In this document: positions 1 to 64,000 of the stretch, one piece after another | How the letters are laid out: every line of letters starts with the position of its first letter | Numbering within the stretch: position 1 is the first letter of the stretch | Assembly (NCBI GenBank): GCA_947561395.2 | Contig: OX387193.1 | Span: forward strand, 8,494,001 to 8,558,000 | Length of the DNA: 64,000 nucleotides | Origin: Buxus sempervirens | Lineage: Eukaryota; Streptophyta; Magnoliopsida; Buxales; Buxaceae | Reading direction: 5' to 3' | Program-made: the position numbers and the translations under genes | The notes under the pieces: generated by a model | Database searches by the model: none | The model's input: only the letters and a program-made list of their open reading frames with translations | What the model was told of the DNA's origin: nothing

Positions 1-90
1 ATTCCAAGCTCTTAACAGAGATTTGACAGTAACCCTCTTCTCCCCTGCGTTCAACCCTTTGGTATTCCAGCTAATTACCTTAATCTTCAT
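1..90 (-). CDS. LINE ORF2, first 30 codons (AP-endonuclease start)
   Basis: Read on the minus strand from an ATG at 90, an open frame runs off the window edge. It begins MKIKVISWNTKGLN, the typical start of the apurinic endonuclease domain that opens plant LINE ORF2 (xxWNxRGLN-type motif). It starts 45 bases downstream of the ORF1 stop, the expected ORF1-ORF2 order. The rest (endonuclease, reverse transcriptase, C-terminal zinc region) would lie outside the window, so its integrity cannot be judged. Function by family: nicks target DNA to prime reverse transcription. Confidence 0.85.
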   Translation of the reverse strand, partial: MKIKVISWNTKGLNAGEKRVTVKSLLRAWN

Positions 91-134
91 AGATCACCTC
101 TTAACCCCTGTAGACTCCTTTCCGGGTACTACTC

Positions 135-2585
135 TTACCTCCTGACAGCTCCCTTTCGGGATCTACTCTTATCTCCTGTCAACCTCGGCGTGTCCTTTAC
201 TGACCAAGCCAACTTCTGGAGCTCCCTTGCCACCTTTTTATTAGCTTCCGTCTGTTCTTTGTGCTGAGCCTCTATGGCTGAGAAAAGTGCATAAGCTTCC
301 ATCTCAAAACCTTCAAATGAAAGCCCCAGAACTTGACTCATGAGCATTATCTTGTCCAGAATTTTTTCCGAATGGGACTGCTCTGATTGAGTCTCTTCCT
401 CTTGCACCTCTGACGGTCTCTGGTCTCTAACAAACTCTGGGGAACTAGGAGCCGGCCTCTTGGCAGCAATGGGGCTAACGTATACACTTGCTTCGTTGCA
501 CTCCACCAACTGCCAATTGCTGTACTTCAAATTCCCAGAATCATTCTCCTTGCAGGCAGCCTGTTCCTCTACATCCAACTGAGAGAAGCTCGGCAAGTCT
601 TCCACCACGTTCGACCAATTGACGACAACCTTATCGTGACTGCAGTCTCGACAATAGGTCTTCCTTTCCAGCAAGCTAGCACTTTCGTCTTCCTCCGAGA
701 TCGAGTTTCCTCCCACCTTCTCAGGCCCATCCACGAAGCATTCCGCACCAGATGAAGCCTCGTTCTGGCTACTAACCTCCTCCTCGTCGTGCGATGATAG
801 ACATCTGACCCTCGTCGGAATGTCGCCATCCTCCGCTGTGACCCCTTGAGAGATGGTGGTAGAAATGGGCGACGCGCTATAGCCTCCATCCTCGTCCTGC
901 CCATTCAGCTCTTGACGGACTCTATCCATCAGGTTGAGACGAAAGCCATCCTCTCCCAACTCGTTGATAACCTGGTCGCTCGGCACACCATCCCCTTGGT
1001 CAGACGATACATCAATGGCCTGGACGCTAGGCCCAAAAACCTCCTGCTCTCTCAACAGACGTGAGTCCAGATCGCGCGGCCCATCCGGCTCCTGGCCGCA
1101 CACACCAACACAGTCCTGGGCTGACGCCTGCTCTCGCCTAGCAACGTTCTCCAGGGCCGGCACCCTGTGAGAACCGACCTGCCTCCACTGCTGGGCCCCA
1201 GAGGAAGATTGGGCCCAACGCCCGATATTTTGAACTCTTTCAACGGTCACTGGCCCTGCATTAATGGGAACACCATTTGCATTGTTGCTGACCTCGACTG
1301 ACTCCCTGGCATGCCTCTGACGATGGGCCCCACCAGATACCCTGCGACTTGAGATGATGCTGGCCACGTCATCATCTTCTTCCTCCAGCAGCGTGTTCCA
1401 AGTTTGAACTGGTGCAGAATAGGCATCCGGCATAACCGATATAAACGTTTCAAAGACGTCTGAGCCATCCCAAATACAAATAGATGAAGGTATTCTGCGA
1501 GCAAAAACTTCCTTGACCTTCAAGACGAACTTACACAAATCATTTTGCATCAACTCGATGTTCCCGATCTCCACAATGCCTCCGCAAACTCCTCCTAACA
1601 ACGCCAGAGTTTTAGGGGCGAGTAGATGGAGTGGGACACCGACTATGGATATCCACATCCCTCCCGCCACAACGAGCCCCACATTTTGCCCACCCTGCAA
1701 TACTGGTCTATAGAAGCAAACCTTATGCTTTCCCCCGACTCGGAGCTCCTTCCTACGGATGAGTTGCTCCATATCTTCCTTACTTCGAGTAAAAATGACT
1801 GCTTTTTTGTCAGATATTTCTATGATAGAGCACTTTGGGTCCTGAATGCGACGCAGAGCCTCTTGAATTATTCCCCATCTGATTGTCTTAAATGGCTGAA
1901 AGCACATAACCGCTAAACTCCATTTATTATCTAACGGACATATACCCACCACTGGGCGCCACCCCATATTCTGAACCTGACCACAAACCCCATTTTGTTT
2001 AATAACATCTATTAAGTTCAACGAATGGGATTTCGATCTTAGTGTAGGTATCCTCCCATGGTCGATGGATGACCTGGGCTCATGCCTGCCTCTCGACTTC
2101 AACACCTCTTCAATGGCCTGACTGATATACCTCCATCCATTCTGCTGGAACTGCCTAGGAAAGATGAGGCTCCAGGTCGCCTTCGACTCAAACGCAGATA
2201 ACTGAAGAAATTGCCCCCACCTGTTCCTCCTTTTCTCCAGTACCATCTTCCGTGTTTCAGACCTAATAACGCTAACCACTTCATAATCCCCTGATTTATT
2301 TAACCTTGAATTAGTGTTACGCGCTAACCATCTCCACTCATCGTCATGCAGGACTAACCATCGTGAACGCCGGTAGCTCTTCTCAGTTATGCGAACAGAT
2401 TGGCAAGAAGCTCCAACAAAACCTTCGAACATGAATTCCTTCCGATGAAAACGTATCTGAGTCTTCCGAGTGCAGCCATTCAGGCTGTTGCCACCACTTC
2501 CGGATACTGGTAATGGCCTCCGATGAGTATTTCGACGACTTCTCCCACCTCCCAACTGGGGAGATGATCCATCTCTAACGGCCAT
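135..2585 (-). CDS. LINE retrotransposon ORF1 protein (DUF4283-like), intact
   Basis: An uninterrupted 816-aa frame. The N-terminal part is basic. Roughly residues 215-380 look like the DUF4283 domain common in plant LINE ORF1 proteins: a PFKTIRWGIIQEALRRI segment, a GGMWISIVGVPLHLLAPKT segment (the W-I-x-x-x-G-x-P-L-H motif) and a VCGGIVEIGNIELM segment. The C-terminal half is acidic and low complexity (repeated E/D, S and Q), with a charged stretch near the end. I saw no clear CCHC zinc knuckle. The family binds the element's RNA. The ORF2 start lies 45 bases downstream. The start ATG is the first in the frame, followed by MAVRDGSS. An undisrupted frame of this length suggests a fairly young insertion. 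Confidence 0.85.
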   Translation of the reverse strand: MAVRDGSSPQLGGGRSRRNTHRRPLPVSGSGGNSLNGCTRKTQIRFHRKEFMFEGFVGASCQSVRITEKSYRRSRWLVLHDDEWRWLARNTNSRLNKSGDYEVVSVIRSETRKMVLEKRRNRWGQFLQLSAFESKATWSLIFPRQFQQNGWRYISQAIEEVLKSRGRHEPRSSIDHGRIPTLRSKSHSLNLIDVIKQNGVCGQVQNMGWRPVVGICPLDNKWSLAVMCFQPFKTIRWGIIQEALRRIQDPKCSIIEISDKKAVIFTRSKEDMEQLIRRKELRVGGKHKVCFYRPVLQGGQNVGLVVAGGMWISIVGVPLHLLAPKTLALLGGVCGGIVEIGNIELMQNDLCKFVLKVKEVFARRIPSSICIWDGSDVFETFISVMPDAYSAPVQTWNTLLEEEDDDVASIISSRRVSGGAHRQRHARESVEVSNNANGVPINAGPVTVERVQNIGRWAQSSSGAQQWRQVGSHRVPALENVARREQASAQDCVGVCGQEPDGPRDLDSRLLREQEVFGPSVQAIDVSSDQGDGVPSDQVINELGEDGFRLNLMDRVRQELNGQDEDGGYSASPISTTISQGVTAEDGDIPTRVRCLSSHDEEEVSSQNEASSGAECFVDGPEKVGGNSISEEDESASLLERKTYCRDCSHDKVVVNWSNVVEDLPSFSQLDVEEQAACKENDSGNLKYSNWQLVECNEASVYVSPIAAKRPAPSSPEFVRDQRPSEVQEEETQSEQSHSEKILDKIMLMSQVLGLSFEGFEMEAYALFSAIEAQHKEQTEANKKVARELQKLAWSVKDTPRLTGDKSRSRKGAVRR

Positions 2586-2880
2586 AGGCGCACCCCACCA
2601 GCTACCAACTATAGGCCTTCGTGATTCGACGCAAGCGACCGCAACCTACGACCACAGGGGCGCTCTGTCTGAGTGTAGGTTGTCTTTCACAAATTATATT
2701 TAGAAAGCCACAAGCCGCCATCTTCTGATCCGATCCTAGTTGAAACTATTTCTATGAAGTTGACACGTGCCCTGAGGTTTCCACATCATCATCTCCTACC
2801 TTGAGACATTTCATGCAGCCTTCCACCATTTTTGCCTCTCGAAGGATCTATTCTACCTCTTACCAATTGAAAATGGGGGG

Positions 2881-4043
2881 GTATATGCCCTGCCAACGCA
2901 CACAAAATCCATTTTATCAATCCTCCTCATCTGCTTTTTGTGAAGAGTTGCCCAGACCATAGGTCAACCACTGTGAATGGGTGGTGCAAGCCTCTGTGAT
3001 GGACTGATATTTTATTAATGGTAATCTATTCAAGTAGGTTTCTCTTAAAAATGTCCTATGAGGTTTTGAAAAGATCTTCTGGAAATTTATTAGTGAAATA
3101 TGATGTAAATTTATGCTGATGAGCTGCATTTACATACACTTGGATGTCAGTAGAAAAGTGCTTTTTAACTAAATTTGGATATGCTTCGACACAATACCAC
3201 ATGGTTGTTTATGGGATTTGTGTCCAATCCAACACAGCCATGTCTTTTTCTTTTTCCTTTTTTTTTTGGCTATCATTAGTTCTTTCTTCTAAGAAGGTGC
3301 CTTCTGTATCTTCACTATATACCAAATTATAAAGTTTCAGGTGTAAGAACTGTAATATACATAGATGCTGCCATATTTTGAAATTTCTTAAGAAGTTCAA
3401 AATATTTATTCAGTAGATTGAATTCCTGTGTCCTATGATATGTGGAGTGAAGAGACCAAGACAATAAAAATCATCATATTTTGGTTTCTGGAAAACTTGC
3501 ACACTGACGTGTAAAAAAAGTTTATGCAAATACATGCACACACGCACAAAGACAGAAGCATGCACAGGAGTTTTCACAAAACCTTGGCCTTATTTCCATT
3601 GCAGATAATTTTTTTATTTTAGTATGTTGATATTTACGAAATATGAAGTAGCAGTAATTGACTTGGGGAGAGTATTTGTCCTGATGGAATCTGTGATGTT
3701 CTTATTAGCTGAGAATAGTGGTGGTAGATTTTTCAATCCATTTGTGACAATTTTAGCATCGGCTGCTCTTATTGCCGTGAATCTCATGGTGATTTTGTTA
3801 CTTATGATAAGCCACTCTTTAGCTGGACACTGAGAAGCATGAATATGAAAGGGGCAGAGGAAGTGACCTGTGTCTCTTGAGAAAAATTGTCATATTTTTC
3901 TGTGTGATGATTCAAGTGCATGTTACTTGGCAAATGAAGAAGTTTAGCTTCTTCTCAGCTAATGGTTAGCCTTGTTTCTAATGAGGTCTGTTTTTTTTCT
4001 CTCTTTTGTGTTGATTATATTCGGTGCTTGATACCGTGGTGCA
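2881..4043. other. AT-rich DNA between the LINE and the orphan exon
   Basis: I see no convincing coding exon here. Several short frames exist, for example one at 3624-3833 that would encode a hydrophobic peptide, but they are T-rich and have no recognisable family. If 4044-4202 is a terminal exon, this stretch is intron. Confidence 0.5.
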
Positions 4044-4202
4044 GGTTTAAGGAGCAGCGGAGAACATCAGGAAGCGGGCAGAGGAGGTTGGGCTCTTCCT
4101 GCTACGGAGGGTACAAGGAATGCTGGGAGGATAGGGACAGGTAACAGTGGTGCCAGGTCGAATGCGTCAAGAGGGAAAGCAAAAGCAGCTGCTCACCACC
4201 AT
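4044..4202 (+). CDS. Probable terminal coding exon of an unidentified gene
   Basis: A pyrimidine-rich tract ends in GTGCAG at 4043. The exon then reads open in phase 1 to a TAG at 4200-4202. The encoded tail is Gly/Arg/Ser/Ala-rich and ends GKAKAAAHHH. The segment is markedly GC-richer than its surroundings, which is why I treat it as exonic. A second frame is also open until 4143, so the phase is not certain. No upstream exon is recognisable between the LINE and this point, so the rest of the gene may lie before the window, with the LINE inside an intron. The product is unknown. Confidence 0.4.
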
Positions 4203-5460
4203 TAGATCTGTATTGACCGTCACTTCTATGCCACATAACATAGTGTACTAGTCAGTTGCCTACGATCGTTTTGAAGCCATGATTTTTTATGGAATATGAA
4301 AGAGATACAAGTGACTTCTGATATAGTTTTTAGGTCTTTATTGTATATGTACTGGGCGGTGGTGCTTTATCCGTGGATAAAAAAAGGAGGGTGAAGAAAA
4401 AGACACTTCTTGAAGAAAAGTAAAAGAAAAATGCATTTTGATAATCAAATAATGGGCTCAAGAAATGTTTCTTGGTTTGGGATCCATGGTAATGCTCGGC
4501 TGTGTCTTTATTATTATCGTGTTTTTCTTCTTGTTATGTATAGTGGGCGTTGGCTATTTATCCTTTGTTTGTATAAGCTTGTTGGCTTCTTGTTTCCACA
4601 AACATGAGCCTTGCCTTGCGTTTTTTCAGGGAGAGAGGTTACCAAACTCGTCTTTCTGTATTGTCTTTATTTTTAGTTTTTTTTTTAACTCTGCAATGGT
4701 CTATTCAATCTAGGACATTACAGCTACTACGTGAATATTTTGGCGACTGTATAGAGGCTAGTTACATTGTTAGATTAGATCAAGAAAAGTACCAATCAAT
4801 TATAAATAATAGGAAACGATTAAGAGTGTACCTATGTACGCAGTATCCAAGAATACAGTTAACTGCAAGTGTAGTAATCATCGCTGTTATGGTTAGGCTT
4901 CTCGCCGTTGCTGGAGTGTCTTTGCAGGTTGATTTCTGACTTCACTCGGATTACTGCATATAAAATCTGGCCAGAGCATATGACCCTCTGGCCCCATTAC
5001 AAGGCTGGTATCTACTATCAAGCCTTGTAAATCTGAGTTCTTTCGTAAGTCTAAAGAAAGGCTTAGGTTTGGTTTGAGGAGCTCTGTGTTTTGACAGCAC
5101 TGAGATGAGCTCTTGATATCTTCAGATTCTCTTCAGTCTTGACAGTTCACTGTTATTAGAAACAATAGCGATAGGATCAGATGCAGCTTGGGGGAACATA
5201 TCCTGCTTAAGCATGGTAGTTGGAAGTGCTCAAAAGAGGCCCAGTTGACTGTAAAATATTTTATTTATAACACTTTATGTAAGAATGTTGAAAAAATTAC
5301 ACAATAAGATACCCCTTTTTTTTTGTACAACGGAAGACTATTGATTGTGTCTGAATGGTTCTTGAACTTTCCTGCAGAAGTTTCCTATGGTTATCCAGAA
5401 CTGCTAATTAAATCTCAATCGTCCATGTACAAGGATGACGATTTACATCAACTAATCAGA
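4203..5460. other. Gene-free AT-rich stretch
   Basis: This holds the presumed 3' UTR of the orphan exon and then T-rich DNA with only short unrelated frames. No repeat structure was seen. The last part, about 5310-5460, is the 3' flank of the ICT1-like gene and is also present, diverged, at 11.2-11.4 kb. Confidence 0.5.
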
Positions 5461-5461
5461 C

Positions 5462-5467
5462 TTTATT
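5462..5467 (-). terminator. Poly(A) signal AATAAA of the ICT1-like gene
   Basis: AATAAA on the minus strand about 70 bases past the stop codon, the usual position for a near-upstream element. It lies within the stretch that was duplicated to 11 kb. Confidence 0.6.
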
Positions 5468-5534
5468 CAGACACAATTGCCTCAGAAAGGGGAAATAAGG
5501 AATGCAAAAACCAGACTTTTAGAACTCAGCTCAT

Positions 5535-8500
5535 TCAGTCCCAGCCATCTCTGCTTCTTCTTAAAGCCTTCTTTTGGGAAAGGGCCTTCTTGTTCTGCAA
5601 CCTCTTCTGCTCTCCTGCAGCAGCTCTTCAACACATGGAAGCATGGACAAACTTGGGTAAGTTAAATGTAAAATGGAAATATAGCATTAACGAAAACAAG
5701 ATTGTTACACTAATATGTTCGAGCTCTTACAATTTGGCAATTCTCTTCTTTTTTTCTTCTGAAGGAGGTGGTGGCACATATGAAGCAGCATCAATAATTG
5801 CCTTTTCCCCGATTTGTTAAGAAAATCAGAAAAGATGAGTAAATCGAAACATCAACAGAAAAGCGTTATCATAGCAGGATACTTCAGGATAAAAATGAAC
5901 TGAAATTTTCATTTGATAACAACACATCACATGTTTTGTGCATCTACTGGACCCAATGCTGTCATACCAAACATTCAGAATTTTTTTTTTATCATTTAAA
6001 TTTAATTCACATGGTGGTTCGTTATAATTTCACCAAAAGAAACGAAGGTAGCAGGAAACAGCTATCCCTCGGTACCTGTAATTTCTCCAGAGCATCTTCA
6101 ATGTTACCCCTGAAGGAAAAAAGTAGAATGAAATAAACCTTTTTGGAAAAATAGAAGCAAAACTAATTTTATTAACAAAAATAATGGGCAGGAGTTTACT
6201 TCTGCGTTCTAGTCTTTGTGGAAGAAATCACGATCTCCCCATCTTTGTTGATCCGATTTTTTTCCTGATAATAATGGAGAAGTAACTAATTTCAGAATAT
6301 GCATATGCACTCAAAATAAGAAAGATGGAAACTTCTTTACCTCTCCAACCAAAAGGAAAAGTCAGAAACTACAGATATTATGGATAAATGGCCAAGATTT
6401 GAGGAAAGGAAGGTGCTCTTCATAAAAGGGCAAGAAAAGTTGGGACATGCCAGAAAACCAACATTATTTAGATCCAACCAAAACATCTTCCAAATAAAAA
6501 TGTAACTTATCAGGGAAGACAACCATCTGATCTTCAGAAGTGGCACCCAACAATTTGCCGTCTATGGAACAAAGATGTTGATATGTAGAATAATGTGTAC
6601 AACTAATGTGTTAAATTTTGGCCTATAAGACCTCTCAGTTGGATCCTTAAATTCTAGGTCCCACATCCTCCAGTGAGTATGCAAATTGCACAAAACAAGC
6701 AGGGACTCTAGCATCATCTTTACAGTATTGCTATAAAATCTATCACCCATAACAAAAGAAAAAACTATGAGATATCAGTGACCAACCATTTGCATAATCC
6801 TCTCTCTAACCCAGTCAGTAAGCCAATATGCATTCTTGACATGAAAGCGCATATCCACCTTGGTGTTAACTGAAAAAGAATTTAATGATGAGCTCCCACA
6901 AGTAGCAGCCATAAAAGAAAGAGTCCCAATTCAATAAGACGGTGAATAAGATGCAATAATAGCATGTACCTTTATTGACATTTTGACCTCCAGGCCCTCC
7001 ACTTCTAGCAAAACTAACAGTAACATGGTCTGAATAAAGTAAGAAAAATCACATCACTGGGAAAGTCTTACCACCTTGGCTTGCCTACATGTTTGGACAA
7101 CTATGAGAAGATTATTTGTCATCCATCTCTAGTAGCTAAATTGGAGAAAATAAAGCACAGCTATTTGTAGTTCATTATTAAGTACTACTCAAAATATCAC
7201 ATATTGAACTGGGAAAAGAGCTTTCACTACAAATATGAAAAAAGCAACATCCAACAAAGGGCTATTGAAATTAAAAAAGAAAATGGAATTGATCTTAAAT
7301 TTGATTTCAGTATGAATAGATGGGTACCAAATGGGTAAACTGCAGTCATGTACTATTAATTATAGTTATAGAGAGGAATTAAGAATGTGAGTGACCAATA
7401 TGCATAGGACACTTGTTCTAGAATAAGCAATGGTAATCAAGTTGGTTTTGAGAAAAAAACTGTGACATGTTAATGAACTTCTTTTTTATGTGAGCCATTA
7501 CATTGCTACCATTGACCAAGGGACCTTGACTGGTGACGAAAATGCACAAGCCAAAACAGTAGCGAGCAATATGAAAAATGAAGTGAGAAGTAAGATAAAT
7601 ATTTATAAATATCCAAGGTTTGACACAGAGATGAAATTTTCGCTTCACAGGAAAATCAGAAAACGCGAAAATCATGGCTTTTTTTTGGATTTGGCTGAAA
7701 TTTCGCTTGGTGTGGGCAAAATTTCAAGTGGTTCACCTATTTAAATGGCAAAAAAATAATTTCTTTTTTAGTTTAAAAAACAAAATGTTTCCCTTCATTT
7801 TTCTGGAAATTTTGCCCGATTTTTTGAGGAATGAAACACCCCCACGAAATGTCTCGAAGGGGCTGGGTGGAACGAAATAGCGGTGTGCCACCAAAAGTGT
7901 AAACACTGTAAAGATCCTAACAAACAAACAATTTCACACAAACTACATTCTGTAAAGAGTGGAATTCACTGGTACAATTGGCTATTTAAATAGTTGGATG
8001 ACCATAATTTTAATGAATTGATTACTTATAAGGAAAATACCAATTCCTGCAGTCAAGTTGATTATACTTTTAAAAAAAAATGGAGAATTTTCTCTTAAAT
8101 CAAAACACTACCACCTCGAAAACTAATTTAGACTTCGTATAAATTGAATCTCACCTAACCATAGATCACACTCTTAAGTTAAGCCCTTTTAGCAATTGAC
8201 CACAACCAGTTTATCAACAGGCCTACAAATACAGTAAAAGATACCTTACAAAAACCAACTTATACGCCATTTTACTTCAAATTTTAGGAACTTATACTAG
8301 ACAACTAAACTTAGCTACCCTACAAAGTTCAACCCAAATGGATCATTAAAGGTTTTCATATTCAGTAAAAGACACTCTCATAAGTGTAACTGCAGCAACT
8401 TGCCAAACCACTTCTCAGTACAGTTGCATCCATTTGCACTCATATTTGTAGTATACTGACATTACTTGGCTTTTAATTTACATCATTTGGAAATTACATT

Positions 8501-10155
8501 GAGAGAATGGGAATCCAGTGTCATAGAGACCAAAATTCAATGTGCTTCTCTACGATTAGTTTCAAATGAAGATCTGTTCTGAGACTATCATAATGAGAAA
8601 TGTTTATGAACTTAAGTATTAGATCATTTTTGCTTTTCATTGGAAAAATCGTCATTTTTATCAGCCAGCAAATGGGTAGACTTAGGGACTCAAGTTGTTC
8701 TTTACCTTTATTCTTTGACTTGGTAGATACTATAGGCAATTCTATAGGTAAAACACCACACCAACATAACAGATGAATTATGTATAGAATTAATTGCAAA
8801 CATTTGATCACTAATTGATTAAATTGGCACTTCGCATACCAGTTTTGGGAAGTTTGGGGTTTCTTTATGCATGCCTGGAAGGCAAAGAACAGCTGCTTAA
8901 TTAAAACCATTTACGAGAAGCACCAATTTTCAGTTGAGACTGATCGCTATTGCAATTTTTTTATATATAGAAAAACAAGAAACAAGGGACTCTTTGACAA
9001 TGATTAGAGTATTCTGTATCATTAAGGGAATCAAATGTCTCATCCTGAGCTTGGAACCTAATCATTCTTTCAGTATTAGAAAAGAATACACACAGCTGGT
9101 AACTTTCAAACAAAAATTAAAACATATCACACAGTAGAAAATCTTGTATCCTAACAAATCCAAGAAGATACTATGATCGTTACTATAAACTCTTTTGATA
9201 CAATTAACCATTGTTTATTCAAGGGGAAAAATTAAGACAGAAAACAATTTGACTAACCTCATCATTGAATATTTACACGGTTACAAATGGAAACAATTAT
9301 TGCGGAAATGATGTCATATTGATCCTAAATTCCTAATAGCCAGTTCTCATTACACAATCTTGACACATTTTAAGTAGACTCGAACTCTTTATTCTTAATG
9401 TAACTATTTATTCTTTTTGATTTCTCTTTGTTTTATTCTTTTCACTTTACAATGAAACAAGAATGATTCCTGGAAGTGCAAGTGATCTTATTAGAAATTT
9501 TTTTTATCTAGGAAGAAATGGTGCAGCATTCTTAAGTAAATTGAAAGTATTACACTGACCTTAGTTCCTGTTCAATATTTAAAAACAAATTCATCTCGGT
9601 TCTTCTTACTAGTAATTTAGAAAACAAATTCAGGCCCATTCTTCTATAACTAGAAAGAAATGGATCCCAAATGCAGAGGGATTAATGAAGATGCTAGGAT
9701 TAATCTTTCAGTCTTTTAATGCAATCACCAATTATTTGTAATAGAAACTGGGGAAAAATTCGAAATGTCCCGTTCAAGTTACATAATTAACAAAGCGAAA
9801 TCGCAAAGAAGAATGCTGGATTTCGATTCAAATGATCTTAACTTATAAATCCTAACATATAAAACAGACGGTTACCTAGACTAATTTTTGGTGGAGGTTC
9901 GTTTCCCGCAGAGAGAGCTCTCTCTTCCGCTTCTTGGAGTAGTTGCTGAACCTGCGACAGCCGAGCAGACATCTTACCGCCGTCGCCGGAATCTGACGCG
10001 AGGCATTGTATTCTGCCGGAGCTAATTCCACGAGATACAAAGCGAAAAGTGCCACCGAATTTCGCCGGCGTCGTCGGAACCACCGATCTTAAAAGAGGAC
10101 AGACATAACGAATCTCTCGCGTAAATATATAGGTTGTGATTCTGATGGTGGCCAT
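5535..10155 (-). CDS. Organellar ICT1-like peptidyl-tRNA hydrolase (class I release-factor family)
   Basis: Seven exons on the minus strand: 10155-9876, 7029-6970, 6869-6787, 6264-6200, 6109-6076, 5801-5731 and 5625-5535. They sum to 684 bases and give a 227-aa protein, all with GT-AG introns. Residues 1 to about 60 are basic and Ser/Thr-rich, like an organelle-targeting peptide. The domain follows: SARLSQVQQLLQEAEERAL, then ARSGGPGGQNVNK, with the catalytic GGQ at about residues 107-109, and a basic tail ending KKALRRSRDGWD typical of ICT1/ArfB proteins. The family rescues stalled organellar ribosomes by hydrolysing peptidyl-tRNA. It is too short, and lacks the codon-recognition domain, to be a normal release factor. 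Intron 1 is 2.85 kb and carries degenerate transposon-like sequence near 7.6-7.9 kb. Mitochondrial versus plastid location is not decided by the sequence. Confidence 0.93.
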
Positions 10156-10464
10156 TTTTGTTTCCGAAAAACCCTAGCAAGAAGAAAGAGAACGAAGCAA
10201 CTGCAAACCACTTTGATCGCCTTCTCTGTTTCTTGGATGTTTTTTCTGGTCTTCTTTAGTAGTCACAACTCACACTAAGCTAAAAGCTTCAATTTTCTCC
10301 ATTTTTCCTCGTCCACTGGTTTTTACAGGCCGGGCCGGGCTCAACAAGGCACATAGGCACTTTAGGGCTTGCGCTAGCCTGGCCTGATTTTCAGGCCTCA
10401 TGCTCAAAAATTCTAAAATAAAAAGGGGAAATTGGTTTTTAGTATTAATTTTTAAAAGTAATCA

Positions 10465-10768
10465 TGATTCAGTCACCAAATTCTTGGTAATTAGCAGTTG
10501 GTGAAACTTTTTAGAAACAATTAAGAATGAGTGTCATTTTACTGTTACATCATACTTCTTCCAAAAATGCCCTCAAAACACTTAATCTCAAAAATGCCCT
10601 CAAAACACTTAATCTCATTAAAACATGATAACAAATAACCTTTTTTACAAGGATGTTGAGGATATTTTTGGAAAAAGTCTTTCATTAACAGTAAAACAAT
10701 ACCTTTTCATAGTTATTTCCAAAAAGTATCACTAATTTTCAATTATCAAGAATTTGGTGTTCATAGAA
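10465..10768. mobile_element. MITE, TIR about 50 bp, upstream of the ICT1-like gene
   Basis: The left end (ACCAAATTCTTGG, then GTTGGTGAAACTTTTT) matches the reverse complement of the right end (ACCAAATTCTTGATAATT, then TAGTGATACTTTTT) over about 50 bases. Inside, a 27-base unit containing AATGCCCTCAAAACACTT is repeated twice at about 10563-10616. The ends resemble the MITE at 16502-16854 (shared TAGTGATACTTT), and a partial copy ends near 33558. The target-site duplication is unclear. Confidence 0.6.
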
Positions 10769-10998
10769 TGACAAGCTGACTATCTGGTTTTTGCTTCTTC
10801 TTTTTCCTTTTAATTCTTTTTGCAATTTTATTAGAAAAACACTTAAAATCTTGGTACTTATGTATACTTAAAGGTTTCTTATGGTTATATTTCAATAAAT
10901 TAAACAAGAAAACTACTATAAAATTTATAAAAATGAATTAGACATTAGATTTCGGAGGACCACAAGGCAATAAACATTACTATTGTCTATACAATATG

Positions 10999-11375
10999 AG
11001 CTGCTGCAGGAGAGCAGAAGAGATTTTGCACAACAAGAAGGTTCCTTCACAAAAGACGGCCTTAAGAAGAAGAAGAGATAGTTAGGACTGAACGAGCAAT
11101 AAAGTCTTAAAATCTGTCTTTTCCATTCCATTTCCCCCTTTTCTGGGGAAATATTTTCTTGGTCCCCTTAACCAATGTTTATTCCTCCTTCCTTCCTACT
11201 CTTTTTTGGTAAAAGACCATAACCAGCACTACCCATGGAATTTGAATCAAGTCTTGATCAGTATTTGATGTTAGTCATGATCCTTGTACATGGTTAATGA
11301 ATTTAATGAGCAGTACTTTTGGATAATCATAGGATATTTCTGCAACAAAGTTCAAGAGTGCCCATCCAATGTTGT
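10999..11375 (+). pseudogene. Inverted duplicate of the ICT1-like last exon plus 3' flank
   Basis: Plus-strand sequence from AGCTGCTGCAGG at 10999 matches the last exon of the ICT1-like gene (minus strand 5625-5535) and continues through its 3' UTR and downstream flank, including the shared CATCCTTGTACATGG / GATCCTTGTACATGG segment, to about 11375. The coding part is broken by a 2-base insertion after the GAGCAGAAGAG stretch and by a TGG-to-TAG change just before the natural stop. The homology runs past the poly(A) signal region and does not include exon 6, so it looks like a DNA-level duplication and not a processed cDNA copy. No sign of function. Confidence 0.8.
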
Positions 11376-11860
11376 AGCAGGAAAGAGAGTAGCAAAAATA
11401 AAATCAAGTGATATCCACTGTTACATTCTACAATTTTATTTTTTTTTTTTATCAAAGTTCTCATATCATAAATACACTAGGTTTGAGTTCTTAACTTTCA
11501 ATAGACATTCATAAGTTTGTACAGTTAATAAATTTAGAGTAGTAGATATCTTGTTTGTTAGAACTTAGAAGAGAACTTGAATGAATCCTTGATGGAGTTT
11601 GGAACCCATAATCTGAAGCCCACTTGTTCCTGCCTTTTTCTCCTTCCAAAAATGCTTTGGCAACAGATGCCATGAAGTGGTGGGGACTGGTTTTAACAGG
11701 AAGGGCATGAAGAGTAAGTATTCCAATCACATCATCAAACACAAAGAAAAGGCAAAAGAGTATTATATGAAAACAAAGAAAGGAAGAAAAGAAAAAGGCC
11801 TCTTAGGTGAAAATTTCTTCTTTATATACAGAGATGCAAGAATTAGAAGAAAAAATAACT
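11376..11860. other. Gene-free stretch
   Basis: AT-rich, with a T-rich tract near 11440. Contains the presumed 3' UTR of the DUF1442 gene on the minus strand. Nothing else recognised. Confidence 0.5.
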
Positions 11861-12609
11861 TCATCTTCTCCACACATACTCCTCTCCAGACTGTTGATCG
11901 ACGTGCCGGATCCAGCGACTCTTACCGGCCTTCGAACTGCTACTCCGATCACTTCTGGCTCCTACATGTGCAATCTCCAGACCCTTCCCCACCGGCAGAA
12001 ATGCGGTTCGGACGACACACGACCCGCCATCAATCACGTCACGCCATCCGAACCCAGAAGCAGTTCTGGGGCTAGCATTTTTGCAAACCAAAACTGCACC
12101 TCTGTGGCCTAATCTAGCACACCTCAGAATTCTACCCAAGTCCTTGCGTTTGCAATCAACTACTAAGAAATCAACCCCCACCAGCCCAGTCATCACTTCT
12201 TCGGCCTCCCCCACAATTACTTCCGGTATCATACCAGCTTCACACATCTTCTCAACGTACTCCGACCGGGAACGTTCGTCGGGGACTACACAGACATGTC
12301 GTCCGCACGTATGGCGGCTTGCAACAGCAAGCCCAACGCTCGTCGTGATAACGCCACCACGCGACCAGGCTTCCACGATCAGCTTTGCATTCCAACCTCC
12401 AGCTGTGGCTGAGATCAGCTCCGCCACACTTGATTCTCCGAAAAGCGCACACTATAGATAAATTTGAGGAAAATTCAATAGAGCCCAGATACAGAATTGG
12501 ATGAAAAACCATATGGGGTACGAAGTTAAGAGGTTGAAGTACTGCTTACCGATTTGACAGTATCAATATAGGCCTTAGAAGCTACTTCAGGAGACCAAAC
12601 CAGCTTCAT
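11861..12609 (-). CDS. DUF1442 family protein
   Basis: Two exons on the minus strand: 12609-12550 (20 codons, MKLVWSPEVASKAYIDTVKS) and 12451-11861, joined at phase 0 with GT-AG ends, giving 216 aa. The start fits the family, which usually begins MKLVWSPE and runs to about 210-220 aa. The second exon continues CALFGESSVAELISA, then AGGWNAKLIVEAWS, PDERSRSEYVEKM and VDFLVVDCKRKDL, a Rossmann-like alternation of hydrophobic strands. The biochemical role of the family is not established; old database names calling it an ankyrin/KH protein are not supported by anything visible here. A CT-rich tract lies just upstream of the start. It lies 1.7 kb from the ICT1-like gene and on the same strand. Confidence 0.9.
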
Positions 12610-13311
12610 CTCTTCCTCTTCTTCTTTTTCTTCTTCTTCTTCTGCTTTTCACTTTTGTTTCTGTTTGTTTCCAGGCTAAAAGGTGGGTTTGAAAGGGCTG
12701 GTGGGGTTGGCTCTTAAATGAGGGATGAATTGAGGGAGAGTCCAAAACCGTTTGTGTAAAACCGTTGACATTGCTTGTGCAAATCCAATGGGAGGATTGG
12801 TATAAAGGAGGATTGCTTTATTGTAATCTGCTTCATTAAGAATAATATAAACATACCTGGCTGCTTTGTGGCATAAAAGAAAGGAGGTTTTGAATTTCAT
12901 GGCAGACAAAGAAAATTCAAATTCCATGTAATCATAGACCCAAATTGCACCAAGACATTGAGAATTGATACTTAGAGAAAAATTCTCACCTCCAGAACAA
13001 TTTATTTATTTTTTATCCTCTTATGAAACAAAAGAATAAAAATAAAGGAATGAATTTCAGTTGTGCATAGTACCACATAAAATCAAAAGAGGTGGTCAAG
13101 TTGATAATATAAAACCCTAATTTAACATCAAACATCAATAACAAAATGTTTAATTTAACTAGTTCGAGTCAGCAATACAAATCTTATTCCTCCATCCCAA
13201 TCTGTCATAAACTAAACGGTTTAAAAAATAATTTGTCGGTTCTTATCGAAATCTACTTTGGTGTTGAAAAGCTGTCTGTTGTCGTATAATCTTATCCCTG
13301 TGTTTTATAAT
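12610..13311. other. Upstream region of the DUF1442 gene, no gene seen
   Basis: A CT-rich tract at about 12612-12650 is probably 5' UTR. The rest is AT-rich with no conserved frame. Confidence 0.4.
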
Positions 13312-13328
13312 TCAAAGGCTTGATGGGA

Positions 13329-13592
13329 TTAATGCAAAGGTGGAAGAGACGCAGCTTGTACGACTGAAATCAAAAGAGAAAACCATTTGGGTGGAAAAAT
13401 CCTCCTGTTGAAGTCGTGCTTTAGGTGGAGACGGAGAGGGTCCTGCCCAAACCGACGAAACGGTCCAAGTCGAAGGTTGGTAAAAAGGGTAAAGCAATTG
13501 GCCACCGAGTCCGTGTGATCCAGTACGAAACCAATCGATATCAGACTCAGTCTTCGCCTCCAGCTTTCTAGAGCCTTGGATGCTGACGCCAT
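13329..13592 (-). CDS. Unrecognised small ORF in a GC-richer island
   Basis: An 87-aa frame starting MASASKALESWRRRLSL. It stands out because about 13330-13620 is clearly GC-richer than the flanks and the start looks like a real protein N-terminus. A second overlapping frame (13312-13497) is also open, so this may be a decayed exon with a frameshift. No family recognised. A MITE begins about 80 bases upstream of the start, in the would-be promoter. Confidence 0.25.
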   Translation of the reverse strand: MASASKALESWRRRLSLISIGFVLDHTDSVANCFTLFTNLRLGPFRRFGQDPLRLHLKHDFNRRIFPPKWFSLLISVVQAASLPPLH

Positions 13593-13672
13593 TTTCTACG
13601 CGGTCGATCGTACCGAATGGTCAGAGTTGGGTGCCCTAAGAGAGAGACTTGGACTCAGGAAAGGCAATTGAG

Positions 13673-14018
13673 GCGGGTTCGGTGCGGGTTTTGGTAAACC
13701 CGAACTCGCCCTCTCAAGGTTTTAGGTAATGCCAAACCCTAACTCATCCCTGTCGGGTTCGGTGTGGATCGGTCTACCCAATTATATTATAAAACTCATA
13801 GAAACTATTTTTAATTAGAATATATAAATTAATAATATAAGTATTAATAAAATATGTATTTATATATAAATATAATATTTTTAATAAATACAAAAATATT
13901 TAAATAAATTAAGTCAAAGTCTGACCCTAACCCAAATTTGATTATACCAAGCTCATCCCATTGAGGGTGCATCGGGTGGTGCAGGTGACTCATTTAACCC
14001 GCCCCATTGCCAACCCTA
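13673..14018. mobile_element. Small hAT-like MITE with GC-rich ends and AT-rich core
   Basis: The left end AAGGCAATTGAGGCGGGTT is the inverted counterpart of the right end (reverse complement CTAGGGTTGGCAATGGGGCG). The core is AT-rich. Subterminal motifs (AAACCCTAACTC, GGGTTCGG) repeat in both orientations. It resembles the elements at 15011 and 50587. The target-site duplication is not clear. Confidence 0.5.
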
Positions 14019-15002
14019 GTCAGACCCATATCTCTAATCACCAGTTTGTTGCATGCCAATTCACAATAATGGTGGTAACATCACCCATTCCTACCTACTC
14101 TATAATTGCACTATGGTATCATCTCTACGATACAATTGTAGAGGATTTCCACCAACCTACGCCAACAATTTCATAACATTAGTTTTTCAAAGGCAGCAAG
14201 AAGCTATTGTAAACCCTCTACCAAATTTCCTCTATTACATTGATCAGTTACCAATCAAAACATGTGATGTGATCTATTACCATAGGCTCTTCATGGTAGA
14301 GTTATAAAAACATGTCATGTTGTATATTGTCATAGGCTCTTGCACTCAAGCGTATATTTTAAGGTAGATGCAGCCACGTGAAGCATCTAAAGGTTAAGAA
14401 TTTTTTATTTTTTAAATATAAAGATTTTTTATCCAGTAAATTATAACCATTTGATGCTCTACGTGGTAACATCCCTTTCAAAGTACAAAGATGAGTGCGC
14501 ACGGCAAATTGCCGACGATGTCATCCCTCGAAAAAAATATCTTATCAATCCAAACCATCTACGTTTGAATTAATTAGAAATTAAGAAATACTTTAGTAAT
14601 ACAAGTTGGGACATGTAAGGACATAAACATCTCAATCACTTGTACGGCTGTACCCATGGGTTAGTAACTGCTTTCGTATTAACTTTATAAGTCAATCCTA
14701 ATACTAATCTGTATTACCAATAGATTAGATTACAATTAGGTGATAGGTTCTGTCATCTCTCCATTAGAAAACTGAGAAGAGAAAGAAAAAGCATCTATTC
14801 ATGCTGATGGTACTTTACAATAAGACAAACAAATATTTAAACCCTTCTACTTTGCGAGAAAGCAGCGTCTATTAATTTTGCATGCTGATATATTAATCCC
14901 ACTAGGATGGCTGTGATCAAATTAGGGTTTTCATTGACAAGGTTTCCAATTTAATATTAACATACTGTCACATTAGCTTTTTTAAACCATTGATTACCAC
15001 CA
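14019..15002. other. Gene-free AT-rich stretch
   Basis: Only short unrelated frames. Two similar segments (CATGT...CATAGGCTCTT) near 14262-14290 and 14311-14340 are a short imperfect direct duplication. Confidence 0.4.
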
Positions 15003-15010
15003 GTTGGAGA

Positions 15011-15345
15011 TAGGGGACGGCAACATGGCGGGTTTTGGGCCTTTTGGTAAACCTTAACCCGTTCTTGGTGAAGCGGCAGGTTGGCCCAGTTGTACTATAA
15101 AATGCAAGAATATATATTTTTTTTTTTGGTAATGCTATAAAATGCAAGAATATGAATTTTTGAAAAAGGAATACATAACTTAATAATATATTTATTGATA
15201 TAATATTTATTTTTATTTGTAATATATATAAAAAATAATATTTTAAAGGATTAATTTTGGGTTTAGGGTTATGCCATACCAAACCCTAACCATTAGGGGC
15301 AAGGCAGGTGGGTTACCAATTTATCCCGTCCCATTGCCAGACCTA
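15011..15345. mobile_element. hAT-like MITE, 335 bp
   Basis: Ends TAGGGGACGGCAACATGGCG and (reverse complement) TAGGTCTGGCAATGGGACGG form imperfect TIRs. Flanking 8-mers GTTGGAGA (15003-15010) and GTTGCAGT (15346-15353) match at 6 of 8, consistent with an aged hAT target-site duplication. Inside, a TGCTATAAAATGCAAGAATAT-like unit is duplicated. Confidence 0.6.
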
Positions 15346-15353
15346 GTTGCAGT

Positions 15354-16260
15354 CTAATACATAAGAAATGTGTGAGAGGACATCTATGTAGGTTAAGTAT
15401 AACTTTTAAGGAAAAGAAGATTACATATGCTGGTTGGGTTGTGTTCTTTTCAAACATGTTAATTGGGTTGAATTTGGCTTTATTACTGCAACACAAAAAC
15501 CATGAAACAAATTGATTTCAAGATTTTAATAATTGAATTTAGTGCAAGTTGTCTTGGTGGGTTTCATGTAAGACAAATCATGACTATAGCTTCTCTTCCC
15601 CCACAAAGTCCTTTTCAGGTATGACTCCCCAATTGGCCTCTCTGGATGGGGTTCAATAGCTGTAGTTGTGCTGTTGGCATCAATATTTACTGTCACAGAT
15701 TCACAGGAACCTTGACAAGGGCTTGTTTCAGTATCATGACCTCATGGTAGATGGGACCCCAACTCACCAGCCAAAAAGCCAAAAATTTCAAACTTGCCTG
15801 ATGTGTTTGCTTTCACTTACATCATAGCTGAATCAGTACGGTAGTCTTTCCTCTCTTTTATATTTCTTGGAGCAGCAAAACAGACAAATCTTGACATAGT
15901 AAACGTGTGAACAACTGATTGATTTTTCCATACTTAGAATCATTAAGTGCAAGTGATTCATTTTTACATAGGCTGCTAATTTGACACAACTCGACCCTGA
16001 CCCCCTGGCTTGAAGTTTCAAACATGTCTAACATATAGGAGCCTGAGCTAAACTGGGTTGGACGTTGATGGACCAACCAAGCCCAAACGTAACCAAGGAC
16101 AGACCATATAATTTTTCTGGGCCTCAAGCCTAGACGGGCATAGTTTTAAGTGACCGATCTTAAAATTTTTTGGACAAGAAAAAATTTTTCTACCTTGCTC
16201 ACTTAGTTAAATAAAGAGAAAATTACTAATTTTCTTGATCTTCCAACGTTTGTTCTTAAG
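15354..16260. other. Gene-free stretch
   Basis: No conserved coding frame or bounded repeat recognised. Moderately AT-rich, probably decayed intergenic DNA. Confidence 0.4.
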
Positions 16261-16501
16261 TTATGTGAATTACATGCCTAACCGTTGCTCCAAAAGCCCC
16301 AAGGTTTATGGAGATTTCGCTGGTTAAGCACTTAATATCTAGGACCGTAACATTCCACTAAGCTTCGGTAGCCGATGTCTACGGCGGCCAACTCTATCGA
16401 CACTGATTCGATGGTAGCCTTTCTATTTTGGCGGCTCTACTCATTTATTAATATTCAGTGACTTAACACTATGCCCATACATAATATTAAGGCATTTTAA
16501 T

Positions 16502-16854
16502 GGGAAAATTAACTTTTAGTGATACTTTCTCAAAATAACTAATATTCGGTCAGCAAAGTTTGAATTTTAATTTTTACTACACCTTTACCAAAATAATTAA
16601 TTTTTAGTACCATTTCAGTGTTAATAGTAATTTCTTCTAAAAATGCCCTTATACAACTTACTTTTGGGACTTGTACAAACAATAAAATGACTTGTACCTT
16701 GAATGAGTGACTTCTACAAGCCATTTGGATGAGTGATGTAAGGGCATTCTTAGAATAGTTGATTTGTAACAGTAAAATGTTACCAAAAATTAATTATGTT
16801 GATAAATGTTCATTAATTTTTTTGATAAAGTATCACAAAAAATTAACTTTCCCC
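16502..16854. mobile_element. hAT-like MITE nested in the TRIM, 353 bp
   Basis: TIRs of about 27 bp: the left end GGGAAAATTAAC...TAGTGATACTTT mirrors the right end (reverse complement GGGGAAAGTTAAT...TGTGATACTTT). A perfect 8-bp target-site duplication ATTTTAAT lies at 16494-16501 and 16855-16862, and removing the MITE plus one copy restores the TRIM interior seen intact at 29.2 kb. Related to the MITE at about 10465-10768. Confidence 0.85.
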
Positions 16855-16918
16855 ATTTTAATCCCCCCTATAAGCCGCCCCTTAGACGTGGTGTTTGGCT
16901 TCGATACCATTTGTTAAG

Positions 16919-17232
16919 CCCCCTTAGTGACTTAATATTAGTGGGACATGGCCATTTAAGAATGCAAGAAATTTTAGTAGGGTTTGCTGCTATTCCCTCT
17001 CTGGAAATTATATGCCCAAAGTATTCAATTTCATCACAACCAAAGCGACATTTGGATTTCCATGCATACAACTTATAAACCCTCAATAAGTCCAAAACAA
17101 TACGTTTGTGATCAAGATGCTCCTCTCCTGATTTATTATACACTACGATATCGTCAAAACATACCAATAGGCGTAGATAAGGTCGAAATGCCACATTCAT
17201 TAACCTTTGAAAAGTTGATGGAGTATTTGTTA
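16919..17232 (-). pseudogene. Ty3/gypsy reverse-transcriptase fragment inside a TRIM LTR
   Basis: The frame reads LTNTPSTFQRLMNVAFRPYL, then FDDIVVYNKSGEEHLDH, YAWKSKCRFGCDEIEYFGH and ILKWPCPTNIKSLRG. This corresponds to the gypsy RT core from GLTNAPATFQ through the FDDILVYS catalytic motif to the SLRGFLGL connection. Only about 105 residues are present, with no gag, protease or integrase nearby. Both ends abut TRIM LTR sequence, so it is a captured or inserted fragment and not a full element. Confidence 0.85.
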
Positions 17233-17253
17233 ATCTAGGACCGTAACATTATG

Positions 17254-18027
17254 CAAAGGGAATTTGGGATTTCGGATCAGAAATTATCTACAGCTATCTT
17301 AGACTAGTTTCTACTTTCTAGTTATGATATGGGTATCTTGTGTTTGCCGCTTTGTTATTTGATAGAATGCCTGATTGAGTCTCATCTTGGTGGGCTTCAT
17401 CGTTTGACGTGTATTTGAAGAATGTAATGATAGACATGGCACATTAGTCATTGGTGGGATTCATTGTTCATGGAATTCAGTTATTGATAGTTGTGAAAAT
17501 TATGAAAGGTTGGAAATTGCTCTTTGTTTGCTTGACCAAATAAGATGAGTTTCAGTTGTGCTTCTTTGAAAAAGTTCTTTGACTTCAAATTTTCATATTA
17601 AAATGATTACTAATTTCCATTTTTTCTTCTATAGATAGGTGATGTGATCAAATTTTTTTGGGTTCAGTTCCTTGTTAGTTTTCCATGTAAAATATAACTG
17701 ATGTGATCAAATGCTTCCATTTAGAGCCGAAATCTGAAATCCTTTTTATATTACTTTTTCTCTTCAATAGGATCTATCAAATGGTAGTCTCAATTATAAG
17801 ACCCATGTTCAAACTTAATTCAACTATGGAAATGCACGCACCATGTGTGTAGCAAATTTGAAAGAGAATTAAGGGCTTTTTGGGTATTGAAATGTTAGAC
17901 AGATAGTAATTTATATACCTGGCATTAACAAATAGATGTAGAATTTAATTTGACAAAAAGTGGAGGGCATTTTAGGCAACCCCTAAATCGTATATGATTT
18001 CATTAGTTATGATGGTGACATCAGATA
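17254..18027. other. Gene-free AT-rich stretch
   Basis: No conserved frame and no bounded element. Ends at a poly(T) run belonging to the LINE 3' end. Confidence 0.4.
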
Positions 18028-18475
18028 TTTTTTTTTTTTTTTTTTTGGAAATTAAGTAAGTTTGTATTTCAAAGAGTATAAGATTATGTACATCTAGCCA
18101 TATGGCTTACAAAAAAAACACCACATGCACTAGGCATGTCCACAACAGACTACCCAAAAGCAACAAAAGAGCCCAGGTGGTCACTATTTCTTAGAAGTCA
18201 AATAAATGAACAAACTTCAATGTTACCTCCATAGCAATACTTCTAACAGACTACCAAAAAAAGCAATACTTCTAACAATATCCTCTATAAGAGCTGCTTT
18301 ATTTTGAAATATGCGTCGATTCCTCTCCACCCAAATGTGATAAACCATAGAAGTAAAGAAGCTCTTTTGATTTGAGATAAAACACTCTTACCTTTGAGGT
18401 TGGAAACTGCCCACTCCATTACATTGTCCCAAGGTTCTGGAGACCTCCCAATGCAGTTTTTTCTCATAATAATGT
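18028..18475 (-). mobile_element. 5'-truncated LINE, 3' end with poly(A)
   Basis: A 19-base poly(T) run at 18028-18046 is the minus-strand poly(A) tail. Upstream of it on that strand the frame at 18467-18285 reads RSPEPWDNVMEWAVSNLKG, then SVLSQIKRASLLLWFI, resembling the C-terminal region of plant LINE ORF2 after the reverse transcriptase (PWDxLxxWA...KGKS...). Most of the element is missing, as is usual for truncated LINE insertions. The target-site duplication was not identified. Confidence 0.65.
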
Positions 18476-19694
18476 TAACTGAAAGAAGACGTAGGATAAC
18501 AAAACTGTAAAATGGGGAATAAAGGGAGGGTATTTTCAGTACAAAGTGCCAACCAGAAAACCCCCTCTTCGTTTTATAATAGTAATAGACTTAGTTTAGG
18601 TTTGAGATATCTAAATAATTTTTTTGTTACTTTTTATCATTTTGGTCTTATCTCCCCACCACCCATAATTCCCTTCAACTATTAATCTGTTGAAGACCTA
18701 AGAAACAAAAAATGGTTACTTTTTGTTCATGGTATTCTATCCTTATGAAGGAAAAACTACTTAGCTTTCTGCTTTTATGGAATGTCTTTACATAGTTGGA
18801 ATGGAATACATCCTGTGTGGTAATAAGAGTTCCATCAAATAAAATAAGATGCAAAACATAAGTTCCAAATACAGAAGAACAAAAGTCCATGGGAGAGAGA
18901 CACAGATGGAACTTTGTAATGCTTTGTTTGCAGACAACCATTTTTGTCACTTACCAGTTGGCCGCTTCTGGCTCTGCAGTGAAGCAGTTTCCAACAATAT
19001 CACGGGCTCTCCCAACACTTTGTTTTTGCTTTCTGTGTACTCATTGAATTGTACCATCTCATACCAGACCTATGAGAGGCTGTAATAATATTAAGTATAC
19101 AGCATCCATATATTTTCTCATAAATTCAGTGCCAGCTTGGATGGATGTTTTTGGGTTTTGTCACCAATGACAAAACCCATGGATTTGTGCAATTTTTGTA
19201 TGCTTGGAACAATCTCAAGTAATTAACAAAGAATAGAAAGAACAATTAGCATCTTAATCACTTGTCTTTAAAATTTGTGCATTTTTTTGCTTTATTTTGG
19301 AGGTTTAATCAGCAGATTAATCAAAACATCATCATGTTCCACTTCAGAAGGCAGACAAGTCTAAAGCAGTCTTGGAAGAAACTAGTTCTTTAATAAAGGA
19401 AACCCACATTGTTACACAGATAAGATTCAATTGATACAAGTAAATAGTAAGCGAAAATCGCTAAAAATGATCCTCTTCCCAAGCCCCATAGTTCAAGCTG
19501 CAACATCCAGTGCAAATGAACATTCAGAACAAACATTAATCCCAAGTAAAGAGGGTACAGCTTTTAAGAACATCAAATTCCTAGACATTTAACATTAGTG
19601 ATGGTTGTTAGCAGTGGCACCCCATTCCCCCAAATTTAAAAGTTGACAACACCTTTTGTTAGCAGGGAATGAGGAAAATGGTCATGGATGTACA
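18476..19694. other. Gene-free stretch downstream of the LRR gene
   Basis: AT-rich, with no conserved frame. Part near 19.6-19.7 kb is the 3' UTR of the minus-strand receptor gene. Confidence 0.4.
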
Positions 19695-22600
19695 TTAGGA
19701 ACTGCTACAGCACTTACCCAGTTCTTGATTCACCGCCTTCATGATTGGCCGATCACCGGGAGATTCATGGGTGCAAGACAATGCAATTCTTGCCAACTTA
19801 ATTGCCTCGGACTCAGAAAATTTCCCTTTAAGATTTGCATCAATGAAATCCTCAAATCTGCATGATTCAGCACCAAGTCGCATCGGATGAGTGATCGTCC
19901 GCTTCCCAGAGATAATCTGGAAAACAATCACCCCAAAAGCATATACATCACTTTTCTCCGTAAACCGACCAGTGGTGGTGTATTCTGGGGCTAAATACCC
20001 CATAGCTGCACTGGTTTTAAGTGTTGAGAAGACAATATCATCAACAAGGAGCTTCTGCAGGCCTGAGTCAGAGATTAGAGGGTTGAAACTTTTATCAATG
20101 AGCACCTTCTCGGCCGATATATTTTGGTGAACCAGAGCAGGCTTGTTTGTTCTGTTTCCATGTAGATACCCAATTCCTGTGGACAAAGAACATTATGTAT
20201 CCATGTAAGCAAACTCCAAAAATTCTTATATTTCAAGACTTTCTTTGACAGATCCATCCTCAGCAGATAATTGAGTGAAAAACAATCTAAAGATTTATGA
20301 ATAGAGATGTAATTAATACTGAAATTCTCATGACAATAGATGTGTGTCCTTGGTACCATGTGACCACGTACACTATATAAAGAAATGGTTCCATGCAATT
20401 CTCGTCATTAATAGAAAAGAAAAATGCTACAGGCAAGGCAATGAAGAATCCAATAAAATCAAAACGCAGCAACTTGATGATAAGAAGAAACATTAAGACT
20501 TAAACTAACCTTTGGCAATGCCATTGATAATAGAAACTCTAGTCGACCATTCAAGGATCCGACCATCTCCCTCCTCCAGATCAAAATAACAAGACAGGTT
20601 CCCATTAGGGACAAAATCATAGATAAGAAAACATTCACCCCTGCCTCTTGAACAGCAGAAACCTCTCAGTCCCACAAGATTTTCATGCCTCAATGAGGTC
20701 AATATGTGCAAACCCTTCAAAAACTCGGCTTCTTCAGATTTGCAACTAGTCTTGTTAATGCTTTTAATAGCAACAATAGACCCATCCCTCAGGATCCCCT
20801 TATATGTAGCTGAGAAGTTGCTCTTCCCCAACAAATTCACATCTGAGAAGTATTGAGTCGCAGACTCCACCTCCTCCAAATTGAACATAAATCTCAGCAG
20901 AAGCTCCTGTGAGAATCCATTGCCACTCCGACCATCAGCCAATGTATCCCAGCCAGTAGAGTATTCAAGGCTGATGAGAGGAGAGACATTCTTCCTGTAT
21001 ACATCCTTGGCCTGATCAGTACTAAGTCGACCATCAGATATATCAAATGAATTCCCAATCTTCTGCTTCTGACGACGATACCATGAGAATGTCAGAAGTC
21101 CAGTAGCTGTAACTCCAACAGTAATTGCAATAACACCAACAACAACAGCAATTGGATGGGTTCTTGATGAACTTGAGCAGCGGGTCTGGTTGCAATGTGT
21201 CTGGAGATTTGCTGACTCAGGGATATCTTTTGTAGCTATTCCACTTGTGCCTGATGCAAAAGGCTCAATACTCTTGGGATTCAGACTATTAGAAGTAGGG
21301 CAAACTCCTAATGATGAAAACCCAACTCCACATAAGCCTGTGTTGTTTTCATACTGAAACCCTACATTCAATCTCTTCAGAGCTGTATTTCATCCAGAAT
21401 ATTGATATTAGGCAGGTGCCGCAGGTCTATACATGCTTTAAACACGACATAAGGATATGAAAAGAATGGAAATTCAAATGAGAGAGGAATAAATCATATT
21501 ACCAGGAGGAACATTCCCAGAGAGAGTATTGTTTCGGATGTCAAGAACCTCAAGCCGAGGAACATTGGCTAATTTTACAGGAATTGACCCAAAGAGGTGA
21601 TTGAAGCTCAAATCTAGTCTTGTTAGCATCACCAGATCCCCTAAACTAGCAGGAATGGCTCCATTTAACTGATTATGCTGCAATACAACAACACTAAGCT
21701 TCTTTAAAGAACCTAACTGCGTAGGAATGCTCCCGTTCAACTGGTTACAACAAAGCTGCAAAACTACAAAACAATGGAAAATCAAGTTACAGAAACAGAA
21801 GACCAAAAACCCAAGATAGTTCAAAAAAATGCCTTCTAAATTAATTCTGATAACCTTTATGACAACAATTAATATCAGAAAATAAAGAAAATTTAGACAA
21901 GCTAAGTTGAACGGGCAAAAGACATTAGGCAGGGTCGAAACTTCTCTTTCTTTCAGTTCTACAACCAACCATGGAAACCGCACACACGACCACAGAAAAA
22001 GAAAACCATTCGTGGGGGAAAAAAAATAAAAAACCCAGAAATCCGTAACCCTGAAGCTCTCTTTCCATTACATTCAGCCATGCAGTAGATCCTGTAGACA
22101 ACACATTTGCGCTGCGCAAAGGAAAAAACTCAGATAAATCCCAAAAGGAGGGATGGAAACCCTTGGAACCACAAATTTGCGTCACAAAGATGAAGCTTTT
22201 TCACCCTCTCATCCAATGCTTCCCTAAGGAAGGAAAACCATTTTATGCTAATTTCAGAGAATAAGAATCCCTAAAATATAACATACCAAAAAGTTTCCTC
22301 TTCACAACATATACATTCAGCTCTTAAAGAAGCTTCCAAAAAATTCATTTGCTCAAAAACAAAGAGAATAACTTGACCTACAGAAGGAGAGGTAAAAGTC
22401 TTTCAAAATCTCATTTTTTGTCATGAAGATTGAAGCTTTTTCACTACGCTCAACTCCATACCTGACCTCAAGACTACATAACCTTCCAAATAAAATGAAT
22501 CAAACGAGGGGGGAAAAAAGGAAAAACATAACGAAGATCCAATTTTTTTCTTCAGAAACTTGCTACTAACCTTGAAGACTTGCCATGCTACCGATTTCAG

Positions 22601-23000
22601 GAGGAATAATCCCAGAAAGATTATTGACATCGAGATAGAGATCAGAGAGCTCAGTCAGATTCGAAATTTCTCTGGGTATTTCCCCAGATAAGGAATTATA
22701 ATGCAAGTAAAGCCCCGACAAGCATTTAAGCCCAGCCACAGCCGGAGGAACCTTGCCGGAAAGCCCCTTGCCCACCAACGAAATGTTGGCCACTTTACCA
22801 TGTTCGTTACAAGCAACACCCACAAAAGTCCCCATACACGGGCTACCGTCGCTGGTCCAAGACGAAAGGACCTTGTTTGCAGGGTCAAGAGCAGCTTTCA
22901 TCTCCATCAGAACTTTCAGCTCGGCATTCCCACGAACAGATTGCAGACCAGTACATGCAATGAAACTAAAAACAATGAAGAGCTCAACAAAGAAACCCAT
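19695..23000 (-). CDS. LRR receptor-like kinase, LRR-IV type, probable pseudokinase
   Basis: Four minus-strand exons: 23000-22571, 21763-21503, 21382-20510 and 20176-19695, in phase with GT-AG introns, giving 681 aa. A signal peptide (about residues 1-24) is followed by a cysteine-containing N-cap, then about six leucine-rich repeats (for example LSGLYLHYNSLSGEIP), a Ser-rich juxtamembrane region, a membrane segment at about 308-330 (PIAVVVGVIAITVGV), and a kinase-like domain from about 413. VAIK (Lys about 437) is kept. The catalytic HRD is replaced by HQN (about 538-540) and DFG by DSG (about 558-560), so catalysis is doubtful; from memory this degeneration is typical of the At5g51560/At2g45340-like group. 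The protein is probably a plasma-membrane co-receptor or scaffold. The glycine loop (LLGKSNFSATYKG) is also atypical. A GTAAGT overlaps the last codons near 19710, but the frame already ends naturally. Confidence 0.9.
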
Positions 23001-23159
23001 TTTCGTTTTTCACTCAGATGTCCACTTTCTCTGGTTCTGCTGGTTATTAATCCTCCTCCTCCTCCTCTCTCTCTATAGTTGTTTTTTCTGGGAATCCAAA
23101 GATCGAAGAGTTCGAATCTCGGCAACGAGGTCTGCAAGACAGCAAAAGTAACCCATCAA

Positions 23160-23183
23160 CCTCTCTCTCTCTCTCTCTCTCTC
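23160..23183. repeat. (CT)n microsatellite in the 5' region of the LRR gene
   Basis: About twelve CT dinucleotides, about 160 bases upstream of the start codon. On the transcribed strand this is a GA repeat in the 5' UTR or core promoter, common in plant genes. Confidence 0.8.
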
Positions 23184-23352
23184 TGTGACCGAGAACAAGA
23201 GAAGGCTGTGAGTTACAGATAGGTCCGTAGTTTTCGAAGTGATACAAAATCCCTACAAAATTACGTAGAAAAGAAAAAGGTGAACTTTTTTTGTTGTTTT
23301 CAACACAAAGGACGGCTTTAATGTCCTTAGGTGGCAGCTGAGTGGGACCCAT

Positions 23353-24931
23353 TTGACGGATCAGGTTAAAAGACGTACCAGAATCATTGTCGTATTGATC
23401 AAAACGTTCGGGACCGCTTGATAGACGCTCACATGTATATGCGAGTGGTGTTGCCTTAGAGTTTACTCAGACGCCGTAGATGGACGGACACCGCTCGGAA
23501 AGAAAAAAGATTTTTTTTTCTTTTTGAGTAAGTGCTCGCAAGTCACAAAGATGAACTTTGAACTTTGTCTTTGACTCTTCTGCATTGTTAAGTTAGGGTT
23601 TGTTATGACATAAATTGAGATGGGGGCGGGTTAGGGTCTTCTTGAACCCGCTCTGACCTTGCACCTAAACTTACCTTAATACGTTATTATTTATATGGAA
23701 TGACATCGTCAGTAACGTGGAGCATTTCACGATCAGTGTTTTTTTTCAAATAAGGCTCAAATGGCATAATTGTTTTTTTTTCAAGTGGAATCCACTTGAG
23801 AAAAAACAATGATCGTGAGATGCTCACGGTCATAAGAGCCTGCAATTGCTTGTCGGGAGCTTATTTGGTATGATGTAATTGCTTATCAGGGGAATGTTAG
23901 GGTTTGTCAAAGCCTGACCCGTTGCCATTCTTAATTGAACGTATACAATTACAAATTATGTTCCCACTCGAGGTGCAAAGGGTAACTGGGATTGGAGGAT
24001 GTTGTTTTCTCAGCTTTTTGTATTGATAGAGGATGGGATGAGGTTTGAATGTTAAAATTTACAAATAACATTGGTTTAACGATACTTCTCATATTTTCTC
24101 GCAATCCAAATGCAGTAAAGCCGTCTCTCAGCATGACGAGATAGAAAAATCCTGATAATGCTGCTGGACATTGAAGACGTATTGTTGAAGATGATAACCA
24201 TTATTTAGAAAGAGTACCGTCGGTAAGTTGCGAGCATTGCATTTCTCACCATGCAAAATCCGACCTCTAAGTACAAGAGAGAAAAAAAAAAAAAAAAAAA
24301 AAAAAAGCCTATTATTTTTCAATTTTTACTAAACAAACGGCACCTTAAGGGGTCTACTTTTCAAAAATACACTGTGTCCGACTAACAAGCGAAATTGGAT
24401 TTCAAATTCTTGAGTGTGATTACTTTTCTTATCGTCTGTCTGCAAAGGCAGAAAGGCTGTGGAATTCTGGCTCCGAACACTAAAAAAGGGTCGGTCCGTT
24501 CTGAACCGGCCACTCCTCTCAAAGCGGTACGTTTACCCTCGTGGTTCCTAAATTTTACGAGGATTACCCCTACTTTTCCCGTTTTCCAAGAGGCTCTTGC
24601 ATTGGAATCATTTTCCAATAGAAAAACTAGCGTGTTCAGTTGCGCCCACTGACATTTTCTTCGGGACGATAGTCAATGCGTGCTTAACCCTCAACTTCCT
24701 AAATATTACGAGAATACCCCTACCTTTTCCCACTTTCTCAGATACGAGTTGAGTCGGGTGACATTTCCGTGGACTACCGTCCGTTTTGTTGATAAACGAT
24801 GACGATGAGGCCACGTTTGTATATCGAGAAACCCTTTTTTTCCCCCTCTATGCTCATGAGAAATAGGCAAAATTAGGTGGCATTCCTACTTTATAAAATA
24901 AATTAAAATTAAGTGAACATTTTAAAATACT
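23353..24931. other. Gene-free stretch with short duplications
   Basis: Contains a poly(A)-like run at about 24280-24306, and a roughly 57-bp direct repeat (TTCCTAAAT..TTACGAG...ACCCCTAC) at about 24542-24592 and 24698-24742. Near 23.70-23.83 kb are inverted copies of an ACGATCA/TGATCGTGAG-type segment also seen at 26.07-26.15 kb. No gene. Confidence 0.5.
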
Positions 24932-25175
24932 TAAAAATCAGAGATGCTTTAATGGAAAAGAGGAATTTGATAAGTAAATTTGAAGGATAAAGGGGTATTT
25001 TATATCACGTAGCAAAAGAATTAAATAAGTAAATGCAATTAAATAGGAGATAAAAAAAAATTTATAAGTAAAAATTAGAGATACTTTTATGGAACAAGGG
25101 GAATTTTATAGCACGTAGCAAAAAAAATTAAATAACTAAATGCAATTGAATAGGAGATAAAAAAATTTTGAAGGA
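24932..25175. repeat. Imperfect tandem duplication (two units of about 105-140 bp)
   Basis: Two adjacent units share AAAAAT(C/T)AGAGAT at the start, CACGTAGCAAAA in the middle and AATAGGAGATAAAAAAA at the end (24932-25070 and 25071-25175). The second unit lacks an internal stretch present in the first. AT-rich, non-coding. Confidence 0.7.
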
Positions 25176-26072
25176 AATTTTGGGAAATAGAAATAGTTAT
25201 ATGTAAGGACATAAAAGTAATTGACATTTTAGATAATATAAGGTAGTTATATAAAGTGTGAATTAATTAAGAAGAGATGAAAGTGAATACAATAAACTCA
25301 AAATTCAAGTATCAAATGTAACAGACGGTTATAAATGTAAGTTAGTCAAGGGGAGACAAAAGTCAATATAATAAAATGTGACGGATATTTTAAGTATCAA
25401 AAGGTGGATTGATTTTATATAATAGTATAGATTTAAAATCAAAAGATCATTTTTTACCATTTTTGCTTGGACTAAATTGCCCCTCCACCATAAGACTAGC
25501 ATACATCATGAATCGACAAGGTATCACTTATTTTTAAATATTTTTAAAAGTATAACAAATTTATTAATTAAGAAGCTTTGTTTTTAAAATATGTCAATAA
25601 AGTACCACTAAAACCTGATTTTGCCATAGAAATTCATTTCTTTTAAAGAAATTTCATGGATAAGTGCAAGTGGTAAGAAACGTTATCTAGAAAATTGAGA
25701 GGGAGGGGGGCGCATTGAATGCGTTTTGACATTGTTAAGTAGTTCCGTTGTTTGGTGGAACAGAAAACTTGGGAAACAAAAAAAAAGGAGAGAAAGTCAA
25801 GACTCGAAGAAACGGGGAATCCAACTTCTTTCCTTTTCTTACTCATGTTTATATATTTTTCTAAAGTTTGGTGCGCAGCGCGACTCTACCACATGGGAGC
25901 CCTTGTCATTTTGTGCAGCAGTGAGAGTCTCCTTAAGAATGATGGTATAATATCATATTATAGGATTTAATTTATTTATTTTAAGCAAAAAGGAAGGGCG
26001 ATGCCATAATGGCTTCTTCCCGGTAAAATGGGATGACATCATCTACTATGTTTATTTGAATTGGCACTTGCT

Positions 26073-26146
26073 TTGATCGTGAGATGCATAAAAAAAACAT
26101 TAACCGTGAGATGCTCAACATGGTAGCATCTCATGATCAAAGCAGG
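26073..26146. repeat. Short hairpin-forming inverted repeat
   Basis: TTGATCGTGAGATGC at the left and GCATCTCATGATCAA at the right are near-perfect inverted copies around a loop of about 40 bases that contains a third CCGTGAGATGCTC. It is probably a small foldback element. Related segments occur near 23.72 and 23.81 kb. Confidence 0.65.
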
Positions 26147-26253
26147 GGGCAATTCTAGTAAACCTAGTAGAAGATTTCAACCCATTTTTAGGTTTTGAAC
26201 AAGATTTAAAATCAAGTGGTACCAAGTACCAACCAATACGAACTAGTACTGAT

Positions 26254-26968
26254 TAGGGCTGCAACTTTGGCCGGTTAAAACCAAAACTAAACCGGTCCAA
26301 CCCGACTTTGGGACCGGTTTGGTTTGGGTTATATAGTCTTTGGTTAGGTTTTGGTTCTAAAAATAGAGAATCAAATTTGTTTGGTTCGGTTTTGGGCTGA
26401 AAATTCAGGTTAACCGAACCAAACCGAATTTCCTAAGTGTAAAACCGAACCGAACCAAACCGAAATATAATAATATATATAAAATATTCAATAAATAAAG
26501 TTGTAATAATATAATATAACTTATAAATTATAAGTTATAAAATATTGAATAAGATTATTATTTTATAGATCTTTGTAGTTAATTATTAAATTGATTCATG
26601 AGCTCAAAAGTGCGCTCCAAAACAATTGACATATGATTTGGGATTCTAAGCTCTTAGCTCCATCTTATGTATGCATGTGAACTACTTAAGGGATTGGACC
26701 GCATGTAAGTGATGATCCTTTAAATTTGTTGTATGTATTCTTAAAATTATTTTTTTTGGCAAAAATGAGAATCTCTCTCTCTTGATAACAGGTTTTAAGT
26801 ATGGGAAAATGACCCAAACCGAACTGAACCAAATTTTGCAATTCGGTTCGGTTCGGTTCGGTTAAATTTGGTTCGGTTCGGTTTTGGGTGGACCATCAGT
26901 AACTTTGGTTTGGTCTTGGGTTGGTCCTGAGACCAACCCGAACCAAACCACACCGAGTTGCAACCCTA
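26254..26968. mobile_element. hAT-like non-autonomous element, 715 bp, with GGTTC arrays
   Basis: Bounded by a perfect 8-bp duplication GTACTGAT (26246-26253 and 26969-26976). Terminal repeats TAGGGCTGCAACTTTGG and (reverse complement) TAGGGTTGCAACTCGG. The subterminal regions hold many CGGTT/AACCG pentamers in opposite orientation at the two ends (TTCGGTTCGGTTCGGTT on the right, AACCGAACCAAACCG on the left), the arrangement expected for transposase-binding sites. The core is AT-rich with no coding capacity. Confidence 0.85.
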
Positions 26969-27050
26969 GTACTGATCATTGTTTACTATAAATAACCTTA
27001 TTTACCTATATTTTTTGAGCTATTATAGGCCGGTATTGAGTTGTATTAGC

Positions 27051-27791
27051 TAGGGCTAGCAATGGGTCGGATATATATCCAAATTCGATCTGAATCCAAT
27101 CCAAAATTGGCGAATCCGATTCGAAATCTAAGATCCATGGTTCGAATACGGATCTGAAATCTAAGATCCGAAAAAATTCGGATTCAAATACGAATATACA
27201 TATATCCGATCCGAATAAGATCTGACCGAAATCATATATATCCTATACATAAACCCAGAGCAGACATTGGTTAGAATGTAGACCATTTATAAACTACGGT
27301 TGAACCATCATAACTAAAACCAAAAACCTTTAGAAAACGATTTGCCCTAAATCTAAACTTTTTATCCTCTTTGTCACTGCCACCCTCTGGCGACTGGTAT
27401 CTACAAACCCACTTAAAGAACCAATTCCAAAACCCCCTATTTTGAAACCTTTTTTGCTCTGAAATTCCATTGTCCAAAACAGACCGGTTGTTCTAAGTTC
27501 CGAGGTACGATTTTTTTTGTCAGTCGCTCAATATCCACTATTGCGTGTTACTTCAAATTTGAAGTTCAAACCCATTTCTCATTTAAATCCCTCTCTGAGT
27601 AGGGCTAGCAATGAGTGGGATATATATCCGAATTCGATCTGAATCCAATCTGAAACCGAAATTGGCGAATTCAAATATAGGATTTAGATCCGTGGTTCAA
27701 ATACGGATCCAAAATCTAAGATCCAATAAAATTCGAATTCAAATACGAATATACATATATCCAATCCGTATTCAACCGATTACCACCCCTA
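27051..27791. mobile_element. hAT-like element, 741 bp, containing a nested or duplicated relative
   Basis: Left end TAGGGCTAGCAATGGG; right end (reverse complement) TAGGGGTGGTAATCGG. Flanking 8-mers GTATTAGC (27043-27050) and GTATCAAC (27792-27799) match at 6 of 8. A second left end, TAGGGCTAGCAATGAG, occurs at 27602 and repeats the first about 150 bases, including GGATATATATCC. Between the two copies, a 68-aa minus-strand frame (27477-27271) is GC-richer and may be captured sequence; I do not recognise it. Confidence 0.6.
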
Positions 27792-27799
27792 GTATCAAC

Positions 27800-29088
27800 C
27801 ATTACTAAAAACACCATGGTTTCGAAAACTTCCTTTTTAAAATGTGGTGAAAAATTAGTTATATTTATGAATTTTTAAAGTGCATGCTTCATTTTTTTCA
27901 TCATACATTTATTCTTGAAGCTACTTAATTAATATTGTAAAAAAAATTTAAAATTAATAACGAGATTTGTTTCCAAAACAAGAATGGAAGATGATGAGGC
28001 TTAAAATTTATTTATTTTTTATCAATATTAAACCAATGTTATATATGGGGAAGCAACTTCTTATAGCCAATCCAATGGTTTGGACTTTGGATTGATTAGT
28101 TAGAGGTAAAACTATTGAATAATGGCCGATAGGAAGATTCAGATTGATTAGTTAGAGATAAGACGAACAAACAGCCTCAATACTCATCCTAAGGGGTATT
28201 GACTGTTGAGTCATTGCCTCTTTAACTAAAGAAGATTAAGTTAGCATTAACTAGGGTTAGTGAAAGGATTAGTTTAGGGGATAAACATTTTTTCTAAAAA
28301 TGCTCTTCTTTCAGTTCTTTGAAATATGATGCTGAGAGGGGAAAAAGGGTGAGAGTGGTCCACAAGGTAGAAAGATGGCAGAATGGGATTTGAGGAGGAT
28401 CCCCATCAGCTGAAAAATTCAAATGTGAAAGGTATTTCCATGGTGGGCAGGACCTTAAAGAGTGATGAGAAGTTGGGGTCCTTACCTGCCTTTGAAAAAA
28501 CATGTCATTGCCAATCATAATTGAATTTTTGAATTGATTGGACAGAAATCATACCTCCTTCTCCCATTGTTTATTCAAAATCGTCCCATGACAATGATGG
28601 GTATCTGTCTAGTTTTTTGTTGATAAAAAACAATTGCCATCACACACCAATCACCCTAGGAAAGGTCTCAATCTCTCTTTACTCTTTTTAAGTGCCCTTA
28701 TGTTTTGTCATCGTGGTTTGTATCTCTCTCTCTCTCTCCGTCTCTCTCTCTCATGCTTACAGTTACACACCAAATGCAAGTCTAGAGATTCCTATCTATA
28801 TACCAGGCCATTTGAATGACAAGTACTAACAGATTAGAATATTTGGGGTTTTGCACTAACTACCAAGTAATGTCAAGGTAAACCAATCTCTAAGCACTTT
28901 TTATAAGACAACAAAGGCTTCCCTTGCATGTATTCTCTACATGAAAAGAACAAATCATCACAGCTTTTTATGAGCTTTCCTACAGCAACTTTTTAGGCTT
29001 GAACCAATAGAAACTTGCTCTTGTAATCCCATGCCCACCCCATTTAGAAGCAGGGTTCCACGACTTCCTTTCTCTTTATCTATTATTT
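27800..29088. other. Gene-free stretch
   Basis: AT-rich, then a moderately GC-rich part at 28.3-28.8 kb with a CT/TC microsatellite near 28722-28752. Short frames only; no conserved protein. Confidence 0.4.
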
Positions 29089-29093
29089 GTTAT

Positions 29094-29478
29094 TGTTACG
29101 GTCCTAAATGTTAAGTGCTTAACTAACAAAGTCTTCTTAAACCTTGGGGCTTTTGGAGCAACGATTAGGCACATAACAAATGGTATCAAAGCCAACCACC
29201 ACGTCTCGAGTTTAAGTCGTGGAGGGGGCGACCTATAAGTTGGATTAAAATACCTTGGTATTATGTATGGGTATAGTGCTAAGTCATCAAATACTGATAG
29301 ATGAATGAAACTTCCAAGAGAGAAAGGGCTACCTCCGGGTTAGTGTTGATAGAGTGAGCCACTGTGGACGTTGGCTGTAACAGTGTGGTAGAATGTTACG
29401 GTCCTAAATATTAAGTGCTTAACCAATGAAGTCTCCATAAGCCTTGAGGCTTTTGGAAAAACGATTAGGCATGTAACA
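29094..29478 (+). mobile_element. TRIM retrotransposon, complete, 385 bp
   Basis: Two 85-bp LTRs (29094-29178 and 29394-29478) begin TGTTACGGTCCTAAAT and end TAACA; by hand count they differ at about 12 positions. Two bases after the 5' LTR is TGGTATCAAAGCC (29181-29193), a primer-binding site for initiator Met-tRNA. The interior is 215 bp and non-coding. The perfect 5-bp duplication GTTAT lies at 29089-29093 and 29479-29483. The small size, LTR/PBS layout and absence of genes define a terminal-repeat retrotransposon in miniature. LTR divergence suggests an old insertion. Same family as the element at 16266-17248. Confidence 0.9.
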
Positions 29479-29483
29479 GTTAT

Positions 29484-31673
29484 GTAAATCAATAGTGTGG
29501 TACCCACCATGTATATATCTCATTATAAAGTTGAAAATCAGGCTTCCATCCACAATCTCTCACTTTGACAAGAGAGACACCATACTCATGAGGTGGTAGA
29601 AAGATTTATTCTTTTTCTACCATTTCGTTGACACTTTCTCAATTCCTTTGAAAAGGGGCAAGGCATCTCTACTTTAGTACTTGTCCTTATGCTTTTGCAG
29701 AACATATACATATATGAAGAATACAAAGCTGTTCTGTCATATGAATATATAATCAGGTAAATTGTCCTTGAGCCTATGGAATTATTCAAATAGGGAAAGT
29801 GCTTTATACTTAAGTTCATGGCTCATCTGGATTGATGGTGGTTACTGAGATAAATCAAAATTTTCTCTTTGAGAGCATGATTATGCCCTTTGGAGGGTCA
29901 CATCCCAGAAACACAGAGTGAAGAAAGGCGTCATTTATTATCCCTTACTTCTGCAAAAAGTTTACAAAGCCGCTGATTAGATGGCAGTACACAGTGAAAC
30001 CCACCAACAAAAAACTTCCTAGCTTTTCATAAACATAATGCCCTGAACAGGCACTTCAATGGGCCAATTCACTTGGTAAAAGGGGAATACCCTTCGAATC
30101 AAAACAACCCCACTACCATATAGTGGAGTTTTCAGCCACTTTAAATGGGCATGATATGGGAACTTCCAACAAGAAGATATGGTAACCCTTAAAGTTGAAT
30201 CAAGTGCCCTTAGCTTTTGACAGTTCCTGAACCTACCACATGGTTGTGAAAGTGTTAAAAAGCCATTCATAAAACACATTCCCTTGGATCCTGGTGAACT
30301 TTTTTCCATTTTCAGCTGTACATTAATGGTGTGTTACCACCCCAAAATGGAATTGAAGGAGAAGAGCATTTAGCCTCTCACTGTTATTTGTTCAGTTTTT
30401 AACAGGACAGGGACATATTTCTGTAGTTAGATGTTTCAACATTTTATTAGTATTGCACATGAAGCCACTCTGGCTTCTGCCCTTACAGATGGAGGAGGTC
30501 TGTTTGGGCTAAGACCAGTCTGCTTTACTGGCCTCACAGAAACTTAGATTCAGCCCAAACCATTTTGTTCCCCGTTAAAACTGTCACAAGTTGGGCAAAA
30601 CCATTTTTGTAAGTATTTTAGACAAGTTGGACATTAAGAGTGGGTGCACAGGCCTAACCCATGCAGAAGCTGGTTCAATCAATTTGCTGGGTCAGGTATC
30701 GTAGTCATGAGTCACCCTAACCATTAAGGACAAATTAGAATGCGTTAAATGGGAGCCCTTCCTCGTGTTTAACTTCTTTAATAAAATATTTTTAAAAAAA
30801 TTTCTTCAATAGAAAAACATTCAATTTCAAATTTTTTTTAAAAAAGGATGAATTACATAAACCTATCATAAGGTTTTATAAGAAATTTAGAAATATAAAT
30901 AAATCTCTCAAATTTTTGGTACAACACCATCATTCTTATATATACATTTCTCTTACATAAACTAGTGGGTGGTACGTGGATATTGCACGTAGGTATATAC
31001 TAATTGTTTTACTTGTGCTAAGCACAGGAATATATATATTTAAATATGTTATTTTTAAATAATTTAAAATAACCGTTACAATGAGTAAATATAATAGTTG
31101 GACATTTTATTACCATGTATAAGCACACCAGTAATTTATTTATAGTCCAAGATTTTATATGGCAACAATTCCTTATGTCATTTAATCTTTTATCAGCAGT
31201 ATTCAATATTTTGCTAGCCGTTTTTTGGCTGCCAGTCCTTTTTTTAGTGAAAATTACACAATTTTACTGTATAATAAATTTTACTCCTTTTTTTAGTGTT
31301 GTTTTACTGTTAAAATAAATATTTAAAGTGGCGCCCAAAAAGGGCCACTATAAATAATATGTCTCACTACTATTGTTAAATAATAGTAAAATAAATATTT
31401 AAATTAAGATATATCTAAAAATTAACTATTCTTTTTTGTTTTCACCGACAATTGCAAATTTTTTTGAAAATAGAGAATTATATCTTTGATTGTTTGATTA
31501 TTAATTTAGTTAAAGATAATTATGGGTTTCTAGGACTCTGAAAATATAAGGATTAATAATATAACTTTAATTTAGTTTAAGATAACATTGGAGAAAATGT
31601 ATTTTTTAATTTAAAATTTTTGACAATGTACATAAATTGTTGGATGAAATATTGATTTGGCTTATAATTCACA
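29484..31673. other. Gene-free stretch
   Basis: A 96-aa minus-strand frame (30309-30019) is the longest, but it has no recognised family and no exon context. A segment at about 31498-31612 (GATAATTATGGGTTTCTAGG) recurs at about 33793-33893, on the other side of the hAT element, as a diverged direct repeat. Confidence 0.45.
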
Positions 31674-31681
31674 ATGAGTAT

Positions 31682-33395
31682 TAGAGCTGTAAGTAGGGCG
31701 GGCTGGGCTGGGTTTCAATGAGTTCGGGTTCAACCCTAACAAAAATTGATGAACCCAAACTCTCCTCGACCCGCCCTAACCCAAACTCTTTGAGCCCAAA
31801 CCCAACCCTAAAATTATTTCTTAAGTTCGGGTTGGGTTCGGGCCAACCCAAACTTTTTTTTCTACTTGATACAATGATACATTCACATATATAAGATTAC
31901 AATATTTCAATATATATAATAAATTTTATTGGCATACATTGATTTGTTTGTGTTTTAGGTTAAAAAATGATGTCTATAAGTCCACCAAACTTTTGATGTG
32001 TGTAAAGAGCCTTAGAACAAAATATTCACTAAGATATTTATGAGTTTCACATGTCTTCCAATCTGATGCAACCATCCATCATAACGCATGGAATTACCAG
32101 CAATACAACAAATAGAGTAGCAGAATTAATCTTAACAAGGCATCCTCTACTCTCAAAGAAACAATAGATAGAAAATGATTACTTGATTAACAAGGCATCC
32201 CTACATTTCCCACTCAATCACTGTTTCACAAAAATTGCAATGTTGCATACAGGACCTACCCCATTTGAAATTCCAGAATTAGTTTCATTGCATTTTCACA
32301 TTGTTTAAGTATTCAAACCTTAATCTAAAAATAATACCTTTTACAAAATCAATCAACTTTTGTAATTTTAAATAGACTAATATTCATGTTTCCTATATCT
32401 TCCAATTACTTTAGAATCTATGTTTTTTTTTTTTTTGCTGAGTTAGAATCTACGTTTCAAATATTAGAACCACGAAATTACGTAAGAAACACATAACTCA
32501 TTTGCATATGACCAAACAAGAACTATAAATCAAGATTTTAGGGGATATATATTGATGTTAAAAATAACATAAAATAAAATACTACTAAAGTAACAAGATT
32601 TTCTGTTTTGCTACCTTATTGGAAGTCAAATTTTAATGAAATTTTGCATCCAGCAGTAAAAGACTGGGATTGAAATATTTGAACTAACTTTGTAGTCAAA
32701 GAGGGGTAAATAGTTTTAGATTATATGGTGCATAGCCGAGAAAGAGAAACAAACCCTCCAAAGCACACATTAATGGATCTCATCCAGATTGAGTACTAGA
32801 AAATAAAGGGATTAAACAGTACCTGAAAGTAGTGAACAAATGGGGAAAGATGAGATGCTTGATTTAAAGAAAGATGCCCGATTTGACAAAAATAGCAATC
32901 ACAAATCCCTTGTGACTTGTGAGCAATCGCAAATCCCTTGCTGCCGGAACTGTATCCCACTATATTGATGGAGACGCCGACAACAACTGTATTGCTAGCT
33001 CCTGCCGATCGAGCTCCTTTGTTGGGGGTTTCTCTAGCTAGGTTGTCTTTGAGATGTAAGGTATTGATAATAGAAGAGAGGGACAGTGAGTCAGTGAGAG
33101 GGACGAGCAATTCCAACTTCCATGGTAGAGATATGGGAGAAGACAAGAAACTTTTAGGTTTGCAGGAGACAATCATATGGAGGTTTGCAGGAGGGGGTTT
33201 TAGTGGTATATAAATTTCGGGTTATTCGGGTTTTTTCGAGCTTTACCTTGTGAACCCAAGCCCAGCCCGAACTCAACTTCAGGCTCAAGATTAAGCCCGG
33301 CCCAAACCCAAACCCAAACTTATTTCTTAAATCGGGCTATTATTCGGGCTGGGTTGGGCGAGCTTCGGGCGGTCTGGGCCAAACTTACAGCTCTA
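31682..33395. mobile_element. hAT-like non-autonomous element, 1.7 kb
   Basis: Ends TAGAGCTGTAAGT and (reverse complement) TAGAGCTGTAAGTTTGG with the perfect 8-bp duplication ATGAGTAT (31674-31681 and 33396-33403). Subterminal GGGC/GCCC-rich motifs (GGCTGGGCTGGG, AGCCCGGCCC) occupy both ends. The interior is AT-rich except for a GC-richer block at about 32,930-33,200 that carries overlapping frames on both strands, 126 and 91 aa. I recognise neither; this block could be captured host sequence. No transposase is visible. Confidence 0.8.
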
Positions 33396-33403
33396 ATGAG
33401 TAT

Positions 33404-33900
33404 TCATATATTTAATTTAATAATAGGTTACAACTTTGTTGCAAGACTATAAGGGTATTTTTGTAAGAAATAAGTTTTAACAATAAAATAACACTCAAAC
33501 TCAATTGTTTTAAAAAGTGTAACTAATTTACAATTACCAAGAAGTAGGTGACTGAATTCAATTTATTTTTAAAATATATCACCAAAAACTAGTTTACTCA
33601 AACCCTTATCCATGTTGCAATATTTTCTTTTGCCTTAAAGTTTTTTTTTTAGCTTACTTTCATATTTGGAATTAAAAAAAATTTCATTGTTAATCATGCG
33701 ATCTTTTGTTCCGTTCTTAAGTTTTATTTTATTGTGTTTTGAATATTAGCATTATTTTGAAAGAGTGAGAAGTATATTTTTTATTATTTTCATTATTAAT
33801 TTAGTTAAAAGATAATTATGGGTTTCTAGGACTCTGGAAAGATAAGGATTAATTATATAATTTTAATTTAGTTAAAGATAATGTTGGAGAAAGATATCAC
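33404..33900. other. AT-rich remnants of MITE and dispersed repeat
   Basis: The end of a MITE related to the one at about 10465-10768 (TACCAAGAAGTAGGTGACTG at about 33536-33555) and the second copy of the roughly 105-bp repeat seen at 31.5 kb. No gene. Confidence 0.5.
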
Positions 33901-34195
33901 ATTCACGTGGAGGTAAGATGTATGTATTTTGAGAAATTATTTATTTTAAATAAATTATTTTAAGGTGGGACCCAAAAGGATCATTAGAGAAAGAAGGAGA
34001 TGTCCACATGAAGGAGAGAGAAGGTGGTGTTTCTATATTCTGCTTTAGTATATATATGATGAGTTGTATTATTTGATTCTTAAGTCACATCTAATACCTA
34101 AAGATGGCAACTGGGTGGCTTCGGTCGATGCAACCCCTCATGAGTTAAGCTAGTACCAAACCCTAACCCACCACCCCTATCGAGTTGGTAATAGC

Positions 34196-34250
34196 CAGTG
34201 GCAGAACCACATTGTGGTTAACTTTTTTTTTTAAATAAAAAAATGTATGT

Positions 34251-34282
<32 letters not shown>

Positions 34283-34492
34283 ATTGAAAATTTTTATATT
34301 CATGAGAATCCCTTCTAAAATTTCTAGTTTCACCGCCCCCCACTCATTGAAATTTTTATATTTCATGAAAACCCCCTCTAAAATTTCTGGTTTGCCCACC
34401 CCCAACTCATTAAAATTTCTATATTTCATAGGAAGTGTTAAATTGAAAAATTTTTTTGCCCCGCCAGATTTGGAGTCCTGATTCCGCCATTG
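34196..34492 (-). mobile_element. Small hAT element, 297 bp, with internal repeats and poly(C)
   Basis: Ends CAGTGGCAGAACC and CCGCCATTG with the perfect 8-bp duplication GTAATAGC (34188-34195 and 34493-34500). Inside are three diverged units of a roughly 60-bp repeat (AATTTTTATATT..CATGA and AAAATTTCTAGTTT) and a 31-base poly(C) run at 34252-34282. It is the same family as 36043-36363 but in the opposite orientation. It is itself inserted in an older MITE-like element spanning about 34100-34732. Confidence 0.85.
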
Positions 34493-35069
34493 GTAATAGC
34501 GTGGGTTGTTATTGACCCAGTTGTATTATAAGTGTACAAAAAGTATTTTTAAATATAATATATCAATTTATAAAATATTTGCTTATAAAATATATTTTTT
34601 TATATATGATATATATTAAACTAATAGTTTAAATATATAAAAATGATATTTTGATACATTAATGTGGGGTCGGGACCCCAACCCGAATTTTGCAATGCCA
34701 AACCCTTTTAACATGCCACATTGCAATCCCTAGTCCGTACTAATAAGTGATAACTAACTAAGTAACTAAAAGATAGGAATCAATGATTCAATATGAACAA
34801 AAGGGTGTATGGCTTTCTGGCCAAAAATTCAGTTGAGAATGAGAACTGCGAGGTGCTACAACCATACAAGGACAAAAAAAATCAAATTTCGTTAAACTCA
34901 AGGAAGATTGTGTACGAAACTTCATGGGCTCCACGAAGGAGGCCCATCCCAAACCCTAAAATTCAAATTTTCGGAACAGAGCCCGGCCAATATAATCTCT
35001 TCCCACCATTTCCATTCTTCACTGGGCGTGCGAGCGAGGGAGTCTGATCAACTGCAGCGTGGAGCGAGG

Positions 35070-35513
35070 ATGGGGAAGGATCTCAGCGAAGATCAAGTAG
35101 CCTCAATGAAGGAAGCATTTACTCTTTTCGACACCGACGGAGATGGTCGGATTGCAGCATCGGAACTGGGGATTCTGATGCGATCTCTAGGAGGAAACCC
35201 CACTCAGGCGCAACTCAAGCAGATCGTAGCACAGGAGAACCTCACCTCCCCGTTCGACTTCCCTCGCTTCCTCGACCTCATGAGCAAGCACTTGAAACCC
35301 GAGCCCTTCGATCGCCAGCTTCGAGACGCTTTCAAGGTCCTAGACAAGGACTCCACCGGCTACGTCTCCGTTTCCGATCTCCGTCATATCCTTACGAGTA
35401 TTGGCGAGAAGCTGGATCCCGCTGAATTCGACGAGTGGATCCGTGAGGTCGATGTTGGACCTGACGGTAGGATCCGCTACGACGATTTCATCACCCGGAT
35501 GGTCGCGAAATGA
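35070..35513 (+). CDS. CML13: Calmodulin-like protein CML13/CML14
   Basis: An intronless 147-aa protein starting [17 protein letters not shown]. An in-frame upstream ATG at 34908 would add 54 unrelated residues, so I chose the family start. Four EF-hand positions: EF1 is canonical ([12 protein letters not shown], residues 21-32), EF2 is degenerate (no acidic loop near SPFDFPRF), EF3 is [12 protein letters not shown] with Asp in place of the final Glu, and EF4 ([12 protein letters not shown]) is weak. This pattern, and the length, match the Arabidopsis CML13/CML14 pair, which are known to bind Ca2+ weakly and act as IQ-motif light chains of myosins and other IQ proteins. Cytosolic or nuclear. 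The symbol covers both paralogues, as I cannot separate them. The gene sits between two inverted copies of one small hAT element. Confidence 0.95.
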
Positions 35514-36042
35514 TTGCCCTAATTGTTTCTGACAAATTCTCGGTACGGTTAAGCCCCCCTTCTTTTCTTTGGATTTTCTTTTTATGTTGTTTGGGAAATT
35601 GGGTCTGCTTGGGTATGTAATTGTGACGGTGTTTGCAGATTTATTTTTGGATCTGTTTTTGTGTGTTTAGTTGTGCATTATTCATCGGAACTGTTGCATT
35701 TTGGAAGACGGGTTGGGAGTTTTTGGGCATTCTGTTGTTCCGCAAAGCTAGGCTCTGTTTGTGTGCATAATTCAACGATACTAATGCGTCGTGTTTAATA
35801 TAATTCACGCTTTGTTTATTTTTTTCAGAACTCTTTCTGACCCCTTCGAAGGAGTGGGAATCTTATTGAAAAGTTTCGATAATGTTGTGAATGTGTATGG
35901 GATGTTTTTTGGATCTTAGCTTGTAAATTTGTGAATTCGAAGAGTTTGCCTTCAAAGAAATGTTAGGAGAGGATTGCAAATAACAGTCTAAGAACTAAGT
36001 TGATGGAAATAGTTATAGATGTTTATAACATTTGAATGTTAC

Positions 36043-36363
36043 CAGTGGTGGAACCAGGACTCCAAATCTGGGGGGGCAAAAAAAATTTTCAATTAACACT
36101 TCTCATGAAATATAAAAATTTTAATGAGTTGGGGGTGGGCAAACCAGAAATTTTAGAGGGGGTTCTCATGAAATATAGAAATTTCAATGAGTTGGGGGGG
36201 CAAACCAGAAATTTTAGAAAGGATTCTTATGAAATATAAAAATTTTCAATGGGTTGTGTGGGGCAAACCAGAAATTTTAGGGGGGCAAAACTTAAATTTT
36301 AATTAAAAAATATATAAAACATATACAATTGCCCCCCCTAACCTTAACGTGGTTCCGCCACTG
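36043..36363 (+). mobile_element. Small hAT element, 321 bp, in the 3' region of CML13
   Basis: Ends CAGTGGTGGAACC and GGTTCCGCCACTG (reverse complement CAGTGGCGGAACC) with the perfect 8-bp duplication AATGTTAC (36035-36042 and 36364-36371). Holds three to four units of a roughly 55-bp repeat (CATGAAATATAAAAATTT, then AACCAGAAATTTTAG). Same family as 34196-34492, inverted. Confidence 0.88.
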
Positions 36364-36371
36364 AATGTTAC

Positions 36372-38580
36372 CATGTACATTCATTATTTCTCAGATTGCA
36401 GGTTTCACATCTACTGATTAGTTCATATCAGCAAACTATGGTCATCACTAGCTTGTGCATGCAAGATTGTCGTGGTAGTTTTATTATGCCTCTGCATCAT
36501 GTCTCGTGTATCCATTTATCTGCACTTCATTATCCAGTTAAATGTGTTGACGTTTATGGGGCAAGTCTGAGTAAGCCAGGAAATGTTGATGCATCCATTT
36601 GGTTGTGCCAATTTGGGGCAAGGCCTTATCCCAATACAGTAATTAATGAAGTCCTATTCCAAACAAGTCTTACTAATTTGGCTAGGAGTAGAGTTGAGTC
36701 CTCATAAAAGTCATTCCAATTGTAACTTTTAAAGATGAATAAAGGATCTCTCCCCCTGTAAAACTGAACTCCCTCCCCCCACCCCCTTCCTCGTGCAAGC
36801 ATTTCTTTCTATAGTAGCAAGCATGTTGTTCAGTTTTTATCAAAGAAACCAAGAGTTGATTTAAATGTGGGAATCATGGCATTATTCTAGAAACAGTGTC
36901 TACTAGTAATGATCATACTCTGAGGTATCAGGCAGTATTTGTTTGTAAAATAGGTTCCACTGTGACATGTACAAGGGGAGGCACATGCATACTGCACGTA
37001 ATTATCCTTAATATAGCACATAAGTAAGGGTTTAAATTCGAATGTGAAAGGGTAATGGGGTGGTTACAGTTTGGGATTGTTTTAGTTGGGGAGGGCAATA
37101 GTTAGAAAAAAAAAAAGGGAAGCTAGAATCTTGAGGGAATATTCCCCGTCTTCCCTTTATTAATAGTATAGATATGAGGTACATGGTTAATATTTTTTCA
37201 ACAAAATGTATCTCCATATCTTCTATATTGGCATTAGAAAAACAATTACTCAATATTCGTTAACTTGAAAATTGAAGGACTCCACCCTCTGTTAGGATAA
37301 CAATGGAATGATAGAGTATGTCTGGGTTGGATGGCAAAAACTTTCTCTACTCTGCTTCTTCATTTTTTCTTTTTCCTCATACTTACCTTATATGGGTTGG
37401 GGTTGAATTATGGAGGATCCTTCTCAAGTGGCCTGATACATGTATGCAGCCATGTCCATTCTTTGACCAAATACTTCATAAACAACACATCCAGCCAAGA
37501 TTTGGTTGTTTCTTAAGATGATTGTGGTTAATTATAACGTGCAAACTTATCCAAAATTTGGTTTTATATGAAATTCAGTAGTTCTTTAAGCATTTTAATT
37601 TTTTTTTCAATATATTTCTATTCATATTCATGGAAGTGATTTAATTTCTAGTTTGTGCTATAAAACTGGCATTCGAGTCAAATGGAGTGATGTGATACGG
37701 AAATATGCAATAAAATATTTAGCAAATCTTTGTGCTGGTTACTAACATGGTGCAACATGGTCTGTCCATTAGTTTTGCCTCTTGTCAAATTTCATTTGAG
37801 ATTTAACAAAGGCTTTACACCAGTTGTTAGCTTCACACACTCCTCTACCCTGTATTGTGAGGATAATGCTGTACAATCTGACCACTACATTCATCTCTGA
37901 CAAGTCTTTAAGTAAATTTTTTTGTTCTAGCCAAATTTGGTCTTGCTGCTGTAACTTGAGCTAACTGCTGATGAGAGCATCTCATTTGTTGTCAGGGACT
38001 CCACAAATTTCTCTAATGTTTGCTAAAAAAAAATTTGCAGACCTGTGTTCAAATTCCTCTGGCTAATAAGATTATACCTCAAATTTGAGAAGTAGAAGCA
38101 CAGTTGGAAGCTTCCCACTGTATAAATGCAGGTGCTACATGCTTGCGATTTTTTTAAAAATGATGGAAATGTATTGCACAGATCGTGCTGATTGAAATGT
38201 ATTGCACAGCTGGAAGCTTCCCACAAATTTCTATAATTGATAAACTAGCAATTTTTTTTTTTATTTCCCTAACCAAAGATCGCGTTTTAGTCCAGATCTG
38301 GGATCACCGAGAATCGGGTTTGAGAATCAATATTTAACATCATCTAATTATGTATTGCACAGGCTGAGTTGGAGGAAGAAAAAAAAAGGCTGAGTTGGAG
38401 GAAGAAATTTAAAAATGATGGAAATGTCTCTGAGTTGGCATGCAATAAGGAGAGATGGTAAGAGCAAAATTGTTCCAGCTCATTCCCTTCTTCCCCACCA
38501 CCACCGCTGCCTTCCCCACACCAAGGGGGATCTCATGGGATGATTCTTGAGATTTCAAATATTAAAAAGAAAAAATAAAA
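36372..38580. other. Gene-free stretch
   Basis: AT-rich. Short direct duplications occur near 38.1-38.4 kb, such as TGTATTGCACAG three times and GGCTGAGTTGGAGGAAGAAA twice at about 38362-38408. No conserved coding frame. Confidence 0.45.
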
Positions 38581-38624
38581 TCATCTTTTAGCCATAATCT
38601 GCTCTCCATAATTTGAGGTCTACC

Positions 38625-38836
38625 TTTTTAATCACCTTAGTGTTTAAAATTCGGAGGCCTTTAAATGGCCCAGTTTTTCAAATTTGAGGGCTTTTAGAGG
38701 ACTCAATATGGAAAATTTTTAAGATTTTTAGATAGCCCTGTGTCTAAAATTCAGGATTTTTTTAAACAGCCTGGTACGTTAAAATTTTGAGGTTTTTAGA
38801 TGGCCTAGTATCTTAAAGTTAGAGGCTTTTAAAGTA
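38625..38836. repeat. Degenerate minisatellite, about 35-bp unit, about 6 copies
   Basis: Successive units follow the pattern AGGxTTTTAGATGGCC then TxxTAAAATTT, at about 38652, 38688, 38723, 38754, 38790 and 38824. The divergence between units is high, so the array is old. Confidence 0.6.
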
Positions 38837-39973
38837 CAAGGGAAGTGAGTAAATACACAATATTTGTAAAATTTATCAAATGTGAGTTTTCGTAATAGAT
38901 TTTTATAATTTGTGAAACTTTCCAGAATGGATTAGTACAATATATAAAATTTATCAAATGTGAACATTTAGACTTATTTTGATGCACCTGGTTATTCAGA
39001 TTTATACCAATAACCTTAGAAGAAACAAAAACCAAGGTTTTCCTAGTCTCTCTCTCTCTTTCTCTTTGTTTTTAATTAGGTTAGTTTTAGAGTTTACTAT
39101 ATAAAGCCTAATTTACGATCCTTGTGAACGATATCACTACTGTCTCAGGAGTAATACTTCCAAAGAGGCTGTCATGTACGTGGATAAATCGGTGAAATTA
39201 GGCTACAAAATATTTAGCAAATCTTTATCTTGCCCTGGTGTTTAATTTAATATATACTAGAGGAAACAGTTTTGAAATTGTTTAGATTTTAAACACATAG
39301 ATAGAATTTTGACTATTTTAGCCTTGTATTAATGATGCCTTAACAATAAACGGCAAGGGTTTTTTATGGAAGTTGTATATAATTATTTGCACGCTTCCGA
39401 AGGGGCCTTTTCTTGTTATGTATGGTATAAATAAGCCCTTACATTTTTTTTTTCAATTTTTCTTGTTGGTTTAGTAGAATTATTCTCTGGTTTCATTATA
39501 TTTAAAAAACGAGCTGATATCGTCTTAGAGCATTCTTTGTTTCATCATCAAGTCTTAAGTGGTGAAATGAAAGTACACATCCCCGCATGCGGAGTTAGTG
39601 GAAAGTTCTCAAATCAAGTCTCCTTGCAAATCATTGCATATTTATGGTGTTGCGATGACGGATCATTTGCCCTAACTAAAGCGGAAATGTGTGGTAGCTA
39701 TGGCTTAATCTGAACATTCCACGGAGGAAGCCACTATGGTCACGTCAGGTCGGCCACGCTGGTAGCCCCCTTTCTCTTTTTCTAATCTAAAAAAAATGAA
39801 AATACACATCAGCTTTAATTATGCGTAAATTACGCTGTATTGTACATCTAAAATGCGCTTGGGTTCCATCTAATAATCATGCACACTAGGAAACATTTTT
39901 ACGAGTTTTGACGAGCTGTTGAGAAGGGTTGTTTAAAGGCCACGTGGGCTTTGTCTTCCCTCGATCTGAATAA
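38837..39973. other. Gene-free stretch upstream of maspardin
   Basis: AT-rich with no recognised element. The last part contains the maspardin promoter and 5' UTR, but I see no convincing TATA box. Confidence 0.4.
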
Positions 39974-40057
39974 TTGCCAAAACAGGACGGGAGAGAGATC
40001 AGAGTCGATAGAATCGAGTTTTGTGATGGGCGAATTGAAGCGGCAGCACCAGCAGCA

Positions 40058-43000
40058 ATGAAGGGCGTCTATTCGGCGCCAGGAGATTACATACACTTCA
40101 AGTCACAAGTCCCCCTTCACAAGATCTCTGTACGCCTCTCTCTCTCTCTCTCTCTCGATCAATCTTTAAATTTCTTGAAATTCCCGATTCTGGGTTTCAA
40201 ATTTTAGTTCCATTTTTTAACTGGGTATTTGTTTATTTTAAGTTTAATCCATGTTTAATATGTTACTTTATGGAAACCGACGAAGAATCCTTAATTGGGG
40301 CTTCTTAATTCGGCTCCTCTGTAATCATTTACGAACATGATTTCAAGCGTGTATGCTTTAAAAGAATTTTTCCTAAAATATATATTGCGTTCCTAACTAA
40401 ATCATGGTTTATCCTTCATATTTGATTTTAGCTTCATCCCTTGTAAAAAAAAACAGTAATTGAATTCAGGGTATTACTTTTGATGGGTGGTTGTGATCAG
40501 GATTTGGATTGGATTATCATTTTTCTTTTTTTCTTTTTTTTCCTGATAAGGAGTAATCCTTGAAGTGGATTTTGAGTATAAAGTTTCTTTCTGATTATAG
40601 TCTGCTCCCTAATTGATTTTCTTGAGATTTATTTCTTTTTAAAATAATGTTTTCAGTATATCAATCAACCGGTTATTCGGTTTATAAATTACAAGCTCGG
40701 TCTAATGGAATGACATGTAAATATGTAATTGGTTCTGTTAATGACCGTTTTGTTGCTCCAAGTGTGAAATGCATAAACTTAAAAAGTGCTGCTGTGATGA
40801 TATTTTTCTGACGCTTAATAGTGTTCCTCATCATCAAAGTTTCTATCTTTCACAGATTGGTTCAAGAAACTGGCGATATTATGACTTTGGTCCAAAGGTG
40901 GTTCCTCCACTTATCTGTATTCCTGGGATAGTTGGAACAGCTGATGTCTATTACAAACAGATCATGTCACTGTCCATGAAGGTGTGAGATTTGACACTAC
41001 CAAGTCGTTCTTGGTGTTTGGGGTATTATTAAGGTTCATATGTTTCTTGACATTGTATTTATCACTTTGACATGCAAAGAAGCCAGAATGAATTGTAGGT
41101 GGGTGCTTCCAGATAGATGTTTATGAATTATGAGAATGTTCTCAGCTGAGACTTTTTCATTTGAAAATTACTGAAATTTTGAAGAGTTAGTGATAGTGTC
41201 AATTTTTTGTTTTCATTCACAAATTAGTAAGAGGTGCGAATTTTAGTCCAATTTTTCAGGACAAAAAATCTTATTTGTCGTAAACTTTATGGATCCTTGC
41301 ATTGACACTTTATATTGCATTCATGTGAGATTCAGAATCTTCCATTTCTAGGAGGATGATTTTTATAATGTTAATGAGGAAATCATTGCCCCATACCAAG
41401 TAATATTTTCAAATACGGGCTAGAAATTTGAGTGAACAATTGAGTAGAATGCGATAAATAATCAATGTATAGGCTACATCTTCGTGCATATGAGATGCCA
41501 CTATTTAACGCATAATGGGATAGGTTATAACTGTTCCCAGGATTCTACCCTAAGCTGAGTGAACAATTAAAAAACTAATATAAAAAGTGTGAAAGCTAGG
41601 TTCCACATTTTGATCAGCATTCTTGCAAATCGAAAGTATTGAAATGCTTGAAATATAAAAATCATCAAACCAAAATTTTTTTTGCATGATGATACATGAT
41701 CATCAAGTGCTTTTCTGTAATTGATGCCAATTTCTATGGATTTTTTTTACTGATTAAGCTTTTTAAATTGTTATGTATTTTTTTAACCTTTTTGGCTGAT
41801 TATGAAAGTAACTTTCAAAATCAGGGTTACAGAGTGATTTCTATTGATATACCACGTGTATGGAACCATCATGAATGGATTCAAGCATTTGAAAAGTTCT
41901 TGGATGCTGTTGATGTTCATCATGTAAGAATTTTCTTGCCTCTTGCACATCTTTTTCCTAGTACCCTCCTTTTTTTCCCCCAAATTTATGTTCCCTTTTA
42001 AAATAATTTACAACTGTAAATTTGAAATTTATTTGATTGTATGAAGACATCTCTGATCCATCATAACAATATTTTCTTGATGATTGGATTTTAATGCCAC
42101 AGCTGTTATCCATGTGCTTCACGCAGTTCAGCAACTTTTATCCAATTTCCTAAGATTTTATATGAATTTAATTGTGCATGTCATTATGATTCCATTTGTC
42201 TCTGCTATAAGTGGTATGGGCATCAAGTCAATCTGTTTAGACTAATCATAAATGTAATAATCTGGGCAATGTTATCAAATCGCCTTGGCAAAGCTAGGTG
42301 ATAGTTCTGCTTGTAGCCTAGGCGCCAAGGCGGTCGCCTCAGCGATAATTTTTTTATAATATTTTTGGTGTTTATCTACATCTAACAGATGTATATTTTG
42401 CTCTTTAGGTGCAATTTTACAAGGATTTTTGTAGTAAACTTAGGCATATTATCTGCAAACCAAAAGAGGGTAACACATAATGCAGTCTAATCAAGAGTCA
42501 AGACCATACCCTGTGGGATCCGGAGGTGTGATGCAAATCAACAATCATACTAACGTGATGAAATCCATCCACGATTAAATTTTGTATCAAAACAGATAAT
42601 TTGATAGAATTCATAAGGCAACTTGCCTTTTAGGTAAAAGTTCTGTATGGTCTGTACTCCAGTTTGTGCATACATCAAATAACTAAAAATCAAAATATTT
42701 TTATAAGCTAAATAGAATCATCCAAGTAAAACTCTTGTATGTTTCTTGAAGTGAGCAGTCTAAAAGAGGGTAGAATAGGAGACGGAAGAAAGGGGGGAGA
42801 AAGGGAAGAGGAGGAGGAAGAGGGAAGAAGTACCTGATTGTGAGCAAGTTTTGCGTGGTTCTTATAGTTATGCTCTTTGTTCTCTTCTCTAAGCGCTGTG
42901 CTACTACGTGTTCTCTTTCTAATTCAAAACCCTTCTGCCTCATTTTGTTTTGTTTTACGATGTATTAATAAAATATAATTTTATATATTAAAAATAGATA

Positions 43001-45103
43001 TTATATAATTAAATAAAATAATTGGTAATAGGCGACCGCCAAGGCCAAAAAGGTGATAAGGCAACCGCCTTATTGGCCAGGTGGTCGCCTATTCACATAG
43101 GCGCTAGCCCAGGCGAGAACGGCCTAGGCGAGTTTCACCTAAGCTTTTTTAAAAACTCCTAGGCGCTTAGGCGAGCACCTTTAATAACAATGAATCTAGG
43201 TTAGGGCATTTGAAATAGAAGGGGAAAGAAGAAGAAAGAATATATAGGAATGGGAAGCTCTGAAAATCCATTGTGTTGTTCCCACACTCAATACCTTTAT
43301 ATTTGTGGGCTTGCCAATAATAGCCTCATTAAATCAAAAGAAGAATGCAGTATATATGTTTAAAAAAGGTTAAATCAATAGAAGGATTATCAGATAGGGA
43401 TACTTAAACTGTAACTGCAGAATGTCCTTCCAGATGTCTGAAAGAAGAATGCAGTATATATGTTTAAAAAAGGTTAAATCAATAGAAGGATTATCAGATA
43501 GGGATACTTAAACTGTAACTGCAGAATGTCCTTCCAGATGTCTGAAAGAAGAATGCAGTATATATGTTTAAAAAAGGTTTAATCAATAGAAATATTATCA
43601 GATAGGGATACTTAAACTGTAATTGCAGAATGTCCTTCCAGATGTCTGAATCTTTTGAATTAAGAAACATAACGAAGTTATAAATTAACAGCACATTGTT
43701 CATTAAATTTTTTTATGTGAATGATGCAACACTTATATAAATGCTCAAGAATTCAGGAGACCATATAAACATATTCATTTACTTGCTTAAAGATAGTGAC
43801 ATTGTTTATTTCGTACAGAATCTTAGGGCAGTTTTTCTTTTTCTTTTTTTTTTTAGTTTTACTCTAGTCTAAGTATATGCATCTTTCATGTTGTATTTTG
43901 TGCTATGTCAACCATCATGCTGGTTTTTATAGTTTATTGCATAATCTGTGCAAAGCATCATTTTCTGAAAGCTCAGCCGATGTTGATTAGGCTGAACTAT
44001 CTGCAATTGACAGGTACATCTTTATGGAACAGCCCTTGGAGGCTTCTTAGCACAACTTTTCGCTCAGCATCGCCCAAGGCGGGTCAGATCATTGATAATC
44101 TCTAATTCATTCTTGGATAGCAGCAGTTTCTCGGCTGCAATGCCATGGGCTCCAATGTATGTCACCTTGTATCCTTTCTCATGCATGGTAACTTGAGATG
44201 ACCAATTTTCTTACCTGTAATATTATTCTTATTATTATTGCTAGTATTTGTTATGTATTCTCCCTGCAAGAATAACCAGAGATTGGTATCAATATTGAGT
44301 GCTTGAACTGTCTCCTTTGTTAGTGGGATTGTCAGGTTCACTGCTGTATTTCACATGTGTAAGGCTATATTTATCTGTTTGATTCAGAGCAAAAAAGTCA
44401 TGCATATTATGCTCAATGTTGATGCTGCAGGCTAAAAGCATTACTTTGATAACAACTCAATATCCGGGTTAAAATGATCTGAAGAAATATGTCTGTCTGA
44501 CCCCATTACAACTCTATTGGCAAACCATGCCTGTTAAGTTCCTCTTTGGTACCTAGATGCTCATTAGTCTGGCTAAAGTGTTGAAGAATTGAGGAAAAAG
44601 TGCTTAAAGAGAGAATCAGAGAGAGAGAGAGAGAGAGATGAAAGAAGTGGATGAGGTGATCTATGGATTGGCTCATTCTTCTTTATTCTGAATGGATTTG
44701 ATGGAGGTTCTTTCATCCTGAATGGGTCTGTTTGGCTCTTCTTTGATGTCTTGGTGCTGACTAATCTCTCCAAGTTATCCACAAGTGAAAGAAAAAAAAG
44801 AGTAGAAAGAGAGATGGAAGCAGCAGATTAGGGGAGGTATTAGGAGTGCATCATTTTCATTTATCCTCACTGGGTCTTTAGATATATCTTTTAGCTCTTT
44901 TAACTGCTCTAGGAAGGGACTAATTTCCTTCCTCTTCACTCTTGTGTTGATGTTCCTAGCATCTTTTCTATTCTAGCTGAGGAGCATAGGCTTCACAGTT
45001 GGTATGGACAAAGTATCTATCTCCCACTTTATGTTGTTGATAATACAATCATTTTTTTTAGTACTTCTTGTGATTAAGTCTCTCTCCCTCCCCCACCACC
45101 GCG

Positions 45104-45140
<37 letters not shown>

Positions 45141-48100
45141 CCTCTGTATTCTTAAATGATTTGAAACCATCTGACGTTTTTAATTTAATTTAAGTGAGAT
45201 TAATGTATTTGCCTTTAATGTGAGTTCCATTACTTTCTAGTTGTTTGCCACTTTTTTTGGGTGCATGATTCAAAATGGCACACAGGTACCTTTGTCCATC
45301 TAGAAGTTTGTCCTTTCTCTTTATCTTTCTTGGATTTTGTTGTTGAGAAAATTAGAGGGATGCAAGGCAATTTGAAGAATAATTATCTCTGTTTGGGAGG
45401 TGGAATCACTGTTACTAACACATTGTTGGATAATTGTCAAGGCTACTTCCTTTTTTTGTTCAAGATACCCGATTTTGTGGTTTGTAAAAGCAGGAATCAA
45501 GAGAATTTTCTTTAACATGGGAGTGGAGGTAGGAGAGATCATCTAGTCAACTGGAAGGACACATGTAGATTAGGGATACGGTAGGTTTAAACCTGGGAAA
45601 CAAAAAGGCCAACACCTATGGGAAAAGTTGTCTAGACCCTGTAAGATGTTGATTATTTTAAACCCCCAAACAAAGAGCATAGAGGATCATTGTCATGGTC
45701 AATTTATTTCTTATCCAAAAAAGTTTGCTTGGTCAATGGGAAAAAAATATCTACAACTTCTCTACAGAACCCATCTAAACCAATAAGAGATTGGAAGAAG
45801 CTCGGCTATTCTTTCAGAAAAAAAAATTAAAGAAAATATTACAAAAACACATTTATCTGATTTACACATAGTACGTATATCCACCATAATTCCACAGAGT
45901 TGAAGATGATCTACAACCTCAAACTTTTTATACAATACCAATCTTTATGACAGTCCCTTGAGGAAATCCATGTGAAGGTAAATATAGATATGTGGGGTCT
46001 TCCAAAGCACTTGCCATTTATGAAATCCATGCAACAATGAGCTTCTAAATATGGCCCATCTCACACGTAATCCTGTTCTGTTATCCATTTAAAAATTGAA
46101 TTATAATAAGCTTCACAGTTTACTGATTGTATACATTTTTGGATTTTTTGAACTTTTCCAGAAATTTTTGGGCCTTTAGTCAAATAAATTTCTCTGAAGT
46201 TCTCGGCTCCATTCAGCTTTTGATTCCCTCTTTCAACTGCTTCACCGCGAGGACCGCAATAATAATCAATTTATAGTGCTATGGATCTATCTGCCTGGTC
46301 CAAACCAAGGATTTGCAGAACCTCATTTTCTCATTATTCCCGCACAAGAACCTAGAGTAGCATGAGGTTATCTTGATATTTTATCTTCTCTTCAACATTT
46401 CATTTCCCTCCCTGCCACTCATAACCTAAACCACTAAGTGCACAGATCTTGAAGATGCCAGATCCGTCAAAAGAGCTGAAGCAAGGTTTTGGACTTTCAG
46501 AAAAGTTTAAACACATTCTTTTGAGAGACTCGTTGTTATGTTTTTCTTGTGTATATGCTATATTTGACAAAATATTTGTTCATTTTTATTGTTTGTTTAT
46601 GCAGTGTTAGTTGGGCTCCCTCCTTTTTGCTGAAGCGACATGTCTTGACTGGAATTAGGGATGGTCCACATGAACCATTCATTGCAGATTCTGTTGACTT
46701 TGTAGTTTCGCAGGTAAAATCTACAAATGTCCAATTTTTGTATGACACCAAGTGTCCTGTGCATTATTAGAACTTCCTAGCACTTTCTGAAGCAATCTGC
46801 TGATTCTGATCTAAAGAATTTATACATATCTGCTAATCTACAGGATAAGTAAACTATTTGGTTATTATTAATTTTTTTCTTTACCAGCAAGATATATTTG
46901 TATATAATATTTATGTGAGGGTACAGGCATTAGGCATCTTACCAATTGGTTTTGTCTAATTATATTTCCACCTTGCTGTATGTGGTAACTAATTTTGGAA
47001 TTTATTTGTCATATCTGTGCAGACGCTCAATTTTATGAATCTTGTCAGCCATTATCTACATATGGAAAATGAGTTGGTGGGGATCCACTTGTTCTGCATG
47101 TTCTGTTGTTAGTCTCTCTCACATGCTAAGTTTTGGACTGACATATCCAGACCCATGAAATGACCTAGAAAAAGGGCACCCAGTTCTAATTCGTTCCTAG
47201 GTTAATCACTATGAAGGTGCTAGGATATTTTGCAGCTGTTTACAGCTACCATTACTCATTACACATGGTTAAAAGTTCAATGCAGAAACACTAGGGTTGG
47301 TGTGGATGAGAAATTTGCCCACATGATTTATCTTGAGGTTGCAGTTTTTTATTGATGGCGTAAATTGACCATATAAAATCTCCATTTGTCACCGAAACTG
47401 AAACTGATGAGACAGCTAAGAACCTTTTCCCTTTAGATATGCAAACACATACACACGTGATTAAGAAGGTAGGGTGGACCATGTGCACATTGTATTCCAG
47501 TATTTTGACAAGAAAATGGACTTTCAGTCTTGTTCTTTATATTGTTGGACACAACGCCTTTTTGCTTCACAGATGGACATACTATAATCTTTCTGTACTG
47601 TAACCTTTTGCTCACCATGCAGGTTGAAACACTCAAGAGGGATGACCTGGCTTCGAGGTTAAGTCTGAATGCGGATGCTGTTTCAGTTGGACCTCTGATT
47701 CTTTCAGATTCATTTATCACTATAATGGATGTAAGTGGTATAAAATTTGGTGTTAATGTAGATTTGGTAGTTATCCATTAATGAAAATGATGAAACCAGT
47801 GGGCACTTTTTTTTCCCCCATGATGAAATGGCCAAGTGAATAAATATGCATGTCCCATTTTGCTAAAAAATGAATGGAATGAATGTGAAAACATGGGGAA
47901 TGAGGTGTTCAAGTTTTACACGACTCTTTTGCTTAACTTGTAATGAAATGACAAAGTGCCTCTGTTTGTGAAGATTTATATCAATTAATCTGTGGGCCAG
48001 AAAGTTCATGCGAAGATTATAATGTTCACTTAGCCATGAGCTCCATCATTCTACATATGTGCATACAGACATACAATCAATGTCTCGTTTGAGGAGCAGT

Positions 48101-49636
48101 TGAATTTTCTGGAGTATTGGATCTGAACATTGTTCCTAAAAATTTTCTGGAGCACTAGGAAACTGGTATGATTACAAAATGAACAATTTTGCATAAATTT
48201 CTGAGTAGGATTGCAGCTGAATTTCAATCTGAACAAAATCTGGGGTGACTTGCCTTATGTACATGAAACTTGTGCAATGAGCAAGTGTGGTGGTCCCTCA
48301 AAAAATTGAACACTGCACACAAAGATCGTCCAATTTTGATAAAATCAATATATGAGACTTTCTTAAATTATGGAAGCACAAGAACCCACTGAAAGGGTAA
48401 ATAAAGTGTCAGTTTTTAGGATTGTCTACCTTCATTTTTTTCTGTTTAATATTTTGAAGTTACAGCGAGTATACTGTTGAGGAGGACAGTTGAAATAGTA
48501 TAAGATTGTCATCCCCTCAATCTGGAGGACAGTAATGCTTTTTCTTACTTTTTGGATGGGAGATTTTCCTTCCAAATACAATCAGGGAAAGGATGAACAT
48601 TGAAGAATGTGTATAACAGTGGCCAGTAACTGTTACATGGTACCAATTGGTAAAAGTTAGCTCTTAGTTTGGACAAAATAGAAGAGTAATAAATGCAATT
48701 GAGTTAAATTTCCTCACCGAAACAATAATGGTATTGGGTTTTATGTTTCCCCAGTTGTCCAGAATATATGTGAACTGCTGTATGCTATTTATGAAATGCA
48801 TGTGATTTCCATAGGAATGTTTGATTTGATCTCTCAGAGCACTTTAATTCCTAGTATTTGTAAAAGTACTGGGATGATGTGTAAATGCTGTTCATGTAGA
48901 CAAACGACTACTGTGCTATTCCCCAAAACCTGAAAGACCAACTGAGTGAGAGGTATCCAGGGGCAAGGCGAGCATCCTTAAAGACTGGGGGTGATTTTCC
49001 ATTTTTTTCACGCTCAGATGAAGTTAACCTACATCTTCAGGTAACTTATGCAGTTTACCTTATCAAGGTTTGTGTTTACTTTTAGCATTTTTCTTGTCTC
49101 ATATGACAAATGTAATGTGGTAGCTGCATATGCGGCGGGTTGGAGTTGAAGTTCAGCCAGACTTGGTAAGGGGCCCCCCAAAGGAAGGTAACGGTGGATC
49201 TCATAGTGGAAAGAATAATGAAAGAGAAGATACTGATGGCCCTCCCGAGGATGATGGAGGCCCTGCAAGCTCTAAAGATCCCCCTAGTTCCAATGGCGGA
49301 GAATCAAGCTCAGCTACCGAAGAACCTCCTCTTCCACATCCAGTAGATTCTAGCTCCACCACACAAGATCCCGCTCCTTCAAATGGGGCAGAATATAAGG
49401 ATCTGGATAACCCAATCCTTAACTTTTCTAAATTCTTCTTCTTGAGTTCTGAGTGTTCGGTTTCTTTCCAGCTGGCTCCTCCAACTATGGGGAAGCAGCA
49501 GGCCCTTGTGACCATTGAAGCAATTCTCCAACTTTCTAGCCCATTGTTGATGCTGTGCTCATGGCATTTATATATGGTGGCATTGTACATTTCTTGGAAA
49601 TATTGTTGGAAATCTAGACAGCTTGTAGCTGTGTAA
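40058..49636 (+). CDS. SPG21: Maspardin (SPG21/ACP33-like) alpha/beta-hydrolase-fold protein
   Basis: Eight exons: 40058-40129, 40856-40981, 41825-41923, 44014-44156, 46605-46713, 47623-47730, 48900-49040 and 49124-49636, all in phase with GT-AG introns, giving 436 aa. The start [20 protein letters not shown] is family-typical; an in-frame ATG at 39974 would add 28 residues. Key segments: [85 protein letters not shown] and [16 protein letters not shown]. The nucleophile elbow reads GTALGG (residues 104-109), with Ala at the usual Ser position, so hydrolase activity is unlikely. The family is thought to act in endosomal/trans-Golgi trafficking. The last exon adds a Ser/Pro/Glu-rich region and a hydrophobic C-terminus that may reflect relaxed constraint or a missed intron. 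Confidence 0.92.
40135..40156. repeat. (CT)n microsatellite in maspardin intron 1
   Basis: About eleven CT units just after the exon 1 donor site; one of several CT/GA tracts in the window (also at 23160, 28722 and 44615). Confidence 0.75.
42268..43192. mobile_element. MULE-like non-autonomous element, 925 bp, in maspardin intron 3
   Basis: Terminal AATGTTATCAAATCGCC and (reverse complement) CATTGTTATTAAAGGTG, flanked by AATCTGGGC (42259-42267) and AATCTAGGT (43193-43201), 7 of 9 matching and the length expected for Mutator-like elements. Both subterminal regions are rich in GGCGCC/CCTAGGCG-type motifs in opposite orientation. The core is AT-rich with no transposase. Confidence 0.6.
43338..43650. 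repeat. Tandem repeat, 3 x 104 bp, in maspardin intron 3
   Basis: Three nearly identical units start AAGAATGCAGTATATATG at 43341, 43445 and 43549, a constant 104-bp period, and end CCTTCCAGATGTCTGAA. Units one and two are almost identical; the third has a few changes (for example GAAATATTATC in place of GAAGGATTATC), so the expansion looks recent. Confidence 0.9.
44615..44639. repeat. (GA)n microsatellite in maspardin intron 4
   Basis: A run of about twelve GA dinucleotides within a longer purine-rich stretch. Confidence 0.7.
45104..45137. repeat. Poly(C) run of 34 bases in maspardin intron 4
   Basis: An uninterrupted C homopolymer preceded by a CT/CCACC-rich tract. No bounded element was recognised around it. 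It is one of three long poly(C) runs in the window. Confidence 0.85.
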
Positions 49637-50578
49637 TTGGTACTGATGCACCTTATTGTTTTTGTCTGTTTTTATCAGTAACATTCAAGGGGGATGTTCT
49701 ATGTTGCATACAAGTCATTTGTGAAAAGTCATGTCTGTAGAGGGAGTTTCTTATGTCTTTGTTTTTTTTTTTTTGGTGGTGAATAGGAGTTTCTAATGTC
49801 TTGGTATAGTAGTGTTGTTAGTGAGACATTCATCTCCATCCTGAGTGTCTCTGATGATCCATTTGAGATAAACATCATGCTTCTCTTCCGGTTTGTAATT
49901 GTCATCCTTTTTCACTCACCTTGTTAGTGGATTACTTCTTTTTTCTTAAATTTTTCTTGTACCTTGATTTCCTTTCTCGGACCCGTTTCTAATTGGTCTG
50001 TTTGTATTTTTAAGACCACGTTGATATTTAATAGCATTTAATCATTAATTATTAAAAAAAAGGAAAATCGACATTCGAATAAAAGATAACAATTAATAGA
50101 ATAACAAGAAACTTTAAGAGTAGAGAAAAATGTTTAAAACCATATTGAGCATCCGGTTCTCTAAAAGAGGTTCAAACCAAGGCAACCACAAAAAGCCTTC
50201 ACATCAGCTGGAACCTTTTTGTTGGAAGACCGGCCGGAGCATCCACCCATATTTGCCACGTATCCCACTCATTCATCACATCAACTTATCATGGGACACA
50301 ATATTGTACCCATGATAACATGGTTTATACCCAATGATGAGTTAGGTTGTACCTTTGATAATTTGGGGTTATACTCATTGATGAATTAGGTGGTATCCAA
50401 TAATGAATTATGTTGTATGCCATGATGAGTTGGGTTGTATCTCTTACTAAGTTGGATTATATCCAATAGCGTGATGAATAAGGGGGACAAGTGGCGAAGA
50501 TCAGTGGTTACTCCAGCCAATCTTCCAGCATAAGGCTCCAGCAAATACGACCTCACCACAAAAGGCATATCTATATAC
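49637..50578. other. Intergenic stretch after maspardin
   Basis: Contains the maspardin 3' UTR, then AT-rich sequence. From about 50270 to 50470 a loose repeat of (A/C)CCAATGATGA(A/G)TTAGGTTGTA-like phrases occurs about five times, giving a degenerate short tandem array. No gene. Confidence 0.5.
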
Positions 50579-50586
50579 GCTTCAGT

Positions 50587-50935
50587 TAGGGATGGCAATT
50601 TAACCCCGTCCCTAATGGTTAGGGTTTAATATTACCAAAATTAGGTTAGTGTGGGCTTGGGTTTGGCCCAACCGACCCAAACTCAACCTTTAATCTATTC
50701 AATTATTATATTTATATGTTTAGAATATTATTTTCATATATAGAAATACATATTTTCTTAATAAATACATTATAAATTTATATATTTTGTTTTATAGTTG
50801 GGTCAACTCTGACCCACCCTGTTATTGGATCTAATAGGGGGAGGGCCAGGGTTTGATATTGCCTAACCACCACCACCACCACCACCACCACCCCCCCCCC
50901 CCCCCCCCCCCCCCCCCCTTATAGGACCATCCCTA
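50587..50935. mobile_element. hAT-like MITE, 349 bp, with (ACC)n and poly(C)
   Basis: Ends TAGGGATGGCAATTT and (reverse complement) TAGGGATGGTCC. Flanking 8-mers GCTTCAGT (50579-50586) and GCTATAGT (50936-50943) match at 6 of 8. The core is AT-rich, and the right part carries an (ACC)n repeat running into a 28-base poly(C) at 50891-50918. Confidence 0.65.
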
Positions 50936-50943
50936 GCTATAGT

Positions 50944-51854
50944 GAGTGAGAGAGGGTTTCTATGAGAAGGTGCCAAACACTTTTTTAAGGAATATTTACA
51001 GTTTACCTCTTTGAGGTTTTAGACACTCTCATTTTTCTCCTTTGAGGTTTTTGAAATATCAGTTTACCATCTTAAAGTTTCTGTGTGTGTAACAATCTTC
51101 CCCTTCCAGATGTTTAACCGTTAAAATTTAAAAAATATTGATGAAGCAGCAAAACATAAAACATATATTGACAATTTTGTACCTCAAATTATAATTATTT
51201 AAAATTAAATACAAAGATTACCCTTTAGTGGGTTAGTTCAATGTTTTTAATAATAGTTCAAACCAAAAAAAACAGACTCGATTCACATCTACCTGGGGTC
51301 TAGTTTTGGTATTCTAAGCCCTAAAGAAAGCTTTTTCTTTTAAATATAAATGAGAGGGGTAAATTTATCAGTTAATACTTTCTTAGTTATGATTTTATCT
51401 ATCAAACATCTGAAGGGAAACATTGTTACACATGTAAAATCTTAAAGTGGTAAACTGGTATTTTTAAAACTATAATAAGAAAAGTGGGATTCTTAAAAAC
51501 ATTAAGGGAATAAACTGTAAATATCCCATTCAAATTTTCAGCCGCAAGGCTCTTAATTTTGTGCCAGCACAAACACATCCCAAATGGAACAAATTGAGCT
51601 TTAGGCCGGGCTCGAGCTCTCTAGTCTGGTGCGTAGTTAGGGTCAGCTCGAGTTCAGACCAGGTCTGAGATAATTAGAACCCGGTCGAACCCATCTTATC
51701 TTCGTATAGGCTCTTCAGGCTTATATTCTTCTATTACTGGGATATGATTGTCAATAGGAAAAAACAAGGGTAATAAAATAAATTCAAAGCAGTTTTTCTT
51801 TTCTTTTTTTTATTTTATTTTATATTTTGTTAGGGCTTCGACGGGATAGGGGAG
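50944..51854. other. Gene-free stretch upstream of RPS13
   Basis: AT-rich, ending in T-rich sequence next to the RPS13 promoter. A GC-richer fragment at about 51600-51720 (GGGCTCGAGCTC) looks like the end of a decayed MITE. No gene. Confidence 0.4.
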
Positions 51855-51872
51855 TATATAAAAAAACCCTAG
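51855..51872 (+). promoter_or_regulatory. TATA box and telo-box of RPS13
   Basis: TATATAAAAAAA is followed at once by AAACCCTAG, about 110-125 bases before the start codon. A telo-box (AAACCCTA) close to the transcription start is characteristic of plant ribosomal-protein genes. Confidence 0.6.
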
Positions 51873-51979
51873 TTATTGTTTCAGAGGCTGTTTAGGGTTA
51901 CAAGCTCGGAGTGTCGAAGCAGAGGCGGACCTAAGATTCAAAGCAAAGAGAAAGAGCGGCATCTTCTTAGCCGGAAGCC

Positions 51980-56315
<4,336 letters not shown>

Positions 56316-57577
56316 AGGAGATGTACTTTCTAGGCATATTTTTGGAATCATCTATGGTATCGATGCTTTCTTGACCGTGGATGGGGAAGACTAGAAAATC
56401 CTTTAATAGAGTCATGAAGAGTTTAGAGTGAGTTTACGTTTTAGGGAGACAGAAAGGCGAAAAAAGGAACTGCATGATGTTTGGAACTAATTGTTTTATT
56501 GAATTCTGGTTTTGATCTTCCGGGGTAAAATCTTAGAATTTGAATTATTAATGTCACACTGATCCTGTTGCTCCAAAACATTGTTTTAAGTTGGTGTTTG
56601 TTTTCAAATTTCAAGCTGCGTTCTCATGTCATGTAATGTAATATTTATAGTTCAGTACGGATGCTAGGGCTGTGTGATAGGTGTTTTGGTGCTCGAGTGG
56701 CGGTGCTAGGAGCGTTTGATGGATTATTTTGTTGACGGTTAGCCAAGAAGGTGCCATTAATTTGTAGCGTTTGTTTCTCAATGGTGATTATGCTGGTGAT
56801 TTTCCATTTGATAATCCCATTTGGATGATTTTGATAAACTTCTCAGTGGGTATGCATATGGACTCAAAGTGTGCTAGAGTACCCCTGGATGTTTGTTTGT
56901 TTGGTTGTGAGTGGCTCAGTTCCTGGCTACCGATCCGAACCTTTCATTCAAATGTCTAGCAAGAAAAATAGATGTAGTTTTTTCGTTTTTTGGTGCGGTT
57001 GTCATGAATTGTACGGTTCATGTTCGTTTGTGTTATTTTTGGGGTCGTTGGCTAGTTGTGAGTCCGTGACGTCGTGTACATGGACACCTTTTAATTAAGA
57101 AATTGCTTGTAAGAATCAGTTTTTAAAAGCCCAGTTTTCGTACTGGTACTGGCCACATACCGGCTGGTATTTACATTAAATACCAGATTTAAACATTTAA
57201 AAACCATGTTTAGAATACGTGGCCGAGCTGGGTCATATTATGCTAGGCTCGAAAACAATTGAAATCTTGTGGATCCTTTTTATTTAGACTCTTTATATGG
57301 ATCCTCTACAAGATTATGCCATATTGCCATGTGTCCCTTGAATGGTGTAAATGTAATTTTTTTAAATGCTTTAAGGGGCACATGGCACATTCTTGTGGAT
57401 GATCCACATAAAGAGTCTAGATAAATGATCCACAAGATTTCAACTTGTTGCAAAAGGCTCGAGCCCAACCAAATTAGTGTATCTAATACCCAATAAAGGC
57501 CCAATTGACCCGGAAAAGTTTGAGCCCAATTTCATGTAGTTTGAGCCGATCCCAAGGCAATTCATCCAAACTTGCAA
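56316..57577. other. RPS13 3' region and gene-free DNA
   Basis: The RPS13 3' UTR is followed by sequence with only short unrelated frames. Two similar segments near 57265-57310 and 57385-57440 (AAGAGTCTA and GGATCCxxTT-type phrases, one inverted) suggest a small foldback repeat. No gene. Confidence 0.4.
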
Positions 57578-57585
57578 GTGCAGTT

Positions 57586-58077
57586 TAGGGTTGGCAATAG
57601 GTTCGATATATATCCGAATCCGATCTGAAAATCTCGAATTCGGATATGAGATATAAATCTGTGGTTTGAATACGGATATCGGATCCGAATTCGAATCTGT
57701 CCATATTCGATCTGAATCGAAATCAACATATACTTTCATTAAACCATTGGTAAACTTTGTATAAACCATGGTTGAACCATCCTTACTCATGTCTTACTTT
57801 AATATTTATATGGCTCATTAGTTTTGATAGTTAAAATTTGCTTTAATAGCTAAACTTGACTTTTGAGTTTCAAGTTCAAATCGAATCTAATTCGAATCGA
57901 ATTCGGATTTCAGTTATTTATTTGGTCGAATTTTGAATTCGAATTCAGTATATAAATTCGGTTTTGAATTCGGATTTACGTATAAAAGATTCATCAAATT
58001 TCGGATCGAATTAAGATACCGGACTTTTATTTTTGGTTCGGATTCGGATCATGGTAATATTGGATCATTGTCGGCCC
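57586..58077. mobile_element. hAT-like MITE, 492 bp, GGATATATATCCGAAT family
   Basis: Left end TAGGGTTGGCAATAGG; right end (reverse complement) GGGCCGACAATGATCC. Flanking 8-mers AGTGCAGT (57578-57585) and AGTGCGGT (58078-58085) match at 7 of 8. It shares CGATATATATCCGAATC and many TCGGAT/ATCCGA motifs with the elements at 27051-27791. Confidence 0.65.
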
Positions 58078-58262
58078 AGTGCGGTTTACTTGGTGTAGAA
58101 TGACACGTGACACCTCGAACCGGCACACTTGTGATAGATGGGTAACACCGAATTTGGTTTTGGCGCCTGTAAACGCGAATGAGAGCAGGAAAACCCTAAA
58201 ATTTCGTAAGAAGCACCGAACAGTAGAAGGGAAGAAGCTAGAGTTTTAAAATTCAAGCAGGG

Positions 58263-58439
58263 ATGGTGCAAGGACTAAGGCCATTCACGGAGAGGATAGG
58301 AGAGGGAGCTGGAGAACCAGTTCTCGATTCAGAGAATGGAGAGGAATTGATGCACGTTCAGCCCGGAGTCGCCATCGTTCTTGGTAACCGATCAATGACG
58401 TGGTTGTGTAAAAATGATACGCGCTACAATTTACCATGA
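58263..58439 (+). pseudogene. Orphan first exon of an ICln (pICln) gene
   Basis: The frame starts MVQGLRPFTERIGEGAGEPV and continues LDSENGEELMHVQPGVAIVL-G-N-R, matching the N-terminus of plant ICln, the chloride-conductance-regulator protein that works with the PRMT5 methylosome in spliceosomal snRNP assembly. After NRS the match ends and the frame stops at 58437-58439, giving 58 aa where the family is over 200. A possible donor GTAACC at 58383 suggests an original exon 1-intron junction. No ICln second exon (the STKKVIWLSDVD region) is found before or within the KptA gene. The 5' flank with AAAACCCTAAAA looks like the original leader. I read it as a promoter plus first-exon relic, but a distal exon outside the window cannot be excluded. 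Confidence 0.65.
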
Positions 58440-58513
58440 ACTTGGGCAAGCTAATTAAAACCAGATTTCATTTGCTGAATTGTTGCTTAAACAATCCACA
58501 TACAGCGAGCATA

Positions 58514-58633
58514 CATCCTCTACAGCGGGGGCTGTAAACAGCCCCTCACATTCGGTGTGGGCCCCACCATTCATTTGGGGGGCCCCACACCATACATGTG
58601 AGGGGCTGTCTACAGCCCCCGCTGTAGACGATG
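58514..58633. repeat. Long near-perfect inverted repeat (foldback element)
   Basis: Arms of about 50 bases: TCTACAGCGGGGGCTG at the left and CAGCCCCCGCTGTAGA at the right, then CAGCCCCTCACAT / ATGTGAGGGGCTG, then GTGTGGGCCCC / GGGGCCCCACAC, around a roughly 12-base loop. The outermost CATC/GATG also pair. Similar phrases CACATACAGC occur just outside both ends. The structure would form a very stable, GC-rich hairpin between the ICln relic and KptA. Confidence 0.85.
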
Positions 58634-58994
58634 CCCACTCACATACAGCATATCATCTCGCGTCTTATGGTTTTTCTCTTTCCATTTTCGTGTTGTTATT
58701 ACTGTTTTTGGGTAGGTCCCCTTCATATTGCCATATGTTGATGTCCTCCGTCTGATTTTCATCTCATGGCTGTGGAGTACTTGTTTTGGCCCAGAAGATC
58801 GATGGCTCAAAACAATTGCAGCATTCCAATTGATTTACATCGGTTGTATCTTATCATCTTGCACACCTCTCGATCTGATGTGGGCTTCTTCGAGCAGCTA
58901 CGGGCTTCTTCGCGCTCTGCGATGCTGCGCTGCCTTGCCTGTCATTACGAGCTCTAATTCACCACTGCGAGCCAGATTTGGTGCCCTAGGTTTA

Positions 58995-61900
58995 ATGGAA
59001 AGAAACGATAAGCACGACTGCCAAACCTCTTCTTTCGTTGCTTCTGCTCAATCCAGGAGAAGGTAGTCACTCCTTGTACTAATAAGTGCCCTTTTTTCTA
59101 TTCAGTTGTTCCTGGTCTAATTTCAATTTCCCAACCCTAATCTGAAGAGTGGTGAGTGACGTTGCATTGATTTTGTTTGATTTACAGTGGTGGCGGTGGT
59201 AGAGGAAGAGGCTTGGAGATGAGAGATGACCGTCAGCGGTCGAAAGGCGGAGGTGCTCCGGCTAAAGATAAAATTGACGCTCTTGGTAGACTCTTGTAAG
59301 CATTACCTGAATCTTTTTCTTTCGTAATTTTCTTTCTCAAATTTCTTATTTGTGAAAACTCCTGTTCTCGATGATACTAGCTTCCGCGTTAGCTTTCATT
59401 TTTTTGTTTCGAAGTGGGTATTTCTTTCGTGAGTTAAAATGTGATACTAATGTTATTTGAACTTCAATGGATTTTGAAATGTTTTGCAATTTTTTATTTT
59501 GTGGATTCGTGTATTTGTTTAATCATTTGAACAGCTTAATGAAAGTGTCTTGTAAATTCTGCACGAGGGAACCCCTTGTTTCGTGTTCTCTTTCTCATTT
59601 TAATCTGCAATCTGTGGCAGGACTCGTATTTTGCGACATATGGCCTCAGAATTGAATTTGGAGATGCGAAATGATGGGTATGTTAAGCTCCAAGATCTAT
59701 TGAAGTTGAACATGAAAACTTTCGCTAATATTCCATTAAGGTCACATACGGTTGATGATATAAAAGAGGTTGGTTCTGCATTTACCTTTTTTCCCCCCTC
59801 TTAAGTGTTTTCGCTTATACATATTTGTCTATTTCTAGCTTTGCATAACTAGAAATATATCATTTCCTAGCTAATATCTCAACTTACACCTAAAACCCAT
59901 CATCCCCTTCCTCTCCCTGGCACCTCTCTCCCCTTCCCACCCCCCCTCCCCTAAAATATGCTTTGGATGTCCTTTATCATGTTGGTTATTTTGTATTGAG
60001 TTACAGATGCTCAATATCGGATAATGAGCAAGCTCCTCCATAAAGTAGTCATTTTTTTAAAAAATTTTGAGACATAATCTATGAGAATAATGAATGTAAG
60101 AATGTGGGCATTTTCTTTATATAGGGGTGGAATGAATGATGTATTGCTTCATCTATTCATTCCTTTTTGTTGAGTGGTCTTTCTTGTATATCCCTAGCAT
60201 AATATAATTTTCCTTTTGACCATAACTTGGTGGTATGGTAAAAGCCTCAAGCTGCCAATGTGAGAATGTGGGTTTATGTCCAAGCACAACCTCTCATACA
60301 AAATTATCAACACCTTAGGTATGTTGCCAGTACATCCCTTTTTATTGATAATAATATCATGATGTTTTCATTAACTATAAGTCCTAACTGTATATAGCTA
60401 TATCTCCTCTTTTCTGCTCACTTCATAAAATAATTTAGCATAGAACCATTTATATTTGATGCAAAGTGCATTAAGATTCTAATTCGTTTTCTGCAGGCAG
60501 TCAGGAAGGACAATAAACAGAGATTCAACCTCTTGGAGGAAAATGGTGAGCTGTTGATACGTGCAAATCAAGGTCACTCGATAACGGTAAATATTTCTTC
60601 ATTAACAAATCATAATGTCTCTTTTTATTTTTTTAAGTTTTAAAATGAAATGAATCATTGCCCTTTGAGGTGAGTTCATATGAGCGTAGGCCCCCATAAG
60701 GGGAGATTGTTGAATCAAATCTCATCAGGAAGCTGAATTCCATCTTGTGCATAAGTTTTGCTTATCAAGAAAGGAAAGTTAACTAAAAATCACAAATTAT
60801 AAAAGACTGTCATGCAACTTTAGATAATTATTTATTGCATGTTTTACTTGTCTTTGGAATGAAGTAGAGTAGGAGGAACTTTCCTCCAAATTACTAATAA
60901 CTCTGAAAATTAGATGCTTTTACAGCCTCTTGGACCTGGAAGATTTTTGAAAAAAAGGTAGGTCATTTTCGGTTTTATGTCTGTTCATCGTAAATAATAC
61001 AGAGATCATGCCAATGGGGACACTGCTCATTAGTCGCTAATAAGATGGTCAATGGATAGAGTCTTGTCCTGAGCTACATCAATTCAGGGAAAGGGATTAA
61101 AGAAACAAATTTTAAAGAGATTTACAGCATTGAATAATTATTTAACATAATTCTTTCCATCTCCAATGTTTGCCATCTTCCTCAATATTCACTCTAAGAA
61201 CTCATGACTGTTCCCTTGGAAAGATGCTATGGTCTCAATTACCAAGTTTTGATCTTTGGAATATAGGCAGATAGCAACCAGTTTATCAAAGCTAAAATGA
61301 TTTAGCTCTTCAAAGATAAAAGAAAAGCATGAGCATTGTTACATTTAAATTTGAACTTAATTTCAGTTCATGTTGTATAATTATTAGTCGTGATATAATT
61401 ATATTTCTTTTGATTTTTTTTTTTGCTCAATAATGTTTTCTTTAGTGCCTCCCTCTAGTTCATGTGTTATATACCTATCTCATTTGAAGCATTCAACCAA
61501 ATTTTCTGTTTCGCTCCAAGTTTATGCTCACATATTTTGAGTTTCAATTATGACTTTTCAGACGGTGGAATCTGAAAGATTATTGAAGCCCATTTATTCA
61601 GCTGAAGAAATTCCATGTAAGATATTGTCAAATGCTGCACAATCACTCTTAAGTTTTTTCATCATCATCAACATAAGCCACATCCCACTAAAGTGGGGCT
61701 CTCAAGTTATGTGAAAAATTTTACATGTTTTGATTTATTGATTTCACTGCTTTCGTCTCTTGATATGCAGTGTGTGTACATGGAACCTATAAGAAGAATC
61801 TGGCATCAATTTTGGAGTCTGGTCTCAAACGCATGAATAGGTTGCATGTTCACTTCTCTTGTGGCCTGCCAGCAGATGGTGAAGTAATTAGCGGTATGTT

Positions 61901-63584
61901 GTCCACATAGATCTCTTTTGACAAATAGGTGTTCCTTACATGACTTTTTTCTTTTCCATACAATTGTTAGGTCATTGTTTTTAAGTCTGTTTGATTGGCT
62001 ATAACCATTCCTCTCCTTTGTAAAAATGAGCAAGTAAAAGAAAAAGATTGGCCCTTGTTTTTTTTTTTTACTTTTCCCCTTTCCTTTAATGAATCCCATT
62101 ATTTAAATAGAAAAAAATAAAACAGTTAGATAAATTAATATTTGAATTTTCTTCCTCTTGGAGGATAGATAAACCTGTTAGACTTATCAAAATAGGAATC
62201 CCGGTGTTATAATTTTCACTTGTGGAGACTAGTTGGTATTCTAGCTTTTCCATATGCTCCTCTATATATTACTTCTTCAATTACCAAGTTTTAACTCCAA
62301 GTATATCTGCTCTGTGGCACAAAATAACAACTTGTTTTTATGATTTTCTGGATAAAATTTCTTAAAAGGAATTATAAAAACTCAGCAATGGATCTTACAT
62401 ATGGTAAATCTCAATACATGGTTCAAATGGACCGTATTTATTTAGAAGGGCCATGTGGTCTACCTAGATTATCCCATGTTAGGCAGGCCTTTCTGCTTAG
62501 CTATCCATCCTTAATTGACATAGAACATAAATTATTTCTCTATTTTTGTGTCAGCAGTAAAATATTTTTTGGGGAAAATCTTGTACGGTTGTCCATGTTG
62601 TCTATCTGAAGTTTATTATGTTTGATGGGCCATCCTTGTTAGCAAAATCCTCACTTAAAAATTAGCAGTCAATGAGCTTACCAATGTTACTCTGATTCAC
62701 TTGGTCAATTTTTTTATTTCAAGACATGGATTCCATGTTCCATAAGATTTTAGTATAAAATTAAAAATGATAGATTAAAAAAAAAATATCTGTGAGTATT
62801 TAAGCATAAGCTGTTAGGTTTCGGAGTCCAAAACATGTCCGATATGGGTACACTGCATTTTTAGAAATGTTTAGTGCAACATAACTTTCAAGTTATCAGC
62901 ATAAAGCATGCACTGGTTTGCTAGATTAGCCTTGAAACCATTCTTGGATGTTTTGCTGTAATATAAAATAAGAGGGAAGCTGGCATGTATTTCTACCCCT
63001 ATTTTTTACTTGGGTTGCATGGTGGGGGTGTGGAGCCAGCGGGTAGTTGAAAATAATGACCGTATGAACTTTCTATTGAGTATGAGCTATAACTCTATAA
63101 TAATTCAATCAGATTGAAAACACCATACTTCAAGGCACACACATCTGTACTTCTCGACTGCAACAAATGCATTTGCTGTCAAAAAATCCAATTAATAATG
63201 ATTAACAGTATCAATATAAGTAAAACACATAAACTGACTGCAATCTGACAGTGTGCATGACTCATCCTCTTCCAGGTATGAGACGTGATGTAAATATCTT
63301 GATCTTCATAGATGTTAAAAAGGCGTTGGAAGGTACTGCTTCTGTTAGCTTTTCATGTTTTGATTTATATGTTAGTCCAAACCCATTTCCATTTATCATC
63401 TTTGTGCTATTATAATGTGAAATTCTGAATGTCTATTGATGCCTTTCTACTTGATTCAGAAGGAATGAAGCTTTACATTTCAGACAACAATGTGATATTG
63501 ACTGAAGGTTTTGATGGTGTTGTACCGGTTAAATTCTTTGAGAAGATAGAAACATGGCCAGATAGACGATCCATACCTTTTTAA
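58995..63584 (+). CDS. TPT1: tRNA 2'-phosphotransferase (Tpt1/KptA)
   Basis: Eight exons: 58995-59062, 59188-59295, 59621-59768, 60497-60586, 61562-61616, 61771-61893, 63276-63332 and 63460-63584. They give 257 aa, all in phase with GT-AG introns. A Gly/Arg-rich leader (residues 1-50) precedes KIDALGRLLTRILRHMASEL (Arg64-His65, one of the catalytic pairs), then RQ/RF-type LLIRANQGHSITTVESERL (Arg130), then CVHGTYKKNLASILESGLKR, NRLHVHFSCGLPADGEVISG and ISDNNVILTEGFDGVVPV, ending ETWPDRRSIPF. The enzyme moves the 2'-phosphate left at the tRNA splice junction to NAD+, giving ADP-ribose 1'',2''-cyclic phosphate. An in-frame ATG at 58728 would add 89 residues of non-conserved sequence, so I chose 58995. 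Confidence 0.95.
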
Positions 63585-64000
63585 GCTGCATTGACGATGT
63601 TATATCAATCCAAAGGATTGCAATGGTTTCGATTTTTCTCAAGCATGCATGCACAGTCTTTCACCAATGGAATGAAGAGGCTGTAAATCATGCATGCATA
63701 ATTTTTTATATGAGAGTATTTGTTTCATGTATGAATTGTTTCCTTGCTTCCGGTGAGTCATAGCAGCAGGGTTATCTCTATAGACTCACCAGGTAATGGT
63801 CAAAGACTCAAAAAGTAAATAGGAAAAAAAAAGGGTGCATGAAACATATTATGGCTTTTTTACATGGTTAAATTATTTGTCCGATACACTTTCTACAAAG
63901 CTCGTGGGCAATACTTGAAATGGCTATTAACGCGTAGGCATGTCAATCACCTTAAAATCATGTGCCGGTGAATGCACCAATTGATTGGTTGGTTGACTTT
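63585..64000. other. KptA 3' UTR and downstream sequence
   Basis: Non-coding, AT-rich, with no recognised gene or element up to the window end. Confidence 0.5.

What the first reader, a model, noticed from the sequence alone, without database searches (positions are those of the whole stretch)
16266..17248. TRIM retrotransposon carrying a Ty3/gypsy RT fragment inside its 5' LTR, split by a MITE
The element has intact 5-bp TTATG duplications, a recognisable 3' LTR and a PBS, but its 5' LTR is about 337 bp against 87 bp because the gypsy RT core (LTNTPSTFQ to SLRG) sits between the first 16 bases and the last few bases of the LTR. A TRIM cannot code for its own RT, so an RT fragment embedded in its LTR is striking. 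It may result from template switching during reverse transcription of a gypsy helper transcript, which would give physical evidence of which family mobilises this TRIM. A MITE with its own 8-bp duplication then inserted in the interior, which orders the events.
Basis: partly seen in the sequence, partly recalled or inferred. Interest (0 to 1): 0.72.

Follow-up and report, generated by a model that had tools for sequence, protein, structure and literature searches.

The report
Miniature retrotransposon with patched-in gypsy fragment
In a plant chromosome, an old, tiny, non-coding jumping element lost most of one of its end repeats, and a 300-base piece of a different, rare retrotransposon now fills the gap; it is a real but one-off scar, most simply read as DNA-break repair, and it does not show which element moves the tiny one.

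Summary
The anatomy is confirmed. On the minus strand, 17248-16266 is a copy of an abundant TRIM family (ordinary copies about 385 bp, 85-bp LTRs) with TTATG duplications, an 87-bp 3' LTR and a PBS. Its 5' LTR keeps the first 16 and about the last 5-12 bases; the middle is replaced by about 305 bp of Ty3/gypsy reverse transcriptase. A MITE with a 9-bp duplication sits in the interior. The junction occurs once in the 676-Mb assembly. Close gypsy relatives are few: four matches at three loci, 8-11% substituted. The full-length one gave no TRIM hit and has other LTR termini. The fragment has drifted neutrally, roughly as long as the TRIM copy. An exact 9-bp repeat brackets it. None of 54 other sampled TRIM copies showed this arrangement. 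Reverse transcription copies the same information into both LTRs, so a change in the 5' LTR alone is most simply a deletion with templated filler after insertion. Template switching during plus-strand strong-stop synthesis is possible but less likely, and would not by itself identify the helper. A well-preserved example of a known kind; low to moderate interest.

The parts
16261..16265 (.). target-site duplication TTATG (3' side of element)
   Evidence: sequence
16266..16352 (-). 3' LTR of the TRIM, 87 bp (TGTTACGG...GTAATTCA)
   Evidence: 44 match rows, itself included (715 candidates, 40 scored)
16353..16492 (-). TRIM interior, 3' part up to the 3' LTR
   Evidence: 16270-16501 is 74-88% identical to the 18 copies compared, 15 of 18 at 82% or more
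16493..16501 (.). 9-bp duplication CATTTTAAT of the MITE
   Evidence: sequence; flanks printed
16502..16853 (.). MITE, 352 bp, terminal inverted repeats (42 nt, 86% complementary)
   Evidence: I2; many genomic copies at 80-86%, 25 compared
16854..16862 (.). 9-bp duplication CATTTTAAT, second copy
   Evidence: sequence
16863..16896 (-). TRIM interior 3' of the PBS; about 15 bp shorter than in other copies by reading of the alignment
   Evidence: alignment
16897..16909 (-). primer-binding site TGGTATCGAAGCC (family: TGGTATCAGAGCC)
   Evidence: alignment to other copies; tRNA-iMet type is recalled
16912..16920 (-). retained tail of the 5' LTR; exact limit ambiguous
   Evidence: BLAST to L033 positions 75-113 reaches 16922
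16921..17224 (-). Ty3/gypsy reverse-transcriptase fragment in place of the middle of the 5' LTR (outer limits 16916-17232)
16909..16917 (.). ATTTGTTAA direct repeat at inner junction
   Evidence: sequence
17225..17233 (.). ATTTGTTAA direct repeat at outer junction
   Evidence: sequence
17233..17248 (-). first 16 bases of the 5' LTR, identical to the 3' LTR start
17249..17253 (.). target-site duplication TTATG (5' side)
   Evidence: sequence

Best explanation
A TRIM inserted here normally, with two LTRs and a 5-bp duplication. Later a break inside its 5' LTR removed about 60-70 bases, and repair copied about 305 bases from a rare gypsy element elsewhere in the genome into the gap (templated filler, as in synthesis-dependent strand annealing with short microhomology). 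A MITE inserted in the interior at some time after the TRIM. Shown: the anatomy, the duplications, the donor family, the single occurrence and the neutral drift. Inferred: that the replacement came after insertion, and the repair route.
For: Only one LTR is changed. Reverse transcription gives both LTRs the same information (stated in PMC1950507, whole text read), so a lesion of one LTR points to a post-insertion event. The junction is unique: one exact place and no other at up to 3 mismatches in the assembly, and the inner-junction query has only itself as candidate. The donor piece has no gypsy termini; the close relatives continue as RT on both sides. A 9-bp exact repeat brackets the piece; 0.33% of 19,984 random pairs of 25-base stretches share a word of 9 or more (a test made after seeing the repeat). 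Altered 5' ends are common in copies of this TRIM: 16 of 54 other copies in my sample did not pass the screen for an ordinary 5' LTR start and PBS, although some of those 16 are complete elements. Filler-bearing deletions are an ordinary plant outcome: 13% of deletions in a barley comparison (PMC3706897, passages), and foreign segments at 58 of 94 putative excision events in rice (PMC4423477, passages).
Against: The filler is long: the rice fillers averaged 13 bp and ranged to 123 bp. The replacement is confined within one LTR and spares its first 16 bases and the PBS, which a template switch would also need. The fragment's private branch (0.082) is about as long as that of the TRIM 3' part (0.090), so capture at the time of insertion is also allowed. 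None of the 54 other sampled copies shows such a patch, so patching is not a frequent fate of these LTRs either. No empty or unpatched allele could be examined.
Confidence: 0.62

Rival explanations
1. Double template switch during plus-strand strong-stop synthesis: after copying the first 16 LTR bases the enzyme moved onto gypsy minus-strand cDNA in the same particle, copied about 305 bases, and returned to the LTR end and PBS; the cDNA then integrated with only its 5' LTR chimeric.
For: 5-bp duplications surround the whole chimera. The gypsy piece is in sense orientation relative to the TRIM. Terminal bases and PBS are kept. The ages of fragment and TRIM agree within error. Template-switch chimeras of plant LTR elements are in print: Angela complexes (PMC1950507), and Veju and BARE-2 as told in PMC13317346 (passages).
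Against: It needs two switches within one short synthesis step and a DNA template. A switch during minus-strand synthesis would be expected to mark both LTRs, and the 3' LTR is normal. No other copy carries the junction. Close gypsy relatives are few.
Confidence: 0.22
2. Two separate accidents: first a deletion within the 5' LTR, then insertion of a gypsy fragment at the leftover LTR end with a 9-bp duplication.
For: The exact ATTTGTTAA repeat on both sides of the gypsy piece. 5' LTR truncations near the LTR end exist in other copies (L088, L106).
Against: The outer repeat lies where gypsy itself has a similar sequence (6 of 9 bases, counted by hand from the alignment), so it may not be a duplication. 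It requires two events.
Confidence: 0.12
3. Assembly error joining two loci.
For: No raw reads could be examined; the junction is seen once.
Against: The gypsy piece is 8-11% substituted against the four close matches found, so it is not a misplaced copy of any of them; both TTATG repeats are in place.
Confidence: 0.04

Closest known systems
TRIM elements that captured gene fragments (Gao et al. 2016, PMC4717578, section 13 read in full)
   Same: Small LTR element with 5-bp duplication carrying a foreign coding fragment.
   Different: There 30 elements of seven subfamilies carry exon pieces in the internal region, all but two with two or more copies; here the fragment is retrotransposon RT, lies inside one LTR, and is single copy.
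Template-switch LTR chimeras: Veju and BARE-2 (as told in PMC13317346 passages), Angela complexes (PMC1950507)
   Same: Sequence of another origin joined into an LTR element; the Angela complexes too are flanked by one target duplication.
   Different: The Angela complexes have closely matching outer LTRs, and Veju and BARE-2 variants form groups of copies; here the two LTRs disagree and there is one copy.
Filler DNA at double-strand breaks repaired by SDSA in plants (PMC3706897 passages; PMC4423477 passages)
   Same: Deletion plus foreign filler.
   Different: This filler is longer than those in the rice excision set (1-123 bp).
TRIMs with small-RNA sequences in the LTR (Cassandra, Helenus, Ajax; PMC10886601 abstract and passages)
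   Same: Foreign sequence residing inside a TRIM LTR.
   Different: There it is a promoter-bearing small-RNA gene in the LTRs of whole families; here a dead RT piece in one LTR of one copy.

Membership tests
TRIM (terminal-repeat retrotransposon in miniature) | Under 1 kb, two short direct terminal repeats TG...CA | tested here: met
   18 distinct copies of about 384-389 bp (two of 426 and 433 bp) with LTRs of about 85 bp; this copy has one full LTR and one chimeric
TRIM (terminal-repeat retrotransposon in miniature) | 4-6 bp target-site duplication | tested here: met
   TTATG at 16261-16265 and 17249-17253
TRIM (terminal-repeat retrotransposon in miniature) | PBS after 5' LTR | tested here: met
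   TGGTATCGAAGCC here, TGGTATCAGAGCC or near it in other copies
TRIM (terminal-repeat retrotransposon in miniature) | No coding capacity in family copies | not tested
   No ORF or domain search was run on ordinary copies; a length of about 385 bp leaves little room for a protein
Ty3/gypsy RT | RVT_1 domain similarity | tested here: met
   E 7.1e-11, 42.6 bits against a cutoff of 29.6
Ty3/gypsy RT | Donor family is an LTR element with pol; gypsy rather than copia | tested here: inconclusive
   L063 holds direct repeats of about 390 bp, 91% identical, 4.8 kb apart start to start, around RT-bearing ORFs. The label Ty3/gypsy rests on recalled RT motifs, not on a tree or domain order
Helper relation (gypsy mobilises TRIM) | Related LTR sequence or termini | tested here: not met
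   No TRIM hits in L062-L064 at E 1e-4; in L063 only 10-16-nt matches, best E 0.025 in the rows shown; termini differ by eye
Template-switch chimera | Both LTRs derived from one reverse transcription and alike | tested here: not met
   5' LTR chimeric, 3' LTR ordinary
Template-switch chimera | Chimera found at further sites (supporting, not required) | tested here: not met
DSB-repair filler | Unpatched related allele | not testable with these tools
   No relative genome held; the 5' flank next to the element had no match among the 40 scored of 473 candidates; the 3' flank search did not complete

The most novel reading that the evidence does not exclude
A gypsy cDNA was copied into the plus-strand strong-stop DNA of a TRIM inside a shared particle, leaving a one-LTR chimera that records co-packaging of this TRIM with this rare gypsy family.
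Probability: 0.18. Interest if true: 0.5.

Novelty: new member of a known kind. Interest (0 to 1): 0.22.

Why it matters
If it were a reverse-transcription chimera it would be a rare record of co-packaging of a TRIM with an autonomous element. [quoted passage not shown] As repair filler it is a clean small example of how plant genomes patch breaks with retrotransposon sequence, and a caution against reading embedded fragments as helper evidence.

Tried and rejected
Simple nested gypsy insertion: rejected as a whole-element insertion, since the piece has no gypsy ends and its close relatives continue as RT on both sides. Coding function of the fragment: the frame is open, but private changes are 16 nonsynonymous to 5 synonymous (76%) against a neutral expectation of 79% changing a residue or making a stop, so it looks neutral; two of the other gypsy copies also look relaxed (9 to 2 and 7 to 4), so drift does not single out the fragment. 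The two 'stops' that call counted come from single-change bookkeeping in doubly changed codons.

Dating: a first tree on all retained TRIM parts gave this copy a branch of 0.161; I dropped it because the stretch around the MITE duplication and the short deletion is misaligned, and used the clean 3' part (0.090). By another measure, bases seen in no other copy, this copy has 8 of 220 (3.6%), not comparable with the fragment because many more relatives were at hand. Dating the MITE: one search gave a branch of 0.245, but the first 37 bases align poorly, so I do not use it.

Base rate: a first automatic screen of TRIM 5' ends did not flag the window chimera; it was replaced by a stricter one. In that screen 38 of 55 distinct interior cores have an LTR start and PBS at the usual places; 16 others and the window copy do not. 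LTR-like starts further upstream appeared in five of the other loci and I judged none the same arrangement: L056 is a complete 433-bp element, L079 has no PBS at the usual place, L089 holds overlapping copies, L039 and L083 matched with 4 errors. Only 450 bases upstream were held for L099-L108 and 650 for L079-L098, so longer inserts would be missed. The 55 cores come from 29 loci, 30 loci (picked from 100 places listed of 186 found) and the window; it is a sample, and the loci were chosen by LTR similarity. Viral contig search for the RT piece: nothing. Rfam at gathering scores: nothing. tRNA scan: nothing. An RNase-H-like stretch beside the cut TRIM copy L088 reached only RVT_3 E 0.14, so it is not claimed.

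Full report
The window lies in a 676.5-Mb assembly of 247 contigs (C19:8494001-8558000).

What is there. On the minus strand the element runs from 17248 to 16266, between TTATG repeats. Its 3' LTR (87 bp) belongs to an abundant family: a search with it gave 715 candidates, of which 40 were scored, and 44 match rows including itself. An interior 20-mer occurs 186 times with up to one mismatch, 0 times for the reversed control. Eighteen distinct copies with both LTRs were cut out; 16 measure about 384-389 bp and two 426 and 433 bp, with LTRs of about 85 bp, TGTTACGGTCCTA(A/G)ATG...CGTAACA, then AA and TGGTATCAGAGCC in the typical copy. One more complete copy is in this window at 29094-29478. The 5' and 3' LTRs of these 19 copies differ at 2 to 12 of 83-85 positions, so most insertions are not recent.

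The chimera. The 5' LTR begins with the exact first 16 bases, continues with about 305 bp of gypsy RT in sense orientation, and ends with the last few LTR bases before AA and the PBS. Exact limits are soft: gypsy homology by BLAST covers 17230-16916, and LTR homology from the other side reaches 16922 against one copy. An exact 9-bp repeat, ATTTGTTAA, lies at both joins (0.33% of 19,984 random pairs of 25-base stretches from the window share a word of 9 or more; the test was made after seeing the repeat). The outer copy falls where gypsy reads CTTACCAAT, 6 of 9 alike by hand from the alignment, so it may be a duplication, a microhomology or partly chance. The normal LTR also holds GCTTAACCAA about 24 bases from its start, similar to that gypsy stretch (read from the alignment); a join through it is possible.

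The donor. All 8 candidates of the RT-only search were scored: the window itself, an inverted pair at C19:30.93 Mb (90% by BLAST), C19:6.96 Mb (88%), C8:46.06 Mb (87%) and three distant ones at 66-73%. Substitutions without gaps are 8.1%, 10.3% and 11.3% for the close ones, and the two of the pair are identical to each other. So the family is rare at this sensitivity. The C19:6.96-Mb copy is bounded by direct repeats of about 390 bp, 91% identical, with a PBS-like TGGTATTAGAGCCC after the first. No TRIM hit was found in the three fetched gypsy loci at E 1e-4; in L063 the short matches shown were 10-16 nt, best E 0.025. The chimeric junction has no second occurrence.

Ages. The fragment's private branch is 0.082, that of the TRIM 3' part 0.090 over 222 bases (a first, misaligned tree had given 0.161). 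With about 20 changes each the errors are large (my estimate), and the fragment's branch may include time before capture. Its private changes, 16 nonsynonymous to 5 synonymous, match neutral drift, as do those of two of its gypsy relatives. The fragment is thus not a recent arrival, which fits capture at or not long after insertion.

Mechanism. Reverse transcription copies the same U3, R and U5 into both LTRs (PMC1950507; details of the plus-strand step are recalled). A switch during minus-strand synthesis would therefore be expected to give two chimeric LTRs. A 5'-only chimera needs a double switch during plus-strand strong-stop synthesis, or an event after integration. The second is simpler, and filler-bearing deletions are ordinary in plants (13% of deletions in barley, PMC3706897, passages; foreign segments at 58 of 94 putative excisions in rice, PMC4423477, passages). 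Against it, this filler is longer than the rice ones, whose maximum was 123 bp. In a sample of 55 distinct TRIM cores, 38 have an ordinary 5' LTR start and PBS, 16 others do not pass that screen, and only the window copy shows an exact LTR start followed by foreign DNA, LTR tail and PBS. So damage to 5' ends is common but a patch like this one is not. Among the 16, L088 and L106 are cut within about the last dozen LTR bases, the same zone as the inner join here. That is a small hint that the LTR-PBS boundary is fragile or a switching point; it was not followed further.

Literature. Four searches listed no report of an RT fragment inside a TRIM LTR: titles and abstract beginnings of 20 of 64 papers, 20 of 115, 10 of 10 and 8 of 116. 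Most subscription papers are not in that library. TRIM gene capture in the interior, template-switch LTR chimeras and foreign small-RNA sequences in TRIM LTRs are all in print.

Verdict. The structure is real; the kind of event is known; the helper inference is not supported.

Noticed in passing
window 29094-29478 (+): A second, complete copy of the same TRIM family, with ordinary LTRs.
   Followed up: yes
window 55536-56075 (+): ORF matching plastid Ycf2 (E 2.3e-53), probably plastid DNA in the nuclear genome.
   Followed up: no
window 19695-23466 (-): LRR receptor-kinase gene pieces (LRR and kinase domains), about 2.4 kb from the element.
   Followed up: no
window 138-2645 (-): Long 836-aa frame with a DUF4283 match just under the curated cutoff, perhaps a retroelement protein.
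   Followed up: no
window 43337-43650: Tandem repeat of about 104 bp, about three copies, 96-98% alike (self-comparison).
   Followed up: no
L064 (C19:30922500-30932400), 3629-3950 and 6063-5742: Two gypsy RT segments, identical over 317 bp, lie inverted about 1.8 kb apart, suggesting a recent inverted duplication.
   Followed up: partly
L088 about 560-570 and L106 about 355-365: Two other TRIM copies lose their 5' LTR within about the last dozen bases before the PBS; beside L088 lies a weak RNase-H-like stretch (RVT_3 E 0.14, below cutoff).
   Followed up: partly
window 17815-18597: Upstream flank holds one repeat split by another: query parts 9-119 and about 575-786 are nearly adjacent in other genomic copies but about 450 bp apart here.
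   Followed up: no
TRIM family interior just 3' of the PBS (e.g. L033): GGGTTCGAGTCTCG resembles a Pol III B box (recalled motif); about 15 bp around it are missing in the window copy.
   Followed up: no
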